NCBI GenBank assembly: GCA_024742875.1 | Contig: JANSXP010000033.1 | Location: 1-64,000 of the forward strand | Reading direction: 5' to 3' | DNA from: Planctomycetaceae bacterium | GTDB taxonomy: Bacteria > Planctomycetota > Planctomycetia > Planctomycetales > Planctomycetaceae | DNA: 64,000 bases | Part shown: piece after piece, positions 1 to 64,000 of the stretch | Layout of the letters: the number at the start of each line of letters is the position of its first letter | Numbering within the stretch: position 1 is the stretch's first letter | Translations under genes and position numbers: made by a program | Notes under the pieces: model-generated | Seen by the model: the letters and a program-made list of their open reading frames with translations, nothing else | What the model was told of the DNA's origin: nothing | Databases searched by the model: none

Positions 1-120
1 CCACCCGCCCCCGGACCGCCCCCAACCACCCCCGCCCCAACCGCCCCGCCGGCCCCACCCCCCCGCCGCCCCGCCCCGGCGCCCCCCCGGGCCCAACCCC
101 CCCCCAGGGGGGGGGGGCGG
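1..120. other. C/G-rich low-complexity contig edge
   Basis: The first 120 bases are almost entirely runs of C with a few A and G, and end in a C-run followed directly by an 11-base G-run. Composition is unlike the rest of the window (about 60% GC) and no frame reads as protein. The gene beginning on the other side (stop at 125-127) is intact, so nothing is lost from it. This looks like a sequencing or assembly artefact at a contig end rather than biology. Confidence 0.7.
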
Positions 121-124
121 CCGT

Positions 125-1750
125 TTAGTTGTCTGCCTGCAGGCCGACAATCTCCGTCACTTCGGTGATGGATGTTGTCACACCGGCGTGATACTGCTCG
201 TCGATTTCGGCAAGGTTTTGCAGCAGCCAGGCATCAGCCGCGGTGACGTCCGCAGCGCGGTAGTACCAGTAGCGAACCAGCAGCAATAGTGCCTGTTCCT
301 CGCCACTGCAGCGTTCGAAGACGGCGACAAAACGCATGTCGCCGCTTTTGAGTTCGGCAAAGATTCCTTCCAGCCCTGCGTTAGCAGCGGCGAGCAGTTG
401 AGAACTGGCCAGATCAGCTTCAGCACCATTCGACTGCAGACGCCCGTACTGCATCAGATACAGCAGTTTGGTCCATTCCGACAGCTGGAACAGGGCATCC
501 GTGCGTGTCTGGCCTTCGCTGCCGGCGTAAGTGGCCAGGTGCAGCAGATGTTCGCAGTGCCGTGACACCACAGCAGCTTTCAGCCGGGCGCCATTGGGAC
601 CCTGTTGCTGAACCAGCGTGGTGTAGCTGTCTTTGCATTCACTCGATCGCTGCGCTTGAGCGTCAGTCAGCTGGAGGGGACGGAACGGCATCAGCGGCAG
701 CGGGGGAGCTGTCTGCAGATCCATTTCCGGCAGGTCCAGTGGGTCGGCGTCCTCATCGCGACTGGCCAGCGCTTTGGTGACGCGGGCCAGCTGCAGGCTG
801 AGGATCTGTGTGCGAGCGTTGAGTTCTTCGACGGTCAGTGCATCGCCGCTGAGCGCTTCGAGGTTGAACGATCCACCGGTGAGATCTTCGACAGACGGCG
901 GACCGCCAAAACCGAACCACCAGATCACGAGCCCCAAAGCCGGCAGGCCCGCCAGGAGCACCAGCAGTTTGCTGATACGACGACGGGAACCACCAACTGT
1001 TGCCGGCACTGCAGCCGACTGACCGGGCCGTTGCCCCGGCACCACACGTGACAGGTCTGCCGCGTCGGGCGATGGCTCCGCTTTGGTGGCAGACTCTGCC
1101 GCCAGGGCCTTTGCGGCAGCATCGCGGACACTGGTGGCGGGCTGAGGGCGGGCCGGTAGTGTGCGCGGTGTTCTGACCGCTGGCGTGGCAGTGGCCGGCG
1201 ACAGATCAACGGTGGGGCCGGAATAGAACGCGTCTTCTTCCGGCACGCCCGCTTCTTCCGCCGTCAGGCTGTGGGCATTGTTCAGCGCGCTCTTGTAGAC
1301 ATCCGACAGACCGGAAGACAGTTTCTGGTCAGCAGCGGCTGCTGGCACTGGCTCCGGTTCCGAGAACAGAGGCGGCGTTGTCGTGGTGGCCTCGTCAGGC
1401 AGTTCCGGCAGCAGTTCGTCATCCGCTGAGCTCTCTGTCGGTGGCGCTTCCGCAAGAGCGTCGTCAGACTGCGCCATCTTTACCGCCTTTCGCAGTCGCG
1501 ACGATTTTTTCTGAGGGCGGCTCAGTCGCCGGGCTGGCCCGGCTGTGGCTGCTGCGGAGGGTTCTCCCGCGGGCAGCCGTTCGTCGGAGTTCTGCAGCAC
1601 GTCGTCGACGAGGACAAATGACTCTCCACGATCGTCCGTGCACTGGGCCGCGTCATCGAGAGTACCGCTGCGACGTTTGGTGCGCAGCTGTTCCAACGTG
1701 TATGGCCGAGACAGATTCTGCCCGACTTTGACCTGCCAGGATGCCGACAT
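125..1750 (-). CDS. Membrane-anchored protein of unknown function, GYF_2-like N-terminus
   Basis: 541-residue protein. The start at 1750 (MSASWQVKVGQ) is chosen because GGAAAG lies about 9 bases upstream; the frame stays open further upstream but reads as non-protein. The first ~50 residues (W-x-V-x-x-G ... PYTLEQLRTKRRSGTL) resemble the GYF_2/DUF4339 domains that planctomycetes put at the start of membrane proteins. A long Ala/Pro/Thr/Glu-rich low-complexity region follows (about 55-255), then one transmembrane helix (ISKLLVLLAGLPALGLVIWW, about 265-285) and an alpha-helical, probably periplasmic, C-terminal domain of about 240 residues that I do not recognise. The gene is divergent from the HDOD-GGDEF gene. 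No enzymatic motif is visible. Function unknown. Confidence 0.75.
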   Translation of the reverse strand: MSASWQVKVGQNLSRPYTLEQLRTKRRSGTLDDAAQCTDDRGESFVLVDDVLQNSDERLPAGEPSAAATAGPARRLSRPQKKSSRLRKAVKMAQSDDALAEAPPTESSADDELLPELPDEATTTTPPLFSEPEPVPAAAADQKLSSGLSDVYKSALNNAHSLTAEEAGVPEEDAFYSGPTVDLSPATATPAVRTPRTLPARPQPATSVRDAAAKALAAESATKAEPSPDAADLSRVVPGQRPGQSAAVPATVGGSRRRISKLLVLLAGLPALGLVIWWFGFGGPPSVEDLTGGSFNLEALSGDALTVEELNARTQILSLQLARVTKALASRDEDADPLDLPEMDLQTAPPLPLMPFRPLQLTDAQAQRSSECKDSYTTLVQQQGPNGARLKAAVVSRHCEHLLHLATYAGSEGQTRTDALFQLSEWTKLLYLMQYGRLQSNGAEADLASSQLLAAANAGLEGIFAELKSGDMRFVAVFERCSGEEQALLLLVRYWYYRAADVTAADAWLLQNLAEIDEQYHAGVTTSITEVTEIVGLQADN

Positions 1751-2089
1751 GTAATCACTTTCCAACGGATGTGGACCCAATGGCGGAGAATGGTAGGGCC
1801 AAACCGCAGCAAGTGCAGTTTCATGAATACAGCAGCATCGAAACTTAACCCACTCTTCATAAAAGGGTGGGTTTGGCCAGCTGATGAACAGATCGGACCA
1901 TGTCGCCGGGAATACCTCGCTGTGGAGCGGGCGAGAGTCGTGTTTTCCACGTCCCGTTCGGGGAAAATTCACAATATTGACGGGGAACGACAGCCTGCAG
2001 TGGGGCCGTTGTACGGGATGGAGGCATACCTGCACTCAGTGTGGGACGCTGGCGGGAATTCCAGGCAAGTTCACGGAAACCCGCACGAT

Positions 2090-3586
2090 ATGCCCGGCAT
2101 GCCTCAGAGCCTCGCCCAAATTGTGAAATCCGACCGTCTGCCGTCGCTGCCGTCCATCGCTCTGCGAGTGATCGAACTGGCTCGCGAGCCAGAACCCGAT
2201 TTTCGTGAAGTGGCGGACGTGATTCGCACCGATCCCGCATTGTCAGGCCGGCTGCTGCGGACCGCCAACTCCGCGCTGTTTGGGCTGGGTAAACCGGTGA
2301 CCTCTGTGGAATCCGCGATTCCGCTGCTGGGACTGACGCTGGTGCGCACCATGGTCCTCGGCTTTGCACTGGCCGATCAATCCGGCCGCAGTCCAAAGCG
2401 GTCCCGAGCGCTGGAAAATCTGTGGCGCAGTTCGCTGACACAGGCCGTGTTTGCTGAACAACTGGCCTCGGAAATTCACGACGCCGATCCGGCCACCTAC
2501 TTTCTCGCTGCTTTGCTGCAGGACGTTGGCATTCTCAGTTTTCTGCATGTGGACCCCGAAAATTACCTTGAGCAGATCTGGCAGCGGAGCGAGTTTCCCG
2601 ATGTGGTGACCCGCGAACGCGACCACTATGGCTTCTCCCATGTGGAACTGGCCATGGAACTGCTGGACAACTGGGGGCTGCCGGTCGACATCCAGCACGC
2701 CATCGGAACGCACCATCAAAAGATGGCCGTGACCTCGGTGGACGAACTTTCGCCACTGGCCAGGACGCTGCAGGCAGCCGCACTGTGTGGCCACTACGTG
2801 GTCAATCATCGCCGCACGGGGCAGTCGCTGACGGAACTGGTGGTCTTTCTGGAGAATCACTTTGGCTGGTCGGGCGAAAAGGTCGAGACCGCGCTGTGCG
2901 AAACCATGATGCGAGTGGTCGAAACCGCGTCCATCTTTCAGTTTGATGTGGGTGAGGATTATTCTCACGAACGCATCCTTCGCGACGCCAAAGACCTGCT
3001 CGAGCAGATCGCACTGTCACAGCATGCCGCCGAGACGCGCGCACAGGCACTCGGACAGCAGATCATGAAAGATCCGTTGACGGGAGCTTATAACCGGATG
3101 TTCATGGACCGCGGGCTGAACGACCGCCTGGCGACCGCCATTCGCCGTCGCTGGCCGATCGGCTTGATGTTTGTGGACATCGATCGCTTCAAGCAGATTA
3201 ATGATCAGTTTGGGCATCGGGCGGGAGACGAAGCCATCGTGCAGGTGGCGTCCACGCTGCAAAAATGCGTGCGACGCAACGATGCTGTGGTCCGTTACGG
3301 GGGCGACGAGTTTCTCGTGGCAATGCCCAAAATTCGGGCGAGTGAATTTGAGAATATCTGCGTGCAGGTGCAGACACGGATTCGAGAGCAGTCGTATGCC
3401 GAGAACGGTTTTTCCCTGACGATCAGTCTGGGGGCCGTGCTCTATCAGCCGGAGAAAGGCGACGTGCAGGATGCCAACTGGCTGATCGATCGCGCTGATC
3501 GGGCGATGTACGAAGCCAAACGTGCGGGGGGCGACCAGGTCTCTCTGGAGCGGCTCGACGCGTGTCGCGAGTGCCCGGTAGCCTGA
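2090..3586 (+). CDS. HDOD domain diguanylate cyclase (HDOD-GGDEF)
   Basis: About 498 residues from ATG 2090 (MPGMPQSLAQIV); ATG 2018 or 2099 are alternatives, and none has a strong ribosome binding site. Residues ~8-210 form an HDOD domain (LPSLPSIALRVIELA, then a helical bundle with LAALLQDVGIL and AIGTHHQK), a family that usually acts as a signalling scaffold rather than a phosphohydrolase. Residues ~325-490 are a GGDEF domain: DPLTGAYNR opens it, the active site reads RYGGDEF (intact), and RRND five residues before it is a canonical inhibitory I-site for c-di-GMP feedback. It is therefore probably an active, product-inhibited diguanylate cyclase making c-di-GMP from two GTP. There is no transmembrane helix, so it is probably cytosolic. 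The input signal is unknown. Confidence 0.9.
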   Translation: MPGMPQSLAQIVKSDRLPSLPSIALRVIELAREPEPDFREVADVIRTDPALSGRLLRTANSALFGLGKPVTSVESAIPLLGLTLVRTMVLGFALADQSGRSPKRSRALENLWRSSLTQAVFAEQLASEIHDADPATYFLAALLQDVGILSFLHVDPENYLEQIWQRSEFPDVVTRERDHYGFSHVELAMELLDNWGLPVDIQHAIGTHHQKMAVTSVDELSPLARTLQAAALCGHYVVNHRRTGQSLTELVVFLENHFGWSGEKVETALCETMMRVVETASIFQFDVGEDYSHERILRDAKDLLEQIALSQHAAETRAQALGQQIMKDPLTGAYNRMFMDRGLNDRLATAIRRRWPIGLMFVDIDRFKQINDQFGHRAGDEAIVQVASTLQKCVRRNDAVVRYGGDEFLVAMPKIRASEFENICVQVQTRIREQSYAENGFSLTISLGAVLYQPEKGDVQDANWLIDRADRAMYEAKRAGGDQVSLERLDACRECPVA

Positions 3587-3705
3587 ACGAGCGATGGCAG
3601 GGCCCGTGAGGGCGCCTGAGGCAGGCGTCCCGTTGCGCCCAACCTGACCGCCGCGCCACGTCGCGCGACGGCCGATCGATGACGGCAGGCAGTCTGTTGA
3701 TGTCG

Positions 3706-4011
3706 CTATCGCACCCAGGCGAACAAACGCGCTGTGCGTGTGCGGCGTGGCTGATAAGCGGGCGTTGTGGAAACGGGACGCGTGACCGGTCGGCTGAACG
3801 AACGTGAGACGCGTCGTCGGCCAAACAGTGTTCGCGAAGGACGGTTAGTCGGACGCTGATAACGCGACCTCGTGTTGTCCGTGGAGGTCACGAACGGGTA
3901 AGACAATTCGTCTGTGCCGGGTGTCGGAAAACCGACGTGTCCGTAGTCACGCCCAAAAGACGGGACGGACAGTGTGGCCAGAACAAGCAGTGTGGTGGCG
4001 GTCATTTTCAT
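3706..4011 (-). CDS. Small secreted Arg-rich protein
   Basis: 101 residues from ATG 4011 (MKMTATTLLVLATLSVPSFG), with GAGAG about 8 bases upstream; an ATG five codons earlier (4026) is less well placed. The first ~20 residues are a signal peptide. The mature part is short, very rich in Arg, Ser, Thr and Pro (for example RPTNRPSRTLFGRRRVSRS), has no cysteines and is probably disordered and strongly basic. It could coat or bind an acidic polymer or nucleic acid at the surface, but this is a guess. Convergent with the HDOD-GGDEF gene; the 119-base gap holds an imperfect GC-rich hairpin (3610-3631) without a T-run. No family recognised. Confidence 0.6.
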   Translation of the reverse strand: MKMTATTLLVLATLSVPSFGRDYGHVGFPTPGTDELSYPFVTSTDNTRSRYQRPTNRPSRTLFGRRRVSRSFSRPVTRPVSTTPAYQPRRTRTARLFAWVR

Positions 4012-4179
4012 GGTGATCTCTCGCAAAATCGGGTGTGGGAAATGTCCGGGTCTGTCTTGTTATTGGCTTCGAAGGGGTATTCATCCACTGCATAATGCGT
4101 ATGTGTTCCATAGGCAAAATGCATGCCGTGAGGCGGCTCGCATTTCTGCACCGTGTGTGTGAGATGTGCCAATTCCCGT

Positions 4180-4207
4180 TTGACCCGTCTGAACGTTGTG
4201 CTAACAT
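4180..4207 (+). promoter_or_regulatory. Candidate sigma-70-type promoter of the cobalamin riboswitch transcript
   Basis: TTGACC (4180-4185), a 16-base spacer, then TAACAT (4202-4207). The predicted transcription start near 4213-4216 falls just before the first conserved part of the riboswitch, which is where a leader promoter should be. Assigned by eye from sequence only. Confidence 0.5.
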
Positions 4208-4214
4208 CCGCCCA

Positions 4215-4465
4215 CGCTCAAAGTGTCGAGGGCTGCCGATGCAGACTTCGTGAACAGGGAACTCCGGTGCAATTCCGGGACGGTCCGGCCGCTGTGAGCT
4301 ATCTGCAGCCGTTGCCACGATGTGCCTGGCACAACAACGCGACGGTCGTACCCAGTCATCCTCGCACTGCCATTGTCGCCGCGTGCCACTCACAACCGGA
4401 GTGGGCAGGCCGACGAGAAGGTTTGGAAGTCTGGTGATAGCGAGTCAGAAGACCTACTTGGGGCG
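4215..4465 (+). promoter_or_regulatory. Cobalamin (B12) riboswitch
   Basis: The element follows the cobalamin aptamer (RF00174-type) order. A small P2-like hairpin CTGC-CGAT-GCAG lies at 4233-4244. The core runs from GGGAA (4257-4261) through CCGGTGCAATTCCGG to GGTCCGGCCGCTGTGAGC (ending 4299), matching the consensus GGGAA..CGGUG.AA.UCCGG..CGGUCCCGCCACUGU. A peripheral GCCACT (4385-4390) and GAAGG/GGAAG segment follows, and then the B12 box AGTCAGAAGACCTACTT (4443-4459), close to AGCCAGGAGACCUGCC. No intrinsic terminator with a T-run was found after it, so control may be translational or Rho-linked. It lies on the same strand as, and about 230 bases before, a DUF1559 pseudopilin and PEP-CTERM gene pair; no standard cobalamin transport or synthesis gene is nearby. 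Confidence 0.92.
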
Positions 4466-4488
4466 AGACGGTTTGTTGTCCTCCAGGA

Positions 4489-4608
4489 TTGGGACAGTCG
4501 TTGCAGGTGTTGTTGGTCGCGTTCTGCTGCTTTGCCGCTTTGGTTTGGTCAGTGTGTGATCACCGCATCTGGGTTGCTCAAAAAAGTACGCCCCTATTCT
4601 CTGGCTGA
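4489..4608 (+). CDS. Possible 39-residue hydrophobic peptide downstream of the B12 riboswitch
   Basis: A TTG-initiated frame begins 30 bases after the B12 box and encodes a peptide starting MGQSLQVLLVAFCCFAALVW: one clear transmembrane-like stretch of about 17 residues, followed by a short polar tail with CDHRIW. CCAGGA overlaps the start position, too close for a normal ribosome binding site; internal TTG or GTG starts are possible. It sits where a small riboswitch-controlled membrane component could be, and would explain the long gap before the next gene. It may equally be chance. Confidence 0.25.
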   Translation: MGQSLQVLLVAFCCFAALVWSVCDHRIWVAQKSTPLFSG

Positions 4609-4696
4609 ACGTGCGCGCTGAGTGCGGAATGCGGTCGCCCAATGACGGCCACTGTGCGCCATCGCGGATGTCTTCACAGAGCAGAACGGTTCCCTG

Positions 4697-5557
4697 ATGC
4701 GCAGCAAATTGCGTGGCTTTACGCTTATCGAGTTGCTGGTGGTGATTGCCATTATCGCCATATTGATTGCCCTGCTGCTGCCCGCCGTTCAGCAGGCTCG
4801 CGAGGCGGCACGCAGAATGTCGTGCCTGAACAATCTGCGGCAGATTTCCCTGGCGCTGCACAACTACGAAAGTCAGCATCGGTGTTTTCCGATTGGCTGT
4901 CTGGAATGCGTGCCGCCTTCGTTTCCACCTCCGCCCACTTTTCGGGCGCGGCAGCTGGCGTGGAGCATCTACATTCTGCCGCAAATCGAGCAGAAGAATG
5001 TCTATGACCTGTTTGACTTCAACGAGTCATTCCGTTCGCTGGACAACTACGTGCCGGCGGGAACGGTGATCTCCACTTACCTGTGCCCCAGTGCGTTTCA
5101 GGGGGAACGCCCCGGATCCACCAGCGGGGATGTCAACGGCAACGGGGTCGTGGATCCGGGCGATGGACTGGCGTGGACCGACTACGGCGGCCTGTTTGGC
5201 TCGTCTCACAATACGCCCACCATTTTGCCCGAGCACGAAGGCATGCTGCTTTACGACCGCATTACCCGGGTGCGTGACGTAACAGACGGTCTGTCCAACA
5301 CGCTGATCGTCGGTGAGTGCACGGGCCGTGGGCACTCTCTGCAGTCGCACTGGGCCAACGGTCAGAACCTGTTTGATCAGCGGTTTGACAACCCGATCAA
5401 CACGACACGCAACAACGAGTTATTCAGCGACCACACCGGTGGCTGCAACGTGGCTTTCAGTGACGGCCATGCTCGCTTCCTGAGCGAAACAATGGATCAG
5501 GACATTCTGAACGGATTGATGACACGCGCCGGCGGTGAAGTGCTGGGCGAATTTTAA
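4697..5557 (+). CDS. DUF1559 domain pseudopilin-like protein
   Basis: 286 residues. The N-terminus [16 protein letters not shown] is a type IV pilin/pseudopilin prepilin peptidase site (cleavage after G before FTLIE), followed by the hydrophobic helix and [17 protein letters not shown], the signature of the planctomycete DUF1559 family. The body has the usual HNYES...PSAF...DYGG pattern, an internal [12 protein letters not shown] loop like a dockerin calcium site, and the C-terminal [10 protein letters not shown] that ends DUF1559 proteins. DUF1559 proteins are numerous in planctomycetes and believed to be exported surface or envelope proteins; function is unproven. It lies about 230 bases after the cobalamin riboswitch and 42 bases before the PEP-CTERM gene, so co-expression under B12 control is likely. 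Confidence 0.9.
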
Positions 5558-5599
5558 AAAGGCGATTGCCGGCCGAGAGCCGGTTGGAAAAGGTATGTG

Positions 5600-6304
5600 A
5601 TGAAATACGGGCCAGTTTTCTGTGTGCTGCTGCTGATGCCGTGTGCGTCAGCCGGTGTGATGGATTTTGATGACCTTGTGATCTGGGCTGGCAGTGGCAG
5701 CAACGAAGCCGCGCTGGTGGTGGACTGGCGGGACAGCCGTCCGTCTCTGGCCTGGGGCTTCCGCTGGGATGGCGCGGCCACCGGCGAAGATATGATGCGC
5801 GCCATCGTCGCTGAGGATGAGGACTTCTACGCGTCCATCAACGATCGATCTATATTCGGAAACTTCGTCAGTGGGCTGGGCTACGATCGTGACGGAGATG
5901 GCTTTTCCGTCACGTCGGGAGTTGCGTTCGATGCGGACGGACTTTTTGTGGGCGATACGCCTATAGACGGTATCGCTGACGATGCCGACGATTCCTATGG
6001 AGAGAGTTCACCATCAAACTTTGGGTTTTGGGAATACTTCGTTTCGGTAGACAATCCATTTGACGGCGGGTCGTGGAACTCGTCATCCGTAGGCTTTAGT
6101 GTCCGTATGCTGAGTGACGGCGACTGGGACGCGTGGGTCTATCCGGGATTCATTGGAAACGATCCCCCTCCGGCTCCGCTGGCCGCAGGGGCCACACCTG
6201 TTCCCGAGCCGTCGACATGGGCCGCCTTTGCACTTTTGACAACCGGTTATGTCATACGCCGGACGCGTCAGCGACGGCGTAAGTCGTCAGACGCAGCCGC
6301 GTGA
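5600..6304 (+). CDS. PEP-CTERM surface protein, possibly B12-regulated
   Basis: 234 residues from ATG 5600, 6 bases after GGAAAAGG; a GTG one codon earlier is possible. A signal peptide (MKYGPVFCVLLLMPCASA) precedes a ~180-residue extracytoplasmic domain with AALVVDW, LAWGFRWDG, TGEDMMRAI and, near its end, SDGDWDAWVY. The C-terminus PVPEPSTWAAFALLTTGYVI plus an RRTRQRRRK tail is a PEP-CTERM sorting signal, recognised by an exosortase that is not in this window. Downstream of the DUF1559 gene and the B12 riboswitch, it may be a cell-surface protein made when cobalamin is scarce, for instance to bind corrinoids. That role is inference from context. A short AGCTGC-TGTG-GCAGCT hairpin (6309-6324) separates it from the convergent methyltransferase gene. 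Confidence 0.85.
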   Translation: MKYGPVFCVLLLMPCASAGVMDFDDLVIWAGSGSNEAALVVDWRDSRPSLAWGFRWDGAATGEDMMRAIVAEDEDFYASINDRSIFGNFVSGLGYDRDGDGFSVTSGVAFDADGLFVGDTPIDGIADDADDSYGESSPSNFGFWEYFVSVDNPFDGGSWNSSSVGFSVRMLSDGDWDAWVYPGFIGNDPPPAPLAAGATPVPEPSTWAAFALLTTGYVIRRTRQRRRKSSDAAA

Positions 6305-6322
6305 CCTGAGCTGCTGTGGCAG

Positions 6323-7003
6323 CTAAACCAGTCTTCCGGCGATCGTCCAGTGGCGATCGCTGGTGGCCTGGACCCATTGTCGAGGAAAGCCGGCTGCGGT
6401 CAGCAGGTCGCCCACTTCTTCGACCGTGAGTGCCGCGTGCAGCGATTCACGGAACATCTGCTGCTGGTGGTCGTTCTCGTCACCCGCGTAGGTGGCCACG
6501 ATGTGCTCGACCTGTTCGCTGGATTCCGGTCGCATCAGATCGCGGACAAACAGGACGCCGTCCGGCGTGATGATACGGCGCATTTCCACAAACACATCGG
6601 CCGGCTGTGGAATGTGGTGTACGATGCTGTTCGACATAACGACCGCACAGGACGCGTCGGCCACTGGCAGTTTCTTGGCATCGCAGAAGACGGGCAGGAT
6701 GGTTTTTTCCAGCGGTGTGTCGCAGATGTGTTTGCGGGCCAGTCGCAGCATTTCCTGTGACAGGTCGCAGGCCAGCACGGAAGAAAAGCGGTCGCTGGTC
6801 CGCATCAGCTGGATGGGGATCAGGGCGGTTCCCGTGCCCATGTCGAGTGCACGGCTGGCTGTGGTCGGCAGTCCGCTGGCGGCGACAAAATCCAGCAATT
6901 CACCCACAAACAGCGCGTTGACAGCGGAGTGATCCATGCTGTCGTAGTCTACCGCTTCTTCCACCGTGTCCATGACTTCCGGTTCGAGTGTTCTGGGCAG
7001 CAT
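6323..7003 (-). CDS. Class I SAM-dependent methyltransferase
   Basis: 226 residues from ATG 7003 (MLPRTLEPEVMDT), with GGAGA 6 bases upstream; the frame extends upstream without a better site. Motif I is LDMGTGTALIPIQL, with the acidic residue of motif II in LACDLSQEML and VMSNSIVHHI as motif IV. This is the Methyltransf_11/25 fold of small-molecule or ubiquinone-type methyltransferases. The N-terminal MDTVEEAVDYDSMDHSAVN resembles planctomycete and cyanobacterial stand-alone methyltransferases of unknown substrate. Convergent with the PEP-CTERM gene, with only about 18 bases between stops. Substrate not predictable. Confidence 0.85.
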   Translation of the reverse strand: MLPRTLEPEVMDTVEEAVDYDSMDHSAVNALFVGELLDFVAASGLPTTASRALDMGTGTALIPIQLMRTSDRFSSVLACDLSQEMLRLARKHICDTPLEKTILPVFCDAKKLPVADASCAVVMSNSIVHHIPQPADVFVEMRRIITPDGVLFVRDLMRPESSEQVEHIVATYAGDENDHQQQMFRESLHAALTVEEVGDLLTAAGFPRQWVQATSDRHWTIAGRLV

Positions 7004-7180
7004 GCAGTTCTCCACTGGCTCTGTTGGGCGAATGACGGGGCTCGCGTTGTACAGCGCCGCGTGCCGACGTTCTACCGGCAGGCGGCCGGGCACCCGTTTT
7101 TTGCCGGCTCACTGGCTACCGCCAGTCGCGGGAAGTGTTTATGGTGCTCTGACTGTTTTCACCATTCGGGCGAGTGCACT

Positions 7181-7435
7181 ATGAATTCCTCCAATGCCAG
7201 GCTGGGAGTCCGGCTGTTTTTTGTCTACCTGCTGCTCTATGGCGGGTTCGTGCTGATCAACGCTTTCGCACCGTCCCAGATGGAAGCGACTCCCATCGCC
7301 GGTTTGAATCTTGCCATTTTGTATGGCTTCGGCCTGATCATTGGCGCGCTGGTATTGTCGCTGGTGTACGGAGCCCTGTGCTCTAATGAAGATGCGACTG
7401 ACGACAGCTCCTCATCCACGGGAGCCGACGCATGA
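7181..7435 (+). CDS. DUF485 small membrane protein, symporter partner
   Basis: 84 residues from ATG 7181. Two transmembrane helices (LFFVYLLLYGGFVLINAF and LAILYGFGLIIGALVLSLVYG) with the spacing of the DUF485 (YjcH-like) family, which is encoded with the acetate/cation symporter ActP in many bacteria. The tail is acidic and Ser-rich. Its stop codon overlaps the start of the symporter gene (ATGA at 7432-7435), indicating translational coupling. Probably an inner-membrane accessory subunit. Confidence 0.85.
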   Translation: MNSSNARLGVRLFFVYLLLYGGFVLINAFAPSQMEATPIAGLNLAILYGFGLIIGALVLSLVYGALCSNEDATDDSSSSTGADA

Positions 7436-9402
7436 TTTACGAACGTTCGATGTCGGCCGTGGTGCTGTTTACGGTGTTTGTCGGGTTCACGCTGGGACTG
7501 AGCTTCTGGCTGGGCCGCAAGGCGAAATCCTCGGAAGGGTATTTCGCCGCGCATGGACAGATCCCGTGGTTTGTGAACGGCATTGCGTTTGCCGGAGACT
7601 ATCTGTCGGCCGCCTCGTTTCTGGGGATCTGCGGCATGATTGCCGTTTCCGGCTACGACGGGTTTCTCTACTCGATTGGTTTTCTGGCGGGCTGGATTGT
7701 GGCCCTGTTTGTCGTGGCCGAGCCCATGAAACGACTGGGCAAGTTCACGTTTGCCGACGCTCTGGACGCGAAATTCAACAGCCCCGGCATCAAGCTGGCT
7801 GCCGGAATCAGTACGCTGGTTGTCAGCGTGTTCTATCTGATTCCCCAAATGGTGGGTGCTGGCGTGCTGGTCGAACCGCTGCTGGGCTTTGAGCACTGGG
7901 TGGGCGTATTGATTGTCGGCACGGTCGTCATTCTGATTGTGGTGACCGCCGGCATGGTGTCGACAACATGGGTGCAGTTTTTGAAGGGCAGCCTGCTGGT
8001 GGTCTTCAGTGCCATCCTGTCGTGGATGATTCTGGAACGCGGCTTTTCCACCAAACCCGGGGGAGACGAGCAGCGAATTTTTCGCACGCTCGGCCCCTAC
8101 GCTCAGGCGGACTTCAAGCCGACGGCCGCCAACCTGCCAAATATTGAAGCCGAAGTCGGCGGCAACCTGGTGGTTCCGCAGGGCGAATGGGACGCGTCCG
8201 GCTTTGTGCAGTTTACGGCCGGAGACGAGACGTCCACCTGGAAACTGGATGCAGCCGACGATTCCAAAGCCGATACCGTACTGCTGCGTGAGTGTCAGTG
8301 GGTGACCACCAAAGCGGATGGCAGCGTGCTGATTAACGGCCAACCCAAAGGGACGGGCGACGGCCAGGCGGTGCTGACTCCCGTAGGACGGATTACCAGA
8401 CTGCCGGACGGACAGGAAGAGACCGGCTCGCTGGGCATGGCCGAGTTTTTCAGCACGCTGCAGGAAAGCGAAGTGGAACTTTGGCGTAAGCACAGTCTGA
8501 AGGAAGCCAGTGGCGATAAGACGGACATTTACTATCCCAAGCTGACTCCCGGCAGCGAAGTGCTGCGACCCGGCGAGAATCCCAAGTTTGCCGGTATTCG
8601 CGGAGACTCGATCTTTGGCAAGCTGAACTTCATTTCGCTGATGCTGGCCCTGTTTTGCGGAACGGCATCGCTGCCCCACATTCTGATTCGTTACTACACA
8701 GTGAAAGACGAAAGCAGCGCTCGCAAGAGCACGATTGTGGGCATCGCCAGCATTGGCTTTTTCTACGTGCTGACCCTGTATCTGGGTTTGGGGGCGATGA
8801 CCAGTGGGGCGATGGATGTCACCAGCAGCAATATGTCGGCCCCGCTGTTGGCACGCAGCATGAGCACCTGGCTGTTTGGTGCGATTTCTGCCATCGCCTT
8901 CACGACCGTTCTGGGAACTGTGAGCGGTCTGATTCTGGCGTCAGCGGGCGCCGTGACACACGATTTGTGCAGCAGCTATTTCGGCTGGGAAATGACGGAC
9001 GAAGAAAAAGTACGTCTGGCGAAAACGTCCTCCGTGGTCGTGGGAGGCATCGCTATTGTGCTGGGAATTCTGTTTAAGGGATTAAACGTGGGCTTTCTTG
9101 TCGGATGGGCGTTCAGCGTGGCGGCCTCTGCCAACCTGCCGGCTCTGGTGATGATCCTGTTCTGGAAGGGGGTGACGCGTCAGGGGGTGATTGCCGCCGT
9201 GATTGTGGGGATGGTCAGTTCGCTGGGCTGGATTCTGGTCAGCGATGACACCTGCAAGGCGGTTTACGGTATGAGTGAGCCACTGGGAATTACACCCTTC
9301 AGTCAGCCCGGCATTGTGACGATTCCGCTTGGGTTTCTGACGCTGATTGCTGTCTCTAAAATGACGACAGGTACGGCTCAGGATGAGTCTGCGGCCGCCT
9401 GA
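7432..9402 (+). CDS. Sodium:solute symporter, acetate permease ActP type, with large insertion
   Basis: 656 residues, about 100 longer than ActP of proteobacteria. The N-terminal helices carry SSEGYFAAHGQIPWFVNGIAFAGDYLSAASFLGI, typical of the SSS family, and GTASLPHILIRYYTVKDESSARKS is the signature of the ActP subgroup. Between the helix ending near residue 205 and the next near 390 lies a soluble insertion of about 185 residues (TLGPYAQADF ... SEVLRPGENPKF) with beta-rich, polar sequence, probably extracytoplasmic. Expected to import acetate or another short monocarboxylate with Na+. Coupled to the DUF485 gene by a 4-base overlap. The role of the insertion is unknown. Confidence 0.9.
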   Translation: MIYERSMSAVVLFTVFVGFTLGLSFWLGRKAKSSEGYFAAHGQIPWFVNGIAFAGDYLSAASFLGICGMIAVSGYDGFLYSIGFLAGWIVALFVVAEPMKRLGKFTFADALDAKFNSPGIKLAAGISTLVVSVFYLIPQMVGAGVLVEPLLGFEHWVGVLIVGTVVILIVVTAGMVSTTWVQFLKGSLLVVFSAILSWMILERGFSTKPGGDEQRIFRTLGPYAQADFKPTAANLPNIEAEVGGNLVVPQGEWDASGFVQFTAGDETSTWKLDAADDSKADTVLLRECQWVTTKADGSVLINGQPKGTGDGQAVLTPVGRITRLPDGQEETGSLGMAEFFSTLQESEVELWRKHSLKEASGDKTDIYYPKLTPGSEVLRPGENPKFAGIRGDSIFGKLNFISLMLALFCGTASLPHILIRYYTVKDESSARKSTIVGIASIGFFYVLTLYLGLGAMTSGAMDVTSSNMSAPLLARSMSTWLFGAISAIAFTTVLGTVSGLILASAGAVTHDLCSSYFGWEMTDEEKVRLAKTSSVVVGGIAIVLGILFKGLNVGFLVGWAFSVAASANLPALVMILFWKGVTRQGVIAAVIVGMVSSLGWILVSDDTCKAVYGMSEPLGITPFSQPGIVTIPLGFLTLIAVSKMTTGTAQDESAAA

Positions 9403-9439
9403 TTGCGTCCCTCTGTTTTTTGATTATTGCTGTGCGAGT

Positions 9440-9676
9440 ATGAGCTTCGATTACAACAAAGTCAGCGACCTGCTGGTCTGTCCGGATACACGTGCGGAAC
9501 TGGTGAAAGAAGAGAGGGCCCTGGTGTCGACCGACCCACAGTCGCGTCTTTGCTATCCCATTCTTGATGACATACCGCGGCTGCTGACCGACGAGGCCAC
9601 ACAGCTCTCCACCGAAGACTGGGCGGCCGTGATGCAGCGACACAATCGCAGCACGGACACCGGGCAGCCGAACTGA
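9440..9676 (+). CDS. Trm112-like (UPF0434) small protein
   Basis: 78 residues from ATG 9440 (MSFDYNKVSDLLVCPDTRAEL). It matches the small Trm112/YcaR pattern: LLVCP near the start, then L-x-x-x-x-x-x-L-x-YPILDDIPRLL. The second zinc-ligand cysteine usually found shortly after CP is absent, as in many bacterial members. Trm112 proteins often stabilise methyltransferases, but this gene sits 37 bases after the symporter and 9 bases before the BASS-like transporter, so it may simply be part of their transcript. Confidence 0.75.
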   Translation: MSFDYNKVSDLLVCPDTRAELVKEERALVSTDPQSRLCYPILDDIPRLLTDEATQLSTEDWAAVMQRHNRSTDTGQPN

Positions 9677-9684
9677 GGCATTCG

Positions 9685-10737
9685 ATGACGGCCGCATTAA
9701 GACGGCACTGGTTCCTGGTGGGGCTCGTTACGCTGCTGCCACTGGCCGTTGTGCTGGGGACCTCGAATCCGTCAGATCTGCTCGTTCGTTCGACGCACGC
9801 TCTGCCGACCTCGTGGTGTACGGCCGCGATTCTGTTTTTGATGTCGGTCACTCTCGACACCGGGCGGCTGGTGGATTCGCTCAGGCGACCTCTGCCCGTG
9901 GTGACCGCCATCAGTGTCAACCAAATTGTGCTGCCGCTGGCCTGCCTGCCACTGCTGCCACTGCAAAAATCGGCCGACCTGAGGGTGGGCCTGCTGATCG
10001 CCGCCAGCGTGCCGTGCACCATGGCGGCGGCATCCGTCTGGACGCGGCGAGCAGGGGGCAACGACGCGGTTTCGCTGCTGGTCACGCTGATTACCAACGG
10101 ACTGTGCTTTCTGTTCACTCCGTTTTGGCTGGCTGTGGGGCAGCGATGGTTTGGGACCGTGTCGGCCGAGGGGAGTCTGGAGCCCGGCGACATGGTGGTG
10201 CGGCTGGTAACGGCCGCTCTGATTCCTGCGGCTGCCGGACAACTGCTGCGGCGGCATCGGGGTGTGGCCGCACGCGTGGACGTCAATAAAAAAGTCTGCA
10301 GCAATACGGCCCAGACCATCATTCTGACGCTCGTGTTTGTGTCAGCGTTTAAGGGGGGACTGCGATTCCAGAACGACGGGATGATTGAGGGCCTGCGGCA
10401 TACTGAGTTTGCTGTCGTGTGGTTCAGTTGTCTGGCCATCCATGTTCTGGCGATGGTTGTCGCCTGGACGACGGGCGGCGTTTTCCAGCTGGGCGAAGCG
10501 GACCGCCGTGCGTGTGTGATTGCCGGCAGTCAGAAAACGCTGCCGATTGGCATTCTGGTGTCGCAGTCGACCGGACTTCCGTTTTCCCTGGTGCCGATGC
10601 TCATGTTTCATACATCGCAGCTGTTTATTGACACGTGGGTCGCCGATCGCCTCCAGCGAAGAAACGGCCTTTCAGATTCGTCACTGACAACGCAGGGGAA
10701 GTCGGATCCGGCCTCAGCAGTCTCTGATCAGCGGTAA
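9685..10737 (+). CDS. Bile acid:sodium symporter family (SBF-like) transporter
   Basis: 350 residues with about ten hydrophobic helices. The N-terminal half has LFLMSVTLDTGRLVDSLRRP and AISVNQIVLPLACLPLL; the second half has GSQKTLPIGILVSQST and VPMLMFHTSQLFIDTW, matching the SBF-like (PF13593, CPA7) branch of the BASS superfamily. The start is ATG 9685 after GAGG. Members are Na+-coupled organic anion carriers; the substrate here is unknown. The stop overlaps the end of the convergent DUF3859 gene by 10 bases. Confidence 0.85.
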   Translation: MTAALRRHWFLVGLVTLLPLAVVLGTSNPSDLLVRSTHALPTSWCTAAILFLMSVTLDTGRLVDSLRRPLPVVTAISVNQIVLPLACLPLLPLQKSADLRVGLLIAASVPCTMAAASVWTRRAGGNDAVSLLVTLITNGLCFLFTPFWLAVGQRWFGTVSAEGSLEPGDMVVRLVTAALIPAAAGQLLRRHRGVAARVDVNKKVCSNTAQTIILTLVFVSAFKGGLRFQNDGMIEGLRHTEFAVVWFSCLAIHVLAMVVAWTTGGVFQLGEADRRACVIAGSQKTLPIGILVSQSTGLPFSLVPMLMFHTSQLFIDTWVADRLQRRNGLSDSSLTTQGKSDPASAVSDQR

Positions 10738-11114
10738 ATCTGAAACGTCTTTTCAGCCACGACGCGGTTTTCAAACCGGACGGTCAAATGCCAGTCGCCG
10801 AGTTTATCACTCAGCGGCTTCCAGATGGTGTCGCCGAGAAAAAAGTCCCAGTCACTGGTTTTGACAAACACGGAACCGGTGAAGGGAGGTCGTCGCTGAC
10901 CGCTGTCGTCCAGAATGCCCGGATGGTCGATGCAGTATTGCAATTCGGCCGTGCGGCCCCTGCGGACATTCAGGACAAAGCCAAACTCCACATCCACCAC
11001 GGCGGGCACGCGGGTGGTCACCTCCACGATGGACGGAATGTCTTTGGCGGCAGAATCCCACTGGGTATACAGGCCCCAGGTCCGCAGGCGAAATTCAGGT
11101 TTCAGGCGTGCCAT
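10728..11114 (-). CDS. DUF3859 domain protein
   Basis: 128 residues from ATG 11114 (MARLKPEFRLRTWGLYTQWD); a TTG two codons upstream is possible. The pattern RTWGLYTQWD...KDIPSIVEVTTRVPAVVDVEFGFVLNVRRG...L-x-Y-x-I-x-HPGI and the C-terminal G-D-W-H-L-T-V matches DUF3859, a small beta-rich family common in planctomycetes and of unknown function. No signal peptide, so probably cytosolic. It lies 16 bases downstream of the MFS gene and may share its transcript. Confidence 0.75.
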   Translation of the reverse strand: MARLKPEFRLRTWGLYTQWDSAAKDIPSIVEVTTRVPAVVDVEFGFVLNVRRGRTAELQYCIDHPGILDDSGQRRPPFTGSVFVKTSDWDFFLGDTIWKPLSDKLGDWHLTVRFENRVVAEKTFQIYR

Positions 11115-11130
11115 GACCAAACCATCACTG

Positions 11131-12390
11131 TTACGGACACTTCCGGGCAGTAGTCAGTGAGCGGCGACTGAGCAGTAGCGGCATGATGGCGGCAAGCACG
11201 GCAAAAGCGGTCATCGCCAGGTAGCTGGTGGTGTAATCGGCAAACCACTCATCAAACAGGCCGACCAGGGGCGGTCCCAGCGCTCCCACGCCAAAGCCCA
11301 TCATGTTGCTGAAGCCAAACCCCAGGCTGCGTCGCTCGCGGGGCAAAAACTCGGGCAGCAGGCTGTTATACAGCGGCTGGTTCATGAAGTGCACGAACGC
11401 CCACAGTGAGGCGGCCACCAGACGCCCCGGCCCCGACAAAAACGCCATCGCCACCAGGAACGGTATGTTGAGTGCGTAAACGATGGCCAACTGCCAGGCA
11501 AGCCGATCTGAACGAGCGATTCGTCCGGCCGTCCACTGCCCGAAGGCCCCGCACACCAGGGCCAAAGCGGCCGCGTAATTGCCCAGTGCCTGTCCCGACA
11601 GCCGGATGCCCGTCCACTGCTGGATCACATCGTTGGCCGAAGACTCCTTCAGGTAGCGGGGCAGAAAGTGCAGCACGCCGCCGTAAATGATGCCGGAGAA
11701 GGCGGCGCCGATGATCAGCGCTAAATAGGGCCACAGATGAAACGATGTTTCGTCCGCTGGCGGCGCGGCGGAGTCCGGTTTTGAATGGCGACGAACTTGT
11801 GCATCTGTCGGGCTGGTTTGCTGCAGTTGAAAATACAGCAGCACGCCAAGGCCACCGCTGAATGCTGCCAGCAGCAGGTAATAGCCCTGCCACGCCTGCG
11901 GTCGGAAGGACAGCACGATGCCTGCCAGAAACGGCGCACTGGCAATGCCGAGGGAGCCAAACACTCCGTGCATTCCTAAAGCGCGGGCTCGTTGTTCAAG
12001 CGTGGTCTGGTTGGCCAGCAGCGCCAGTCCGGCCGGATGGTACATGCTGGCAAACGAGCCCAGGGCGAACATCTGCATGGAGACGGGGCCGTAGCTGTTG
12101 CTCGCGGAAAACGACGCACAGGTCACTGCCGAGCCCAGCAGGTACAGAATCAGCACGCGTTTTTCGCCAAATCGATCGGCCAGCATTCCTGCAAACAGAG
12201 CGCCCACGCCGTAGGGCAGTCGCAGCGCCGAACCCAGCATGCCCGACTGCACGCTCGTTAAATCAAAGGCCGCACTGATCACCTGCTCCATGCTGGCGAC
12301 CGACTGTTCCAGCAAATGCACGAGCGCGTGGGCCAGTGACACCAGCAGAATGATGCGGTAGACAGATGACGAGAGCCGAGGCGAGGACAC
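11131..12390 (-). CDS. Major facilitator superfamily transporter
   Basis: 419 residues from GTG 12390 (MSSPRLSSSVYRIILLVSLAHALVH); no clear ribosome binding site, so the start is provisional. About 12 helices; the loop between helices 2 and 3 reads GMLADRFGEKR, the MFS signature G-x-x-x-D-R-x-G-x-K-R. The long His/Ser/Pro-rich linker (SPTDAQVRRHSKPDSAAPP) marks the central cytoplasmic loop. The H-A-L-V-H-L-L-E-Q segment in helix 1 resembles the fosmidomycin-resistance-like branch, but substrate cannot be assigned. Confidence 0.85.
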   Translation of the reverse strand: MSSPRLSSSVYRIILLVSLAHALVHLLEQSVASMEQVISAAFDLTSVQSGMLGSALRLPYGVGALFAGMLADRFGEKRVLILYLLGSAVTCASFSASNSYGPVSMQMFALGSFASMYHPAGLALLANQTTLEQRARALGMHGVFGSLGIASAPFLAGIVLSFRPQAWQGYYLLLAAFSGGLGVLLYFQLQQTSPTDAQVRRHSKPDSAAPPADETSFHLWPYLALIIGAAFSGIIYGGVLHFLPRYLKESSANDVIQQWTGIRLSGQALGNYAAALALVCGAFGQWTAGRIARSDRLAWQLAIVYALNIPFLVAMAFLSGPGRLVAASLWAFVHFMNQPLYNSLLPEFLPRERRSLGFGFSNMMGFGVGALGPPLVGLFDEWFADYTTSYLAMTAFAVLAAIMPLLLSRRSLTTARKCP

Positions 12391-12448
12391 GAAGGCGGCA
12401 GACTGTGGACGGACGGTGAATCAGGAAGACGGGCACAGCGTGCTGGGG

Positions 12449-13699
12449 TTAGTTCGCTGCGGCCTGTGGCAGTGTGACGGTGACCGATGCAGAGAACACC
12501 AGGCGGGGATCGTCGCGTTCCAGCAGCGATTGTGCAAGTGCGGCGATGGTGCGATCCACTTTCCCGGCAAACAACTGGCTGTCTGCGTGTCGCACGGTGA
12601 TCGGTTCCGTCAGGTTGAAGATCTCATCATTGGCCAGAATGGTCACTTCGCCGACGTCCGACTGTCCAATCGTCACCGTGTTGCCGCTGCGCGTGGCGAC
12701 CATTCGGGGGCGGCCTTTGGCATTGTCGGCGCTCACCTGCAGCCAGTAGAAACGTTCGTGCGTCACATCATCCTGCTTCCAGACGATCCGGTTGGGAAAT
12801 CGGTTGCGTTCAAATCTGGCCATCCAGGGCACCGCCACGCGATCCTCCAGATTCATCCAGTGCGCCCGACCTTCGTGCAGGGTGACTTCGTGCGGGTAGC
12901 CATCGGGATCGGCTTCCCGCAGCGTCTTGAGTTTGACCTTCCATTCGCCTGCGATGGCGTTGCGACGATAAGCGCGGTCCAGAGCGCCCATGTGGATGGT
13001 GAACGGCAGATTGCGGAGACTGTCCGGCTGTGTTTCGTTGGGGTGTCCGGCCATCATCGAGGCGGCCGCCAGACGATCGGCCATCCGCGGCGCCAGTTGA
13101 TAAACGCCGTCTCCTCCGGCCGAGTAGCCCATGATGTACACGCGATCGGGATTGACGTTCTCAAACAGGATCATGTCGGTGATCAGCCGATCAAAGAAGT
13201 CGTCAATGTGTGCCTCGTGCCACAGATTCCACGTATTGGTGGGCGCTCGCGGCACGAGGTAGATGCCTTCCTCGGGCTGGTACAGCCGTTTCTGGTTTTC
13301 GTACTGCTGGTCGTTGACTCGTGCTGGCGCCCCACCGCCACCATGCATCGAGATAAACAGCCGGCGTCCGTCAGCGGGGGCGTCGCCAAATGCTTTGTAC
13401 CAAAACGGCATCGACTTGCCGTTGAGTGTGATGACGCGGGAGTCAAACTCGGCTTTGCGGGATTCGGTCAGCAGGGCCCGCCGCTTTGCCCACAGAGTGG
13501 CAGCAGCGACTTTGGTCTGCACTGCCGTAAGGGCCGTGGTGGCGAATTCCGCCTGCTGCAGCGCGGGCAGGTTGGCTGCCGTCAAATCATGGTCTGCCAA
13601 CCAGGCGTTGAGCGCCGAGTTGGGGTCTTCCGCAGCGACGGCATTCAGCGTGGGAAGCAGGAGCAGACTCAGCAGTACAGGAAAAGCCAGGGTTTTCAT
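12449..13699 (-). CDS. Secreted alpha/beta-hydrolase, esterase D/PHB depolymerase-like
   Basis: 416 residues with a signal peptide (MKTLAFPVLLSLLLLPTLNAVAA). The hydrolase core has FISMHGGGGAPARVNDQQ (oxyanion-hole HGGG region), the nucleophile elbow GYSAGGDGVYQLAP and a late EGRAHWMN segment that probably carries the catalytic His. C-terminal to it is a ~100-residue beta-domain (FYWLQVSADNAKGRPRMVAT) typical of planctomycete secreted hydrolases. It probably hydrolyses an ester in the periplasm or outside the cell. Divergent from gltX with a 218-base gap. Confidence 0.8.
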   Translation of the reverse strand: MKTLAFPVLLSLLLLPTLNAVAAEDPNSALNAWLADHDLTAANLPALQQAEFATTALTAVQTKVAAATLWAKRRALLTESRKAEFDSRVITLNGKSMPFWYKAFGDAPADGRRLFISMHGGGGAPARVNDQQYENQKRLYQPEEGIYLVPRAPTNTWNLWHEAHIDDFFDRLITDMILFENVNPDRVYIMGYSAGGDGVYQLAPRMADRLAAASMMAGHPNETQPDSLRNLPFTIHMGALDRAYRRNAIAGEWKVKLKTLREADPDGYPHEVTLHEGRAHWMNLEDRVAVPWMARFERNRFPNRIVWKQDDVTHERFYWLQVSADNAKGRPRMVATRSGNTVTIGQSDVGEVTILANDEIFNLTEPITVRHADSQLFAGKVDRTIAALAQSLLERDDPRLVFSASVTVTLPQAAAN

Positions 13700-13917
13700 G
13701 GGGCGTTCCGCGATGTTGGTGCGTGAAGTTACTCAATCGTACATAAGTGGCACCATCTTCCTACGCATTGGTGCATTCCCGAAGAAAACTGGCCGGGAAA
13801 ACTGCGAACTCCTGCGATTGCGTCGTGTTCTTGTTGCGGAGTTCCGTGATGCCGATAACATCCCGGACCAATCTCGTTTGTGGCGTCGTGGTACGCCCCT
13901 GATGGAAAGTGATCCCC

Positions 13918-15498
13918 ATGACGGTTCGTACTCGATTTGCCCCCAGTCCCACCGGTTATATGCACATTGGTGGCATGAGGACCGCACTGTTCAACTGGCT
14001 GTGGGCCCGCAAAAACGGCGGGCAGTTTGTGCTCCGGATCGATGACACGGACCAGTCCCGCAACATGGACGAAGCGTTGGGCCCCATTCTGGATGCTTTC
14101 CGCTGGCTGGGCCTGGACTGGGACGAAGGCCCGGAAGTGGGCGGCGATCATGGCCCGTATTTTCAGTCGCAGCGCCGCGAACTTCACGACACTGCGCTGC
14201 AGCAGTTGCTGGATTCGGGGGCCGCCTACCGTGACTTTGAATCACCGGAAGACACGCGGGCTCAGCGGGAAGCGGCCGAAAAAGAAAAACGTGTCTACAC
14301 CAGCAGTCGGGTGTCGGTCGGGCTGTCACCCGAAGAGGTGCAGCAGCGGATAGACGATGGTCACCCCTTTGTGGTGCGGCTGCTCGTACCCCGAGATCGC
14401 AGGGTTCGCATCACCGATTTGGTGCGTGGCGATGTGGAGTGGGACTGCAGCCTGATGGTTGATCCCGTTGTGGCCCGCGGTGACGGCTCACCGCTGTACA
14501 ACTTTGCGACCGTCGTGGACGATGCGCAGCTGAAAATTACGCACGTCATTCGGGCCGAGGAGCACCTTTCCAACACGCCCGTGCAGGTTCTGCTTTATGA
14601 AGCCCTTGGCTACGATCTGCCGGAGTTCGCCCATATCCCCTTCGTGGCCGCGCCTGGCGGAAAGAAGAAGCTTAGCAAACGTGACATCGACAAATACCGC
14701 AAGAGTCCGGCCTTCGCGAAGCTGTTTCAACTGGGAGATGACGTCCTGAGTCGGCTTCAACTGGATGCTGCAGACGCTGCGCTGTCACCCGTGATGGTGG
14801 CCTACTACGAGCGCGTGGGATTCCTGCCGGTCGGTGTGCTCAATGCACTGGCTCGACTGGGCTGGTCGCTGGATGATGAAACAGAAAACATGTCGCTGCA
14901 GACCGTGCAGGAGAACTTCAGCCTCGACCGTGTGGTGAAGGCCTCAGCGGGACTCGATCCGGACAAGCTGATGAGCTATCAGACGCACTGGATGTCTCAG
15001 TTGCCGGAGGACGAAAAACGGGACGGCTGCCTGGCGTTCCTGGCGCAGGCCGGTCTGGTGGCGGACGCCGCGGATCCCGACGCTGTAACGCTGACGGAGC
15101 AGGTGCTGGCTTTGTCGGCCGATCGCATTCGCGTGTTTGGCGACATCCTGATGATGGACGAGTTCTTTGTGGATGCCGACGACCTGGTCTACGGCGAGAA
15201 GGACTTTCAAAAGCGAATTGTGAAGCCCGAGCAGGCCGTCGAGCATCTGTCTGCTCTGCGGAGCGTGCTGGCGGAGGCGGGGCAGTTTGATGCCGACAGC
15301 CTGCACAAACTCGTTGAGACCTTTGTAACCGATCGGGAACTCAAGTTCGGTCAAATCGCGCCGGCTGTGCGAATCGCTGTGACCGGCAAGCCCAAAGGGG
15401 CTGACCTGTTTCCGACTCTGGAATTGCTGGGGAAAGATGAGTGTCTGCGGCGGATTGATCGAGCCATCGGCAAAGCCGAGTCGATGAAGGTCGTGTAG
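13918..15498 (+). CDS. gltX: Glutamyl-tRNA synthetase
   Basis: 526 residues from ATG 13918, with GGAAAG 8 bases upstream. The N-terminus VRTRFAPSPTGYMHIGGMRTALFNW contains the class I HIGH motif (HIGG), followed by FVLRIDDTDQSR. KKKLSKRD is the KMSKS-type motif. The C-terminal helical anticodon-binding region is complete. Charges tRNA-Glu with glutamate in the cytoplasm. It is the only clear housekeeping gene in the window, and its reading frame is intact, which argues against widespread assembly error here. It stands alone between the esterase and the nucleotide-sugar genes. Confidence 0.97.
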   Translation: MTVRTRFAPSPTGYMHIGGMRTALFNWLWARKNGGQFVLRIDDTDQSRNMDEALGPILDAFRWLGLDWDEGPEVGGDHGPYFQSQRRELHDTALQQLLDSGAAYRDFESPEDTRAQREAAEKEKRVYTSSRVSVGLSPEEVQQRIDDGHPFVVRLLVPRDRRVRITDLVRGDVEWDCSLMVDPVVARGDGSPLYNFATVVDDAQLKITHVIRAEEHLSNTPVQVLLYEALGYDLPEFAHIPFVAAPGGKKKLSKRDIDKYRKSPAFAKLFQLGDDVLSRLQLDAADAALSPVMVAYYERVGFLPVGVLNALARLGWSLDDETENMSLQTVQENFSLDRVVKASAGLDPDKLMSYQTHWMSQLPEDEKRDGCLAFLAQAGLVADAADPDAVTLTEQVLALSADRIRVFGDILMMDEFFVDADDLVYGEKDFQKRIVKPEQAVEHLSALRSVLAEAGQFDADSLHKLVETFVTDRELKFGQIAPAVRIAVTGKPKGADLFPTLELLGKDECLRRIDRAIGKAESMKVV

Positions 15499-15697
15499 TG
15501 GGGGTGCGCTGCGAATGTCAGGGCCGAAGGCCGATTGTCAGTTGGCAAACGTCAGCGGATGCGGTCCGCACAGACGAAACGCGTGCCGTGGATGACGCGG
15601 GACAGTGGAATTCCTGACGCGGTCTGCTGAGTGCCCCACTTCCTTTCTGATCAGTCTGCCTGCGCAGACGCACTGCATTTCATTAACGGAACCTGTC

Positions 15698-16648
15698 ATG
15701 GCTACGGTACTTGTCACCGGTGGCGCCGGATTTCTCGGCAGCCACCTGTGTGATCGCCTGATCGAACGCGGCGACGACGTCATCTGTCTGGACAACTTCT
15801 TCACCGGCAACAAAGAGAACGTGCGTCATCTGCTCGGGCACGAACGCTTTGAATTGATCCGCCATGACATCGTGCACCCTTTCTATCTGGAAGTGGATCG
15901 CATCTTCAATCTGGCGTGCCCAGCTTCCCCGGAGGCGTACCAGTTTAACCCCATCAAGACCATCAAGACGTCGACCGTGGGCATGGTCAATGTGATGGGG
16001 CTGGCCAAACGCTGCGGCGCCCGCATCCTGCACGCCTCCACTTCGGAAGTCTATGGCGATCCGCTCGTGCACCCGCAGACGGAAGACTACTGGGGACACG
16101 TCAATCCCATTGGACCGCGCAGCTGCTACGATGAAGGCAAACGCATCGCCGAATCTCTGATGATGAATTACCACGAGGCCCACGACGTGGAGATTCGCAT
16201 CATTCGAATTTTCAACACCTATGGCCCTCGCATGGATCCCAAAGACGGCCGGGTGATTTCCAATTTCATCACGCAGGCGATCAAGGGTGAGGATATCACC
16301 GTGTATGGTGACGGCACGCAGACCCGGTCATTCTGCTTCTGCAGCGATTTGATTGAGGGCATGTTGCGGCTGATGGATCAGGACGAACACACGGGCCCGG
16401 TCAATATTGGCAACCCCACGGAAAATACGATGCTCGAACTGGCGGAAGCCGTGATCAAAACGGTTGGCAGCACGTCAAAGGTAGTGCACATGCCGCTGCC
16501 CAAAGATGATCCACAGCGTCGGTGTCCGGATATCACGCGAGCCCGCAACTGGCTCAACTGGGAGCCTCAGGTGGCCCTCGCTCAGGGGCTGGAGTCGACT
16601 GTTGAGTGGTATCGTAATCTGATAACCTCAGGACAGTCGCAAAGCTGA
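15698..16648 (+). CDS. UDP-glucuronate decarboxylase (UDP-xylose synthase) type SDR
   Basis: 316 residues from ATG 15698 ([17 protein letters not shown]). NAD-binding GGAGFLGSH, then the catalytic Y-x-x-x-K in [13 protein letters not shown], the form characteristic of UDP-glucuronate decarboxylases (UXS), and [14 protein letters not shown]. The [22 protein letters not shown] stretch is also UXS-type. Expected to convert UDP-glucuronate to UDP-xylose (via the 4-keto intermediate) for polysaccharide synthesis. The next gene is a UDP-glucuronate epimerase-like protein, so both may draw on the same precursor. The UDP-glucose dehydrogenase that makes the precursor is not in the window. Confidence 0.93.
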
Positions 16649-16786
16649 TGCTGCAGATGGTCAAGTGAGATTCAGGCTCCTGGAGTGAGCCTGCTGGAAA
16701 TCCTCTGTTCGGCAGCAGGCGGCGGGATGCCCTGTGAATGGGCACCCCGCCGCGTGGTCTTTTTACAACTTTCGGCGAACAGCAAA

Positions 16787-17791
16787 ATGGCACGCATTCT
16801 GGTAACCGGGACCGCGGGATTTATTGGGTTTCACACCGCTCAGAAACTGCTTGATCGCGGTGATGAGGTGGTTGGTCTGGATAATGTCAACGACTATTAC
16901 CAGGTGCAGCTGAAACGCGATCGACTGTCAGAGCTGGCCGGACGTGACGGCTATCACTTTCACGAGGTGCCTCTGGAAGACGCAGCCGCCGTGTCCCGCA
17001 TTGTGGCCGACGGCCGCTTTGACAGTGTCATCCATCTGGCCGCTCAGGCGGGTGTGCGCTATTCCCTGGAGAATCCGCGGGCTTACGTGGACGCCAATCT
17101 TGTCGGCTTCATCAACATTCTGGAGGCCTGCCGTCACAATAACATTGGGCACCTCAGTTACGCCTCAAGCAGCTCCGTTTACGGGGCGAACAAATCAAAG
17201 CCGTTCCGCACGTCGGATCGTGTAGACCATCCGGTCAGCCTGTATGCGGCTACCAAGAAAGCCAATGAACTGATGGCCCATACGTACAGCCATCTTTACG
17301 ACCTGCCCACAACCGGTCTGCGATTTTTTACGGTGTACGGACCCTGGGGACGGCCCGATATGGCGCTGTGGCTATTCACTGAAGCGATTCTCAACGATCA
17401 GCCCATCAAAGTATTCAACAACGGGCAGATGCGCCGCGACTTCACGTACATCGATGACATCGTGGAGGGCGTCATCCGTGTGAACGACAAAGTCCCGCAA
17501 CCGAATCCAGACAAAGATCCGCTCGATGACACAACGTCGGCGGCACCCTACAAAGTTTACAACATCGGCAACAATCAGCCTGTGGAGCTGATGACGATGA
17601 TTACGACTCTGGAAAAGTGCATCGGCAAAGAAGCCATCAAGGACATGATGCCGATGCAGCCGGGTGATGTGCCGGAGACCTTTGCGGATATCGACGCGCT
17701 GCAGACTGATGTGGGTTTCCGACCGGATACTCCCATCGACGTCGGCATCCAGAAATTCGTCGACTGGTATCGCCAGTACCATGTGATTTAA
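16787..17791 (+). CDS. UDP-glucuronate 4-epimerase-type NAD-dependent epimerase
   Basis: 334 residues from ATG 16787 ([22 protein letters not shown]). The GxxGFIGFH NAD motif, [41 protein letters not shown] and the catalytic [15 protein letters not shown] (S-Y-x-x-x-K) define the extended SDR group of UDP-glucuronate/galacturonate 4-epimerases. [18 protein letters not shown] is the usual specificity segment. It would interconvert UDP-GlcA and UDP-GalA for exopolysaccharide or lipopolysaccharide. It lies 138 bases after the decarboxylase gene. A weak GAACG/CGTTC stem with GTTTT (17813-17832) follows the stop. Confidence 0.93.
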
Positions 17792-18076
17792 GACATGGCG
17801 TGACCTGTTTAGGAACGTTCGGCGTTCGTTTTGAAAGCTGCGGCTGCTGCCCGATCCTTGCTGGACTGTGGACACCTGCGAGCATTGTCTTTGTTGGCAC
17901 GTGCAATCGGGAGTCGAGTGCCAGGGGCTCGTGTGTGCTTCAACGTGGCGTGCCTGCACGCGCCTGAGTCCGCCTTAAAAACAACATCTTTGTGATGTGC
18001 GTGATGCAGTCGATCTTCGCGGTCATGGTTCTGCTGCGGGAGGGGCTGTCGACCTCAGCCCCAGTGGCAAATGAAG

Positions 18077-18772
18077 TTACGCTTTCGACGAATGTTGCCG
18101 TCGTCGATAACGAACGGCTCCCGCGAGACCAATCAGGCCAAGGAATGCAAGAGACGATGGCTCAGGCACGACTTGTCCACTGATGGCCATCGCAATGCCG
18201 GCCGGGCCTGCTGCCTGATTATTCCATCTGAGTTCCAGAGTGTTCTGGCCGGTGATGAAGTTGCCGTTATTGTTGCCGATTACGAAGTCATGCGTTTGCT
18301 GGTGGGCGTCATTGCCGAAAGGGATGCTTACGCCGGTTGACTGACCGTTCAGGAAGATTTCCGCAGAGTTGTCCACCATCCACGTTCCGGTCAGAACAAC
18401 CTTCGACAGGTCGGTCCCCGCAGTGATGTCAAACGTTGTGCGAAACACGAAATCGCCTGCCGGCAGGGAGATGGAGCCGGCATCCACTGTGCTGATAAAG
18501 TTAGCGCCGTCCGGTGGGCCTTTCCAGAAATCCAGTTTCTGTTGCACCAGGACATCTGAACCGGTCCCGGCTGGAGAGGAGACCAGCGAATAGTGCGGAT
18601 CAATCGTGCCAGGTGTGAGCAGGACACCGTCGTCGTCGACGCCGGTGGAATACAACCCAATGACGTCGGAGTGGCAGGTGTTGAGTCCGCAGGAAAACAA
18701 CAGTACAGCAGCGACGAAGGGGAGGCACCGCGACAGCGCGACGCGAGAAAGGGAGAGAACGGAAAAATGCAT
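18077..18772 (-). CDS. PEP-CTERM sorting domain surface protein
   Basis: 231 residues from ATG 18772 (MHFSVLSLSRVAL), with GGAG 6 bases upstream. A signal peptide with a Cys near its end (LLFSCGLNTCHS) is followed by GLYSTGVDDDGVLLTPGTIDPHYSL, the opening of a beta-sandwich family seen in planctomycete PEP-CTERM proteins. LTGTWMVDNSAEIFLNGQSTG and FITGQNTLELRWNN follow. The C-terminus VPEPSSLAFLGLIGLAGAV plus RYRRRQ is a PEP-CTERM sorting signal. Probably exported and processed by an exosortase encoded elsewhere. Ligand unknown. The 285 bases downstream, to the epimerase gene, hold no feature I can support. Confidence 0.85.
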   Translation of the reverse strand: MHFSVLSLSRVALSRCLPFVAAVLLFSCGLNTCHSDVIGLYSTGVDDDGVLLTPGTIDPHYSLVSSPAGTGSDVLVQQKLDFWKGPPDGANFISTVDAGSISLPAGDFVFRTTFDITAGTDLSKVVLTGTWMVDNSAEIFLNGQSTGVSIPFGNDAHQQTHDFVIGNNNGNFITGQNTLELRWNNQAAGPAGIAMAISGQVVPEPSSLAFLGLIGLAGAVRYRRRQHSSKA

Positions 18773-19091
18773 GAAGAACTCCAAAATGCTCCTTTGGCCC
18801 GGCAAAGAAAGCCTCAAGCGGCACGACCGATAGTTTCCTGCGCAACGAACTGAGTTCAATTGGGAGTTTCGCCTGTTGATGTTAGGGCCGTGCAACCTCA
18901 CCTGGCCTGTGTCGGGCAGGCTGGATACTCACCTCGCACGTATATCACCGAGTTAAGTGATGCCATCGGACAGGATTTGCTGCGGCATGCTGCGCCATCA
19001 TCGGAGCGAGCTGGTTGTCACCATGCTGGTGAATTCCCATGCCGTCTTTCCTCCGGGTAACACTGCTTGCGAAGAATTCTGCCGCTGTCAC

Positions 19092-20933
19092 CTATGGCTG
19101 TGCGCGGATGACGATGTGGCTGGGGTCATCTTTGGCAATGAGTAATTCGACGGCAGGCGTGTGCTGTCGGAACGTGTGCTGCCAGTCGAAGTTCTGCAGG
19201 GTGCTGCCGGAGGTCCAGCTGGACGAGCCATCCTGCAGTTCAAACGTGGCCACCTCAAATGATTCGTTCGTGCCGCCAGAGGCTGGCGAGAGGTAAATCC
19301 CTGAAATGCGAAAGCCTTCATCGCCCGCAGCATTGGTGGTCGGCGAATAAACGGCCACCAGAGTGTCCGCTGTGAGAGGCCGCTTAACGCCCTCTGACTG
19401 TGCGGTGAGTGACCTGGCGTTGATCACCCCCAGTGCATCCAGCGACGCTGTCGTGATCTGACGGGCCACGGATTTGTCCAGATCGTTTTTCTTCAGCAGC
19501 GAGTCAATCTGTCCGGACAGGTCGGTGTTTCTGATGCGGTTCAACAGATGGGCACACTGAATGGCGGTGACAGCCTGATCCTGCTGTTTGCGATAAAAGT
19601 ACCGACCCGCCAGGTTGAGCCAGGCTTTGGCCGTCGTCGGCGGGTTGGCTTCCGCCAGATCCAGCGCTCGCTGCCGCTGTTTGCTGCTGCCCATGCGGTC
19701 CAGGTCCATCAGCAGATTCATCCGCGGCGGCTGCTCCGTCAGTAGCTGCTCGAAGAGCTGTTCACGCTGTTCCTGGTTCAGCACCTTGCGGTAGCGAATC
19801 CAGAACACGCTGGTTTCCGTGTCGCTGGAGAATCCACCGCTGCGGCGAGGGAACACTTCGAGGCTTTCGGCCTGTTTTGTCATCCGCAGGTAGGCGGGTT
19901 CCCCGGTTTCCCGCTGGCCCTGCCAGTTGGCTGCCTGGAGTTCTGCGTGGACGAGGTCCAGCAGACGACCCGGATCGTCGACATCGCTGACCAGCCACAG
20001 AGTTTCGTTTTCCTGGCAGCAGCCAGCGAAGGAGAGTCGCTGTTCGGCCTTCGCTGTCTTGATGAAATCAAACGGCGGCGGAGGCGTCCAGTCCGGGAAG
20101 AAGCCCGAGGGCAGCTGCGGCATCGGGTCTTCTTCTTTGCGACGATCGTCGATTTCCGGCAGCACCTGACCGGCGATGGCTTCTGCGATATTGGCTCCCT
20201 GCAGTTTGAATTTTGCGCCGCTGGATTCCACGCCGGTGAGTGTGGATTCGTGGTCGATCTCGATGTGCGCGTGAAAGCGGAGAGAGGGCGGCGTGAGTCC
20301 GGTGGAATAGCTGTGTCGCGAGGTGACTGGCGAGGGGCCCAGCTGCACGTGGATTTCCGCGTTGAGATCTCGGGAGGTGATGCCGGAGATCCGGATGTCT
20401 TTCAGGTCCATCGTCAGAAACAAATCACTGCGTTCGCCCGGTTCCGGCTGATGCCCGGCGGGATAGTGCCGCACGGTGGTAAAGTTTCCTTTCTCTTTGA
20501 GAGTTTCCACCAGCTGATCGGCCGCTCGTTTCATCAGCAGCGAGTCAGAGAGATTAAGGACCGTGATGGAGTCAGACGCAAAATAGTCAGCCCCACTGTG
20601 TACGGAACTGCCCGCTTTTGAAGAACTGTTGCGTGCCTGAAGACTGGCCGCGTTGAATTCCAGAGAAGGATCTTCGGCCGGCGTGCCGGTGGGCGTGAAG
20701 CCGCCATTGGAGTTGCGTTCCCAGCTGACAGGCTGCTCTGTGGTGCCAGGCTTTGGCAGGAACGTGATGCCGGCGATGATCGCCACAAACACGGCAGCGG
20801 CGATGCCCAGAATTCTTCCCCATCGTGTGTGCCACAAATTGCGCCACAGTTTGCGGGGACGACCGGCAATCACTGTCGATTCTTCGTCGTTCGAGTCATT
20901 CGGGGCATCAAGCGGCAGACGTGGTTCAGTCAT
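19092..20933 (-). CDS. Single-pass membrane protein of unknown function
   Basis: 613 residues from ATG 20933 (MTEPRLPLDAPNDSND), with AGGG 6 bases upstream. An N-terminal cytoplasmic segment (about 45 residues) is followed by a transmembrane helix (ILGIAAAVFVAIIAGITFL) and a large soluble part. The middle contains SLLMKRAADQLVETLKEKG and a repeated LRFHAHIEIDHES style of beta-strands; the C-terminal 250 residues include TPR-like helices (KAWLNLAGRYFYRKQQDQAVTAIQCAHLL) and a final beta domain. No catalytic motif seen. It lies 62 bases downstream of the neighbouring polytopic membrane protein gene and probably forms an operon with it. Confidence 0.75.
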   Translation of the reverse strand: MTEPRLPLDAPNDSNDEESTVIAGRPRKLWRNLWHTRWGRILGIAAAVFVAIIAGITFLPKPGTTEQPVSWERNSNGGFTPTGTPAEDPSLEFNAASLQARNSSSKAGSSVHSGADYFASDSITVLNLSDSLLMKRAADQLVETLKEKGNFTTVRHYPAGHQPEPGERSDLFLTMDLKDIRISGITSRDLNAEIHVQLGPSPVTSRHSYSTGLTPPSLRFHAHIEIDHESTLTGVESSGAKFKLQGANIAEAIAGQVLPEIDDRRKEEDPMPQLPSGFFPDWTPPPPFDFIKTAKAEQRLSFAGCCQENETLWLVSDVDDPGRLLDLVHAELQAANWQGQRETGEPAYLRMTKQAESLEVFPRRSGGFSSDTETSVFWIRYRKVLNQEQREQLFEQLLTEQPPRMNLLMDLDRMGSSKQRQRALDLAEANPPTTAKAWLNLAGRYFYRKQQDQAVTAIQCAHLLNRIRNTDLSGQIDSLLKKNDLDKSVARQITTASLDALGVINARSLTAQSEGVKRPLTADTLVAVYSPTTNAAGDEGFRISGIYLSPASGGTNESFEVATFELQDGSSSWTSGSTLQNFDWQHTFRQHTPAVELLIAKDDPSHIVIRAQP

Positions 20934-20995
20934 GGGGGACCCTGAAGTGAGGCGATTGGCGGCCGTTTTGAGAACGCGAACAGCAGGCGGCCGGA

Positions 20996-21676
20996 TCACC
21001 GGTTTCCCGCTAATGGTACCGAAATCTGAGCTTTGTGGGCGCGGCGGGCGTAGGCACGCAGACGGAAAATGATGACGACGTTGGCCAGGACGAAAATGCC
21101 TGTCAGGAGCAGGAGGACTGATTCAGGGGGGGCAAAGTGCGGCCGCGCCGCGGCAAACGCCGCCGCCAGCACACACAGGACGGCCGAAAAACCACCAGCG
21201 AGTTTTGACCCTTCACTGCCGAGCTGATCGGCGATATCTGTCAGCATGACAGAAAAGCATCCCACCACCAGTGGCAGCAGCACCATCAGGAGATGGTCTG
21301 TCCTAAAGGACGGCAGAAATTGCAAAACAGGAATTAGCAGCGGAATGGCCAGCACGCTGAATCGGCCGGCCCAACGTCCAGGCAGAGACTGGCAGCATTT
21401 CGCACACGTCCACGCGTAGAACGGGAGCATGAAGACCACCCAGGCCAGCGGAATCGTCGTCAGCAGTGAGAGGTGATACAGCGGGAGAAAATAGGACTGG
21501 GCTCGAAATCCGAGCACCAGCAGGCCCACAAGTCCAGCGGCCGACAGGACAAGGGTGGCCATGCCGCTCAGACTGTTTTCCAGAGATCGCAGCGGATTCA
21601 CCTGAATTTGGCGGCGCTGTTGGCTGGGAATCTCGCTGTTAGTCGGGGGCAAAAAGGGATTGTCCTGGCTTTCCAT
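20996..21676 (-). CDS. Polytopic membrane protein of unknown function
   Basis: 226 residues from ATG 21676. A polar N-terminus (MESQDNPFLPPTNSEIP), then about six hydrophobic segments. A CAKCCQS motif in the second cytoplasmic or periplasmic loop (AWTCAKCCQSLPGRWAG) could bind a metal, but the two Cys pairs are close and no family was recognised. Divergent from the sigma factor gene, and upstream of the single-pass membrane protein on the same strand. The 181-base divergent region should carry both promoters. Confidence 0.65.
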   Translation of the reverse strand: MESQDNPFLPPTNSEIPSQQRRQIQVNPLRSLENSLSGMATLVLSAAGLVGLLVLGFRAQSYFLPLYHLSLLTTIPLAWVVFMLPFYAWTCAKCCQSLPGRWAGRFSVLAIPLLIPVLQFLPSFRTDHLLMVLLPLVVGCFSVMLTDIADQLGSEGSKLAGGFSAVLCVLAAAFAAARPHFAPPESVLLLLTGIFVLANVVIIFRLRAYARRAHKAQISVPLAGNR

Positions 21677-21857
21677 AGCGAACCTTAATCGGTTTCTGCG
21701 TTACTCAGCCAGACGTTATGACGAGCCGTTTTTACCATGGGATCAACTGTTCTCCGGCAACTGTCAGATTCTGGGGAAATTTCGGATTTTTCGCGTAAAG
21801 ATCCGCCGCAATTACAGAGAACCTGTCGCCGTTCTCTCTGCAAAGTGTCATGGGCGT

Positions 21858-22496
21858 ATGAGCCATCTTCCGGAAACCCGATTGAGTCTGCTGGTGCGGC
21901 TCCAGGATCACAGCAATGATGCCTGGACCGAGTTTCTCGCCATTTACGAGCAGGCCATTGTGAATTATTCGCGCAGCCGGGGCCTGCAGGAAGCAGACGC
22001 TCAGGACGTGACGCAGGAGGTGCTGGCAGCCGTCACCAGCAAAGTGGAGGCGTGGGACCCGGACCACTGCCGCGGCAGCTTCCGAGGCTGGCTGTTCCGA
22101 GTGGCTCGCAATATTGCCGTGGATCGCATTCACGCTCAGTCCCGCCAGGCGCGGGCCAGCGGCGACAGCCGGATTGTGCAGCTGCTGGCGCAGACGCCGG
22201 AACGGGAAGAGGCCGATTCCGAAGTGTTTTGGGCCGAGTATCGCCGTAAACTGTTCCACTGGGCGGCGGAGAAGATTCGCCCGGAAGTACGGGAAACGTC
22301 GTGGCAGTCGTTCTGGCTGACCAGTGTGGACGGCGTGAAGCCCGAGCAGGCGGCCGAGCAGCTTGGTGTGTCACTGGGTTCTGTCTACGCCGCCCGGTTT
22401 CGCATTATCGCCCGACTGCGTGAAATCGTGTCGCGATTTGACGAGTCAGACGACGGTGAGGACGCCATTCTCAAGAGTATTCGTTCGTTGAGTTGA
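21858..22496 (+). CDS. ECF-like sigma-70 family RNA polymerase sigma factor
   Basis: 212 residues from ATG 21858 (MSHLPETRLSLLVRLQDHSND). Region 2 reads LQEADAQDVTQEVLAAVTSK and GSFRGWLFRVARNIAVDRIH; region 4 is GVKPEQAAEQLGVSLGSVYAARFRIIARLREIV with a helix-turn-helix. This is the planctomycete ECF type that opens with TRLSLLxRLxD. It directs RNA polymerase to its own promoters. It ends 32 bases before a Ser/Thr kinase gene whose N-terminus has a zinc-finger-like HxxxCxxC segment; this pairing (sigma factor followed by a kinase-linked anti-sigma-like domain) is common in planctomycetes and suggests regulation of the sigma factor by the kinase protein. Confidence 0.9.
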   Translation: MSHLPETRLSLLVRLQDHSNDAWTEFLAIYEQAIVNYSRSRGLQEADAQDVTQEVLAAVTSKVEAWDPDHCRGSFRGWLFRVARNIAVDRIHAQSRQARASGDSRIVQLLAQTPEREEADSEVFWAEYRRKLFHWAAEKIRPEVRETSWQSFWLTSVDGVKPEQAAEQLGVSLGSVYAARFRIIARLREIVSRFDESDDGEDAILKSIRSLS

Positions 22497-22528
22497 TTCC
22501 GGCCGTGTGCCCGGCGAAAGACCCGTCT

Positions 22529-25500
22529 ATGTCGACATCACAACGCAACAGCTGTTTCGATCCTCTGATTCTGGAACGTCTGCTCAACGAGCAGCTGCAG
22601 GGGGCGGAAGAAGCGGCCGTGCTGACCCATATCGAAACATGTGAGACATGCCGCATTCAGATGGAAAAGATGACGGGGTTGCCCGAGCTGAGTGATGAGA
22701 TTCATCGTCACCTGGCAGACCACGATGTGCAGGACCCGGGCGCATCCACGCAGCTGGAATCTCCCGCGCAGCATGCGGACCTTCTGCAGATTCAGGGGCT
22801 GCTCAGTCCCACCGATGATCCGCAGATGCTGGGACGTCTGGGACAGTACGAGATTGCCGGCATTGTCGGTCGCGGCAGTACGGGAGTCGTATTCAAGTCC
22901 CTCGATAAACGACTGAATCGCTACGTGGCCATCAAAATGCTGCTGCCGGCCTACTCGGGCAACGGCGCCGCTCGGCGACGGTTCGAACGCGAGGGACGCT
23001 CCATTGCGTCAGTGCGGGACGAGCATGTGATTCCCGTGTTTGCCGTCGACGAACATCACGGTCTGCCGTTCATTGTGATGGAGTATATGCCGGCCGGGTC
23101 ACTGGAGCAGCGGATTGAAGATCGGGGCACACTCGACACCGGAGAAGTGGTGCGAGTGGGGATGCAGATTGCGCAGGCGCTGGCCGCTGCTCACAAACAG
23201 GGCATCGTGCATCGTGACGTGAAGCCGGCCAATGTGCTTTTGGCCAGCGGCATTGAGCGGGCGCTGGTCACCGACTTTGGTCTGGCTCGCATTCTGGATG
23301 AGGCCTCAATGACGCACAGCGGTGCGATTTCCGGCACACCGCAGTTTATGTCACCCGAGCAGGCCCGTGGTGAAACGGTGGATCACCGTTCTGATTTGTT
23401 CAGCCTCGGCTCGGTGATGTATGCGGCCGCCACCGGACATTCCCCGTTTCGCAGTGAAACCGTCTTTGGTGTCATCAAACGTGTGTGCGAATCTACCCCG
23501 CGGCCCATTCGAGAAACCAACCCCACCATTAAAGGCTGGCTGTGTCGTTTCATCGAGAAGCTGCATTCCAAAGATCCTGCCGAGCGATTTCAGTCAGCGC
23601 AGGAAGTCTCAGATCTGCTGGCTGAAGAACTGGCGTATCTGCAGTCACCGGCCATCGTCCCCCGCCCGGAACGTCAGTGGCGTGATGACGATCGGTCGCG
23701 TGCTTCGTGGAGGAAACCGGCCGGTGTCGCCGTGGTGGGCTCGCTGTGCCTGCTGGCTGTGGCCGCCTTCTGGGGAGACGGGGGCCACGCCGTGGTCGAG
23801 GCAGATGTCAGTGATGGTGCGCCGCAGTATCAGCGTATTCGCAAATTCGAGATGGTCACCAGTCTGAACGCGGACAAAACCGTGACGGTCAGTGATCGGA
23901 CGGACGATTTTTATGAAGGCATGACGCTGCATGCGGCCGGCAAATACAACGAAGCCATCGCCGCGTTTCGACTGGCCATCGATCGCGGGGATCGGGTGGC
24001 GGCCGCAAAATACAACATCGGATGCGCGCTGGCTCTGCAGGGGCAAACAGAGAAAGCGCTGGATTCGCTGGAAGAGGCGCACGCCGAAGGATTTCGCGAT
24101 CTCGATCATTATCTGACCGATGCCGACCTGAAGTCCGTTCGCCCACACAAGCGACTGCAGAGACTGGTCGAACGCATGGCGGCGGAACGCCGCATCGCGC
24201 GTTCATTGACGCGGGGCACACTGCTGCGGCATCAGCAGCGGTTTGCCGAAGCGGAGCATATGTTCCGCACCGTGCTGGAACTGGACAGCAATCACCACCA
24301 GGCCATTCAGGAACTGGGGCTGGCGCTGCACTTTCAGGGCAAACTGCAGGAGGCCATTGTCTACCATCGCCGGGCGGCCGGCACCCAGGAATTCGCGCGA
24401 CTGGGGAATTACAACATTGGCTGCTACCACGCGCTGCGGGGAGAAGCGGACGAGGCGTTTTCACACCTGCAGACGTCGATCGATCTGGGATTCAATGACA
24501 TTGGTCACCTCGAAGCCGATCCTGACCTGGATTCCCTGCGTCACGATCTGCGTTACGAACAGATGCTGCAGTCCATCGAACGCGAACGTCGCAATCGGGA
24601 CTGGACGGAGCATGAGCGACAGTGTTACCAGCTGCTGGAGGCCGTCCGCAGCAATCAGATCAGTCGGCTGGAGACGCTGCTGGAAACCATCGATCCCAAC
24701 TGTTCCTGCCCCGACTACCGAGAGCCGTTTGGCGTCAAAACGGCGGCGCGGCAATCTCCTTTGACGTTCGCCGCTCGACTGGGACGCCGCAAGGCGGCCA
24801 ATGTGCTGCTGTATCAGGGAGCTGATGTAAATCGGATTCCCAAAGGCGGACCCACGCCTTTGATGGCAGCGGCGTCGGGCGGCCACCTGGAAATGCTGGA
24901 ACTGCTGCTGGAAGCGGGGGCCAGAGTGGACACCGCAGTGACCGGCGTGGGAACCGCCCTCTCGCAGGCGTCGGGGGGCAATCATGTGGCTGTGATGCAG
25001 CGGCTGCTGGAGGAAGGTGCCAGTGTGGATCAGTATGCCAGCGGTGCCGGGACGCCCCTGATGTGCGGTCTTCAGGCTGGCAGTGATGAAGCACTGGAAC
25101 TTCTGCTGCGGTCCAAAGCCGACGTGTCTGTGCGTGTTGCCGGTGTCGGTTCGGCGACGACGCACGCCGCGCGTTACGGACGCACCGGCTGGCTGAATCG
25201 GTTGCTGATATCCGGTGCCGATCTCAACGCAGTCACCAAAGGGGTGGGCACTCCCGTGATTGTGGCCGTCCGCTCCGGTCAGTGGGGCCCCTTTGAGTGG
25301 CTGGCCGATCGCAATGTGGATCTGGAAATTTCTGTGGTCGGTGTGGGCACAGCGTTGTCTGTGGCGGCTCGCGACGACCGCATGGAGTTTCTGCAGCAAC
25401 TGGTGCAGCTGGGGGCCGATCTGGATCAGTCTTCGGAAGGACTGGGAACTCCGCTGAATGTGGCTGTCAGGAACGGCGAAACACGTGCCGCCGGCTACCT

Positions 25501-25723
25501 GCTGACGCAGGGCGCGGACCCCAACCTGTGGGTTCAGGGCGTGTATCCGCCGCTGGCGACGGCCGTGCGAAACGACGATCGTCCGCTGGTGTCGCAATTG
25601 CTCAAGTGTGGCGCGTGTGCCGATCTGAATCAGCCGGGCATGATGTCCGCGGTGGCGATCGCCAGCGAGCAGGACAACCAGGTACTGTATCAACTGCTGG
25701 TGGATTCACGCGTCAAGCAGTAG
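22529..25723 (+). CDS. Ser/Thr protein kinase with TPRs and ten ankyrin repeats
   Basis: 1064 residues from ATG 22529 (GTG 22505 possible). Residues ~30-45 contain HIETCETC, a zinc-finger anti-sigma-like HxxxCxxC. The kinase domain covers ~105-370: GRGSTGVVFK (P-loop), VAIKML, HRDVKPANVLL (catalytic loop), DFGLAR and GTPQFMSPEQARG, so it looks active. One transmembrane helix (~397-415) puts the rest outside the cytoplasm. TPR-like helices span ~455-680. The C-terminus (~734-1064) is an ankyrin array of ten 33-residue repeats of the form GTxLxxAxRxGxxxxLxxLLxxGAD. It sits right after the sigma factor gene. A perfect 9-base hairpin follows the stop. Confidence 0.93.
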   Translation: MSTSQRNSCFDPLILERLLNEQLQGAEEAAVLTHIETCETCRIQMEKMTGLPELSDEIHRHLADHDVQDPGASTQLESPAQHADLLQIQGLLSPTDDPQMLGRLGQYEIAGIVGRGSTGVVFKSLDKRLNRYVAIKMLLPAYSGNGAARRRFEREGRSIASVRDEHVIPVFAVDEHHGLPFIVMEYMPAGSLEQRIEDRGTLDTGEVVRVGMQIAQALAAAHKQGIVHRDVKPANVLLASGIERALVTDFGLARILDEASMTHSGAISGTPQFMSPEQARGETVDHRSDLFSLGSVMYAAATGHSPFRSETVFGVIKRVCESTPRPIRETNPTIKGWLCRFIEKLHSKDPAERFQSAQEVSDLLAEELAYLQSPAIVPRPERQWRDDDRSRASWRKPAGVAVVGSLCLLAVAAFWGDGGHAVVEADVSDGAPQYQRIRKFEMVTSLNADKTVTVSDRTDDFYEGMTLHAAGKYNEAIAAFRLAIDRGDRVAAAKYNIGCALALQGQTEKALDSLEEAHAEGFRDLDHYLTDADLKSVRPHKRLQRLVERMAAERRIARSLTRGTLLRHQQRFAEAEHMFRTVLELDSNHHQAIQELGLALHFQGKLQEAIVYHRRAAGTQEFARLGNYNIGCYHALRGEADEAFSHLQTSIDLGFNDIGHLEADPDLDSLRHDLRYEQMLQSIERERRNRDWTEHERQCYQLLEAVRSNQISRLETLLETIDPNCSCPDYREPFGVKTAARQSPLTFAARLGRRKAANVLLYQGADVNRIPKGGPTPLMAAASGGHLEMLELLLEAGARVDTAVTGVGTALSQASGGNHVAVMQRLLEEGASVDQYASGAGTPLMCGLQAGSDEALELLLRSKADVSVRVAGVGSATTHAARYGRTGWLNRLLISGADLNAVTKGVGTPVIVAVRSGQWGPFEWLADRNVDLEISVVGVGTALSVAARDDRMEFLQQLVQLGADLDQSSEGLGTPLNVAVRNGETRAAGYLLTQGADPNLWVQGVYPPLATAVRNDDRPLVSQLLKCGACADLNQPGMMSAVAIASEQDNQVLYQLLVDSRVKQ

Positions 25724-25724
25724 G

Positions 25725-25754
25725 CGAGCGGGTGCTTCTGGCGAAACCCGCTCG
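25725..25754 (+). terminator. Hairpin after the kinase gene, terminator-like
   Basis: CGAGCGGGT (25725-25733) pairs perfectly with ACCCGCTCG (25746-25754) around a 12-base loop, starting one base after the kinase stop codon. There is no T-run after it, so it may be a Rho-type or mRNA 3'-end stabilising stem rather than a classic intrinsic terminator. Confidence 0.4.
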
Positions 25755-25847
25755 GATGCTGTGACGCAGGCGGCGATTTTCGTACAGTGTGCGATCACAC
25801 CTTCAGGACGGCTGTCGGTCGTCCGCTTTCTTCCCGCCGAGTCGCCC

Positions 25848-28800
25848 ATGCTTCGAAGCCTTCTGCGTTTGCCGTCTGCCCGCTGTGCTGTTCGTTTTGT
25901 CTGGTTGGCAGTCACCGTCTGCTGTGTGAACCCTGCGGCGCTGTCGCAGCACCATCATCACCACGACGATGTGAACTCTGGTCTGGCGGATCCGCAGAAA
26001 CATGATTTTGCTGATCCGAAACTGGGCCGCGACGGCTACGAGCTGGCCAGCGAACAGGTCAACGAGTTTCGGGTTTACGATTTTTACAAACGCCAGGCAG
26101 ACCACTACTGCGAGCAGCCGCCGACCCGGTTTCTGCCCGCCTTTCCCGGACTGGATGCCGGGCTGCACGGACACTGGGGCAAGTACAACCAGAACAACCA
26201 CAGTGACGATCGGTGGAACCGGCAGACCGGCAGCAGCCTGCAGGGCGCGATTCTGCACGTGGGCAAAGACCGGGTCAATAAGTCCATCAATGTGCAGCTG
26301 GGCGCCACGCAGCAGGTGGGCGTCAGTTTTGATCCATGGACGCTGAGCTACCGCTACGCCTGGAACGGTGGGCGCGTGCAGTACGAAGGGTATCGCTGGG
26401 GGACCAGCCGTGGTGTGCGGTTTTCCGGCGCTCAGCTGTGGTCGCACTCCGGACGCTGGCGCAACAACAACCCGCGGGAGCGAATGAGTGACGCTGCATT
26501 TGATGGGCTGTACCGATACGGACAGCGGGTCGTGTTCTCTTATCGCCTGGGCGAATCGCGGGTGCTCGATGCTCCGTGGGCCGTACGCGACGGAAAGCAG
26601 TGTGTCGTGATTCGGCAGTTGCAGTGCGCGGGGCCCGGGGCGGAATCCGCTCAAACGCCTGCCACAAAGCTGCCGCTGTTTCAGCCGCCGGCAGACACAC
26701 AACTGGTGCAGGTGCCCCAGACCGGGCGATTGTCGCTGACCGGTTTTCAGCACGGCGAGACGATGTGGCTGGTGGCGTGCTCCGAGGGCCTCACCGTGCA
26801 ATCTTCCGTCGACAGTGGTTCTGTGGATGTGATGGTCCCTTCTGACTCTTCGCTGTCGGAAGTGCGAGTCTGGTCGGGAGCGGCTGCCGACCAGGCGGCG
26901 GGAGCCGAGTTGCTGCAGGCTGTTGTGGATTCTCAGCCGCCGTCACAAATGGTGTCGGGCGGACCGCCGCAGTGGACAGAAACGGTCACCCTTGCCGGCG
27001 AACGCTCCGCGGCCGATGGCCCCTATGTCGTCGATCGGCTGCCGGTGCCGTTTAAGAATCCGTACCACAGCGTGATGATGTTCAGCGGGATCGACTTTCT
27101 GCCCAATGGCGATGCACTGGTCGCCACACTTACCGGCGACATCTGGCGAGTTGGCGGCATTGACGACGACTTGCAGCAGGTCACCTGGAAACGCTTTGCC
27201 TCAGGCCTGCACCAACCGTTCGGCCTGTGGATTGAGGGCGACGACATCTTTGTGCAGTGCAAAGACCGGATGCTGATTCTGCGCGATCTGAACCAGGACG
27301 GCGAGGCCGACTTTTACGAGAACTACGACAACAGCTGGCTGGAAGACAAGGGGCACACGCACGTGTTTGGCGGTGGACGGGATGACGAAGGCAACTTCTA
27401 TTTTCCGGCCTACGATTTGTTTTACAAACTGCCTCCCGATGGCTCAGGCGTGCAGTTGATGGCGAAGGGCTTTCGCAACTGCATGGGCGTGGCCGTGCGG
27501 CGAGATGGCCTGGTGCTGGCGGCGCCGCAGGAAGGCACGTGGACGCCTTCGTCGATGATCATTGATGTGCAGTCGGGCGAACACTATGGCTTTCAACGCA
27601 GCAATGAGCCGATCAGTCCGCCGATGTGTTTCATCCCTCGCGGCGTGGATAACTCCACCGGAGGCATGGTGTTTATGGACAGTCCCCGCTGGGGACCACT
27701 GGGGCAGGCCACGCTGGGCCTGTCGTATGGGTACGGCAGCCACTATCTGATTTTGCGGGATGAGTCCGGCCAGCGGGCTCAGGGGGCGACCGTGCCGCTG
27801 CCGGGAGAATTCACGTCGGGCGTCGTTCGCGGTCAGGTGCGACCGCAGGATGGACAGCTGTATGTCGTGGGGACCGACGGCTGGGGCAATTACGCGCTGG
27901 ACGACGGTTGTTTGAACCGCGTGCGCTACACGGGCCAGCCCGTCTATCAGCCGATCGGTTTTCAGGTGCATTCCAACGGGCTGCGGATCGACTTCACCGA
28001 GCCGGTGGATCCGAAGACGGCCGCTGATCCGTCCCGCTATTTTGTGCAGCAGTGGAACTACGAGCATTCGCGAGGTTATGGCTCGGTGGAATTCAGCGTG
28101 TTTCGACCGCACACCATCGGTCATGACCGTGTGACGGTCAACAGCGTGCAGGTGCTGGATGGCGGGCGATCGGTGTTCCTGGAGATTCCCCGCATTGTGC
28201 CGTGCTATCAGATGCACGTGAACATGCGATTGCAGTCCGCCAGTGGAACCGAGTTTGAAACGGACCTGTTTCCCACCATTCTGTCCCTGGGCGAACGCTA
28301 TGAGTTTTCCGGGGCCGTGGCTGACGTTCCCGGTCGGCTGAGCGAACTGCAGCTGCGCGTGAAGGAACCAGGCAAGGTGGTGCTCAAAGGCCATGACCCC
28401 AAACGCAAAGTGGGGCGGACCATTTCGCTGTCGGCGGTCTCCGGCATTCAGTACGACCGGAAAACGCTGGTGGCCCACGCGGGCGAATCCATTGAGTTGA
28501 AACTGCAGAACAAGGACGGCATGCCCCACAATCTGGTGCTCGTGCAGCCAGGCGCCTACGAGACGATTGGCAAAGCGGCGTTTGCCATGCTCAACGATCC
28601 AACGGCCATCGACCGACAGTATGTGCCGGAATCGGACGATGTGATCACGCACACGGCGGTCGTCTTTCCACGGGAAAGCAGCAGTACGAAATTTGTGGTG
28701 CCGAGCGAACCGGGTGCGTATCCGTTCTTGTGCACCTTTCCGGGACACTGGCAGTCGATGCGGGGACAACTCGTGGTGGTGCCCGCCGATCAACCGCTGC

Positions 28801-29354
28801 CTGATCCCAATGATGAAGCGTTTTTGCTGGCCACACTGGATGGCAAACTGAAGGCGGAGCCGGTCAGCGAACTGGCGTCCGCAGCGGCAGTGTCTGGTGA
28901 CCCCAGGCGGGGAGCGACCCTGTTTTACAACCAGAAAGTCAGTTGCGCCAATTGCCACGATCCGCAGCAGGGATCACGCATCGGCCCGCATCTGATCGAG
29001 CGGCACCAACAAACCAATCACGAATATCTTGTAGAAGCGGTGCTCAATCCGTCAAAGCACATTCGCAAAGGTTATGAAACGGTGGTTGTGATGACGTTTG
29101 ATGGACGCATGCGTTCCGGCGTGAAAGTGTCTGAAGACGGTGCGAGCGTGTCGCTGCGGGATCTGGCCAGCGACGGCAAACTGCTGACCTACCGCAAAGA
29201 AGACCTGGATGATCTGGTGCAGTCCGATACCAGTTCGATGCCGGCGGGGCTGGTCAACAATCTGACCGACCGACAGCAGTTTCTGGATCTGATGAGTTTT
29301 GTGTTTGCCATTGCCGACGGCGGGCAGGCAAAGCTGGATGAGCTGAAGCCTTAG
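25848..29354 (+). CDS. Secreted propeller protein with azurin-like and cytochrome c domains (DUF6797-type)
   Basis: 1168 residues from ATG 25848, with signal peptide MLRSLLRLPSARCAVRFVW and a His-rich mature start (QHHHHHDD). Residues ~60-380 (QPPTRFLPAFPGLDAGLHGHWGK, YRYAWNGGRVQYEGYRWGTS) look like the PVC-group DUF6797 domain; ~400-800 form a glucose-dehydrogenase-like beta-propeller (ALVATLTGDIWRVGG). Residues ~867-985 are a blue-copper azurin/plastocyanin-like domain with all four ligands: His in GMPHNLVL, then Cys, His and Met in FLCTFPGHWQSM. The C-terminus has a single class I heme site CANCH (about residue 1033) and the TIGR02603-type tail. An oxidation-linked, periplasmic or surface electron-transfer enzyme is likely; substrate unknown. 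Confidence 0.9.
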   Translation: MLRSLLRLPSARCAVRFVWLAVTVCCVNPAALSQHHHHHDDVNSGLADPQKHDFADPKLGRDGYELASEQVNEFRVYDFYKRQADHYCEQPPTRFLPAFPGLDAGLHGHWGKYNQNNHSDDRWNRQTGSSLQGAILHVGKDRVNKSINVQLGATQQVGVSFDPWTLSYRYAWNGGRVQYEGYRWGTSRGVRFSGAQLWSHSGRWRNNNPRERMSDAAFDGLYRYGQRVVFSYRLGESRVLDAPWAVRDGKQCVVIRQLQCAGPGAESAQTPATKLPLFQPPADTQLVQVPQTGRLSLTGFQHGETMWLVACSEGLTVQSSVDSGSVDVMVPSDSSLSEVRVWSGAAADQAAGAELLQAVVDSQPPSQMVSGGPPQWTETVTLAGERSAADGPYVVDRLPVPFKNPYHSVMMFSGIDFLPNGDALVATLTGDIWRVGGIDDDLQQVTWKRFASGLHQPFGLWIEGDDIFVQCKDRMLILRDLNQDGEADFYENYDNSWLEDKGHTHVFGGGRDDEGNFYFPAYDLFYKLPPDGSGVQLMAKGFRNCMGVAVRRDGLVLAAPQEGTWTPSSMIIDVQSGEHYGFQRSNEPISPPMCFIPRGVDNSTGGMVFMDSPRWGPLGQATLGLSYGYGSHYLILRDESGQRAQGATVPLPGEFTSGVVRGQVRPQDGQLYVVGTDGWGNYALDDGCLNRVRYTGQPVYQPIGFQVHSNGLRIDFTEPVDPKTAADPSRYFVQQWNYEHSRGYGSVEFSVFRPHTIGHDRVTVNSVQVLDGGRSVFLEIPRIVPCYQMHVNMRLQSASGTEFETDLFPTILSLGERYEFSGAVADVPGRLSELQLRVKEPGKVVLKGHDPKRKVGRTISLSAVSGIQYDRKTLVAHAGESIELKLQNKDGMPHNLVLVQPGAYETIGKAAFAMLNDPTAIDRQYVPESDDVITHTAVVFPRESSSTKFVVPSEPGAYPFLCTFPGHWQSMRGQLVVVPADQPLPDPNDEAFLLATLDGKLKAEPVSELASAAAVSGDPRRGATLFYNQKVSCANCHDPQQGSRIGPHLIERHQQTNHEYLVEAVLNPSKHIRKGYETVVVMTFDGRMRSGVKVSEDGASVSLRDLASDGKLLTYRKEDLDDLVQSDTSSMPAGLVNNLTDRQQFLDLMSFVFAIADGGQAKLDELKP

Positions 29355-29424
29355 TTCGAGGGCTCAGGCTGCGGCAGCAGTTTGCGGCTGCCAGCGATCG
29401 AAAATCTGAACCCCGGAGACCGGC

Positions 29425-30375
29425 GTGAGAACTTCCCAGTGTGTGATGTGCATGGTGTTGTCGCTGTGCGGGCCGTCAGCGATGGCCGATGACCGCGTGG
29501 AGCTGGACGTCGACTCGCCACAGGTGCTGGTGGTGCCGCAGACCACTGACGGCACTCCGGCGGCTGGTCGGCGCGTGCGACAAACAGCCGCCGAATACTC
29601 CGGCACAGACGTCTATCACACTGTCTATCTGCCAGAGAGCTGGACGCCTGACGGTCCGTCGTTACCCATCATCTTTGAATACACGGGCAACTACTTTCCC
29701 GCCAGTGGCTCCACGGGGGAAGTCAAAGATGCGCAATTGGGCTACTGCCTGACCGGCGGGCAGTTTATCTGGGTCTCGCTGCCGTATATCAAAACGGGCG
29801 GTCAGGAGAATCAGGTCACCTGGTGGGGCGATACGGCGGCGACCGTGGAGTATGCCAAAGTGAATGTGCCGCGGATCATCGAGCAGTTCCACGCTGATCG
29901 TCGCACCGTGCTGCTGTGCGGTTTTTCCAGGGGAGCCATCGGCGTGAATTATCTGGGGTTGCACGATGACGAAATCGCCGCGCTGTGGACGGGATTCATC
30001 TCACACGACCATTTTGATGGCATTCGTGTCTGGGGCCGTACCGAGTGGGGATCGCCGCTGGAGAAATATCGACGTGAGGCGGCCGAGCGTCTGCGACGTC
30101 TGGGGCAACGGCCCTATCTGGTCAGTCACAACGGACGCGGCTATGGCGTGGTCGAGTTTGTGAAAGAGACGCTCGGCGAGGATCATCGCATGGACTTTCT
30201 GTACACGGACAGTCGCAAATCGCTGGGCGCCTTTCCCAACCAGTGGGCCAAATCCAGCCATACGGATGCGTGGGCCGTGAAGCCCAGTGACGATCGCCGG
30301 GTTGCCTGGCAATGGATCAATCAGGTCATTCGCGAATCCACCACCGACAGCAAAGATGGGCAGTCAGACCGATGA
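29425..30375 (+). CDS. Secreted alpha/beta-hydrolase-like protein
   Basis: 316 residues from GTG 29425, supported by GGAGA about 7 bases upstream. Signal peptide MRTSQCVMCMVLSLCGPSAMA. Later LPIIFEYTGNYFPASGSTGEV, then the nucleophile elbow CGFSRGAIGVNYLGL (G-x-S-x-G), FISHDHFDGIRVW, and a His in SSHTDAWAV that could complete the triad. This is the pattern of secreted planctomycete esterase-like proteins without defined substrate. The stop codon overlaps the next gene's ATG (ATGA, 30372-30375), so the two are coupled. Confidence 0.7.
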   Translation: MRTSQCVMCMVLSLCGPSAMADDRVELDVDSPQVLVVPQTTDGTPAAGRRVRQTAAEYSGTDVYHTVYLPESWTPDGPSLPIIFEYTGNYFPASGSTGEVKDAQLGYCLTGGQFIWVSLPYIKTGGQENQVTWWGDTAATVEYAKVNVPRIIEQFHADRRTVLLCGFSRGAIGVNYLGLHDDEIAALWTGFISHDHFDGIRVWGRTEWGSPLEKYRREAAERLRRLGQRPYLVSHNGRGYGVVEFVKETLGEDHRMDFLYTDSRKSLGAFPNQWAKSSHTDAWAVKPSDDRRVAWQWINQVIRESTTDSKDGQSDR

Positions 30376-31208
30376 AATACGAAATTCGCGAGGCGGCCAT
30401 CATCAAAAAACTGCCCGACGGCTATTCGCTGCCGGCGTCGTGGGGTGCGTTCGTCGAGACGTGCGCAAAGGCGCAGCGGGGAGATTTTGGCTGGTTCTCC
30501 ATCAAGTACACAAAGCCGGCGGATCTGCTGGGCTTTGCGGAACCCGAACTGGTGCCGTTTTTGCGGTTGCCGGATGGCGGCCTGGTGTTGTTCTGGTTTT
30601 ATACACGACGCCTGTCGCGTGTTGTGCATCTTGACAGCGAAGGGGGCACTCTTCTGGTGGCCGCCAGCTGGAAGGACTTTCTGCTGCGACTGCACAAGCG
30701 TCGCACGGCTGTGCCCGATCTGGATGAACAGGAAGCCCGCTTCCCCAAACCGCGGGGACTGGCCGCCAGAGTGGAGCCTCTGGCCGCATCGCGGCGGGCG
30801 TGGGCGAAATGGTGTGAGCAACTGCATGCCGACGCGTCTGCCGACTCGACAGACGCCAAAGCGGCCGAATCGGAACGCCTGCGACTGGCACTGATCAAAG
30901 CCACCGCCAAAGAAATGAGGGCGTCTGTGCGAGCTTCTGAAAAGCTGCTGGGCTATTCGCTGGCAGACGACGACGATTATACGTCGATGGTGGATCTGAT
31001 CGTGCATCTGACGAGTCGGTCGTACAAGGTGACAACGATCGGTGGGCTGCCCGTGCCACGGCCGCAGCGGTTGCGCAAAGTGATGACCGAGCTGTCCGAG
31101 TTTCTGGGGCATTCACTCAAAAAGTGTCAGGTGTCGGTGTGGTCCAGCGGGCAGGTGTTTGTGGATCGCAACACGTGCCTGGGCGATCCGTCGTTGTATC
31201 GTGATTGA
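30372..31208 (+). CDS. Hypothetical protein, SUKH/SMI1-like N-terminus
   Basis: 278 residues from ATG 30372 (MKYEIREAAIIKKLPDGYSLP), overlapping the hydrolase stop by 4 bases. The first ~120 residues (W-G-x-F-V-E-T-x-x-x-x-x-x-G-D-F, FSIKYTKPADLLGFAEPELVPFLRLPDGGLVLFWF, VAASWKDFLLRL) resemble SMI1/KNR4 (SUKH) immunity or adaptor domains. The remaining residues are charged helices and a final YKVTTIGGLPVPRP segment. No signal peptide, so probably cytosolic, despite coupling with a secreted hydrolase. Assignment is tentative and no toxin gene is adjacent. Confidence 0.5.
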   Translation: MKYEIREAAIIKKLPDGYSLPASWGAFVETCAKAQRGDFGWFSIKYTKPADLLGFAEPELVPFLRLPDGGLVLFWFYTRRLSRVVHLDSEGGTLLVAASWKDFLLRLHKRRTAVPDLDEQEARFPKPRGLAARVEPLAASRRAWAKWCEQLHADASADSTDAKAAESERLRLALIKATAKEMRASVRASEKLLGYSLADDDDYTSMVDLIVHLTSRSYKVTTIGGLPVPRPQRLRKVMTELSEFLGHSLKKCQVSVWSSGQVFVDRNTCLGDPSLYRD

Positions 31209-31235
31209 CTGGTGGTTGAGTTCCGGGAGACCGTG

Positions 31236-34200
31236 ATGAATCAGGTGACAACGATGATCTGGACCGTGATTCCCCGCTTTCTCTGTCTGTGCATGCTGAC
31301 AATGACCGGTTGGGCCGCAGAGCACCGCCGGCCGAATTTTATCATTGTCTCCTGCGACAACCTGGGCTACGGCGATATCCAGCCGTTTGGATCAACGCTG
31401 CACCGCACGCCGCATCTGAACCGCATGGCCAGTGAAGGGCGGCGGCTGACTCATTTTTGTGTGACGGCCGGCGTGTGTACGCCGTCGCGGGCCAGTCTCA
31501 TAACTGGCTGTTATGCGCAGCGAGTGGGGATGCACACCAACCCTCGCGATGGCTGGGTGCTGCGTCCTGTGTCGCCATACGGACTGCATCCTGCGGAAGT
31601 CACGATCGCGGAGGTGTTGCAGCAGCAGGGGTATGCGACCGGGATCGTGGGCAAGTGGCATTTGGGCGATCAGCCCGAGTTTCTGCCCACACGTCAGGGC
31701 TTCGATTGGTTTTTTGGCGTGCCGTATTCGGACGATATGACTGAGCGGGTGTGGAAGGCGGACGGATCAACGTGGCCCCCACTACCGCTGATGGAAAACG
31801 AAACAGTGATCGAAGCGCCGTGCAACCGCGACGGCTTGACCAAACGCTACACCGAACGGGCCATGCAGTGGATGGCCGATCACAAAGAAGGGCCCTTCTT
31901 TTTGTATGTGCCGCACGCCATGCCGGGCAGTACGAGAACTCCGTTCGCCAGCCCGTCGTTTCGCGGCAAGAGCGACAATGGTCCCTGGGGCGATGCCATT
32001 GAGGAGCTTGACTGGAGTATCGGCCAGATGCTCGACCAGTTGAAAGAACTGGGGATTGCGGAAAACACACTGGTGGTCTGGACGTCCGACAACGGGGCGC
32101 CGATCAACGCTGACCGCGCAGATTTGAGTCGTGGTTCCAATCGGCCGCTGCATGGCCGCGGCTACAGCACCAGCGAAGGCGGCTTTCGTGTCCCCACCAT
32201 CGTATGGCAGCCCGGCAATGTGCCGGCCGGCAGCGTGTGTTCAGAACTGGCGACCACCATGGATCTGCTGCCGACTTTTGCCACGCTGGCTGGGGCGAAC
32301 GTGCCGGACCGCATCGACGGACATGACATCTCGACGCTGCTGTTTTCGGAGCAGTCAAAGTCCCCGTATGAGTTTTTTGGCTACTACGATCAGGATCAGC
32401 TGCAGGCGATACGCAGTGGCCCGTGGAAACTGTTTTTGCCGCTGCAGGTCTTCGACAGGCATCCGCACTTCAAAAAAGGCCAGCCCACCCGCCCGCTGCT
32501 GTTTCATTTGTATGACGATGAATCCTGTCAGCGGAGCGTGGCCAGCGAACACCCCGACGTGGTCGCGCGCCTGACGAAGTTTGCATCACGATTGCGGCAG
32601 GACCTGGGAGACCGCGATCAACCGGGAAGCGGCCAGCGTCTGCCAGGCCAGGTCAGTGATCCGACGGCGCGAGTGTTGGACGAGGTTCCCCCGGATGCGC
32701 TGGGTGTGATTGAAAGTGTGCGGGGCGGGCGGCACTGGGTGGACCAACAGACTGCTGCGCCGCTAACACCGCAGCAGTCTCTGAGTTCGCTGCACGTGGA
32801 AGAGGGAGTCACCGTGGAACTGGTGGCCGCCGAACCGCTCGTGAAGGATCCAGTAGCGATCGCCTTCGACCAGGCCGGCCGGATGTTTGTGGTGGAATAC
32901 GGTGATTATCCCATCGGTCCGGAGGACGGCGGGAAGTCTTTGTCGCGCGTTGTGTGTCTGGAGGACAAAGATGGTGATGGACAAATGGACGAACGGCACG
33001 TGTTTGCCGACGGCCTGACGTTTGCCCACAGCCTGATGCCCTATGAAGACGGTCTGCTGGTGTGTGCTCAGACTGAGATTCTGCTGCTGCGAGACACTGA
33101 TGGAGATCTGCAGGCCGACGAGCGGACCGTGCTGTTTGATGGCTTCACGCCCGCTCATCCGCAGATGCAGATCGGCAATCCCCGGTGGGGCCTGGACAAT
33201 CGGGTGTACCTGAACTACGCCCCCGGCAAAGTGGCGGCCACCGTGCGAACGTCTGAGCGCGTCACGCTGCCGCGCAAAGACATGTGGTTCGATCCGCGCA
33301 CGATGACGTTTGCGGCCGACAGCGGAATGGGGCAATACGGCAACACCATTGATCGCTGGGGCCGGCGCTACTACTGCACCAATCGCAACCCCATCATGAC
33401 CACGCTGCTCACACCGGAGCAGATGGCCCGCAATCCGTTTGCGCCGCCGCTGAGGGGCTTCTACGATGTGGGTCTGGCCGGCGGCGACACCCGCGTGTAT
33501 CCGCTGGTTGACATGAAGAGTAACTACCTTTCGCACGCGGGTACGCATACCTCGGCCTGCGGTGTGACGGCTTATTCGGGCGGACTGTTTGACGGTGACT
33601 TTGTCGACAGCGTGTTTGTGTGCGAACCGATCGGCCATCTGGTGACGAGATCGATTGTGCATGCCGATGGCGTTCGCCTGCGGGCCGAGCGTGCCGCTGA
33701 TCGCACCGAGTTCCTGGCGTCGACCGACCCGTGGTTTCGGCCGTCCAGTCTGGCAAACGGGCCGGGTGGGGCGATGTATCTGGCGGACATGTACCGTCTG
33801 TGGGTCGAGCACCCGAAGTTTCTGCCCCCGGAGATCGCCGAGAAACTCGACTGGCGTGCCGGTGAAGACCGCGGACGCATTTACCGCCTTCGTCCGTCCG
33901 ACAGGCCGCTGGATCAGTACGAACCACCAGAATCGCCGGGGGACGATCTGGAACTGCTGGCCTCCCCGCATGGCTGGCGACGGATGCTGGCCCAGCGACG
34001 ACTGGTGCAGCGGCAGTCGGCAGTGGCGAGCGAAGATCTGCGGTCGCTGACCGGGACCCGGCAGGCCGCCACACGCCTGCACGCATTGTGGACGCTGCAG
34101 GGGTTGCAGCAGCTGACGAGCAACGATGTGGTGCGAGGCCTGCGGGACGCCCATCCACGCGTGCGGGAATCGGCTTTGCAGCTGGCTGCCGACTGGGTCG

Positions 34201-35612
34201 CTGACGACGATGTCCTGGCGGCCGCCATCGCCCTGAGCGACCAGACAGATCCCGGCGTGCGATTTCGCCTCGCTGTTTTGATGTCGCATGTAAAGGACGA
34301 CCGCGTGGCGGTCCCCGTGCTGGCTGGGCTGGCGACCTCTATTGAATCGGCCCCATTGCTGACAGAGGGGCTGCTGACGGCCACATCCCGTCGGGAAATC
34401 GCCGTGCTGCGGGGACTGCTGCGGCCGCCGGAGTTCGCCCAGACAGCTGCCGCGTGGAAGGCGGACCTGGTGCAGCGTTTAATGTTTGGCGTGGGAAAAC
34501 GGGCGGAAGATGATGAACTGGCTGACGCCTTCCGTCTGGCGGCCGACCAGCGCCTGGACAAACGGAACCGACGCTGGGTGCAGGCTGCCGTTTTGTCCGG
34601 TCTGGCGGATGGTCTGCCGCAATCGCGGGGTCCGCTGGGGCGAGTGACGCTGGCAAAACTGATCAACCTTCCGCCGGCATCCCTGCGAACGTCCGTGGAA
34701 CACCTGAACGAGCAGTTGCGTAAAGACCTGCAGGAGCTCACGGAAGCCGCCGTTCCGCTGCCGGACCGCCTGGCGATGACTCGGTATCTGGCGTGGCTGC
34801 CGCTGTCGCAGACACGCGCTGTGGTTGAAGATCTGCTGTCAATCGGGCGTCCCGAGGCTCTGCAGGTTGCCGCTGTCGAGGCCGTCACCCACCAGACGGC
34901 CACCGCGGCGGCCGAGCTGTTGCTGCTGCGATGGGAGTTCCTGTCACCCGCCGCCCGCGAGGCGGCGTTGGCGTTCCTGCTGCGAAGCACACCCACCACG
35001 CGGCTGACGATGGCCGCCATGCAGGACGGAAAGGTGTCCGCCGCCGCGCTGAGTATCGATCAGCGGGTGCGTCTGCTCAAACATCGCGATGAAAGCGTGG
35101 AGACCGGGGCCCGGCAGCTGTTTGGCGGGGCCGTGTCCAGTGATCGAGTGGCCGTGGCCCGGCAGTATCGCCCGGCCGTGGATCGTCCGGGGGACGCAGC
35201 CGCCGGTGCGAAAGTGTTCGCACGGGTGTGTGCCAACTGTCATCGGCTCGGCGGCAGCGGGTATCAGATCGGACCGGATCTGACGGACGCCATGAACCGC
35301 TCACGGCTGGCGCTGCTGCACGATATTCTCGACCCGAACTCCAAGGTGGAACCCCGATTTGCTGCCTGCACGATTGTCACGCAGCAGGGCAAATCGTACA
35401 GCGGGCTCATCACGGCGGAAACAGGCGATCGTCTGGAGCTGATCCTGGCGGGCGGGCGGACGGTCAACATCGCCTTTGACCGCATTGAGGAACGCGTGGT
35501 GTCGGCCAAGTCGCTGATGCCCGAAGGTGTGGAGAAGGACATCACGGTCGAGCAGATGGCTGACCTGCTCACGTATCTGAAAAACGCGCGAAATGTTTCT
35601 GCTGCGCGCTGA
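31236..35612 (+). CDS. Sulfatase fused to PVC-type dehydrogenase and cytochrome c
   Basis: 1458 residues from ATG 31236, with GGGAGA 6 bases upstream and a signal peptide ending near WAAEH. Residues ~30-490 are a complete sulfatase: NFIIVSCDNLGYGDI and the formylglycine site VCTPSRASLITG (Cys81), later KWHLG and GYSTSEGGFRVPTI. From ~518 a PVC membrane-bound dehydrogenase-type propeller starts (VTVELVAAEPLVKDPVAIAFD, VCLEDKDGDGQMDE). HEAT-like helices fill ~950-1290, then a heme site VCANCHRLGGSGYQIGPDL (~1331) and the usual PSCyt tail. Single uninterrupted frame. The fusion suggests coupled desulfation and oxidation of a sulfated glycan, an inference. Confidence 0.9.
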   Translation: MNQVTTMIWTVIPRFLCLCMLTMTGWAAEHRRPNFIIVSCDNLGYGDIQPFGSTLHRTPHLNRMASEGRRLTHFCVTAGVCTPSRASLITGCYAQRVGMHTNPRDGWVLRPVSPYGLHPAEVTIAEVLQQQGYATGIVGKWHLGDQPEFLPTRQGFDWFFGVPYSDDMTERVWKADGSTWPPLPLMENETVIEAPCNRDGLTKRYTERAMQWMADHKEGPFFLYVPHAMPGSTRTPFASPSFRGKSDNGPWGDAIEELDWSIGQMLDQLKELGIAENTLVVWTSDNGAPINADRADLSRGSNRPLHGRGYSTSEGGFRVPTIVWQPGNVPAGSVCSELATTMDLLPTFATLAGANVPDRIDGHDISTLLFSEQSKSPYEFFGYYDQDQLQAIRSGPWKLFLPLQVFDRHPHFKKGQPTRPLLFHLYDDESCQRSVASEHPDVVARLTKFASRLRQDLGDRDQPGSGQRLPGQVSDPTARVLDEVPPDALGVIESVRGGRHWVDQQTAAPLTPQQSLSSLHVEEGVTVELVAAEPLVKDPVAIAFDQAGRMFVVEYGDYPIGPEDGGKSLSRVVCLEDKDGDGQMDERHVFADGLTFAHSLMPYEDGLLVCAQTEILLLRDTDGDLQADERTVLFDGFTPAHPQMQIGNPRWGLDNRVYLNYAPGKVAATVRTSERVTLPRKDMWFDPRTMTFAADSGMGQYGNTIDRWGRRYYCTNRNPIMTTLLTPEQMARNPFAPPLRGFYDVGLAGGDTRVYPLVDMKSNYLSHAGTHTSACGVTAYSGGLFDGDFVDSVFVCEPIGHLVTRSIVHADGVRLRAERAADRTEFLASTDPWFRPSSLANGPGGAMYLADMYRLWVEHPKFLPPEIAEKLDWRAGEDRGRIYRLRPSDRPLDQYEPPESPGDDLELLASPHGWRRMLAQRRLVQRQSAVASEDLRSLTGTRQAATRLHALWTLQGLQQLTSNDVVRGLRDAHPRVRESALQLAADWVADDDVLAAAIALSDQTDPGVRFRLAVLMSHVKDDRVAVPVLAGLATSIESAPLLTEGLLTATSRREIAVLRGLLRPPEFAQTAAAWKADLVQRLMFGVGKRAEDDELADAFRLAADQRLDKRNRRWVQAAVLSGLADGLPQSRGPLGRVTLAKLINLPPASLRTSVEHLNEQLRKDLQELTEAAVPLPDRLAMTRYLAWLPLSQTRAVVEDLLSIGRPEALQVAAVEAVTHQTATAAAELLLLRWEFLSPAAREAALAFLLRSTPTTRLTMAAMQDGKVSAAALSIDQRVRLLKHRDESVETGARQLFGGAVSSDRVAVARQYRPAVDRPGDAAAGAKVFARVCANCHRLGGSGYQIGPDLTDAMNRSRLALLHDILDPNSKVEPRFAACTIVTQQGKSYSGLITAETGDRLELILAGGRTVNIAFDRIEERVVSAKSLMPEGVEKDITVEQMADLLTYLKNARNVSAAR

Positions 35613-35649
35613 ATGCGGCAGTGGTTTGATGGGGGAGGAAGATCGTACC

Positions 35650-37785
35650 ATGGCACACAGTGTTCGCACCGATTGGGGGCCCCTGCTCGCCGTCGTTTTG
35701 CTCCTGTCAATATCTTCGCCACAGGTGTCGGCGCAGCTGCGAGCCGGCGCGGCGGTGGTGGACGTGACGCCCACCACCTTGCCGGTGATTGTCAATGGCG
35801 GCATGACGTCGCGGAGCACTGATCAAATTACCACGCGGTTGAAGGCGCGCGCGATTGCTGTGGCGGACGATGAGACCACCATTGTGATTGTGGTGGTGGA
35901 CAGCTGCATGATGCCGCGGCCTCTGCTGGATGAAGCCAAACAACTGGCATCGCGACGAACGGGCATCCCGGCCGACCACATGCTGATTTCTGCCACGCAT
36001 ACGCACACGGCCGGTTCCTGCATGGGGGCGCTGGGAACGCCGGCCGATGAAAACTATGTGCCGTTTCTGACCGAGAAACTGGCGGACACCATTGTGCAGG
36101 CGGCCGGGCGGCTGCAGCCAGCCGTGGTCGGCTATGCGACCATTGACGCGGCCGAATTCACGGCACTGCGTCGCTGGATTCATCGCCCTGGTTTTGTCGA
36201 GGACGATCCATTCGGCAACCCGACGGTCCGGGCGAATATGCACTCGGCCAGAAATCTCGACAACGTAGTGGGGCCGTCGGGGCCGGAAGATCCCCAGCTG
36301 TCACTGATCAGTTTTCAAACGCCAAACGGGCAACCGCTGGCCGTACTGGCCAATTTCTCGATGCACTATTTCAGCGGGGAACAGGGCCTGAGCGCTGACT
36401 ACTTCGGCTATTTCTGTCAGGGGCTGCAAAACCGCGTGGCCCCGGGTACGGATTTTGTCGCCATCATGTCGCACGGCTGCAGTGGCGATATCTGGCGACG
36501 TGATTACGCAAATCCCGATTCGTGGGACGACTTCGCTGACATCAAAGCCTTTGCGGCGGGGCTCGTGAATCGGGCGACCATTGCGCTGGGCGACATCGAA
36601 TACTCTCCGGCCACAGATGGCATTGCCATGGCCGAACGGCGAATGACTCTGCGATACCGTCAGCCCGATGTGCAGCGGCTGGAGTGGGCACAGAAAGTCG
36701 TCGACGGTTTTGCCGGTCGCCTGCCGAAAACACGCCCGGAAATTTATGCGGCCGAACAGCTCATCCTGCATGAACGGCAGCAAACAGAAGTGGTCACGCA
36801 GGCGGTCAGGATCGGTGAGATCGCCATCGCCACCACACCCAACGAGACCTACGCGGTGACGGGGCTGAAGATCAAAGCGGCCAGCCCGCTGCCTGACACC
36901 ATGGTGATTGAACTGGCCAACGGCGGCGACGGCTACATCCCGCCGCCTGAACAGCATCTGTGGGGCGGATACAACACCTGGGCCGCGAGATCAGCCGGGC
37001 TGGAGGTGACAGCAGAACCAAAGATCGTTCAGTCCTGCCTGTCACTGCTGGAGCAGGTCAGCGGTCGGGAACGCCGCGGTTTCCGTCAGCCAGTGGGACC
37101 TGCGGCCCGGACAATTCGCAGTCTCAATCCCGTGGCCTGGTATCGACTCGACGATCCACACGGGCCCCGAGCCGCAGACAGCAGTTCACACGGGCACGAT
37201 GCCATCTACGAAGCGGAAGTGACCTATTATTTGCCGGGGCCGCATTCGCAGGCCTTCACCAAAGACACGGTGAATCGCTCTGCGATGTTTGCCGGTGGCC
37301 GGCTGCGATGCCAACTGCCGCAAACAGAGAACTGGTCGATATCGCTGTGGTGCTGGAATGGCATGCCACACGATGTACGGGAGACCTCGGGCTGGCTGCT
37401 GTCACAGGGGCCAGACTTTGGACTGCCGTCGGCATCAGAGCACCTTGGCATCGTGGGTAGCGGCAAACTGGCGGGACAATTGATGTGGCAACAGGGGGAT
37501 GGCCGTCAGGTGAGGCAGGTCGGATCGACGGCCATCAAGCGCTGGACGTGGAATCATGTCGCGCTCGTGAGGTCGGCGGATTCACTGGCCGTGTATCTGA
37601 ATGGCCAGCGGGAACTGGGTATGACGGCGAAGGTCGGCAAGACTATGGTTCGCGACCTGTTTGCTGGTGGCCGCTGCGATGGCGACAGCAACTGGCAGGG
37701 ACGCCTGGATGAAGTGGCGATTTTCGATCGTCTGCTGACCGCAGAGGAAATTCGTCGCCTGGCGGCCACGGCTGCACCTGAATGA
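35650..37785 (+). CDS. Neutral-ceramidase-like protein with C-terminal LamG-type domain
   Basis: 711 residues from ATG 35650, after GGAGGAA. Signal peptide VLLLSISSPQVSAQ. Residues ~30-440 match the neutral/alkaline non-lysosomal ceramidase fold in planctomycetes: RAGAAVVDVTP, KARAIAVADDETTIVIVVVDSC, ISATHTHTAGSCMG (His metal ligands), NFSMHYFSGEQGLSADYFGY and IMSHGCSGDIWRRDY. The C-terminal ~200 residues (VAWYRLDDPHGPRAADSSSHGHDAIY ... WNHVALVRSADSLAVYLNGQ) are a LamG/concanavalin A-like lectin domain of the kind that often ends planctomycete secreted proteins. Probably hydrolyses an amide or ester bond at the surface; not necessarily ceramide. 37 bases downstream of the sulfatase fusion and likely co-transcribed. 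Confidence 0.85.
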   Translation: MAHSVRTDWGPLLAVVLLLSISSPQVSAQLRAGAAVVDVTPTTLPVIVNGGMTSRSTDQITTRLKARAIAVADDETTIVIVVVDSCMMPRPLLDEAKQLASRRTGIPADHMLISATHTHTAGSCMGALGTPADENYVPFLTEKLADTIVQAAGRLQPAVVGYATIDAAEFTALRRWIHRPGFVEDDPFGNPTVRANMHSARNLDNVVGPSGPEDPQLSLISFQTPNGQPLAVLANFSMHYFSGEQGLSADYFGYFCQGLQNRVAPGTDFVAIMSHGCSGDIWRRDYANPDSWDDFADIKAFAAGLVNRATIALGDIEYSPATDGIAMAERRMTLRYRQPDVQRLEWAQKVVDGFAGRLPKTRPEIYAAEQLILHERQQTEVVTQAVRIGEIAIATTPNETYAVTGLKIKAASPLPDTMVIELANGGDGYIPPPEQHLWGGYNTWAARSAGLEVTAEPKIVQSCLSLLEQVSGRERRGFRQPVGPAARTIRSLNPVAWYRLDDPHGPRAADSSSHGHDAIYEAEVTYYLPGPHSQAFTKDTVNRSAMFAGGRLRCQLPQTENWSISLWCWNGMPHDVRETSGWLLSQGPDFGLPSASEHLGIVGSGKLAGQLMWQQGDGRQVRQVGSTAIKRWTWNHVALVRSADSLAVYLNGQRELGMTAKVGKTMVRDLFAGGRCDGDSNWQGRLDEVAIFDRLLTAEEIRRLAATAAPE

Positions 37786-37904
37786 GTGTGCTCTCGAATG
37801 CTGAGCCAGATCGGAAATCTATTTCCCAGGACAGAGGAGCGCCGGTCGGTTACGCTGCGGAACAGTGCTGAGTGATTGATCGTGCTGTGAAAAGGAGATG
37901 TGGG

Positions 37905-38801
37905 ATGCGAGTTTTGCTGACTGGACTGTTGTTGTACTCATTTGCGGGAGTCGCCCAGGGGCAAACTTCGCCGCTGGCCACAGAAGTCATCTACGGTCAC
38001 AAAGATGGTCTGGCGCTGACGTTTGATGTGTTTGAGCCTGATGGCGAGCCCAACGGCGCTGCCGTCGTGTTTATGGTCAGCGGAGGCTGGCGTTCCATGT
38101 GGACGCCTCATGCGCAAACACGGGTTGTTCTCAGTCCGTTTCTGGCGGCCGGCTACAAGGGGTTTGCCGTGCGGCATGGCAGCAGTCCCCGGTACGGCAT
38201 TGCTGACGCCGTCAGCGATGTGCGGCTGGCGATTCGCACCATTAAGCACGACGCGAAAAAGTACGGCATCGACGCGGACCGCGTGGGCGTGGTGGGCATG
38301 AGTGCCGGTGGGCATTTGACATTGATGCTGGCCACCACGGCGGACGATGGTGACGCAAAAGGCACCACGCCCGTGGCCCGCACCAGCAGTCGCATTGCGG
38401 CGGGCGTCGCGCTGGTGCCGCCCAGTGACATCACCAACTACGTGTGGAGCACGCCCGACCTGGAAAAGCAGTACTTCAATTTTCCCGGATTGGACATCAC
38501 GGTGAAAGAGGCGAAAGCCGTTTCTCCGCTTCACTTCGTCACCAAAGACGACGCGCCGTGTCTGATCATTTCAGGCGGAAAAGACACGCTGGTGCTGCCC
38601 GAACAGGGGCGGTGGATGCACGAGAAAATGGACGAGATCGGCGTGGCCAACAAATTTGTGCTGTATGAGAACTCGGGTCACGGACTGGAAAACGACATGC
38701 TCAGCGCGGTAAACGAGGCCGTGCAGTGGTTCGACACGCACCTGGCAGAGGCTGCCACGACGACGACCACGACGACCACGCCCTCCGCCGATCAGCCGTA
38801 G
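37905..38801 (+). CDS. Secreted alpha/beta-hydrolase (BD-FAE/esterase-like)
   Basis: 298 residues from ATG 37905, 8 bases after AAAGGAGA. Signal peptide MRVLLTGLLLYSFAGVAQG. Core motifs: HKDGLALTFDVFEPDGEPNGAAVVFMVSGGW (oxyanion region) and VVGMSAGGHLTLMLA (GxSAGGH nucleophile elbow), with SGGKDTLVLPEQG carrying the likely acid and SGHGLEND the likely catalytic His. Matches the alpha/beta-hydrolase fold-3 lipase/esterase group. The tail ends in eight Thr codons, from an ACG/ACC tract (about 38757-38781), then PSADQP. Substrate unknown. Convergent with the Asp-box protein. Confidence 0.85.
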   Translation: MRVLLTGLLLYSFAGVAQGQTSPLATEVIYGHKDGLALTFDVFEPDGEPNGAAVVFMVSGGWRSMWTPHAQTRVVLSPFLAAGYKGFAVRHGSSPRYGIADAVSDVRLAIRTIKHDAKKYGIDADRVGVVGMSAGGHLTLMLATTADDGDAKGTTPVARTSSRIAAGVALVPPSDITNYVWSTPDLEKQYFNFPGLDITVKEAKAVSPLHFVTKDDAPCLIISGGKDTLVLPEQGRWMHEKMDEIGVANKFVLYENSGHGLENDMLSAVNEAVQWFDTHLAEAATTTTTTTTPSADQP

Positions 38802-38812
38802 CCGGCGCGCAT

Positions 38813-38844
38813 AAAAAACTCCGGGCGGCACAGCCGCCCGGAGT
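38813..38844 (-). terminator. Rho-independent terminator of the Asp-box propeller gene
   Basis: A perfect 12-base stem, ACTCCGGGCGGC (38818-38829) and GCCGCCCGGAGT (38833-38844), with ACA loop. AAAAAA at 38813-38818 becomes a U-run after the stem on the minus strand, so it ends the gene whose stop is about 28 bases away. The hairpin itself may also slow the convergent hydrolase transcript. Confidence 0.85.
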
Positions 38845-38871
38845 CGATCGATTCCACAGCGACGGCCGTGC

Positions 38872-41800
38872 TTACAGCACAGGAACGCCCGCTTTTTTCA
38901 CCTTCGCTTTGAAAGCATCCATCTCTTTGCCCACCAGCTTCAGCAGGTCGGCTTCGATTTCCTCGAACTGTTCTTTGCCGATTTCGTACTGCTCCAGCGA
39001 GGTTTTGGTCGGGCCGTAAGTCCCACTCATGGCTCCAAACATCGCTCGCTGCATGCGCGAGCTGATACCAGGCTCGGTCATGGCCCAGCGTTCGTCCTTC
39101 AGGTCATCACCGTAGAGTTTTCTGGCGTAGACTTCCATGCGGTGCTGCAGTTTCAAACCGGTGCTGACCAGTTCCGCTGTGGCTTTCGGATGGACCTTGA
39201 GAGTGCTGAGGATATCGCCCACTTCTTCGGTACTGTCGCTGAGCTGACTTGTCACCGCCTGAACGCGGTTGGAGTACAATCCCATTTCCCGCACCAGCTT
39301 GATGATTTTGCCACGATCCTGAGCGGGCAGTGTTGGCTCGGAAATGGACTCCAGCACAATCTCGACCGGCTCACCCACGGCTGTCGCCTCGCCGCCTTCC
39401 AGACGGTAGGCCTTCGCCGTGTAAGTGCCCGGAGCCACCATCGGGCCGCTGCGAACACTTTGCGGAATCAAGCCTTCATAACGCATGTTCCACACGATTT
39501 TGTGGATGCCTTTGGAGGTCGACAACTCTTTGCGAGCGACAACGGTTCCGTCGGCGTCGGCAATCTCCAGATAGTGGCGCGGGGCCACTTCGTCGAGTTC
39601 CGTCTGCAGCTGCTCGAAGCTGGGGATCGGCACATCGCCGCCCGCAGCGTTGATTTTGGCTTCCTTCTCTTTGCGTTTGGCTTTCAGAGACTTATAGCCG
39701 TCCTTCACGTAATAACGAATGACGGCGCCGTAGTCCGGGTTTTTGGCGTTGAACAGACTGTCGCCCTGATAGCCTTTTTCGCCACCCAGAGCGTCTGACT
39801 GCACATACCAGAACGCACGACGCACGGGGAAGATGTGGAAGTCAGATGCCATCACTTCGCTGGTGGCGTTTCGCAGCAGGCTGTAGTCATCCAGCACATA
39901 GAAGCTGCGACCAAACGAGGCGGCCACCAGGTCATTTTCGCGGGTCTGAATTTCCAGGTCACGGAAGGAAATCGTGGGCAGCCCGCCGCCCAGCTTGAAC
40001 CACTTCTCACCGGCATCCAGCGTGGCGAAAATACCAAACTCGGATGCGAGGAAAAACAGGTCCGCGTTTTCATGGTCCTGCACGATTCGCCAGCAGATGT
40101 GTTTGGCGGGCAGGTTGCCGACCATCAGTTCCCACGTGCGTCCGCGGTCTGTGCTCTTCACCACATAGGGGCTGTAATCGCCCGTCTTGTGGTCATCGAT
40201 GCACGCGTAAACGGTATCCGCATCGTGCAGGTCGGCTTTGATGTCGTTCACAAAGAAGTACTCAGGAATGCCGAAGATACGATCGACCTTTCGCCAGTTT
40301 TTGCCGCCGTCTTCAGAGATCTGAATCAGGCCATCGTCTGTGCCGACATACAGCAGGCCTTCCACCAGCGGTGACTCCGCGATGGACGTGATATTGCTGT
40401 GCTGGCTCATCGCGTACAGGTCGTAACCGGCGTCGATGCTGTGCACACGACCCATCGTGGGCAGTTCGTAGCGATTGCGATTGCGGGACAGATCGGGAGA
40501 AACCTTCTTCCAGCTGTCGCCGCGGTCATCACTGCGATGCAGAAACTGCGACGCAAAGTACAGTCGCTTGTGATTGTGCGGGCTGATCAGAATCGGTGAG
40601 TCCCAGTTGAAGCGGAACGATTCTTCGCCTTTGCCGGGCTGCGGCTGAATCATCACCGATTCGCCCGTTTTGCGATCATAACGACGCAGGAAGCCCTGCT
40701 GAGATTCACCGTAAATGGTGTTGGGGTCTTCGTAGTCGATGGCCGTGTCATGGCCGTCGCCACCAATGGTTTTGATCCAGTCGGTGTTGCGAATGCCCTG
40801 CACGCTGGCCGTGCGCGACGGACCATACTGCGAGTTGTTGTCCTGCGTGCCGCCCGCCACGTTGTAGAAAGGGTAGTCGTAATCGACAGACACCTTGTAG
40901 AACTGCGTCAGTGGCAGGTTGGGACAAAACAGCCACGTTTTGCAGTAGTCGTACGTGCGATACACGCCGCCATCGCAGCCGACCAGCAGGAAGTCTTTGT
41001 CCGTGGGGTGGAAGGCCACCGCGTGGTTGTCGACATGCTTGTAACGACCTTCGGCACTTTCCCAGGTGACCCCGTTGTCTTCGCTGCGAACAAACGTGTT
41101 GTTGGCCTGATACAGCACACCGTAGCGGTGAGGATCAGCCCACAGTTCCTGGTAATAGTGCGGGCCGGTTCCGCCGGAGACAAAGTCGCTCGTTTTGGTC
41201 CAGCTGGCGCCGTGGTTCTCACTGCGATAAAAGCCGCCCTTGCGGCCCGGCAGTTCGATGGTTGCATAGACGACGTTGTTCTTCTGCGGAGACACCTGCA
41301 GGCTGATCTTGCCCATGTCGGTACCTGGCAGACCATTGGTCAGCTCTTTCCAGGTTTCGCCGCCGTCTGTCGTTTTGTAGATGCCGGTTTCCGGACCGAC
41401 GTTGAGGATCGCCCAGACATTGCGATGTCGCTGATGCGTGGCCGCATACATCACGTCAGGGTTGGTGGGATCCATCACGACGTCGGTGACGCCCGTGTAG
41501 CTGTCTTTGTTTTCTTCCACCGTGCGACCTTTGCCGCCGGCTGACAGGACGTTCCGCCACGTGTTGCCGCCGTCGGTCGATTTGAACAGACCGCGTTCGC
41601 CACCAGTGGACCACAGTGGTCCCTGAGATGCGGCAAACACCACATTGCTGTCACGGGGATCGACGAGGATCTTGCTGATGTGTTCAGAGGCTTTCAGGCC
41701 CTTGTGCTTCCACGTGGCACCCGAGTCATGGCTCACGTAAACGCCGTCACCAAACCCGATGTGACGACCGCCGTTGTTTTCGCCGGTGCCCAGCCAGACA

Positions 41801-42147
41801 GTGGTGTGCACGGAGGGATCGATACTCACACAGCCCATTGAGTAGGAAGGCTTGTTGTCAAAGATGGGCTTGAACGTGGTGCCCGCGTTGGTGGTCTTCC
41901 AGAGTCCGCCGGATGCCACGGCCACATACCACGTGTTGGGCTCGACCTGATCGATGGCCACATCACCGATGCGTCCGGACATAAACGCCGGACCGATGCT
42001 GCGAAACTGCATCGCCCCGGCCAGCATGCCCGTATCGACCTTGCTGGCTTTGGGTTTTTCAGGAGCCGCTTCGGGAGGACCGCCGTCCTGAGCGGCGGCG
42101 ACCGAGATAAGAACCGATAACAGCAGTGGAAGAGGCTTGGCCATCAT
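38872..42147 (-). CDS. Secreted Asp-box (BNR/VPS10-like) beta-propeller protein
   Basis: About 1091 residues from ATG 42147 (MMAKPLPLLLSVLISVAAAQ), a signal peptide; a longer start exists. At least nine Asp-box repeats S-x-D-x-G-x-T-W are visible (for example SHDSGATW, KSTDGGNTW, SENHGASW, RSDDRGDSW, SEDGGKNW), giving a sortilin/VPS10- or exo-alpha-sialidase-like propeller; R-x-I-G-P-A-F-M-S-G-R and WYVAVASGGLWKTTNAGTTF open it. The C-terminal ~250 residues (KAYRLEGGEATAVGEPVEI) are beta and helical. Many planctomycetes carry this family; catalytic activity is not proven. Ends at a strong intrinsic terminator and is divergent from the PepSY gene. Confidence 0.88.
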   Translation of the reverse strand: MMAKPLPLLLSVLISVAAAQDGGPPEAAPEKPKASKVDTGMLAGAMQFRSIGPAFMSGRIGDVAIDQVEPNTWYVAVASGGLWKTTNAGTTFKPIFDNKPSYSMGCVSIDPSVHTTVWLGTGENNGGRHIGFGDGVYVSHDSGATWKHKGLKASEHISKILVDPRDSNVVFAASQGPLWSTGGERGLFKSTDGGNTWRNVLSAGGKGRTVEENKDSYTGVTDVVMDPTNPDVMYAATHQRHRNVWAILNVGPETGIYKTTDGGETWKELTNGLPGTDMGKISLQVSPQKNNVVYATIELPGRKGGFYRSENHGASWTKTSDFVSGGTGPHYYQELWADPHRYGVLYQANNTFVRSEDNGVTWESAEGRYKHVDNHAVAFHPTDKDFLLVGCDGGVYRTYDYCKTWLFCPNLPLTQFYKVSVDYDYPFYNVAGGTQDNNSQYGPSRTASVQGIRNTDWIKTIGGDGHDTAIDYEDPNTIYGESQQGFLRRYDRKTGESVMIQPQPGKGEESFRFNWDSPILISPHNHKRLYFASQFLHRSDDRGDSWKKVSPDLSRNRNRYELPTMGRVHSIDAGYDLYAMSQHSNITSIAESPLVEGLLYVGTDDGLIQISEDGGKNWRKVDRIFGIPEYFFVNDIKADLHDADTVYACIDDHKTGDYSPYVVKSTDRGRTWELMVGNLPAKHICWRIVQDHENADLFFLASEFGIFATLDAGEKWFKLGGGLPTISFRDLEIQTRENDLVAASFGRSFYVLDDYSLLRNATSEVMASDFHIFPVRRAFWYVQSDALGGEKGYQGDSLFNAKNPDYGAVIRYYVKDGYKSLKAKRKEKEAKINAAGGDVPIPSFEQLQTELDEVAPRHYLEIADADGTVVARKELSTSKGIHKIVWNMRYEGLIPQSVRSGPMVAPGTYTAKAYRLEGGEATAVGEPVEIVLESISEPTLPAQDRGKIIKLVREMGLYSNRVQAVTSQLSDSTEEVGDILSTLKVHPKATAELVSTGLKLQHRMEVYARKLYGDDLKDERWAMTEPGISSRMQRAMFGAMSGTYGPTKTSLEQYEIGKEQFEEIEADLLKLVGKEMDAFKAKVKKAGVPVL

Positions 42148-42316
42148 GTATGCTTCGGAAAGATGGTGAGTGGTGGGTAGCGTAGGTTGCGTACCAAGGG
42201 GCCGCAGGTTGCCCAGATTACGTCTGGGGACATCACTCATTCAATCACAGAGTGCCAGATTCGCAGCATTTGCCGGGGCCATAGGCAAAAGCCGCGAAGA
42301 TCAGGCACCGTCGTTC

Positions 42317-42370
42317 CAAACGGCCAACCGGCTGGCCGTTTGAACTGGCTGTGCTGCCCAATCGTTGGGC
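42317..42370. repeat. Two adjacent perfect hairpins in a divergent intergenic region
   Basis: CAAACGGCCA (42317-42326) pairs with TGGCCGTTTG (42333-42342) around a 6-base loop, and GCCCAA (42356-42361) pairs with TTGGGC (42365-42370) around TCG. They lie between the Asp-box protein start (42147) and the PepSY gene start (42421). They could be an operator, part of a structured leader of the PepSY mRNA, or chance; no T-run follows. The rest of the 272-base region shows nothing clear. Confidence 0.45.
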
Positions 42371-42420
42371 ATTCTGTGGCCTGTTCGCCGAATTTTGTTC
42401 TGTGGATCACACTTGCTCCC

Positions 42421-42945
42421 ATGAAGCTTTCCCGACTGAATCGTCTTATTCACCGCTGGGGATCCGTAGTGATCGCCGCTCCCGCGCTGGTGGTGCTGGT
42501 CACGGGCGTGATCTTGCAACTGAAGAAAGAGTCAGCCTGGATTCAGCCGCCGACCGCCAAAGGCAGCACGAAGACGCTGACGCTCAGCTTTGACGAAATT
42601 CTGGCGGCGACGTCCGCCGTGGAGCAGGCGGGCGTGTCCAGTTGGGACGACATCGATCGCCTCGACGTGCGACCCGGTAAAGGGATGGTGAAGGTGCGCT
42701 GCAACAGTCGCTGGGAGGTGCAGCTGGATGCCGCCACCGGCGATGTACTGCAGGTGGCTTATCGTCGTTCGGACTTTATTGAAAGCCTGCACGATGGCAG
42801 CTTCTTTAGTGATGCGGCCAAACTGTGGGTCTTTCTGCCATGTGCCATCATCTTTGTCGTGCTGTGGTTCACCGGCATGTACCTGTTTGCGCAGCCGTAT
42901 CTGGCAAAACGGAAGAAGCGCAAAGCGAAAGCTGTGGGCGTGTGA
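42421..42945 (+). CDS. PepSY-associated transmembrane protein
   Basis: 174 residues from ATG 42421; no strong ribosome binding site. MKLSRLNRLIHRWGSVVIAAPALVVLVTGVILQLKKE is an N-terminal helix in the style of PepSY-associated TM proteins (HRW-G), then a soluble loop of about 85 residues with VQLDAATGDVLQVAYRRSDFIESLHDGSFF, and a second helix with a Lys/Arg-rich tail (KRKKRKAKAVGV). Short two-helix members occur alone and may work in iron-siderophore reduction or as membrane anchors; here no receptor is adjacent. Role uncertain. Confidence 0.8.
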   Translation: MKLSRLNRLIHRWGSVVIAAPALVVLVTGVILQLKKESAWIQPPTAKGSTKTLTLSFDEILAATSAVEQAGVSSWDDIDRLDVRPGKGMVKVRCNSRWEVQLDAATGDVLQVAYRRSDFIESLHDGSFFSDAAKLWVFLPCAIIFVVLWFTGMYLFAQPYLAKRKKRKAKAVGV

Positions 42946-43232
42946 CGCAGGGTGGTGCCGTGTTGGAATGGACGCTGCTCACCGAACGCATCCGAGTTGG
43001 CTCTTTGCAGTCGATGCGTCTCGGTGAGGTTGCCAACACACGCCGACACTGACGTACGCGAATTCTGTCAACAACCTGGCTTCGCCAGCGTCTATGTGCC
43101 TGTCCTTGTTGCATTCCCAGAGATGGCCCACAGAATACGGTCGATGACAGCTCGTCCCTGGTTCTGCCGGAACGTGTGCGCTGCACGCGTATTGTTCCCC
43201 GGACGCTTTCTTTTGATTCGATGGGAATCTCC

Positions 43233-44522
43233 ATGCTTCGTCCACGTCCATTTTCTTTGCTTGCCGTTTGCCTGCTGACCTGTGTGGCCCCAGCTGAAGA
43301 CTGGCCCCGTTTTCTGGGCAGCCGGGGTGATGCCACCACCACAGACACCAACCTGCCCACGCAGTGGAGTGCCGAGAAGAATTTGAAGTGGCGGACCGCG
43401 CTGCCAGGACCCGGGGCATCGTCACCCATCGTGGTGGGAGACCGCATTTTTCTCACGTGCTATACGGGCTACGGAGACGGATCCGAGGGCACGATCGAAC
43501 AGCTCGTGCGACACCTGCTGTGCGTCGATCGTACGACCGGGCAGATTCGCTGGACGAAGCCGTTTGCGCTGCCTGAGGGCATCGACGAAGATCCGTATAA
43601 GAGTTACCTGACGCAGCACGGGTATGCGACCAACACGCCGATCTCTGACGGGCAGTCCGTGTTTCTGTATCTGGGGAAACTGGGGTTGTATGCGTTTGAT
43701 CTGGACGGCAATCAGCTGTGGCATCGGCCAGTGAAGTCAGAAATCAACGAAACCCGATGGGGGTCGGCTGCGAGTTTGATCTTCTACAAAGACAGCCTCA
43801 TCGTGAATGCCGTCGAGGAAAACGGACACATCTACTCCATGAGCAAGGCGGACGGCACGCTCAACTGGGAGTTCGACACGAAAGCCACTTTGGTGTACGC
43901 CACACCCAACCTGCTGACCACAACGACGGGAGAAATGGAGCTGGTGGTGCCGGTGCCGGAAAAGGTCTATGGTGTTGATCCCGACTCCGGTCAACAGAAG
44001 TGGTTTGTGACCACGACGCTGAAAAACGAGATGAACGGGTCGGTCATTGTGAAAGATGATGTGGCCTATATGTATGGCGGGTTTCGCGGCGTGGGCAGTC
44101 TGGCCGTGCGGGGCGGTGGCCGTGGAGACGTCACGGATTCTCACGTGGTGTGGACCAGCAAAGACACGTCCTATATCTCAACGCCTGTGCTGGTGGACGG
44201 GCATCTTTACTGGCTGGACATGAACGGCATTGCGAATTCTGTCAACGCGAAAACAGGAGAGCGGATTCAGCGACGACGTACCCCCGGAATTCGTGGTGGT
44301 CGTGGTGTGAAGTTTTTCGCTTCGATGCTGTCGGCGGGCGATTATGTCTATGCGGTGAGCCGACGATCGGGCACCTTTGTGCTGAAGGCAGAACCCGATT
44401 TCCCACTGGTCGTGCAGAATCAGTTTGAGGATGACGACTCGGAATTTAACGGCTCTCCGGCTGTCAGCGATAATCAGCTGTTTTTGCGCAGCAACAGGTA
44501 TCTGTATTGCATCGGTGAGTGA
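43233..44522 (+). CDS. Secreted PQQ-like beta-propeller protein
   Basis: 429 residues from ATG 43233 (MLRPRPFSLLAVCLLTCVAPA), with GGGAA before it; ATG 43221 is an alternative. The mature start EDWPRFLGSRGDATTTDTNLPTQWS is the planctomycete signature for PQQ-binding-like/BamB-type propellers. Blade motifs include LLCVDRTTGQIRW, LYAFDLDGNQLWHR, VYGVDPDSGQQKW and YWLDMNGIANSVNAKTGERI (A-x-D-x-x-T-G-x-x-x-W). Planctomycetes carry many; they are not known to bind PQQ. Likely exported. The 286-base region upstream holds no other gene. Confidence 0.88.
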   Translation: MLRPRPFSLLAVCLLTCVAPAEDWPRFLGSRGDATTTDTNLPTQWSAEKNLKWRTALPGPGASSPIVVGDRIFLTCYTGYGDGSEGTIEQLVRHLLCVDRTTGQIRWTKPFALPEGIDEDPYKSYLTQHGYATNTPISDGQSVFLYLGKLGLYAFDLDGNQLWHRPVKSEINETRWGSAASLIFYKDSLIVNAVEENGHIYSMSKADGTLNWEFDTKATLVYATPNLLTTTTGEMELVVPVPEKVYGVDPDSGQQKWFVTTTLKNEMNGSVIVKDDVAYMYGGFRGVGSLAVRGGGRGDVTDSHVVWTSKDTSYISTPVLVDGHLYWLDMNGIANSVNAKTGERIQRRRTPGIRGGRGVKFFASMLSAGDYVYAVSRRSGTFVLKAEPDFPLVVQNQFEDDDSEFNGSPAVSDNQLFLRSNRYLYCIGE

Positions 44523-44805
44523 GATGACGGCGGGCTGCGACGACCGCTGAAAATCGATTCTCCATCCGAGCAGCTGAGGAACGTGCGGCGAGTTCTCTCG
44601 CGCCGTTTCCTGCCCGCCGGTTCCCGCCAACCGATGCCCTTCCGCCGATTCCCACCCACCGATGCCGACAGCTCTTCTGCGGGCTGTCGTGCGCTCACGT
44701 GCAGACGTGCCATCTGCCTGGTATGCTGACACCAGACGGTTGTTGCGCGGGCAAGTTTCCGCACTCGGATGTGATCAGAAGAATGTGATCAGGCAAAGGT
44801 GAGAT

Positions 44806-45006
44806 ATGAAGGTTGGAGTGAAACTCATTCTTGGTGGAATCGCCGGCATTGCGGCGGGCGGCGTCATGCTGTCGATGTCTGCGGAAAAGCCGGTTGAGGG
44901 CATGCAGCCTATGCCGGCCTGGCAGGGGATTGCCGTGATCGTGCTGGGAGTGGGCCTGCTCGCAGCGGGGGCCCGCTATCTGATGACAGATGGTAAGGGA
45001 GAGTGA
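44806..45006 (+). CDS. Small two-helix membrane protein
   Basis: 66 residues from ATG 44806 with GGTGAG just upstream. Two hydrophobic segments (LILGGIAGIAAGGVMLSM and GIAVIVLGVGLLAAGARYL) joined by a short EKPVEGMQPMPAW loop. No family recognised. The 282 bases before it hold no gene; a 7-base CGACAGC/GCTGTCG stem (44666-44689) and short GC-rich repeats are visible there. Its short length makes it less certain, but the reading frame and start are clean. Confidence 0.65.
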   Translation: MKVGVKLILGGIAGIAAGGVMLSMSAEKPVEGMQPMPAWQGIAVIVLGVGLLAAGARYLMTDGKGE

Positions 45007-45052
45007 TTTTCCTTGCGGAAGTCATGAGCGCGTTAGCGTTTTTGCTGCACCG

Positions 45053-47710
45053 TTACCGTGCCTTCGAGCTGCCTTCAATCACGGGGCGATGGGCGGGCAA
45101 CTGGGCTTTGAAGTCGCCCAGGCTTTGCCAGTGCAGCCGCTGTTCGAGATCAACTTCGGCGATGGCCATGGTGCCGAATTCACTGGCGGCCGCCAGCATG
45201 GAACCGTCGTGCCCGTAAATGGCCGAGCGAATCCAGTTGCTGTCAGACGATGTGTACGTGCTGCTGACCACATACACATGATTCTCGCAGGCCCGGGCCT
45301 GGGCCAGCAGCGGATTGCAGCCCCACACCGGCCACGCGATGATCTCCGCGCCGTTGTTGGCCAGTTCGCGGGCAACTTCCGGAAAGAAGCCGTCGTAGCA
45401 GATCATCATGCCCAGTTTGCCGAAGCGGGTTTGAAACACCGGTAGCTCGTCGCCCGGTGTCAGTCCCGCTTCAATTTCGCCGCGTGGCAGTGTGACCTTG
45501 CGATACTTGCCCACCAGATTGCCATCCGGGCCCAGCAGCACCGACGTGTTGTAGACCAGGTGCTGATCGCGTTCGATCAGGCCCGCCACGATGTACGTGT
45601 TGTGCGCTTTGGCCAGCTTGCCAAAATACTTTGAGGAGGGACCGGGGATGGATTCCGCGCAGTCCACATGCGTGCGGCCGGACTTGTAGTAGGTGAGAGT
45701 CTCCGGCAGGACCAAAAGGTCGACCTTTTCACGCTGTGCCTGGGCGACGAAGCGGGCAAACTGCTCACACTTCTCCGCATTGGTGGAACCTGTCTGCGGT
45801 CGATAGTGCACGGTGGCAATCCGCACAGGCCGGGTGGGCATTTGGTCGATCGGTTCCAGCCGTATTTCACTCCATCTGGCAGTAGAACCCGGCGTGGCCC
45901 ACCGCAGATGCAGTTCCACGGTGACAGACGCAGCGCCGGTGGGGGCCTCGTACGTGCCGGAGAAACGGAGGCCTTTGTCATCCGGCGTTGCCGCAGGAAA
46001 CTCGGGCTCCGCGCGGACACGGCCGCGTGGTTTCGTCAGGAGTATGGTGGCTTCGTGCTGTCGGTAGACCGGCCTGCCGGCGTTATCTTTCCAGACCAGG
46101 CGTGCCAGTATTTCCCGCCGCGGGTGTTGCTGTCCGGCGGCGTCGCACAGCGCTGAGAATTCGTAGCACTGACCGGGATTCACAGAGAACGTTCGCTCCC
46201 AGAAGCCGCACAGGCCGGCGCGCTCATCGGCCGTGATCGCCAGTGAGCCGTCGGGGTGGGCGTTAAACGTGGGGCGGATTTCGTTGCGCGGTGACGTCGC
46301 CGTCCAGGTGTCTTCCAGGCGACCGCGTCGATGCCGTCGTGTGGTGACTTCCCACTGGTCGTACAGTTCTCTGAGGCGATCAGCATCATCGCGACGCTCG
46401 TCGATCAGGTTCCTCGATTCTCCTTCATCCGCCTGCAGGTCAAACAGATACTCGCGTTCCTGGTCACCTCTGCGATCGACCACATACTTGAGTTCTCCGT
46501 TACGAACGCCCTTCCACACCTGCTGCCCGCGAGGTTTACGCCAGTACAGAGTTCGTGGCTGCGGCTCGGTAGTGAGGGCCTGCAGAATGTTGATGCCGTC
46601 GGGCGGATGAGTGGCGGGAAACGTCACACCCGCCAGGTCGGCAAACGTCTTTGTCCAGTCAAAGGTTAGTGTGGGCAGACCACACGTCGTGCCGGCCGCC
46701 ACGTAACCTGGCCAGCGAATGATGGCCGGCACGCGAATGCCGCCTTCAAACGTGCTCCCCTTGATTCCCCGGTAAGGTGCGTTGCGGGCGCTGCCGGTGC
46801 CGCCGTTGTCGCTGGTAAAGACCACCAGCGTGTTGTCTCCGGCGGCATCCAGCACATCACCAATGCGTTTGTCCATATGTTCGATCATCGCGCGATACAC
46901 TTCGGGCGGAGCCTTTCCCTGCTTCCACAGCTTCGAGTCTTTGGACAGTGGCTGCGGCAATCGATCGCCGGGACCCTGAAACGGCGAGTGCGGGCAGGTG
47001 TACGGCAGATAAATAAACCGAGGCTGGTCGCGAGGCTGGCTGAGATATTCCAGGGCCGCGTCGGTCATCAGGTCCGTGAAGTAGCCGGAACGCTCCACCG
47101 GCTGGCCGTTGTGATAGAGGTTGTACAGATCGGCGTTGTCGGTGAAGTGGAAGTAGTCCATTTCGCCGCCCACGCAATAAAAGGCTTCATCAAAGCCATG
47201 CTGATTGGGGCCGAACTTGTCTTCATAGCCCAGATGCCATTTGCCGAACAGGGCCGTCTGGTAGCCGGATTTTTGCAACAGCGCCGGCAGCGTGGGGAAG
47301 GAATCCGGAAGACCCAGATCGTGCGTTTCCCGCAGCCGGACGGCATCGTCGTAGCGGCCCAGATTGCCCGTGCCGATCGCGCATTCCAGGCCGCCAATCC
47401 ACTGCTGATAGCGACCGGTCAGGAACGCCGCACGTGTGGGCGAACATTCGGCCCCGTTGGCATAGTGGGCCGTGAGTCGCACACCCTCGGCCGCCATTTG
47501 GTCCAGCCGCGGTGTGCGAATGTCTTTGCGGCCATAGCAGCCCAGGTCTCCATAACCGAGATCGTCCGCCAGGATGAAGATGATGTCAGGACGCTGCGAA
47601 GACTGCGTTTCTGTGGCCGCGGCGGTCGAACTGGTCGGCACCATTGTCAGCAGCCACAATAGCGACAAAGCGTGACGGATGGTGGCGTTGTTGAGGCAGA
47701 CAACTGGCAT
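45053..47710 (-). CDS. Sulfatase fused to carbon-nitrogen hydrolase (nitrilase)
   Basis: 885 residues from ATG 47710 with signal peptide (MPVVCLNNATIRHALSLLWL...). Residues ~40-500 are a sulfatase: DIIFILADDLGYGDLGCYG, formylglycine site AECSPTRAAFLTG (Cys89), GKWHLG and FTSDNGG. A ~115-residue beta-sandwich follows (~505-620, FWERTFSVNPGQCYEFSALCDA). Residues ~627-885 form a complete nitrilase/carbon-nitrogen hydrolase with Glu in LPETLTYY (~670), Lys in YRKVTLP (~738) and the nucleophile Cys in MICYDGFFPE (~771). One frame, no break. Such a pairing suggests a substrate with both a sulfate ester and an amide or N-acyl group, such as a sulfated amino sugar; that is inference. Confidence 0.92.
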   Translation of the reverse strand: MPVVCLNNATIRHALSLLWLLTMVPTSSTAAATETQSSQRPDIIFILADDLGYGDLGCYGRKDIRTPRLDQMAAEGVRLTAHYANGAECSPTRAAFLTGRYQQWIGGLECAIGTGNLGRYDDAVRLRETHDLGLPDSFPTLPALLQKSGYQTALFGKWHLGYEDKFGPNQHGFDEAFYCVGGEMDYFHFTDNADLYNLYHNGQPVERSGYFTDLMTDAALEYLSQPRDQPRFIYLPYTCPHSPFQGPGDRLPQPLSKDSKLWKQGKAPPEVYRAMIEHMDKRIGDVLDAAGDNTLVVFTSDNGGTGSARNAPYRGIKGSTFEGGIRVPAIIRWPGYVAAGTTCGLPTLTFDWTKTFADLAGVTFPATHPPDGINILQALTTEPQPRTLYWRKPRGQQVWKGVRNGELKYVVDRRGDQEREYLFDLQADEGESRNLIDERRDDADRLRELYDQWEVTTRRHRRGRLEDTWTATSPRNEIRPTFNAHPDGSLAITADERAGLCGFWERTFSVNPGQCYEFSALCDAAGQQHPRREILARLVWKDNAGRPVYRQHEATILLTKPRGRVRAEPEFPAATPDDKGLRFSGTYEAPTGAASVTVELHLRWATPGSTARWSEIRLEPIDQMPTRPVRIATVHYRPQTGSTNAEKCEQFARFVAQAQREKVDLLVLPETLTYYKSGRTHVDCAESIPGPSSKYFGKLAKAHNTYIVAGLIERDQHLVYNTSVLLGPDGNLVGKYRKVTLPRGEIEAGLTPGDELPVFQTRFGKLGMMICYDGFFPEVARELANNGAEIIAWPVWGCNPLLAQARACENHVYVVSSTYTSSDSNWIRSAIYGHDGSMLAAASEFGTMAIAEVDLEQRLHWQSLGDFKAQLPAHRPVIEGSSKAR

Positions 47711-47931
47711 GGCAGCTTCTCACAGTGCGGCAAGCGTGTGGCGGGCGGGCCTTAGCGGGCCTGATGAAGTGGGGCCGATGGGAGTGGACCTGATGAGAGT
47801 GTATCGCGGCCAGCGTGCTCCGCCCACTATCCGCAAACAGCGTGGCGAGCGTCCTTGCGATTGTTGGTCGTGCGACGATTTCGGTAAGCTTGTTCTCTAC
47901 CCGTACGTGTTTTCGTCAGCAGGATAGACCG

Positions 47932-48687
47932 ATGGCAACCGTGGTGCGCAGCTTTCTCTGGATCACGCTACTCAACGTCTCTGTCGGTTTGTCCAGTTCC
48001 GCGTCGGAAAAGCTGACCGCGTGTGGCTGGGTGCCAGGTGACGCCTTTTTTGCGGCTTCCGGGTTTCGCACAGAAGGTGGAGCAGAGAACATGGCGCTGG
48101 TGTTTGTGGACATCTCGCTGCAGGGAACGCCCGCGTTTCGCGACTACGCCGGATTTCATTTTCTGAAGGTCACCGGTGAAATCACACCAGTGCTTGCCGC
48201 GTTACGCCGTGTGCCAGCGCCGCCGGAAGATCTGTTCTTCCTGGTCTACAACAAGGCGTTCCTGCACAGTCAGGGGCGGTTCGGTCTGAAGTACAACGAA
48301 GACTGGTTCCGACCACCACAGCAGGCGGCGACACAGCGAAAGTCATTTCCGGCGACAGGCTGTTACACGTCATTAGTCAACGGGGCCGAAGCCGTGCAAC
48401 TGGACTGGAGACTGAGTGCTCGCTTTGAAGGGCTCACGGCCAAACTGCCGCAGGAGGTCACCGACTGGGCGCGGCCCGGGGAACTGATCAGAACGCCCGC
48501 TCACATTCCCGTCACGCAAATCGCGGTTGTTGTGGTGCGAAGATCGGACATCGAAAAGTTGTGCCTGAAACGCGAAACGGTCTCTGCCTGGGTGATCGAA
48601 CACAGCGGCGCGACGTTGACGCTCACCTACAAACAAGGGCAGCGAAAACTGGCTGCCGGAATGCAGGGTGACGAAGCTTCGCGCTGA
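47932..48687 (+). CDS. Secreted protein of unknown function
   Basis: 251 residues from ATG 47932 (MATVVRSFLWITLLNVSVGL), with AGGA about 8 bases upstream and a signal peptide ending near SSSA. The body has GYT-like strands (ALVFVDISLQGTPAFRDYAGFHF) and ends in TLTLTYKQGQRKLAAG; the overall pattern suggests a beta-sandwich but no family was recognised. Divergent from the sulfatase-nitrilase fusion and possibly expressed with it. A bulged hairpin follows the stop. Confidence 0.65.
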   Translation: MATVVRSFLWITLLNVSVGLSSSASEKLTACGWVPGDAFFAASGFRTEGGAENMALVFVDISLQGTPAFRDYAGFHFLKVTGEITPVLAALRRVPAPPEDLFFLVYNKAFLHSQGRFGLKYNEDWFRPPQQAATQRKSFPATGCYTSLVNGAEAVQLDWRLSARFEGLTAKLPQEVTDWARPGELIRTPAHIPVTQIAVVVVRRSDIEKLCLKRETVSAWVIEHSGATLTLTYKQGQRKLAAGMQGDEASR

Positions 48688-48688
48688 C

Positions 48689-48712
48689 GGGAAAGTGGCT
48701 CAGCCGCTTCCC
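48689..48712. terminator. Bidirectional terminator-like hairpin
   Basis: GGGAAAGTGGC (48689-48699) pairs with GCCGCTTCCC (48703-48712) around a TCA loop, with one bulged A and one G-U pair. It lies between convergent genes (stops at 48687 and 48722). There is no clear T-run on either side, so efficiency is uncertain. Confidence 0.45.
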
Positions 48713-48721
48713 GCGGTCTGT

Positions 48722-48925
48722 CTAATCGTCGGAAGAATCCTTGTTTTCCTCGGCCTGCTTCTTCTTCAACGTCCAGATCAGAGCGCCGGCGACACAGACG
48801 ATCACGGCAATGTCGATGATGGCGTCGGTTCCGATACCACTGCCTTCTCCATCAGGCGTTGAAGATTGAGCCAATGTGACCAGACCGCGGGAAATGGCGG
48901 TCGCAAGTGAAGAGGGGACGAGCAT
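48722..48925 (-). CDS. Small single-pass membrane protein
   Basis: 67 residues from ATG 48925 (MLVPSSLATAISRGLVTLAQ). One transmembrane helix (IIDIAVIVCVAGALIWTLKKK) followed by a highly charged tail (QAEENKDSSDD). A Gly/Ser-rich linker precedes the helix. No ribosome binding site is obvious. Plausible small membrane protein; no family recognised. Confidence 0.55.
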   Translation of the reverse strand: MLVPSSLATAISRGLVTLAQSSTPDGEGSGIGTDAIIDIAVIVCVAGALIWTLKKKQAEENKDSSDD

Positions 48926-49060
48926 TGCTGGAGTCTTTGTAACAGAGGGCGATGACCCGAGAGTTGTACTTGTTCGGTGGCTGGAAAGCTCGCCTTTGGC
49001 CAGCCTGGTGTGTCACTGGTGTGGATCCCTACATGATCGTGCGGTGATAGCGCCGTGACT

Positions 49061-49144
49061 GTGTCGTGTGTCGTGTGTCGTGTGTCGTGTGCCGTGTGTT
49101 GTGTGTTGTGTGCCGTGTGCCGTGTGCCGTGTGCCGTGTGCCGA
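49061..49144. repeat. Tandem 7-bp repeat, 12 units (GTGTCGT/GTGCCGT)
   Basis: Twelve head-to-tail heptamers: four GTGTCGT, GTGCCGT, two GTGTTGT, four GTGCCGT, and a final GTGCCGA. The first copies and the later copies are separate variant blocks, suggesting local expansion. It lies about 115 bases before the OPT transporter gene, in a 333-base gap that holds no other feature I can support. Confidence 0.9.
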
Positions 49145-49259
49145 GTGGCGGAAACTTGTTTGTCAGGGGCCGCGCTGTCGCTGTATCCCCGCTCACAGGA
49201 TCGGTAAACTCCACTGCCAACGCATATTTTCCGCCAGAGGTCCAGACGGCAAATCGCTC

Positions 49260-51206
49260 ATGTCAGACACCAATAAAGACGCCAGTCGCTATGTCGCGAA
49301 ATCTACCGACAGCAGTTCCCAGGACAGCGACTCTGGAGTGCGGCCGGAGATTACGCTGCGTGTGATCGTGCTGGGTGTGGTGCTGTCCATTGTGATGGGC
49401 GCTGCGAATGTCTATGTAGGCCTGAAGGCTGGCATGACGGTTTCCGCGTCGATACCGGCGGCCGTGATGGCGATGCTGCTGTTTCGGCTGCTGTTCAAAA
49501 ACTCGTCCATTCTGGAAGCCAACCAGGTGCAGACCTGTGCTTCCGCGGGAGAGTCTCTGGCGGCCGGGATCATCTTTACGATGCCGGCGATGCTGCTGAT
49601 TGGCTACTGGCAGGATTTTGACTTCTGGACTGTCACCATTGTGGCGTTCACCGGAGGTCTGCTGGGTATCCTGTTTATGATTCCCATGCGGGAAGTGTTT
49701 GTTGTCAACAACGACGAGCTGAAGTATCCCGAAGGCATCGCCTGCGCGGCCGTGCTGCAGGCTGGAGACAGCGGTGCCGAAGATGGCGCTGCAAAGAGTC
49801 TGATTGTCGGTGGTGTGCTGGGAGGCGTGGTCAAACTGGTGGGCGGCTTTCTGGGGCTGCTCAGCGGTAGTTTGGAAACGGCCGCGATTTCCGGGTCACG
49901 CATCTTCTACTTTGGCGGTGACTTGTCGCCGATGCTGGTGGCCGTGGGATTGATCGTGCGACTCAACGTGGCGATTCTGATCTTCATTGGCGGAGCTTTG
50001 GCGTGGCTGATCGGCATCCCCCTGATCGGCGGCGGCGATGCCACGGCGCAGGAGGGGGCCGTCGAGCAGGCCTTTGGAATCTGGAGCAGTCAGATTCGCT
50101 ATGTGGGCGTGGGGGCGATGGTTGTGGGGGGCTTTGCCTCGCTGATCTCTGTTCGCAAAGGTCTGTGGGCCGCCGTTACGCACCTGGCGTCCGGCTTTTC
50201 GGCGGAGCGGCGGAATGTCGAAGACAGCCAGCGAGATATTCCGACCTCCGCGATTGTGGGACTGGGGCTGCTGTGTGTTGGGTTGCTCGCATTCGTCAAC
50301 TTCCGCTTCACGCAGAACGTGGGCATCACCACGCTGGCGACAATGGTCATGCTGCTGATGGGCTTCTTCTTTACGGCAGTCGCCAGTTACATTGTGGGGC
50401 TGGTCGGCAACTCCAACAGTCCGGTTTCCGGCATGACAATCACGGCTGTGCTGGTCGCCGGCGCGATGCTTTGGCTGTTCAATTATTCCGGCATGCAGGC
50501 GATGGTGTCGACGCTGGGGATCGCTGCCATTGTGTGCTGTGTGGCGTGCACCAGCGGCGATGTGTGCAATGATCTGAAGACCGGATCGATGGTGGGGGCC
50601 TCGCCGTTTCGTCAGCAGATGATGCAAATTCTGGGGGTGCTGGTGGCCTCGTTTGTGATGGCCCCCGTGCTGACCCTGCTGCACGAAAACACGCCCGGTG
50701 GTATCGGCGGCAAGGAGCTGTCGGCCCCGCAGGCAAGTTTGTTTGCCAGCCTTGCGGAAGGCTTTGCTGGAAAAGGACAGTTGCCCTGGGACCTGATTGG
50801 CTGGGGGGCGGCGGTGGGTGTGGTGATTCTGGTGATTGATGAATACCTCAAACGCAGCGGTGCGTCGTTCAGGGCGTATCTGATGCCAATTGCCGTCGGC
50901 ATGTATTTACCGTTCGGCCTGGCGCCCCCCATTCTCATCGGGGGCCTGATTGCCCATTTCTATACTCGTGGCAAACCGGAAGCTGAACACGAAGCGGTGC
51001 TGCATCGCGGCGTGCTGTTTTCGTCGGGGGTGATCGCTGGTGAGGCGCTCACCGCTGTGGCCATTGCCGTGCTGGCAGCCTTCGGGACGCAGTCTCTGGA
51101 CCTGGGGCAGTCGGCGACCGTCACCAATGCTCTTTCCGTGGCAGCGGCGATTGTGAGCGTGATCGCGTTTGTCGTGATGAGCCGACCAACTCCGACAAAG
51201 GGGTGA
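49260..51206 (+). CDS. OPT-family oligopeptide transporter
   Basis: 648 residues from ATG 49260 (MSDTNKDASRYVAKST); the frame is open upstream through the 7-bp repeat but that part is not protein-like. About 14 hydrophobic segments. N-terminal ITLRVIVLGVVLSIVMGAANVYVGLKAGMTVSASIPAAVMAM and EANQVQTCASAGESLAAGIIFTMPA, and GDVCNDLKTGSMVGASPFRQQMMQ, are hallmarks of the bacterial OPT (oligopeptide/metal-chelate transporter) family. Likely imports peptides or metal complexes across the inner membrane. No operon partner on the same strand is close. Confidence 0.92.
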   Translation: MSDTNKDASRYVAKSTDSSSQDSDSGVRPEITLRVIVLGVVLSIVMGAANVYVGLKAGMTVSASIPAAVMAMLLFRLLFKNSSILEANQVQTCASAGESLAAGIIFTMPAMLLIGYWQDFDFWTVTIVAFTGGLLGILFMIPMREVFVVNNDELKYPEGIACAAVLQAGDSGAEDGAAKSLIVGGVLGGVVKLVGGFLGLLSGSLETAAISGSRIFYFGGDLSPMLVAVGLIVRLNVAILIFIGGALAWLIGIPLIGGGDATAQEGAVEQAFGIWSSQIRYVGVGAMVVGGFASLISVRKGLWAAVTHLASGFSAERRNVEDSQRDIPTSAIVGLGLLCVGLLAFVNFRFTQNVGITTLATMVMLLMGFFFTAVASYIVGLVGNSNSPVSGMTITAVLVAGAMLWLFNYSGMQAMVSTLGIAAIVCCVACTSGDVCNDLKTGSMVGASPFRQQMMQILGVLVASFVMAPVLTLLHENTPGGIGGKELSAPQASLFASLAEGFAGKGQLPWDLIGWGAAVGVVILVIDEYLKRSGASFRAYLMPIAVGMYLPFGLAPPILIGGLIAHFYTRGKPEAEHEAVLHRGVLFSSGVIAGEALTAVAIAVLAAFGTQSLDLGQSATVTNALSVAAAIVSVIAFVVMSRPTPTKG

Positions 51207-51420
51207 GGGTGGGATCGCCGGGGTGGCAAGCTGCCGATGTGCTGCGGCGTCGAAGGCATCATGGCTACATGCTTGCCCCAAGTCTGCTGTCGTGTTGCCT
51301 GTTGACCCCTGAGTTGCCTGCGGTTGCTTCGTAGACTCCATGCGCGGCGGCAGTGGCAAAGTGGAATTACCATTCCCGCGTCTCCCGCTTTGGTCACACC
51401 GTTCGAAGGTCGCATGGAAT

Positions 51421-51564
51421 ATGAATGTCCGGTTTGTCCTTGTTTTTGGATTCGCGGCGGCAATCTGTGCGGCGGTCAGCGAAGTGCGTGCCGGCGACTT
51501 CGCTAATGTGAGACTCCCTGAACTGAACGAAGAGGAGGCGCTCGCTCTGGGCCTTCGTCGTTGA
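51421..51564 (+). CDS. Possible 47-residue secreted peptide
   Basis: From ATG 51421: MNVRFVLVFGFAAAICAAVS, a good signal peptide, then a short acidic segment (DFANVRLPELNEEEALALGL). The frame is also open upstream from 51340. The mature peptide would be only about 25 residues. It lies about 125 bases before a clean intrinsic terminator on the same strand, supporting a short transcript. The 215 bases between the OPT stop and this start hold nothing I can support. Confidence 0.4.
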   Translation: MNVRFVLVFGFAAAICAAVSEVRAGDFANVRLPELNEEEALALGLRR

Positions 51565-51691
51565 AGGTCTCCGAATCGACGGTTGTTATTCCCAGTGAGA
51601 GCCCCGCGACTGACAGGACCCAGGCACTCCGCCAATGTGAACGCCGTGTCAACGGTAGGCGTATCTGGAGTTGCCACTTTGCTGGAGTGAC

Positions 51692-51728
51692 TGTTCGCCC
51701 GGTGACCTCTGGGCGAACAGGCCTTTTG
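51692..51728 (+). terminator. Rho-independent terminator
   Basis: CTGTTCGCCC (51692-51701) pairs perfectly with GGGCGAACAG (51712-51721) around a 10-base loop, followed by GCCTTTT. It ends the short transcript of the upstream small peptide or an ncRNA. The following 320 bases to the squalene-cyclase-repeat gene contain two small adjacent stems (GTGGCG/CGCCAC at 51856-51874 and TGGCGA/TCGCCA at 51877-51893) and no gene. Confidence 0.75.
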
Positions 51729-52051
51729 CGTGCACGTTTTCGTCCTGACGCAGGAACGTCAAACGGAACGGCCGTGCAGTGCGGTGAGCATGCGATCAAC
51801 ACGGGGCGAATGGGAGTGACAGGTTGACGCGGTGTCAGCCAAACGGGTGTCTGCTGTGGCGAATGATCCGCCACTGTGGCGATGGCTTCGCCAGTGAGGG
51901 CGCGTCTGCTGGGCAGCCCGCCGGACAATCCTGCGGTGCTGGAATTGGCGCATCATTTGCGGTGCGGTGGTTGTCGTGCGCCTTCCGCTCACGACGTTTG
52001 ACCGTCCGGCCTTCCGTGGGGTGGTATGTCCGCATGTTCCAGGAGAAATTC

Positions 52052-53122
52052 ATGCTTCGTCTCGCCGTTCTGACTGCACTGTCACTCACGTTCCTGTCAT
52101 CAGCCACAGCCGACTCAAAGCTGCAGACCATGCGACAGCGGGCGATTCGTTTCCTGCGAATGACCCAGAACCCGGATGGGTCATGGACAGAACGTAACCT
52201 TGTTGGCGTGACGGGACTGGTGACAAAATCGCTGCTGGATTCGGGCGTGCCGGCTGACGATCCCGACGTGGCTCAGGCCATCGCTCATCTGCGGGCTCAT
52301 CAAAAGCCGGATGGCGGCTTTTACGCCAAAGACAGTCTGCAGCGAAACTACGAGACCTGCATCACGGTCATGGTGCTGACGACCGCCGACGCGGAGAAAT
52401 ACCAACCGCAGATCAAACGGGCCGAAGCCTTCCTGCGGGAACTGCAATGGGATGCGGGCGAAGGCATTGAATCGTCTGATCCTGGCTGGGGCGGTGGAGG
52501 GTACGGCAAACACGAGCGGCCCGATCTGTCCAACACTCAGTATCTGCTGGAAGCACTGACGGCTGCGGGGGTGCCGGACGATGATCCGGCCATTCAGCGA
52601 ATCAAGACGTTTGTGTCACGCACTCAGAACTTCGAATCGAGTGCGAACGACACGCCGTTCGCTGCGAAGATCAACGACGGCGGCTTCTATTACACTCCCG
52701 CAGCGGGGGGAGAATCCAAAGCGGGCGTCACAGCCGATGGAGGACTGCGGTCCTATGGCAGCATGACGTACGCCGGATTGAAGAGTCTGATCTATGCCGG
52801 CCTGTCGCCGGATGATCCCCGGGTGCTGGCCGCGCAGAACTGGATTCGGCAGCACTATACACTGGCGGAAAACCCAGGCATGGCGGCCCAGGGGCTGTAC
52901 TATTACTTTCACACGTTCGGCAAAACGATGTCGACGCTGGGCAACGATGAGTTTGTCGACGCCAGCGGCAAGTCACACAACTGGAAAGCCGAGTTGACGG
53001 TGCGGCTGGCCGCTCTGCAGAAGCCCAACGGCAGCTGGATCAATCCGCAGGACCGCTGGTACGAAGGCGATCCCAATCTGGTGACCGCCTACAGTCTGCT
53101 GGCACTGAGTTTTTGTGATTGA
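52052..53122 (+). CDS. Secreted prenyltransferase/squalene-cyclase repeat protein
   Basis: 356 residues from ATG 52052, with a strong AGGAG site 6 bases upstream. Signal peptide MLRLAVLTALSLTFLSSATA. Repeats of the terpene-cyclase/prenyltransferase alpha-alpha barrel type: LRMTQNPDGSW, LRAHQKPDGGF, DPGWGGGGYGKHERPDLSNTQYLLEAL, and LAALQKPNGSWINP. The catalytic DxDDTA of squalene-hopene cyclases is not present, so this is one of the many secreted planctomycete relatives with unknown, probably non-cyclase, function. Confidence 0.85.
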   Translation: MLRLAVLTALSLTFLSSATADSKLQTMRQRAIRFLRMTQNPDGSWTERNLVGVTGLVTKSLLDSGVPADDPDVAQAIAHLRAHQKPDGGFYAKDSLQRNYETCITVMVLTTADAEKYQPQIKRAEAFLRELQWDAGEGIESSDPGWGGGGYGKHERPDLSNTQYLLEALTAAGVPDDDPAIQRIKTFVSRTQNFESSANDTPFAAKINDGGFYYTPAAGGESKAGVTADGGLRSYGSMTYAGLKSLIYAGLSPDDPRVLAAQNWIRQHYTLAENPGMAAQGLYYYFHTFGKTMSTLGNDEFVDASGKSHNWKAELTVRLAALQKPNGSWINPQDRWYEGDPNLVTAYSLLALSFCD

Positions 53123-53206
53123 TGATAGCCGGCGACAGCGAGCCAGCGGCATCGGGCTGAGAAATGCGGCCCGCTCGTTTTTGCCGTTTTGCCCCGGGGC
53201 CTGAGG

Positions 53207-53560
53207 CTACTGTGCCGGCAGCTGCCAGAATCCCGTCTGAATCCCGTCCTGCATGACGATGGCACACTGACCATGATTGGGCAGCTCCATGGGTGGCAGA
53301 GCCACATCGGCCCCGGCCTCATCGGCAGCAGCGACGGCAGCAGCGATGTCTTCGACCAGAAAGTATGGTCGCACAATGGGCTCTTCCTGTTCGTGCATGG
53401 GAGCCCGCACGCCCACCATGCTGCCATCCTTCATGTCGGCCGTCCGTGCATTGCCGAGAAACGGATTGGGTTCAGAAAACGTAACGCCCTGAACGGCCGC
53501 ATAGTTTGCGCAGGTGGCATCGACAGACGGAGTGACAATTTCGAGGTAGTGGATCTGCAT
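53207..53560 (-). CDS. Glyoxalase/bleomycin-resistance (VOC) family protein
   Basis: 117 residues from ATG 53560, AAGGG 6 bases upstream. A single VOC module: MQIHYLEIVTPSVDATCANY starts the first beta-alpha-beta-beta-beta unit, and RPYFLVEDIAAAVAAADEAGADVALPPMELPNHGQCAIVMQDG the second. The usual metal-binding His/Glu positions appear mixed, so activity is not certain. Often such proteins act as dimers in lactoylglutathione-like or other small-molecule chemistry. No signal peptide. On the same strand as, and about 60 bases beyond, the phosphodiesterase-like gene. Confidence 0.8.
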   Translation of the reverse strand: MQIHYLEIVTPSVDATCANYAAVQGVTFSEPNPFLGNARTADMKDGSMVGVRAPMHEQEEPIVRPYFLVEDIAAAVAAADEAGADVALPPMELPNHGQCAIVMQDGIQTGFWQLPAQ

Positions 53561-53624
53561 GGCTGGGCCCTTAATGGTCTTGAATGATCGCCAGCAGGGT
53601 AGGCATCAGGAAAGAAAATTCCAG

Positions 53625-54446
53625 CTAACGCGGGTGAGACTTCAGATAGTTTTGCAGACCGGTCAAATCGTCCGCGTTAATGTGATCCACGCCCGCTTTC
53701 TGCAGCTCTCGCCAGACGGACGGTCGATCGGGAGTCGCCCAGAAGCGAATGCGGCGTCCGGCGTCATGCGTTTGTTTGACCAGACGATGCAGTTTCGCTT
53801 TTTGCTCGGCCGGAAAATCGCCTTCGCCGAACCACTGAAAATGACTGCTCCAGCGATCGCTGATCAGCGGCATCAGGTGCGGCGGTTTGGTGGAGGTCAG
53901 ATCGGACAGTCGACCGTCGATGCCCGCAAATCGACGACTCTCGGCGGCGATCGACTGCTGCGGGCGGTCGCCGGAAATGATGACGCGAACGGCCCGCTGC
54001 GTGAGCCTGCCATTGTTGACTTCGGAAAGTATGTCTTGGTATTCGGCCAGCAAGAGTCGCAGGCGTGCCCACGTCTGTTCCCCTTTGTTCTTGATGTCGA
54101 TCAGCAGTGTCACCTCCGGGCCGCCCTTGTAGACGCGGCCGCCGTTGGCCTGCACCAGCTTTCGCAGGGGATCCAGATACAGTGACTGGAGCGAACACTC
54201 CGGCTTTAGCTCAAACGGAAAATGGCCCACCAGCAGCTGATCATCAACCAGGAAAATGTCTGCCTCAAAACTGCAGAAACCGCAGTCGACGGCGTCCAGC
54301 AGTGGGCGTGTGTGGTAGTAGTCGTTGTGTGCGTGAGCCTGCCGCAGGGGGTGTACGGCGGGCGGCTCCGCTGGTCGTGCGATGTCAGTCGTCTTTTCGT
54401 CTGACAGCAGCGTACAGCACAACAGGATCATCACAGGGCAGTGCAT
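53625..54446 (-). CDS. Glycerophosphodiester phosphodiesterase / PI-PLC-like protein
   Basis: 273 residues from ATG 54446, with GGAAG about 8 bases upstream. The N-terminus MHCPVMILLCCTLLSDEK may be a signal peptide. AHAHNDYYHTRPLLDAVDCGFCSFEADIF is the His/Asn-containing start of the GDPD/PI-PLC-like barrel in this group (HAHNDY-E-x-x-RPLLDAL), and VTLLIDIKNKGE holds the conserved D/E strand. The C-terminal IRFWATPDRPSVWRELQKAGVDHINADD is typical of the last barrel strands. Likely hydrolyses phosphodiesters of exported glycerophospholipid-like compounds. Confidence 0.8.
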   Translation of the reverse strand: MHCPVMILLCCTLLSDEKTTDIARPAEPPAVHPLRQAHAHNDYYHTRPLLDAVDCGFCSFEADIFLVDDQLLVGHFPFELKPECSLQSLYLDPLRKLVQANGGRVYKGGPEVTLLIDIKNKGEQTWARLRLLLAEYQDILSEVNNGRLTQRAVRVIISGDRPQQSIAAESRRFAGIDGRLSDLTSTKPPHLMPLISDRWSSHFQWFGEGDFPAEQKAKLHRLVKQTHDAGRRIRFWATPDRPSVWRELQKAGVDHINADDLTGLQNYLKSHPR

Positions 54447-54565
54447 GACAGACTTCCGTTAAGGAGGTGGGATTCAGATCGCTAATGTCATTGTCGGACG
54501 CCGAGGTCAGCAGCCAGTGTTCCTCGACCGACGTCATTACCCACGATTTTACCGACGCAGCGGCG

Positions 54566-54805
54566 CTATGTCTTCGCCATGCCCCAACAGCCGGTCTGAC
54601 TGTCAGGGACCTGGACTTCGCACACGTACCCATTCCGTGTGATCTCTGACGGAGGGCGTAAATGCGGCAGTGGGTCGTCACCAGCCAGCTTCAGTTGTTC
54701 TTCGAATCCGCTGATGAGCAGGTTGTCCAGGGTGGGAATCTCGGTCAGCATCTTCAGGTCTTCAACCTTTAACGACAATTCGGCGTCGTAATCAACAGCC
54801 GTCAC
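54566..54805 (-). CDS. Possible small protein or gene remnant
   Basis: A GTG-initiated frame of 79 codons (MTAVDYDAELSLKVEDLKML...). Composition is protein-like, with several leucine-rich stretches (VEDLKMLTEIPTLDNLLISG), and the open frame continues about ten codons upstream to VQQLPPGPLRVTAV with no ATG. It may be a small real protein or the tail of a decayed gene, which fits the missing start. The 460-base gap between the phosphodiesterase-like gene and the Calx-beta gene holds nothing else I can support. Confidence 0.3.
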   Translation of the reverse strand: MTAVDYDAELSLKVEDLKMLTEIPTLDNLLISGFEEQLKLAGDDPLPHLRPPSEITRNGYVCEVQVPDSQTGCWGMAKT

Positions 54806-54907
54806 TCGCAGCGGACCGGGCGGAAGTTGTTGAACGCGCCGTGGTCACGGGAGCAACCCTGCAGACGGAGCCAGAGCGTGCGAATCACGAAATCGCAGGT
54901 GAACAAA

Positions 54908-57900
54908 CTACAGACGGTCAATCCAGTCCCGGAAATCGTCCCACACGGCGATGTCATCGTCAGGTGCAGGCGGTGTGAGTGCGGTCACAGTTCGCTCGTC
55001 TGGCTCTGCGTGGAATTCCGATAGTGAGCGTCTGAGTTCTGCAGGTGCACCGGCCGCAGACTGTCCGCTGCCCCTGGCAGACTGTCCGCTGCCCCTGGCA
55101 GACTGTCCGCTGCCCCTGGCAGACTGTCCGCTGCCCCTGGCAGACTGTCCGCTGCCACCGAGCGTACGTCCCAACTGGCTGACGTTATCGCGAATTTCGG
55201 CAGCGGAGAGCGGACTGGCGCCTTTCGATTGATCGATCTGCGCGTTGGTTCCAGCCAGCCGGATCAGGTGAATCAGGAAGGTGTCGTTGGCGTCAAAGTC
55301 GCCATCACCATCGACGTCGCCGTGCCGCTGCAGGGCGAGAATCTCTCCGCGGATTTCCGTCGCCGAAAGCGGGCTTGCGCCCTTTGACTGATCGATCTGC
55401 CCATTGGTTCCCGCCAGTGCGACCAGATGAATGAGGAACGAATCGTTGGCGTCGAAGTCCTCGTCCTGATCGACATCTCCGGCCAGCAGATCATCATCCA
55501 GGATGTGAATTGGGACTGACGTTTCGCCGATGTCGATGGCGGCCGCCGTCAGGTCGATGACGGTATCTCCCGTCACATCATCATTATCGATGGCAGACAG
55601 CGTGACGTCGACCGAAGACTGCCCCACAGGGATCGTGACATCAGCGCCGGTCGTGATCCGTCCAGACGGCGCGTCGGTCAGTGCCACGGGGACCGCCACA
55701 CTTGTATCGGTGTTGCGGGAAATGGTAACGGTGAAGGTGCCGCCATCTTCGGAGACGGCCGTTGGGCTGGCGGTGATGGTCAGCATGGGCGTATCCACGT
55801 CGACCACCAGTACGTCGTCCTGTCCGGAAGCAAAATCGACAGCAGATGCCGTAATGTCCACCGTCACGTTGCCGTCCACCACGCCATCCGATTGCCCGGT
55901 GACAGTGACCGAGGCGGACGACTGCCCGGCGGCAATCGTCACACTGTCAGGCAGGCTGACTTCGGTGGAGTCACTGCTGGAAAGCTGGACCGTCAGGGGC
56001 CCGGAAGTCTGGGTGTTTCGGGAAATCACAACCTCACTGACGCCGCCGCTTTCGGAGAGGATTCCGTTGGCTACCGTCAGTTGCAGCGTGGGAACATCGC
56101 TGTTGGTCACATCAATGTTTGTTTGGCCGGTCGCGTGATCGGTCGCCTGAGCGCTGAGTGCAACGCTCACTGTGCCATCGACTGTTTCATCGGCAACACC
56201 GTTGATCAGGAATGGTTCCGACGTGAACTCTCCGGCCGCTATGGCGACGGTGTCCGGCAGGCTGGCCTCCGTGTGATCGCTGCTGGCCAGCATGACTGTC
56301 AGTGGGGTGTCGGGCGGTGTATTGCGACGCACGATGCCGAAGATGGTGCCGCCCTCCGCGACACTCTCCTGCTCCACCAGCAGTGTTAGTTGGGGAGAGT
56401 CATCATCAGCAAGCGTGACGCTGCCCGTGTCCGACGCGAAGCCGCTGGCGGTGGCCGTGATCAGGATGGCATTGCTCGCGTTGACCAGATCGTCATCGAC
56501 GGCCGTCACTGCAAAGGTGGACGAAGTCAAGCCGGCGGGCACAGTGACGCTGGTGGGGGCTGTGAGTCTCAGGTCGTCAGAGACGGACAGCTGCACGGTC
56601 AACGCCGTGTCAGCCGGCGTGTTGCGTCGGATGGTCGCGGACAGGCTGCCTCCGTTTTCGGCAATGGGGCCTGTGGGCAGCTGCAGCGAAAGTTCGGGCA
56701 CGTCGGTATCTGTGACCACAACGGCCGCCTGACTCAGCGCGTGACCGTTCGCTGAGGCCTTCACGGTGACCGTCTGATCGCCATCCACCAGGATGTCGTG
56801 CAGCGCCGTGAGCGTGATGGGATCAGACGTGCTGCGGCCCGCTGCTATCGTCACTGTTTGGGGCATCGTCAGCTCACTGACATCGCTGGACGTAAGTGTC
56901 ACGGTCAGCGGGGCGGTCGTGTCGGAGTTGCGGGCGACCGTCAGCGACGTGGTGCCGCCTTCGACGACTGTGCCAGGAGTGATCTGCAGCTGCAGCATCG
57001 GTGACTCATCGTCAACAATCACGACCGAGCCGCCTCCCGTGGCGTGCCCATCCGCTGAGGCCGAGATGGTGACCGTGCGATCCCCCAGTGCCAGTTCGTC
57101 ATCCAGGGCGGACGCTGTGAAGGAGACGTCCGTCTGCCCGGCGGCGATTGTGACTGAGGCGGGCAGACTGAGGGCGCCGGCCGGCTGGCTGCCGAGGGTC
57201 ACCGTCAGCGATTCGAGTGTGGGCGTGTTGCGGCGGATCGTAACGGTCGTGTTGCCGCCGTCTTCAGAGATGACTGATGATTCCACTTCCACAGCAACCT
57301 CAGACTCAGGCGGAACCCAGCCGGCAAAGTTGTAGCCATTGGAAGTTCGCGTGTTGAAGGACGTGAGGCTGCCCAGAGCTTCGGTGGTGAAGGCCACGAT
57401 GCCGCCGTGGGAGGCAATCAGGATGTCTCCGTCGGGCGTGAGGTCGATATCTGCCAGTCCGCCGATGCCGCCATCCGACAGTGTTTCGCCCACCTGCTGA
57501 CCGTTCTGGTCATAACGCCGGATGCCGTCGATACCGCCGACCGTGAAGATGTGCCCCTGCGCGTTGACGGCCAGTGCACGATTCTGGTGCACCATTTCGA
57601 TGTGTCTGACTTCCTGCAGTGTTACCGGATCGTAGACGTAGACGTCTGTGCCGTTGGGCGACCCACCCGGGCCCAGCCCATACACGAGACCATCCAGTCC
57701 CACGGCCACGTCAATCATGCCGGAACGATCGCTGGCGAAGCGTTCCGCCTGGTTGCTGGTGATGTCAAATCGCACTAGGCCGCGGTCGGTCGTGGCGTTA
57801 TTGGCAATGACCATGTCCGTCACAAACACGTACTTGCCGAACGCGGCGATCCCTCCATAGGTCAGGTTGTTGGCGGTGCCCCAGTTTTCGAATGTCCGGG

Positions 57901-58240
57901 ATTCAATTTCTGTGCCCGTGGTGGGATCGATCGTAGACAGCGTGGGACTGAATGTGCCGTTGTAGATTTGTGCGTTGCCGTTGAAGTCAACCAGCACATC
58001 TCGCGGCAAATCGGACAGGCCTCGGTCTTCCAGGTCGAACTCCTGCACAAGGTTGCCGGACGTGTCATATTCGAAAAGTTTGGGCGTCCCCCCGCTAAAC
58101 GGGGCGTTGCTGACAACGATGTTGCCGGCCGTAAAAGCAGCCAGCACACGCCGAGCCTCCAGCGTCTGGCAGGCGGCGGTGATCAAACTACAGGAAGCCG
58201 TCGCACAACGGCGACGAGAATTGTGGCGAGAGCGAAGCAT
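54908..58240 (-). CDS. LEPR-XLL type surface protein with Calx-beta and dockerin-like repeats
   Basis: 1110 residues from ATG 58240 (MLRSRHNSRRRCATASCSLI); a longer frame to 58465 reads as non-protein. LEARRVLAA near residue 30 is an LEPR-XLL-type N-terminal motif used by planctomycete surface proteins. Residues ~35-300 look like a propeller (LFEYDTSGNLVQEFDLEDRGL). At least six Calx-beta-type repeats of about 100 residues follow (VSEDGGTFTVTISRNTDTS pattern). Two dockerin-like calcium repeats (GDVDQDEDFDANDSFLIHL, GDVDGDGDFDANDTFLIHL) come next, then the GSGQSAR tandem repeat and an acidic tail. Probably cell-wall or matrix attached adhesion or enzyme-scaffold protein. Confidence 0.88.
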   Translation of the reverse strand: MLRSRHNSRRRCATASCSLITAACQTLEARRVLAAFTAGNIVVSNAPFSGGTPKLFEYDTSGNLVQEFDLEDRGLSDLPRDVLVDFNGNAQIYNGTFSPTLSTIDPTTGTEIESRTFENWGTANNLTYGGIAAFGKYVFVTDMVIANNATTDRGLVRFDITSNQAERFASDRSGMIDVAVGLDGLVYGLGPGGSPNGTDVYVYDPVTLQEVRHIEMVHQNRALAVNAQGHIFTVGGIDGIRRYDQNGQQVGETLSDGGIGGLADIDLTPDGDILIASHGGIVAFTTEALGSLTSFNTRTSNGYNFAGWVPPESEVAVEVESSVISEDGGNTTVTIRRNTPTLESLTVTLGSQPAGALSLPASVTIAAGQTDVSFTASALDDELALGDRTVTISASADGHATGGGSVVIVDDESPMLQLQITPGTVVEGGTTSLTVARNSDTTAPLTVTLTSSDVSELTMPQTVTIAAGRSTSDPITLTALHDILVDGDQTVTVKASANGHALSQAAVVVTDTDVPELSLQLPTGPIAENGGSLSATIRRNTPADTALTVQLSVSDDLRLTAPTSVTVPAGLTSSTFAVTAVDDDLVNASNAILITATASGFASDTGSVTLADDDSPQLTLLVEQESVAEGGTIFGIVRRNTPPDTPLTVMLASSDHTEASLPDTVAIAAGEFTSEPFLINGVADETVDGTVSVALSAQATDHATGQTNIDVTNSDVPTLQLTVANGILSESGGVSEVVISRNTQTSGPLTVQLSSSDSTEVSLPDSVTIAAGQSSASVTVTGQSDGVVDGNVTVDITASAVDFASGQDDVLVVDVDTPMLTITASPTAVSEDGGTFTVTISRNTDTSVAVPVALTDAPSGRITTGADVTIPVGQSSVDVTLSAIDNDDVTGDTVIDLTAAAIDIGETSVPIHILDDDLLAGDVDQDEDFDANDSFLIHLVALAGTNGQIDQSKGASPLSATEIRGEILALQRHGDVDGDGDFDANDTFLIHLIRLAGTNAQIDQSKGASPLSAAEIRDNVSQLGRTLGGSGQSARGSGQSARGSGQSARGSGQSARGSGQSAAGAPAELRRSLSEFHAEPDERTVTALTPPAPDDDIAVWDDFRDWIDRL
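55056..55160. repeat. 21-bp in-frame tandem repeat encoding GSGQSAR
   Basis: Four identical 21-base units (GCAGACTGTCCGCTGCCCCTG on the plus strand) from 55056 to 55139, then a diverged copy to 55160. On the minus strand each encodes seven residues of GSGQSAR, giving a Gly/Ser/Gln/Arg linker near the C-terminus of the Calx-beta protein. Perfect identity indicates recent expansion, so the copy number may vary between strains. Confidence 0.92.
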
Positions 58241-58787
58241 GGAGAGACGAATGCAATAAGGTGTGGAGCAGGGTCGCCGCACGATAGCTGTTGCGCATCG
58301 ACGTGCCAGTTGAGGGAAGGGCTTTGCCAGCGCACTTTGTAAACCTGAGGTTTGGTCATGATTTTCGCTTGCATTTGGGGGCCACTTGTCCCCGGCGTGG
58401 TTACTCCGGAAGCCGTCCTCCAGGCCCATCTTCCGGTGGAATGCGCCATCCGCCTGGTCACTCACTGTGCGGCCTCAGCCGAGTCGGTACACGCCGTCTC
58501 TTCGTGTGAAACTGGCAGAGTTGGTCCGGGCAACCGCTGGTGATCTGTGCTCCCACGCTTCTTTGCCTGTCCACTGCACCACGGTGGGTATGCGACCACC
58601 TGGTGTGTGAGGCCTCCTCCTGTTGGGATGATTGCACGGGCAAACTTCCGTAGGCGGTGCCCGCAAAGGCGGAATGAAGGGTGAAGCGGTCGCAAGTATG
58701 TGAATTTTACCCTCGATGCCTACGTGGTTATCCGGGGGCGATGTCCCTTGGCCATTCATCCTGAGAACCGGTCTGGGAGGGTCTGAC

Positions 58788-59390
58788 ATGACAGATGCAG
58801 GCAGAAACAGAATGCTCACCGTTGCCGTCTGCATCTGGGCGGGTGCCGTCTTTCTTGGCATTCTCGCGCTGGCCAGATACTCCAATACGGCCGGCGCACA
58901 GCCTCATTTTTCGGCACAGGAAGCTGGCGGCCGGGACCGCTTTCGTCTTGTCATGTTTGTGCATCCGCGGTGTCCGTGTTCCCGCGCGAGTGTGGAAGAA
59001 CTGAGTCGCCTGATGGGGGCCAGCGGTGGAAAGATCCGTGGCGAATTGTACGTCTTTCATCCCGACAGTGAGTCTGACGAGTGGTCGGATACGTGGATTC
59101 GCCAACACGCCGATTTGATCCCCAATGTTGACGTGATTACGGATCGCAACGCCGCAGTGGCCCGGTCGTATTCCGCGTCTACGTCCGGGCAGGTCATGCT
59201 GTACGACGCAGCGGGGGACCTGCTGTTCTCCGGCGGCATCACTGCCGCACGAGGGCACGAGGGAGATAACCGCGGCCGATCGGCTGTGGTGGAACTTGTG
59301 AGTGGTGCCGACGCGGAGGAACTGATCGAGGCGCCCGTGTTTGGGTGCCCGCTGTTTGATGACCAGTTGACAGGGCGATTTGATGACTGA
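58788..59390 (+). CDS. RedB-like thioredoxin-fold protein
   Basis: 200 residues from ATG 58788, with GGAGG 7 bases upstream. One N-terminal transmembrane helix (MLTVAVCIWAGAVFLGILALARY) anchors an exported domain. It contains VMFVHPRCPCSRASVEELSRLM, with a C-x-C pair, as in TlpA/thioredoxin-like RedB proteins, and a further Cys in VFGCPLFDD. Probably a periplasmic thiol redox protein, or a redox sensor rather than an enzyme. It overlaps the histidine kinase start by 8 bases, so it is translationally coupled to the signalling operon. The 546-base upstream region shows no gene. Confidence 0.82.
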   Translation: MTDAGRNRMLTVAVCIWAGAVFLGILALARYSNTAGAQPHFSAQEAGGRDRFRLVMFVHPRCPCSRASVEELSRLMGASGGKIRGELYVFHPDSESDEWSDTWIRQHADLIPNVDVITDRNAAVARSYSASTSGQVMLYDAAGDLLFSGGITAARGHEGDNRGRSAVVELVSGADAEELIEAPVFGCPLFDDQLTGRFDD

Positions 59391-61314
59391 GCAGACAAAG
59401 AGCAGACAGCACGCGGACGAATTTTCCGCGCGAGTCGATCAGCTGTATCAAAAACAGACACACCAGCTGTGGTCCGGCACAGATCGCATGTTTGTCTGGC
59501 TGATGGGAATTCAGCTGGTCGCGGGTGTTTTGACGGCCGTCACACTGTCGCCGAAGACATGGATTGGCGGTACGGCCCACATGCACATTCACATCTGGGC
59601 GGCCGTTTTTCTGGGCACCATGCTGTCGCTGTTCCCGTCTGTGCTGGCGATTCTGCTGCCTGGCGAAACCATCACGCGGCATATCGTGGCCGTCTCGCAG
59701 ATGCTGTGGTCGGCCCTGTTTATTCACCTGAGCGGCGGTCGTATTGAGACTCACTTTCACGTGTTCGGATCGCTCGCATTTCTGGCGTTTTACCGCGACT
59801 GGAAAGTCCTGGTGACCGCCACCTGTGTCGTCGCAGCCGACCACTTTGCCCGTGGCGTGTGGTGGCCACAGTCCGTTTTTGGCGTGATTGTGGAGAGTCC
59901 CTATCGCTGGATGGAGCACGCCGCCTGGGTGGTCTTTGAAGATATGGTTCTGGTTTACGGCTGCTTCACAGGCACACGACAGCTGCGGGAAAACTGCCGC
60001 AATCGCGTGCAGCTGGAACTGACGAATGAGAGAATCGAATCAGAGATCAGCCGCAGGACAAGGCAGCTGGAACTGGCGAACCGTGAGCTGGAAACATCAC
60101 GGACGTTTGTGGAATCCACACTGGACGCACTGACCGCGCGGGTGGGCATTCTCAACGATCAGTTTGAGGTCATTGAGCTCAATGCCAACTGGCGGGACAC
60201 GCACGATGAGAATCCCTTTGCGTCTTCCCGTTGTGTGGTGGGGACTGACTATCTGGCCTTTTGCCGGCAAAGTGGGGGCGAATCGTTTGAGGCCATCGTG
60301 GCTGCCATTCAGCAGCTGCATTCCGGAGACATCGACTGCTGGTCGGGAGAGTATCAGTTTGCCGGCGATGACGGCGGCACTACGTGGTGCACCATTGATG
60401 TGACCAAATTTCATGTGGGTGATGAGCTGAAGATCGTGCTGTCGCATGATGACATCAGCGAAGTGAAAAATCTGCAGGGACAACTGGTCCACGCCCAGAA
60501 GCTGGAAGCCGTCGGGCAGCTGGCGGCCGGCGTGGCTCATGAGATCAACACCCCCATTCAGTACATCGGCGACAATGCCCGCTTTTTGAAAGACTCGGCT
60601 GCAGATCTGCTCGATGTTCTGAGCAGCGCGATCGAACTGGTGGACAGGGCGGCGGCCGGCCCCGTGAGTGACGAAGAGATCGCCGCCATCAAAGAGAAGA
60701 TTGAAGCGGCCGATGTGGAGTATCTGGAGGAGGAGATTCCTTCGGCCATTGAACATTCCATCGACGGAGCCAACCGTGTGGCCAGTATTGTGCGCGCGAT
60801 GAAAGCTTTCTCACACCCCGGGCAGGAAGGCAAATCGCAGGTCAATCTGAATGAGGCGCTGGAAAGCACGATCACGGTGGCCACCAATGAGTGGAAGTAC
60901 GTGGCCAGTGTCACGCGCGAATTTGATGACAGCCTGCTGCCAACGCAGTGTCTGCCGGGCGAGGTGAATCAGGTGCTGCTGAACCTGCTGGTCAATGCGG
61001 CGCACGCGATTGGTGATGTGGTCGGGGACAGCAGTGAGAAGGGCGATATCACGATCGCCACCCGACAGCTGGAAGACAGCGCAGAAATTCGGATTTCTGA
61101 CACGGGAACCGGCATTCCTGAGCACGCTCGCGAGCGGATCTTCGATCCCTTCTTTACGACCAAAGAGGTGGGCAAAGGGACGGGGCAGGGATTGGCCATT
61201 GCTCACTCCATTATTGCCGAACGACACGGGGGCACCATTGGGTTTGAAACCGAAATGGGGCAGGGGACGACGTTTATCATCCGTCTCCCACAGGACGGAC
61301 GGGAGGTGACATGA
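59383..61314 (+). CDS. Membrane histidine kinase with His-rich sensor domain
   Basis: 643 residues from ATG 59383, AGGGCG 6 bases upstream, overlapping the RedB-like stop. Residues ~20-205 have about six helices rich in His: [51 protein letters not shown] and [13 protein letters not shown], positions that suggest heme or metal binding. A PAS-like segment (~240-350) precedes [20 protein letters not shown], the HisKA H-box with the phospho-acceptor His. The HATPase domain follows: [49 protein letters not shown]. Phosphorylates the two following receivers. It ends overlapping the receiver-HDOD gene. Confidence 0.93.
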
Positions 61315-62522
61315 GTTCAGAAAAGAGACGAAACATTCTGTTTGTGGATGATGAGGGCAGCGTGCTGAAGGGGCTGCAGCGGATGCTGCGGCGTTTTCGC
61401 AACGACTGGGAGATGACCTTTGTGGAATCCGGCCAGGCGGCACTGGATTACCTGGGTGAGTCACCGTGCGATGTGGTCATCACCGACATGCGGATGCCTC
61501 AGATGAATGGCCGCGAGTTGCTGTCGATTGTCAGAGAGCAATACCCGCATGTGGTGCGCATCGTGCTGTCCGGTCAGGCGAACATCGAGACCGTGATCGA
61601 AGCGGTGGAACCCACGCACCAGTATTTGTCCAAGCCGTGTGATCCGGACGTGATGCGCGCCACGATCAGCCGGGCCTGCGGACTGCGGGACCTGCTGCAT
61701 GATGACGCGCTGCGTTCCCTGGTAACAAGAATTGATAGTGTGCCCAGTTTGCCGTCGGTCTACCAGGAGCTGCACGAAGCGCTGAGTGATCCGGAAACGA
61801 CGGTGTCCACAGTGGGAGACATCATCTCCCATGACGGGGCCATGACGGCCAAGGTTCTCAAGATGGTCAACTCGGCGTATTTTGGAACTACGCAGGACGT
61901 GACCAGCGGACACCAGGCGGTGGCGATGCTGGGCGTGGACATGGTGAAAACGCTGGTCCTGAGTGCGGGCGTGTTTAGTCAGTTCACTGCCGCAGAGATG
62001 CAGCGTTTTTCACTGGCTGAGTTTGAAGAACACAGTCAGCGCGTCGGGGCGATTGCGGAGGCGATCATGCTTGATGGTGGCGGTGACAAGGAAACGGCCG
62101 CCTGTGCGTACACGGCCGGATTGATGCATGATCTGGGCAAGCTGATTCTGATGAAAAACTGTGCGACGGAGTACAGTGACGTGATTGAGCGATCGCAGAC
62201 AGAAAATCGTCCTCTGGGGGAGGTGGAACAGCAAATTTTTGGGACATCCCATGCCGCGATCGGCGCATACCTTTTGGGGATCTGGGGATTGCCGGATGAT
62301 CTCATTGCCGCCGTTGGATTTCACCATCAGCCGTTTGTCTCGGGCACTGAGGGCTTTTGTCCGCTATCGGCCGTGCATGTGGCGAATGCGGTTGATCATT
62401 CAGTCGAAGCTGTCTTCGCCTGCGACCGTGTGGATGAGGATTACCTGCAGCAGATCGGAATGGCCCACAAACTGCCCGAATGGACGGCACTGGCCGAGCA
62501 AATCAGTCAGGGAGCAAATTGA
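61311..62522 (+). CDS. Response regulator with HDOD output domain
   Basis: 403 residues from ATG 61311, with GGGAGGTGAC directly upstream. The receiver domain (1-125) has ILFVDDEGSVLKGLQRML, the phospho-acceptor Asp in VVITDMRMPQMNG and the Lys in YLSKPCDP. From ~140 on is an HDOD domain: SVPSLPSVYQELHEALSDPETTVSTVGDIISHDGAMTAKVLKMVNSAYFG, then ACAYTAGLMHDLGKLILMKN and AAVGFHHQP. The start overlaps the kinase stop by 4 bases. Likely output of the kinase; what HDOD acts on is unknown. Confidence 0.93.
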   Translation: MSSEKRRNILFVDDEGSVLKGLQRMLRRFRNDWEMTFVESGQAALDYLGESPCDVVITDMRMPQMNGRELLSIVREQYPHVVRIVLSGQANIETVIEAVEPTHQYLSKPCDPDVMRATISRACGLRDLLHDDALRSLVTRIDSVPSLPSVYQELHEALSDPETTVSTVGDIISHDGAMTAKVLKMVNSAYFGTTQDVTSGHQAVAMLGVDMVKTLVLSAGVFSQFTAAEMQRFSLAEFEEHSQRVGAIAEAIMLDGGGDKETAACAYTAGLMHDLGKLILMKNCATEYSDVIERSQTENRPLGEVEQQIFGTSHAAIGAYLLGIWGLPDDLIAAVGFHHQPFVSGTEGFCPLSAVHVANAVDHSVEAVFACDRVDEDYLQQIGMAHKLPEWTALAEQISQGAN

Positions 62523-63631
62523 TGTCTTCGCGTGTGTTACTTGTTGACGATGACCCGAACATTCTGGCCGGATATCGGCGGCATCTGCGGCGAAAATACG
62601 AGCTGGAGACGGCGGAATGTCCGCTCCAGGGGCTGGAGATGATCCAGTCACAGCCGGAATATGCCGTCATTCTCTCTGACATGCAGATGCCGAAGATGTC
62701 GGGCGCTGAGCTGCTGCAGCACGCCCGCTCCATCGCTCCCAACAGTGTGCGGCTGATGCTGACCGGCAATGCGGATCAGCAAACAGCCACGTCCGCCATC
62801 AACGACGGCGCCGTGTTTCGCTTTTTGAATAAGCCGTGTCCGCCGGATGATCTGATTGCCGCCATCAATGCGGGCATCGATCAGTACCAGCTGATTACGG
62901 CCGAGCGGAGCGTGCTGGAGGAAACGCTCAAAGGGAGTGTCGATGTGCTGACCGACATTCTGTCGATCGTGAATCCGGTGGCGTTCAGTCGAGCCAAGCG
63001 AATGCACGACTATGTCAGCCGTTTCTGTGAACACTTGAGCGTGGAGAAGCAGTGGGAACTGCAGGTCGCCGCGATGCTGTCTCAGCTGGGGAAGGTCACC
63101 ATTCCCGAGGACGTGCTGGCCAAATGCGAAGCCGATGAGCCACTGGCCAGGCAGGAACAGGCGATGATTGACAACCAGCATACGGTGGCTGCGGAGATGC
63201 TCAGCCGGATTCCCCGAATGGAAGGAGTATGCGAGTTGATCGGTGGTCAGTCAGACATGCTCCAGAGCGTAGGCGGGCACGTCAGTCGAGAACACCAGAT
63301 TCTCAATGCCGCCGGTCGACTGGAACAGGAACATGCCCGCAGTGGCAACGTGGCGGAAGCCGTGGTGGAACTGCGGCAAAACGGCGGAGTCTACGACGAG
63401 GAGTTCATCGCCGCCCTGGAGAGTGTGGTCCAGTCTCTGCCTTCCAGCACGCGCAGCATCACACTGCGGGAACTGCAGCGTGGCATGAAACTGGCCGCGC
63501 CGCTGAAGACCCTGCAGGGCCAGGTGCTGCTCGGTTCCGGCCAGGAAATCTCGGCCGCCACCTATGCGCGCCTGCAGAACTACGTGGGAAATGTGGACGT
63601 GGCCGAACCCATCACCGTGTTTGACCAGTAA
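62522..63631 (+). CDS. Response regulator with degenerate HD-GYP-like domain
   Basis: 369 residues from ATG 62522, overlapping the previous stop by one base (TGATG), with GGGAG upstream. The receiver (1-120) has VLLVDDDPNIL, phospho-acceptor Asp in VILSDMQMPKMSGAELL and Lys in FLNKPCPPDDL. Residues ~130-250 look like an HD-GYP phosphodiesterase scaffold (VAFSRAKRMHDYVSRFCEHL, QVAAMLSQLGKVTIPEDVL), but where HD-GYP proteins have H-D before GKV/I-P this one has S-Q, and no GYP loop is seen, so c-di-GMP hydrolysis is unlikely. It may be a c-di-GMP or protein binding output. Confidence 0.88.
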   Translation: MSSRVLLVDDDPNILAGYRRHLRRKYELETAECPLQGLEMIQSQPEYAVILSDMQMPKMSGAELLQHARSIAPNSVRLMLTGNADQQTATSAINDGAVFRFLNKPCPPDDLIAAINAGIDQYQLITAERSVLEETLKGSVDVLTDILSIVNPVAFSRAKRMHDYVSRFCEHLSVEKQWELQVAAMLSQLGKVTIPEDVLAKCEADEPLARQEQAMIDNQHTVAAEMLSRIPRMEGVCELIGGQSDMLQSVGGHVSREHQILNAAGRLEQEHARSGNVAEAVVELRQNGGVYDEEFIAALESVVQSLPSSTRSITLRELQRGMKLAAPLKTLQGQVLLGSGQEISAATYARLQNYVGNVDVAEPITVFDQ

Positions 63632-63850
63632 TTGCCGCCGATCGGCTGCGAATTTCCCTGGCTTGTGCAGGTCTCCAGGATTCACTCGGAGGTGTTGGAC
63701 GCATGTATAGGGTAGTCTGTGATTTGATGTCAGGTTAACTTTCTGGCTAGCCCTTGTGGACGTTGATTACGTCTATGTGTAGGGTGTGAGTCAAGGCTGC
63801 CCCAGTGCGTGCCGGGGCCGTGCAGGCAACACACCTTTCTGGACGTCTCC

Positions 63851-64000
63851 ATGCATTCGACGATCGAGGGTATCTACCAGAGTTTTCTTCAGTTGCTGAA
63901 ATTCCTGGCGGCTTTCATCAGGAGACGACAGACGCAGCTTTCGGTCGTTGTGATGTCGCTCATTGTGGTCTCGGTTCTGGCCCTCGGTTACCGCGAGTTT
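63851..64000 (+). CDS. Partial membrane protein (3' end outside the window)
   Basis: The first 50 codons, from ATG 63851, of a gene that runs off the window: MHSTIEGIYQSFLQLLKFLA..., with a transmembrane helix (LSVVVMSLIVVSVLALGYRE) starting at about residue 30. It follows the signalling operon after 219 bases on the same strand, so another sensor is possible, but no domain can be named. The intergenic region shows GC-rich sequence with short inverted repeats but no recognised element. Confidence 0.6.
   Translation, partial: MHSTIEGIYQSFLQLLKFLAAFIRRRQTQLSVVVMSLIVVSVLALGYREF

What the first reader, a model, noticed from the sequence alone, without database searches (positions are those of the whole stretch)
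4180..6304. Cobalamin riboswitch controlling a DUF1559 pseudopilin and PEP-CTERM surface protein
A clear B12 riboswitch, with its own promoter-like -35/-10, lies upstream of two exported proteins and not of any usual B12 gene. The core, peripheral GCCACT and B12 box are all in order. The DUF1559 and PEP-CTERM genes are closely spaced and start about 230 bases after it. A cell-surface B12-responsive pair, perhaps for corrinoid capture outside the cell, would be an unusual use of pseudopilin and PEP-CTERM proteins. Direct B12 binding by either protein is not shown by the sequence.
Basis: partly seen in the sequence, partly recalled or inferred. Interest (0 to 1): 0.85.

Follow-up and report, generated by a model that had tools for sequence, protein, structure and literature searches.

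The report
Vitamin-B12-controlled surface protein and pseudopilin pair
A vitamin B12 sensor in the RNA of a planctomycete sits in front of two genes, a pilus-like protein and a surface protein whose core may resemble the B12-grasping half of human B12 carriers, and the same surface domain recurs behind B12 sensors in three bacterial phyla, which points to a little-known way of catching B12 at the cell surface.

Summary
RF00174 matches window 4204-4475 (55.9 bits, cut-off 31.5), the only match found in the 8.18 Mb genome. A DUF1559 pseudopilin (4697-5557) and a PEP-CTERM protein (5597-6304) follow.

The PEP-CTERM protein carries a domain of about 175 residues without Pfam or PDB sequence match. 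At 49 loci examined in Planctomycetota, Verrucomicrobiota and Bacteroidota, a cobalamin-class riboswitch lies upstream in 41. The domain is fused to BtuH-like domains at 12 of 24 verrucomicrobial loci and to DUF5074 at 7 of 8 bacteroidotal ones. A moderate model of one relative ranks haptocorrin, intrinsic factor and transcobalamin in rows 1-14; sequence profiles do not support that link, and B12 binding is untested.

A DUF1559 gene follows the riboswitch in 16 of 17 sampled genomes of the window's family. At the 49 loci a pseudopilin (31) and a TonB receptor (9) never co-occur.

Best reading: a B12-repressed surface corrinoid-capture module. Boldest: a pseudopilin stands in for BtuB.

The parts
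4180..4207 (+). sigma-70-like promoter match (TTGACC-16-TAACAT), not above chance
   Evidence: 1 found, 1.0 expected in shuffles
4204..4475 (+). cobalamin riboswitch aptamer (RF00174)
   Evidence: 55.9 bits, GA 31.5; only one found in the genome
4476..4696 (+). leader between aptamer and first gene; no terminator-like site found
4697..5557 (+). DUF1559 prepilin (pseudopilin), 286 aa
   Evidence: PF07596, PF07963, TIGR04294; clusters with 4 other domain-paired pseudopilins, support 99/98
4895..4909 (+). GCxxC motif of the pseudopilin (residues 67-71)
   Evidence: GCxxC in this stretch in 5 of 5 domain-paired pseudopilins of the window's type, 0 of 30 own-genome paralogues, 0 of 18 other riboswitch-linked ones, 0 of 7 distant ones
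5597..6304 (+). PEP-CTERM surface protein, 235 aa (GTG 5597 or ATG 5600)
5657..6175 (+). unnamed riboswitch-associated domain, proposed corrinoid-binding domain resembling the transcobalamin beta domain
   Evidence: family alignment A6; context; fold of relative L003
6197..6268 (+). PEP-CTERM sorting signal (PEPST, hydrophobic stretch, basic end)
   Evidence: TIGR02595 residues 202-224, PF07589 residues 201-222

Best explanation
This is a B12-repressed module for catching corrinoids at the cell surface. When cobalamin is scarce the riboswitch lets the two-gene message be expressed; when cobalamin binds, expression falls (inferred from riboswitches of this class). The PEP-CTERM protein is exported and kept in the envelope by its sorting signal, and its core domain, which may fold like the beta domain of transcobalamin, intrinsic factor and haptocorrin, binds corrinoids outside the cell (inferred from context and fold). 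The DUF1559 pseudopilin made with it builds or docks on a pseudopilus-like structure that holds the binder or helps move the corrinoid inward in a cell with almost no TonB-dependent receptors (inferred, weakest step).
Against: No B12 binding has been measured. The fold model is of relative L003 (mean pLDDT 67, pTM 0.68); the model of the window's own domain failed (pLDDT 41.9). Foldseek alone gives no match below E 0.001 (best 0.077). Profile comparison with DUF4430 is not significant (16 of 100 column shuffles score as high locally, 46 of 100 globally). 8 of 49 loci lack a detected riboswitch, though 4 of these are cut by a contig or region end. None of 7 same-genus genomes matched the protein, and one of them, G004, has riboswitch and DUF1559 without it, so the pair is not universal. 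Several genomes with the pseudopilin arrangement do have TonB receptors elsewhere (up to 13 plug matches, G299). No expression platform was found.
Confidence: 0.72

Rival explanations
1. The pseudopilin is an export or assembly aid (type II secretion-like) for the PEP-CTERM protein and has no part in B12 movement; B12 enters by an unrelated route.
For: PEP-CTERM proteins must be exported and sorted. A pseudopilin lies near the domain gene at 31 of 49 loci, as a dedicated helper would.
Against: In the window's family DUF1559 follows the riboswitch in 16 of 17 sampled genomes in which searches found no match to the domain, so there it has no such cargo; in about ten of those regions a periplasmic-binding-protein gene like BtuF, or cob genes, lie downstream (by eye; one checked as PF01497). 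The three verrucomicrobial loci with a TonB receptor keep the surface domain but have no pseudopilin found (L230, L232, L238).
Confidence: 0.3
2. The domain binds something other than corrinoid (for example a B12-producing partner's surface or a polysaccharide) and is merely co-regulated by B12 status, as a B12-responsive adhesin.
For: Only context and a moderate fold model point to B12; PEP-CTERM proteins are often thought of as matrix or adhesion proteins (recalled).
Against: Fusions to BtuH-like domains and DUF5074 and place in BtuB-BtuG-BtuH operons; resemblance to B12-carrier beta domains.
Confidence: 0.15
3. The association of riboswitch, pseudopilin and PEP-CTERM gene is accidental, because planctomycetes hold dozens of DUF1559 genes.
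For: 63 PF07596 matches, some of them pieces of one gene, in the window's genome.
Against: Riboswitch at 41 of 49 domain loci; clustering of the 5 paired pseudopilins apart from 30 own paralogues (99/98); DUF1559 prepilin motif within 114-385 nt of the riboswitch in 17 of 20 regions.
Confidence: 0.02

Closest known systems
Bacteroides surface B12-binding lipoproteins BtuG, BtuH, BtuJ (DUF4465), BtuK in riboswitch-controlled operons (PMC8941943, PMC12751083; PMC10404256 listing only)
   Same: B12 riboswitch control and exported B12-binding proteins; the window's domain occurs inside such operons next to BtuB-, BtuG- and BtuH-like genes in Bacteroidota
   Different: Different domain (no Pfam or PDB sequence match); PEP-CTERM signal instead of a lipoprotein signal; no TonB receptor found beside it but a pseudopilin
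DUF4465 / IPR027828 family (PMC12751083, PMC13398666)
   Same: DUF4465 proteins with PEP-CTERM tails lie behind cobalamin riboswitches in G068 and G199
   Different: PF14717 does not match the window's protein or domain; the published fold is an augmented beta-jellyroll
Transcobalamin, intrinsic factor, haptocorrin beta domain; DUF4430
   Different: No significant sequence or profile similarity; nothing like the large N-terminal domain of the mammalian carriers (recalled) in the 235-residue protein
DUF1559 pseudopilins of planctomycetes
   Same: PF07596, N-methylation motif, H-X9-DG motif
   Different: Under a B12 riboswitch; GCxxC motif absent from the 30 own paralogues examined

Membership tests
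Cobalamin riboswitch RF00174 | covariance-model score above gathering, full-length aptamer | tested here: met
   55.9 against 31.5 bits, model 1-189
Cobalamin riboswitch RF00174 | ligand-dependent control of the downstream gene | not testable with these tools
   no terminator-like site found before the first gene; needs a reporter assay
DUF1559 pseudopilin | prepilin N-methylation motif, PF07596 domain and H-X9-DG motif | tested here: met
PEP-CTERM protein | C-terminal PEP motif, hydrophobic stretch, basic end | tested here: met
   TIGR02595 21.6 bits against 16; Pfam PF07589 17.5, under its own 20.7 cut-off. An exosortase gene was not looked for
Transcobalamin-like DUF4430 (PF14478) | profile match to DUF4430 | tested here: not met
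   0 of 7 members match any Pfam family up to E 5; PF14478 not found in the window's genome; hhalign not above column shuffles
Transcobalamin-like DUF4430 (PF14478) | beta-domain fold of B12 carriers | tested here: met
DUF4465 / BtuJ | PF14717 match | tested here: not met
BtuH | match to the BtuH-like profile A4 or to BtuH of L004 | tested here: not met
   no hit at the window locus; the domain is a neighbour or fusion partner of BtuH-like domains
Corrinoid-binding protein | direct cobamide binding | not testable with these tools
   needs purified protein

The most novel reading that the evidence does not exclude
In Planctomycetota and many Verrucomicrobiota a B12-repressed pseudopilin takes the place of the TonB-dependent receptor BtuB: surface-anchored transcobalamin-like and BtuH-like proteins catch corrinoid, and a pseudopilus delivers it across the outer layer in cells with few or no TonB receptors. 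At the 49 domain loci a pseudopilin (31) and a TonB receptor (9) never occur together; 26 of 48 genomes with a riboswitch- or domain-linked pseudopilin have no TonB plug match at all, against 0 of 9 with the receptor type, although some pseudopilin-type genomes have up to 13.
Probability: 0.28. Interest if true: 0.93.

Novelty: new variant of a known kind. Interest (0 to 1): 0.76.

Why it matters
In the library held, my searches listed no paper that by its title describes how planctomycetes take up B12 (the three papers and the one were not opened). The finding offers a candidate new B12-binding domain family that matches no Pfam model, with a possible link to the fold of human B12 carriers, and gives a physiological context to some clades of the large, unexplained DUF1559 family. 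If the pseudopilin does replace BtuB, it would be a way of carrying a vitamin across the outer membrane that I know of no precedent for. Both claims can be tested with purified proteins, a reporter and one gene deletion.

Tried and rejected
Sequence searches of the PDB with the domain gave nothing (best E 0.1 and 0.77, unrelated). A first AlphaFold2 model of the window's own domain was unusable (pLDDT 41.9). Sequence-profile homology to DUF4430 was tried with two alignments and several settings and is not significant (probability 1.2 at best; shuffles score as high in 16 of 100 locally and 46 of 100 globally); only the fold comparison supports the link. Planctomycete BtuH-like proteins do not hit BtuH2 in the PDB; the link to bacteroidotal BtuH rests on one profile-profile comparison (probability 90.6, E 1.3e-6, score 54.2 against a maximum of 20.7 in 50 column shuffles, 70 columns aligned). 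No BtuH-like match was found in the window's own genome (no positive control in that call). Hits confined to the C-terminal part of the protein (L005, L012-L014, L016-L018) were dropped from all counts, as was G451 (C-terminal match only, its riboswitch on another contig). 8 of the 32 verrucomicrobial genomes (the weakest, E 2e-11 and weaker) and two partial extra matches of G730 were not examined. Four further families (f97, f79, f17, f5) with listed riboswitches, and G045 and G327 of the window's family (coordinates not listed), were not fetched. The BtuF naming is weak: L074's protein is PF01497, but NCBIfam ranks F420-0, PGF-CTERM-anchored and haem binding models above BtuF, all far below cut-off. 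Pseudopilins at the relatives were called by a motif; Pfam was run only on those of the window, L001 and L073. The motif missed one gene (L048, seen) and one cut by a contig end (L227, seen); I counted both. A conserved GF[LI]SxDNxLY tail of many linked pseudopilins is absent from the window's own copy (in that output row L040, a planctomycete, is grouped under Verruco).

Full report
What is there. The window holds one Rfam match at gathering thresholds, RF00174 at 4204-4475 (+), 55.9 bits against 31.5. In the whole genome (8,183,757 bases, 168 contigs, 98.1% complete) no other RF00174 match was found, with 150 of 620 first-look candidates scored. 222 nt later a DUF1559 prepilin starts (4697-5557), and 39 nt after its stop a PEP-CTERM protein (5597-6304). 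The gene beyond (6323-7093) is a methyltransferase on the other strand, so the unit is two genes. The organism is a planctomycete: the contig of L003, titled 'Planctomycetaceae bacterium isolate MGR_bin14', has the length and match coordinates of G028:C309, and G028 is listed as of the same family (inference). It encodes B12-dependent methionine synthase (PF02965 E 2.8e-104).

The PEP-CTERM protein carries a domain of unknown family. No Pfam model matches any of 7 aligned members at E up to 5; for the window protein NCBIfam sees only the PEP-CTERM tail; PDB sequences give nothing. Searching with the protein or its profile, I found matches at 5 genome-contig loci (one tail only), in 8 of 98 related genomes (three of them in the C-terminal part only), in 13 of 392 genomes of the phylum at E <= 1e-5, in 8 of 395 genomes of the phylum of the Flavobacterium hit and in 32 of 387 of the phylum of the Puniceicoccaceae hit; that these two phyla are Bacteroidota and Verrucomicrobiota follows from the record titles. 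I examined 49 loci: 17 planctomycetal, 24 verrucomicrobial, 8 bacteroidotal; 8 weaker verrucomicrobial genomes were left out.

Riboswitch recurrence. A cobalamin-class riboswitch lies upstream on the same strand at 15 of 17 planctomycetal loci (exceptions L003, whose contig begins just before the pseudopilin gene, and L046, in whose genome G276 none was found), 20 of 24 verrucomicrobial loci (18 RF00174, one RF01689, one RF01482; exceptions L225, L234, L237 at a contig edge, L238) and 6 of 8 bacteroidotal loci (exceptions L211 at a contig edge and L214, whose upstream part was not fetched): 41 of 49 in all. In the 19 genomes counted there are none to three such riboswitches each, and the loci were found through the protein, so I exclude chance.

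Partners. In Bacteroidota the order riboswitch, BtuB-like TonB receptor, DUF5074 or BtuG-like protein, BtuH-like protein, then one protein with the domain followed by DUF5074 is seen at L004, L208, L210, L212 and L213; L214 has the same gene order with the last two parts as separate genes; L209 has riboswitch, BtuH-like gene and fusion; L211 is cut. The BtuH of L004 matches solved BtuH2 (7biz, E 5.5e-45); its receptor matches TIGR01779 at E 9e-22, far below that model's cut-off; its fusion protein ends in a Por secretion tail (PF18962), another surface-sorting signal. In Verrucomicrobiota the domain shares an open frame with a BtuH-like domain at 12 of 24 loci. In planctomycetes BtuH-like genes follow at L019, L039, L044, L045, L047 and L048, and CobT and CobS follow in G412 (PF02277, PF02654). 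The planctomycete and verrucomicrobial BtuH-like proteins compare with bacteroidotal BtuH at probability 90.6, E 1.3e-6, over 70 columns. BtuG, BtuH and BtuJ are shown B12 binders in Bacteroides (PMC8941943, passages; PMC12751083, abstract, three sections and passages; PMC10404256 seen only in a listing).

The pseudopilin. I fetched 20 riboswitch regions, 19 from 17 genomes of the window's family (of 21 with a match, two of the others being the window's genome and G014; 7 more had none) and one from G068. A prepilin motif of DUF1559 type lies 114-385 nt after the aptamer in 17 of 20. The three exceptions are all in G199: two head DUF4465 PEP-CTERM genes and one a ribonucleotide-reductase-like gene (the last by eye). 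In 40 further regions, one for each of 40 other families of the phylum (2 with under 500 nt of sequence), only 3 have one, two of them 2.1-2.4 kb away, so the habit is mostly that of the window's family. Behind these pseudopilins, at about ten loci, lies a periplasmic binding protein gene that resembles BtuF by eye (one checked: PF01497, with no NCBIfam model near its cut-off), and in G010 a BluB-CobQ-CobA-CobT-CobS type set (by eye; a nitroreductase-family protein and CobQ checked). In a tree of 53 rows (window, 4 other domain-paired, 18 other riboswitch-linked, 30 of the genome's 63 PF07596 matches) the window's copy groups with the other four domain-paired ones (99/98), then with G068's (99/96), on the side of the ordinary paralogues, while the other 17 form a separate group (100/100). 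Most simply, DUF1559 genes came under B12 control at least twice; the root is only a midpoint and all paralogues are from one genome. A GCxxC motif marks 5 of 5 domain-paired copies of the window's type and none of the 30 paralogues, 18 other riboswitch-linked and 7 distant ones examined.

Pseudopilin or TonB receptor. Of 49 domain loci 31 have a pseudopilin in the same orientation nearby (14 planctomycetal, 17 verrucomicrobial), 9 have a TonB receptor (3 verrucomicrobial, 6 bacteroidotal), none has both, and 9 have neither, at least 4 of these cut by contig ends. Phylum explains part of this; within Verrucomicrobiota alone it is 17, 3, 0 and 4 of 24 (about 0.02 by hand for no overlap by chance, ignoring kinship). 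At genome level the TonB plug PF07715 is absent from 26 of 48 genomes with a pseudopilin-type locus (6 of 14 planctomycetal domain genomes, 12 of 17 riboswitch-DUF1559 genomes, 8 of 17 verrucomicrobial), while the 9 receptor-type genomes have 3 to 60 or more. Against it: the ranges overlap, since some pseudopilin-type genomes have 5 to 13 matches (G299 13, G349 8, G1045 6). The window's genome has one weak match (E 1.5e-4). Six of the genomes without any match are single-contig (G014, G011, G025, G040, G047, G008). This is correlation; it does not show that the pseudopilin moves B12.

Known and not known. Surface B12 binders under riboswitch control are known in Bacteroides, and DUF4465 proteins are published as B12 binders, many with lipoprotein or C-terminal extracellular targeting signals, one tested member being from Mucisphaera calidilacus, a planctomycete as I recall (PMC12751083 as above; PMC13398666, parts 1 and 2 of 5 and passages; neither text holds the words PEP-CTERM or Planctomyc). 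Searches for cobalamin riboswitch with PEP-CTERM (1 paper, listing only), riboswitch with Planctomycet and DUF1559 (0), DUF5074 with cobalamin (0), pseudopilin with riboswitch and cobalamin (2, one checked in passages and unrelated, one listing only), DUF4430 with transcobalamin (1, passage on fish), DUF1559 with Planctomycet and pili (1, passages on stress response), cobalamin with Planctomycet, BtuB and TonB (3, listing only), vitamin B12 with pilin, Verrucomicrob and riboswitch (1, listing only) and cobalamin riboswitch with Planctomycet (0) showed no description of this system in the library held, which lacks most subscription journals and preprints.

Verdict. Shown: a real riboswitch, its two-gene unit, and recurrence of riboswitch plus domain across three phyla beside B12-uptake proteins. 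Strongly inferred: the domain binds corrinoid at the surface. Weakly inferred: the pseudopilin holds or delivers it, perhaps in place of BtuB.

Noticed in passing
L090 (G068), L091 and L092 (G199): DUF4465 PEP-CTERM genes behind cobalamin riboswitches in planctomycetes (PF14717); in G068 after a DUF1559 gene and a BtuH-like gene (the latter by eye), in L092 upstream of a MetE-like gene (by eye).
   Followed up: partly
L074, L077, L079, L083, L085, L086: Riboswitch-DUF1559 regions that also hold an ATP-pyrophosphatase-like gene and, in some, a small membrane protein before a BtuF-like gene (by eye); the role of the first two in B12 handling is unknown.
   Followed up: no
L039, L044, L045, L047, L048, L215, L220-L222, L224, L225, L231, L234, L236: Many B12-linked pseudopilins share a C-terminal tail GF[LI]SxDNxLY; a looser form of it matched 0 of 30 own-genome DUF1559 paralogues and 0 of 6 of the window's type.
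   Followed up: partly
L020 9660-10808 and L003 2361-3443: An NHL beta-propeller protein follows the domain gene in two planctomycetes (Pfam for L020); it might be a BtuG-like partner.
   Followed up: no
G144:C55 and G182:C1: DUF4430 genes about 4-5 kb downstream of tandem cobalamin riboswitches on the same strand.
   Followed up: no
window 1769-3586: HDOD-GGDEF protein upstream of the riboswitch.
   Followed up: no
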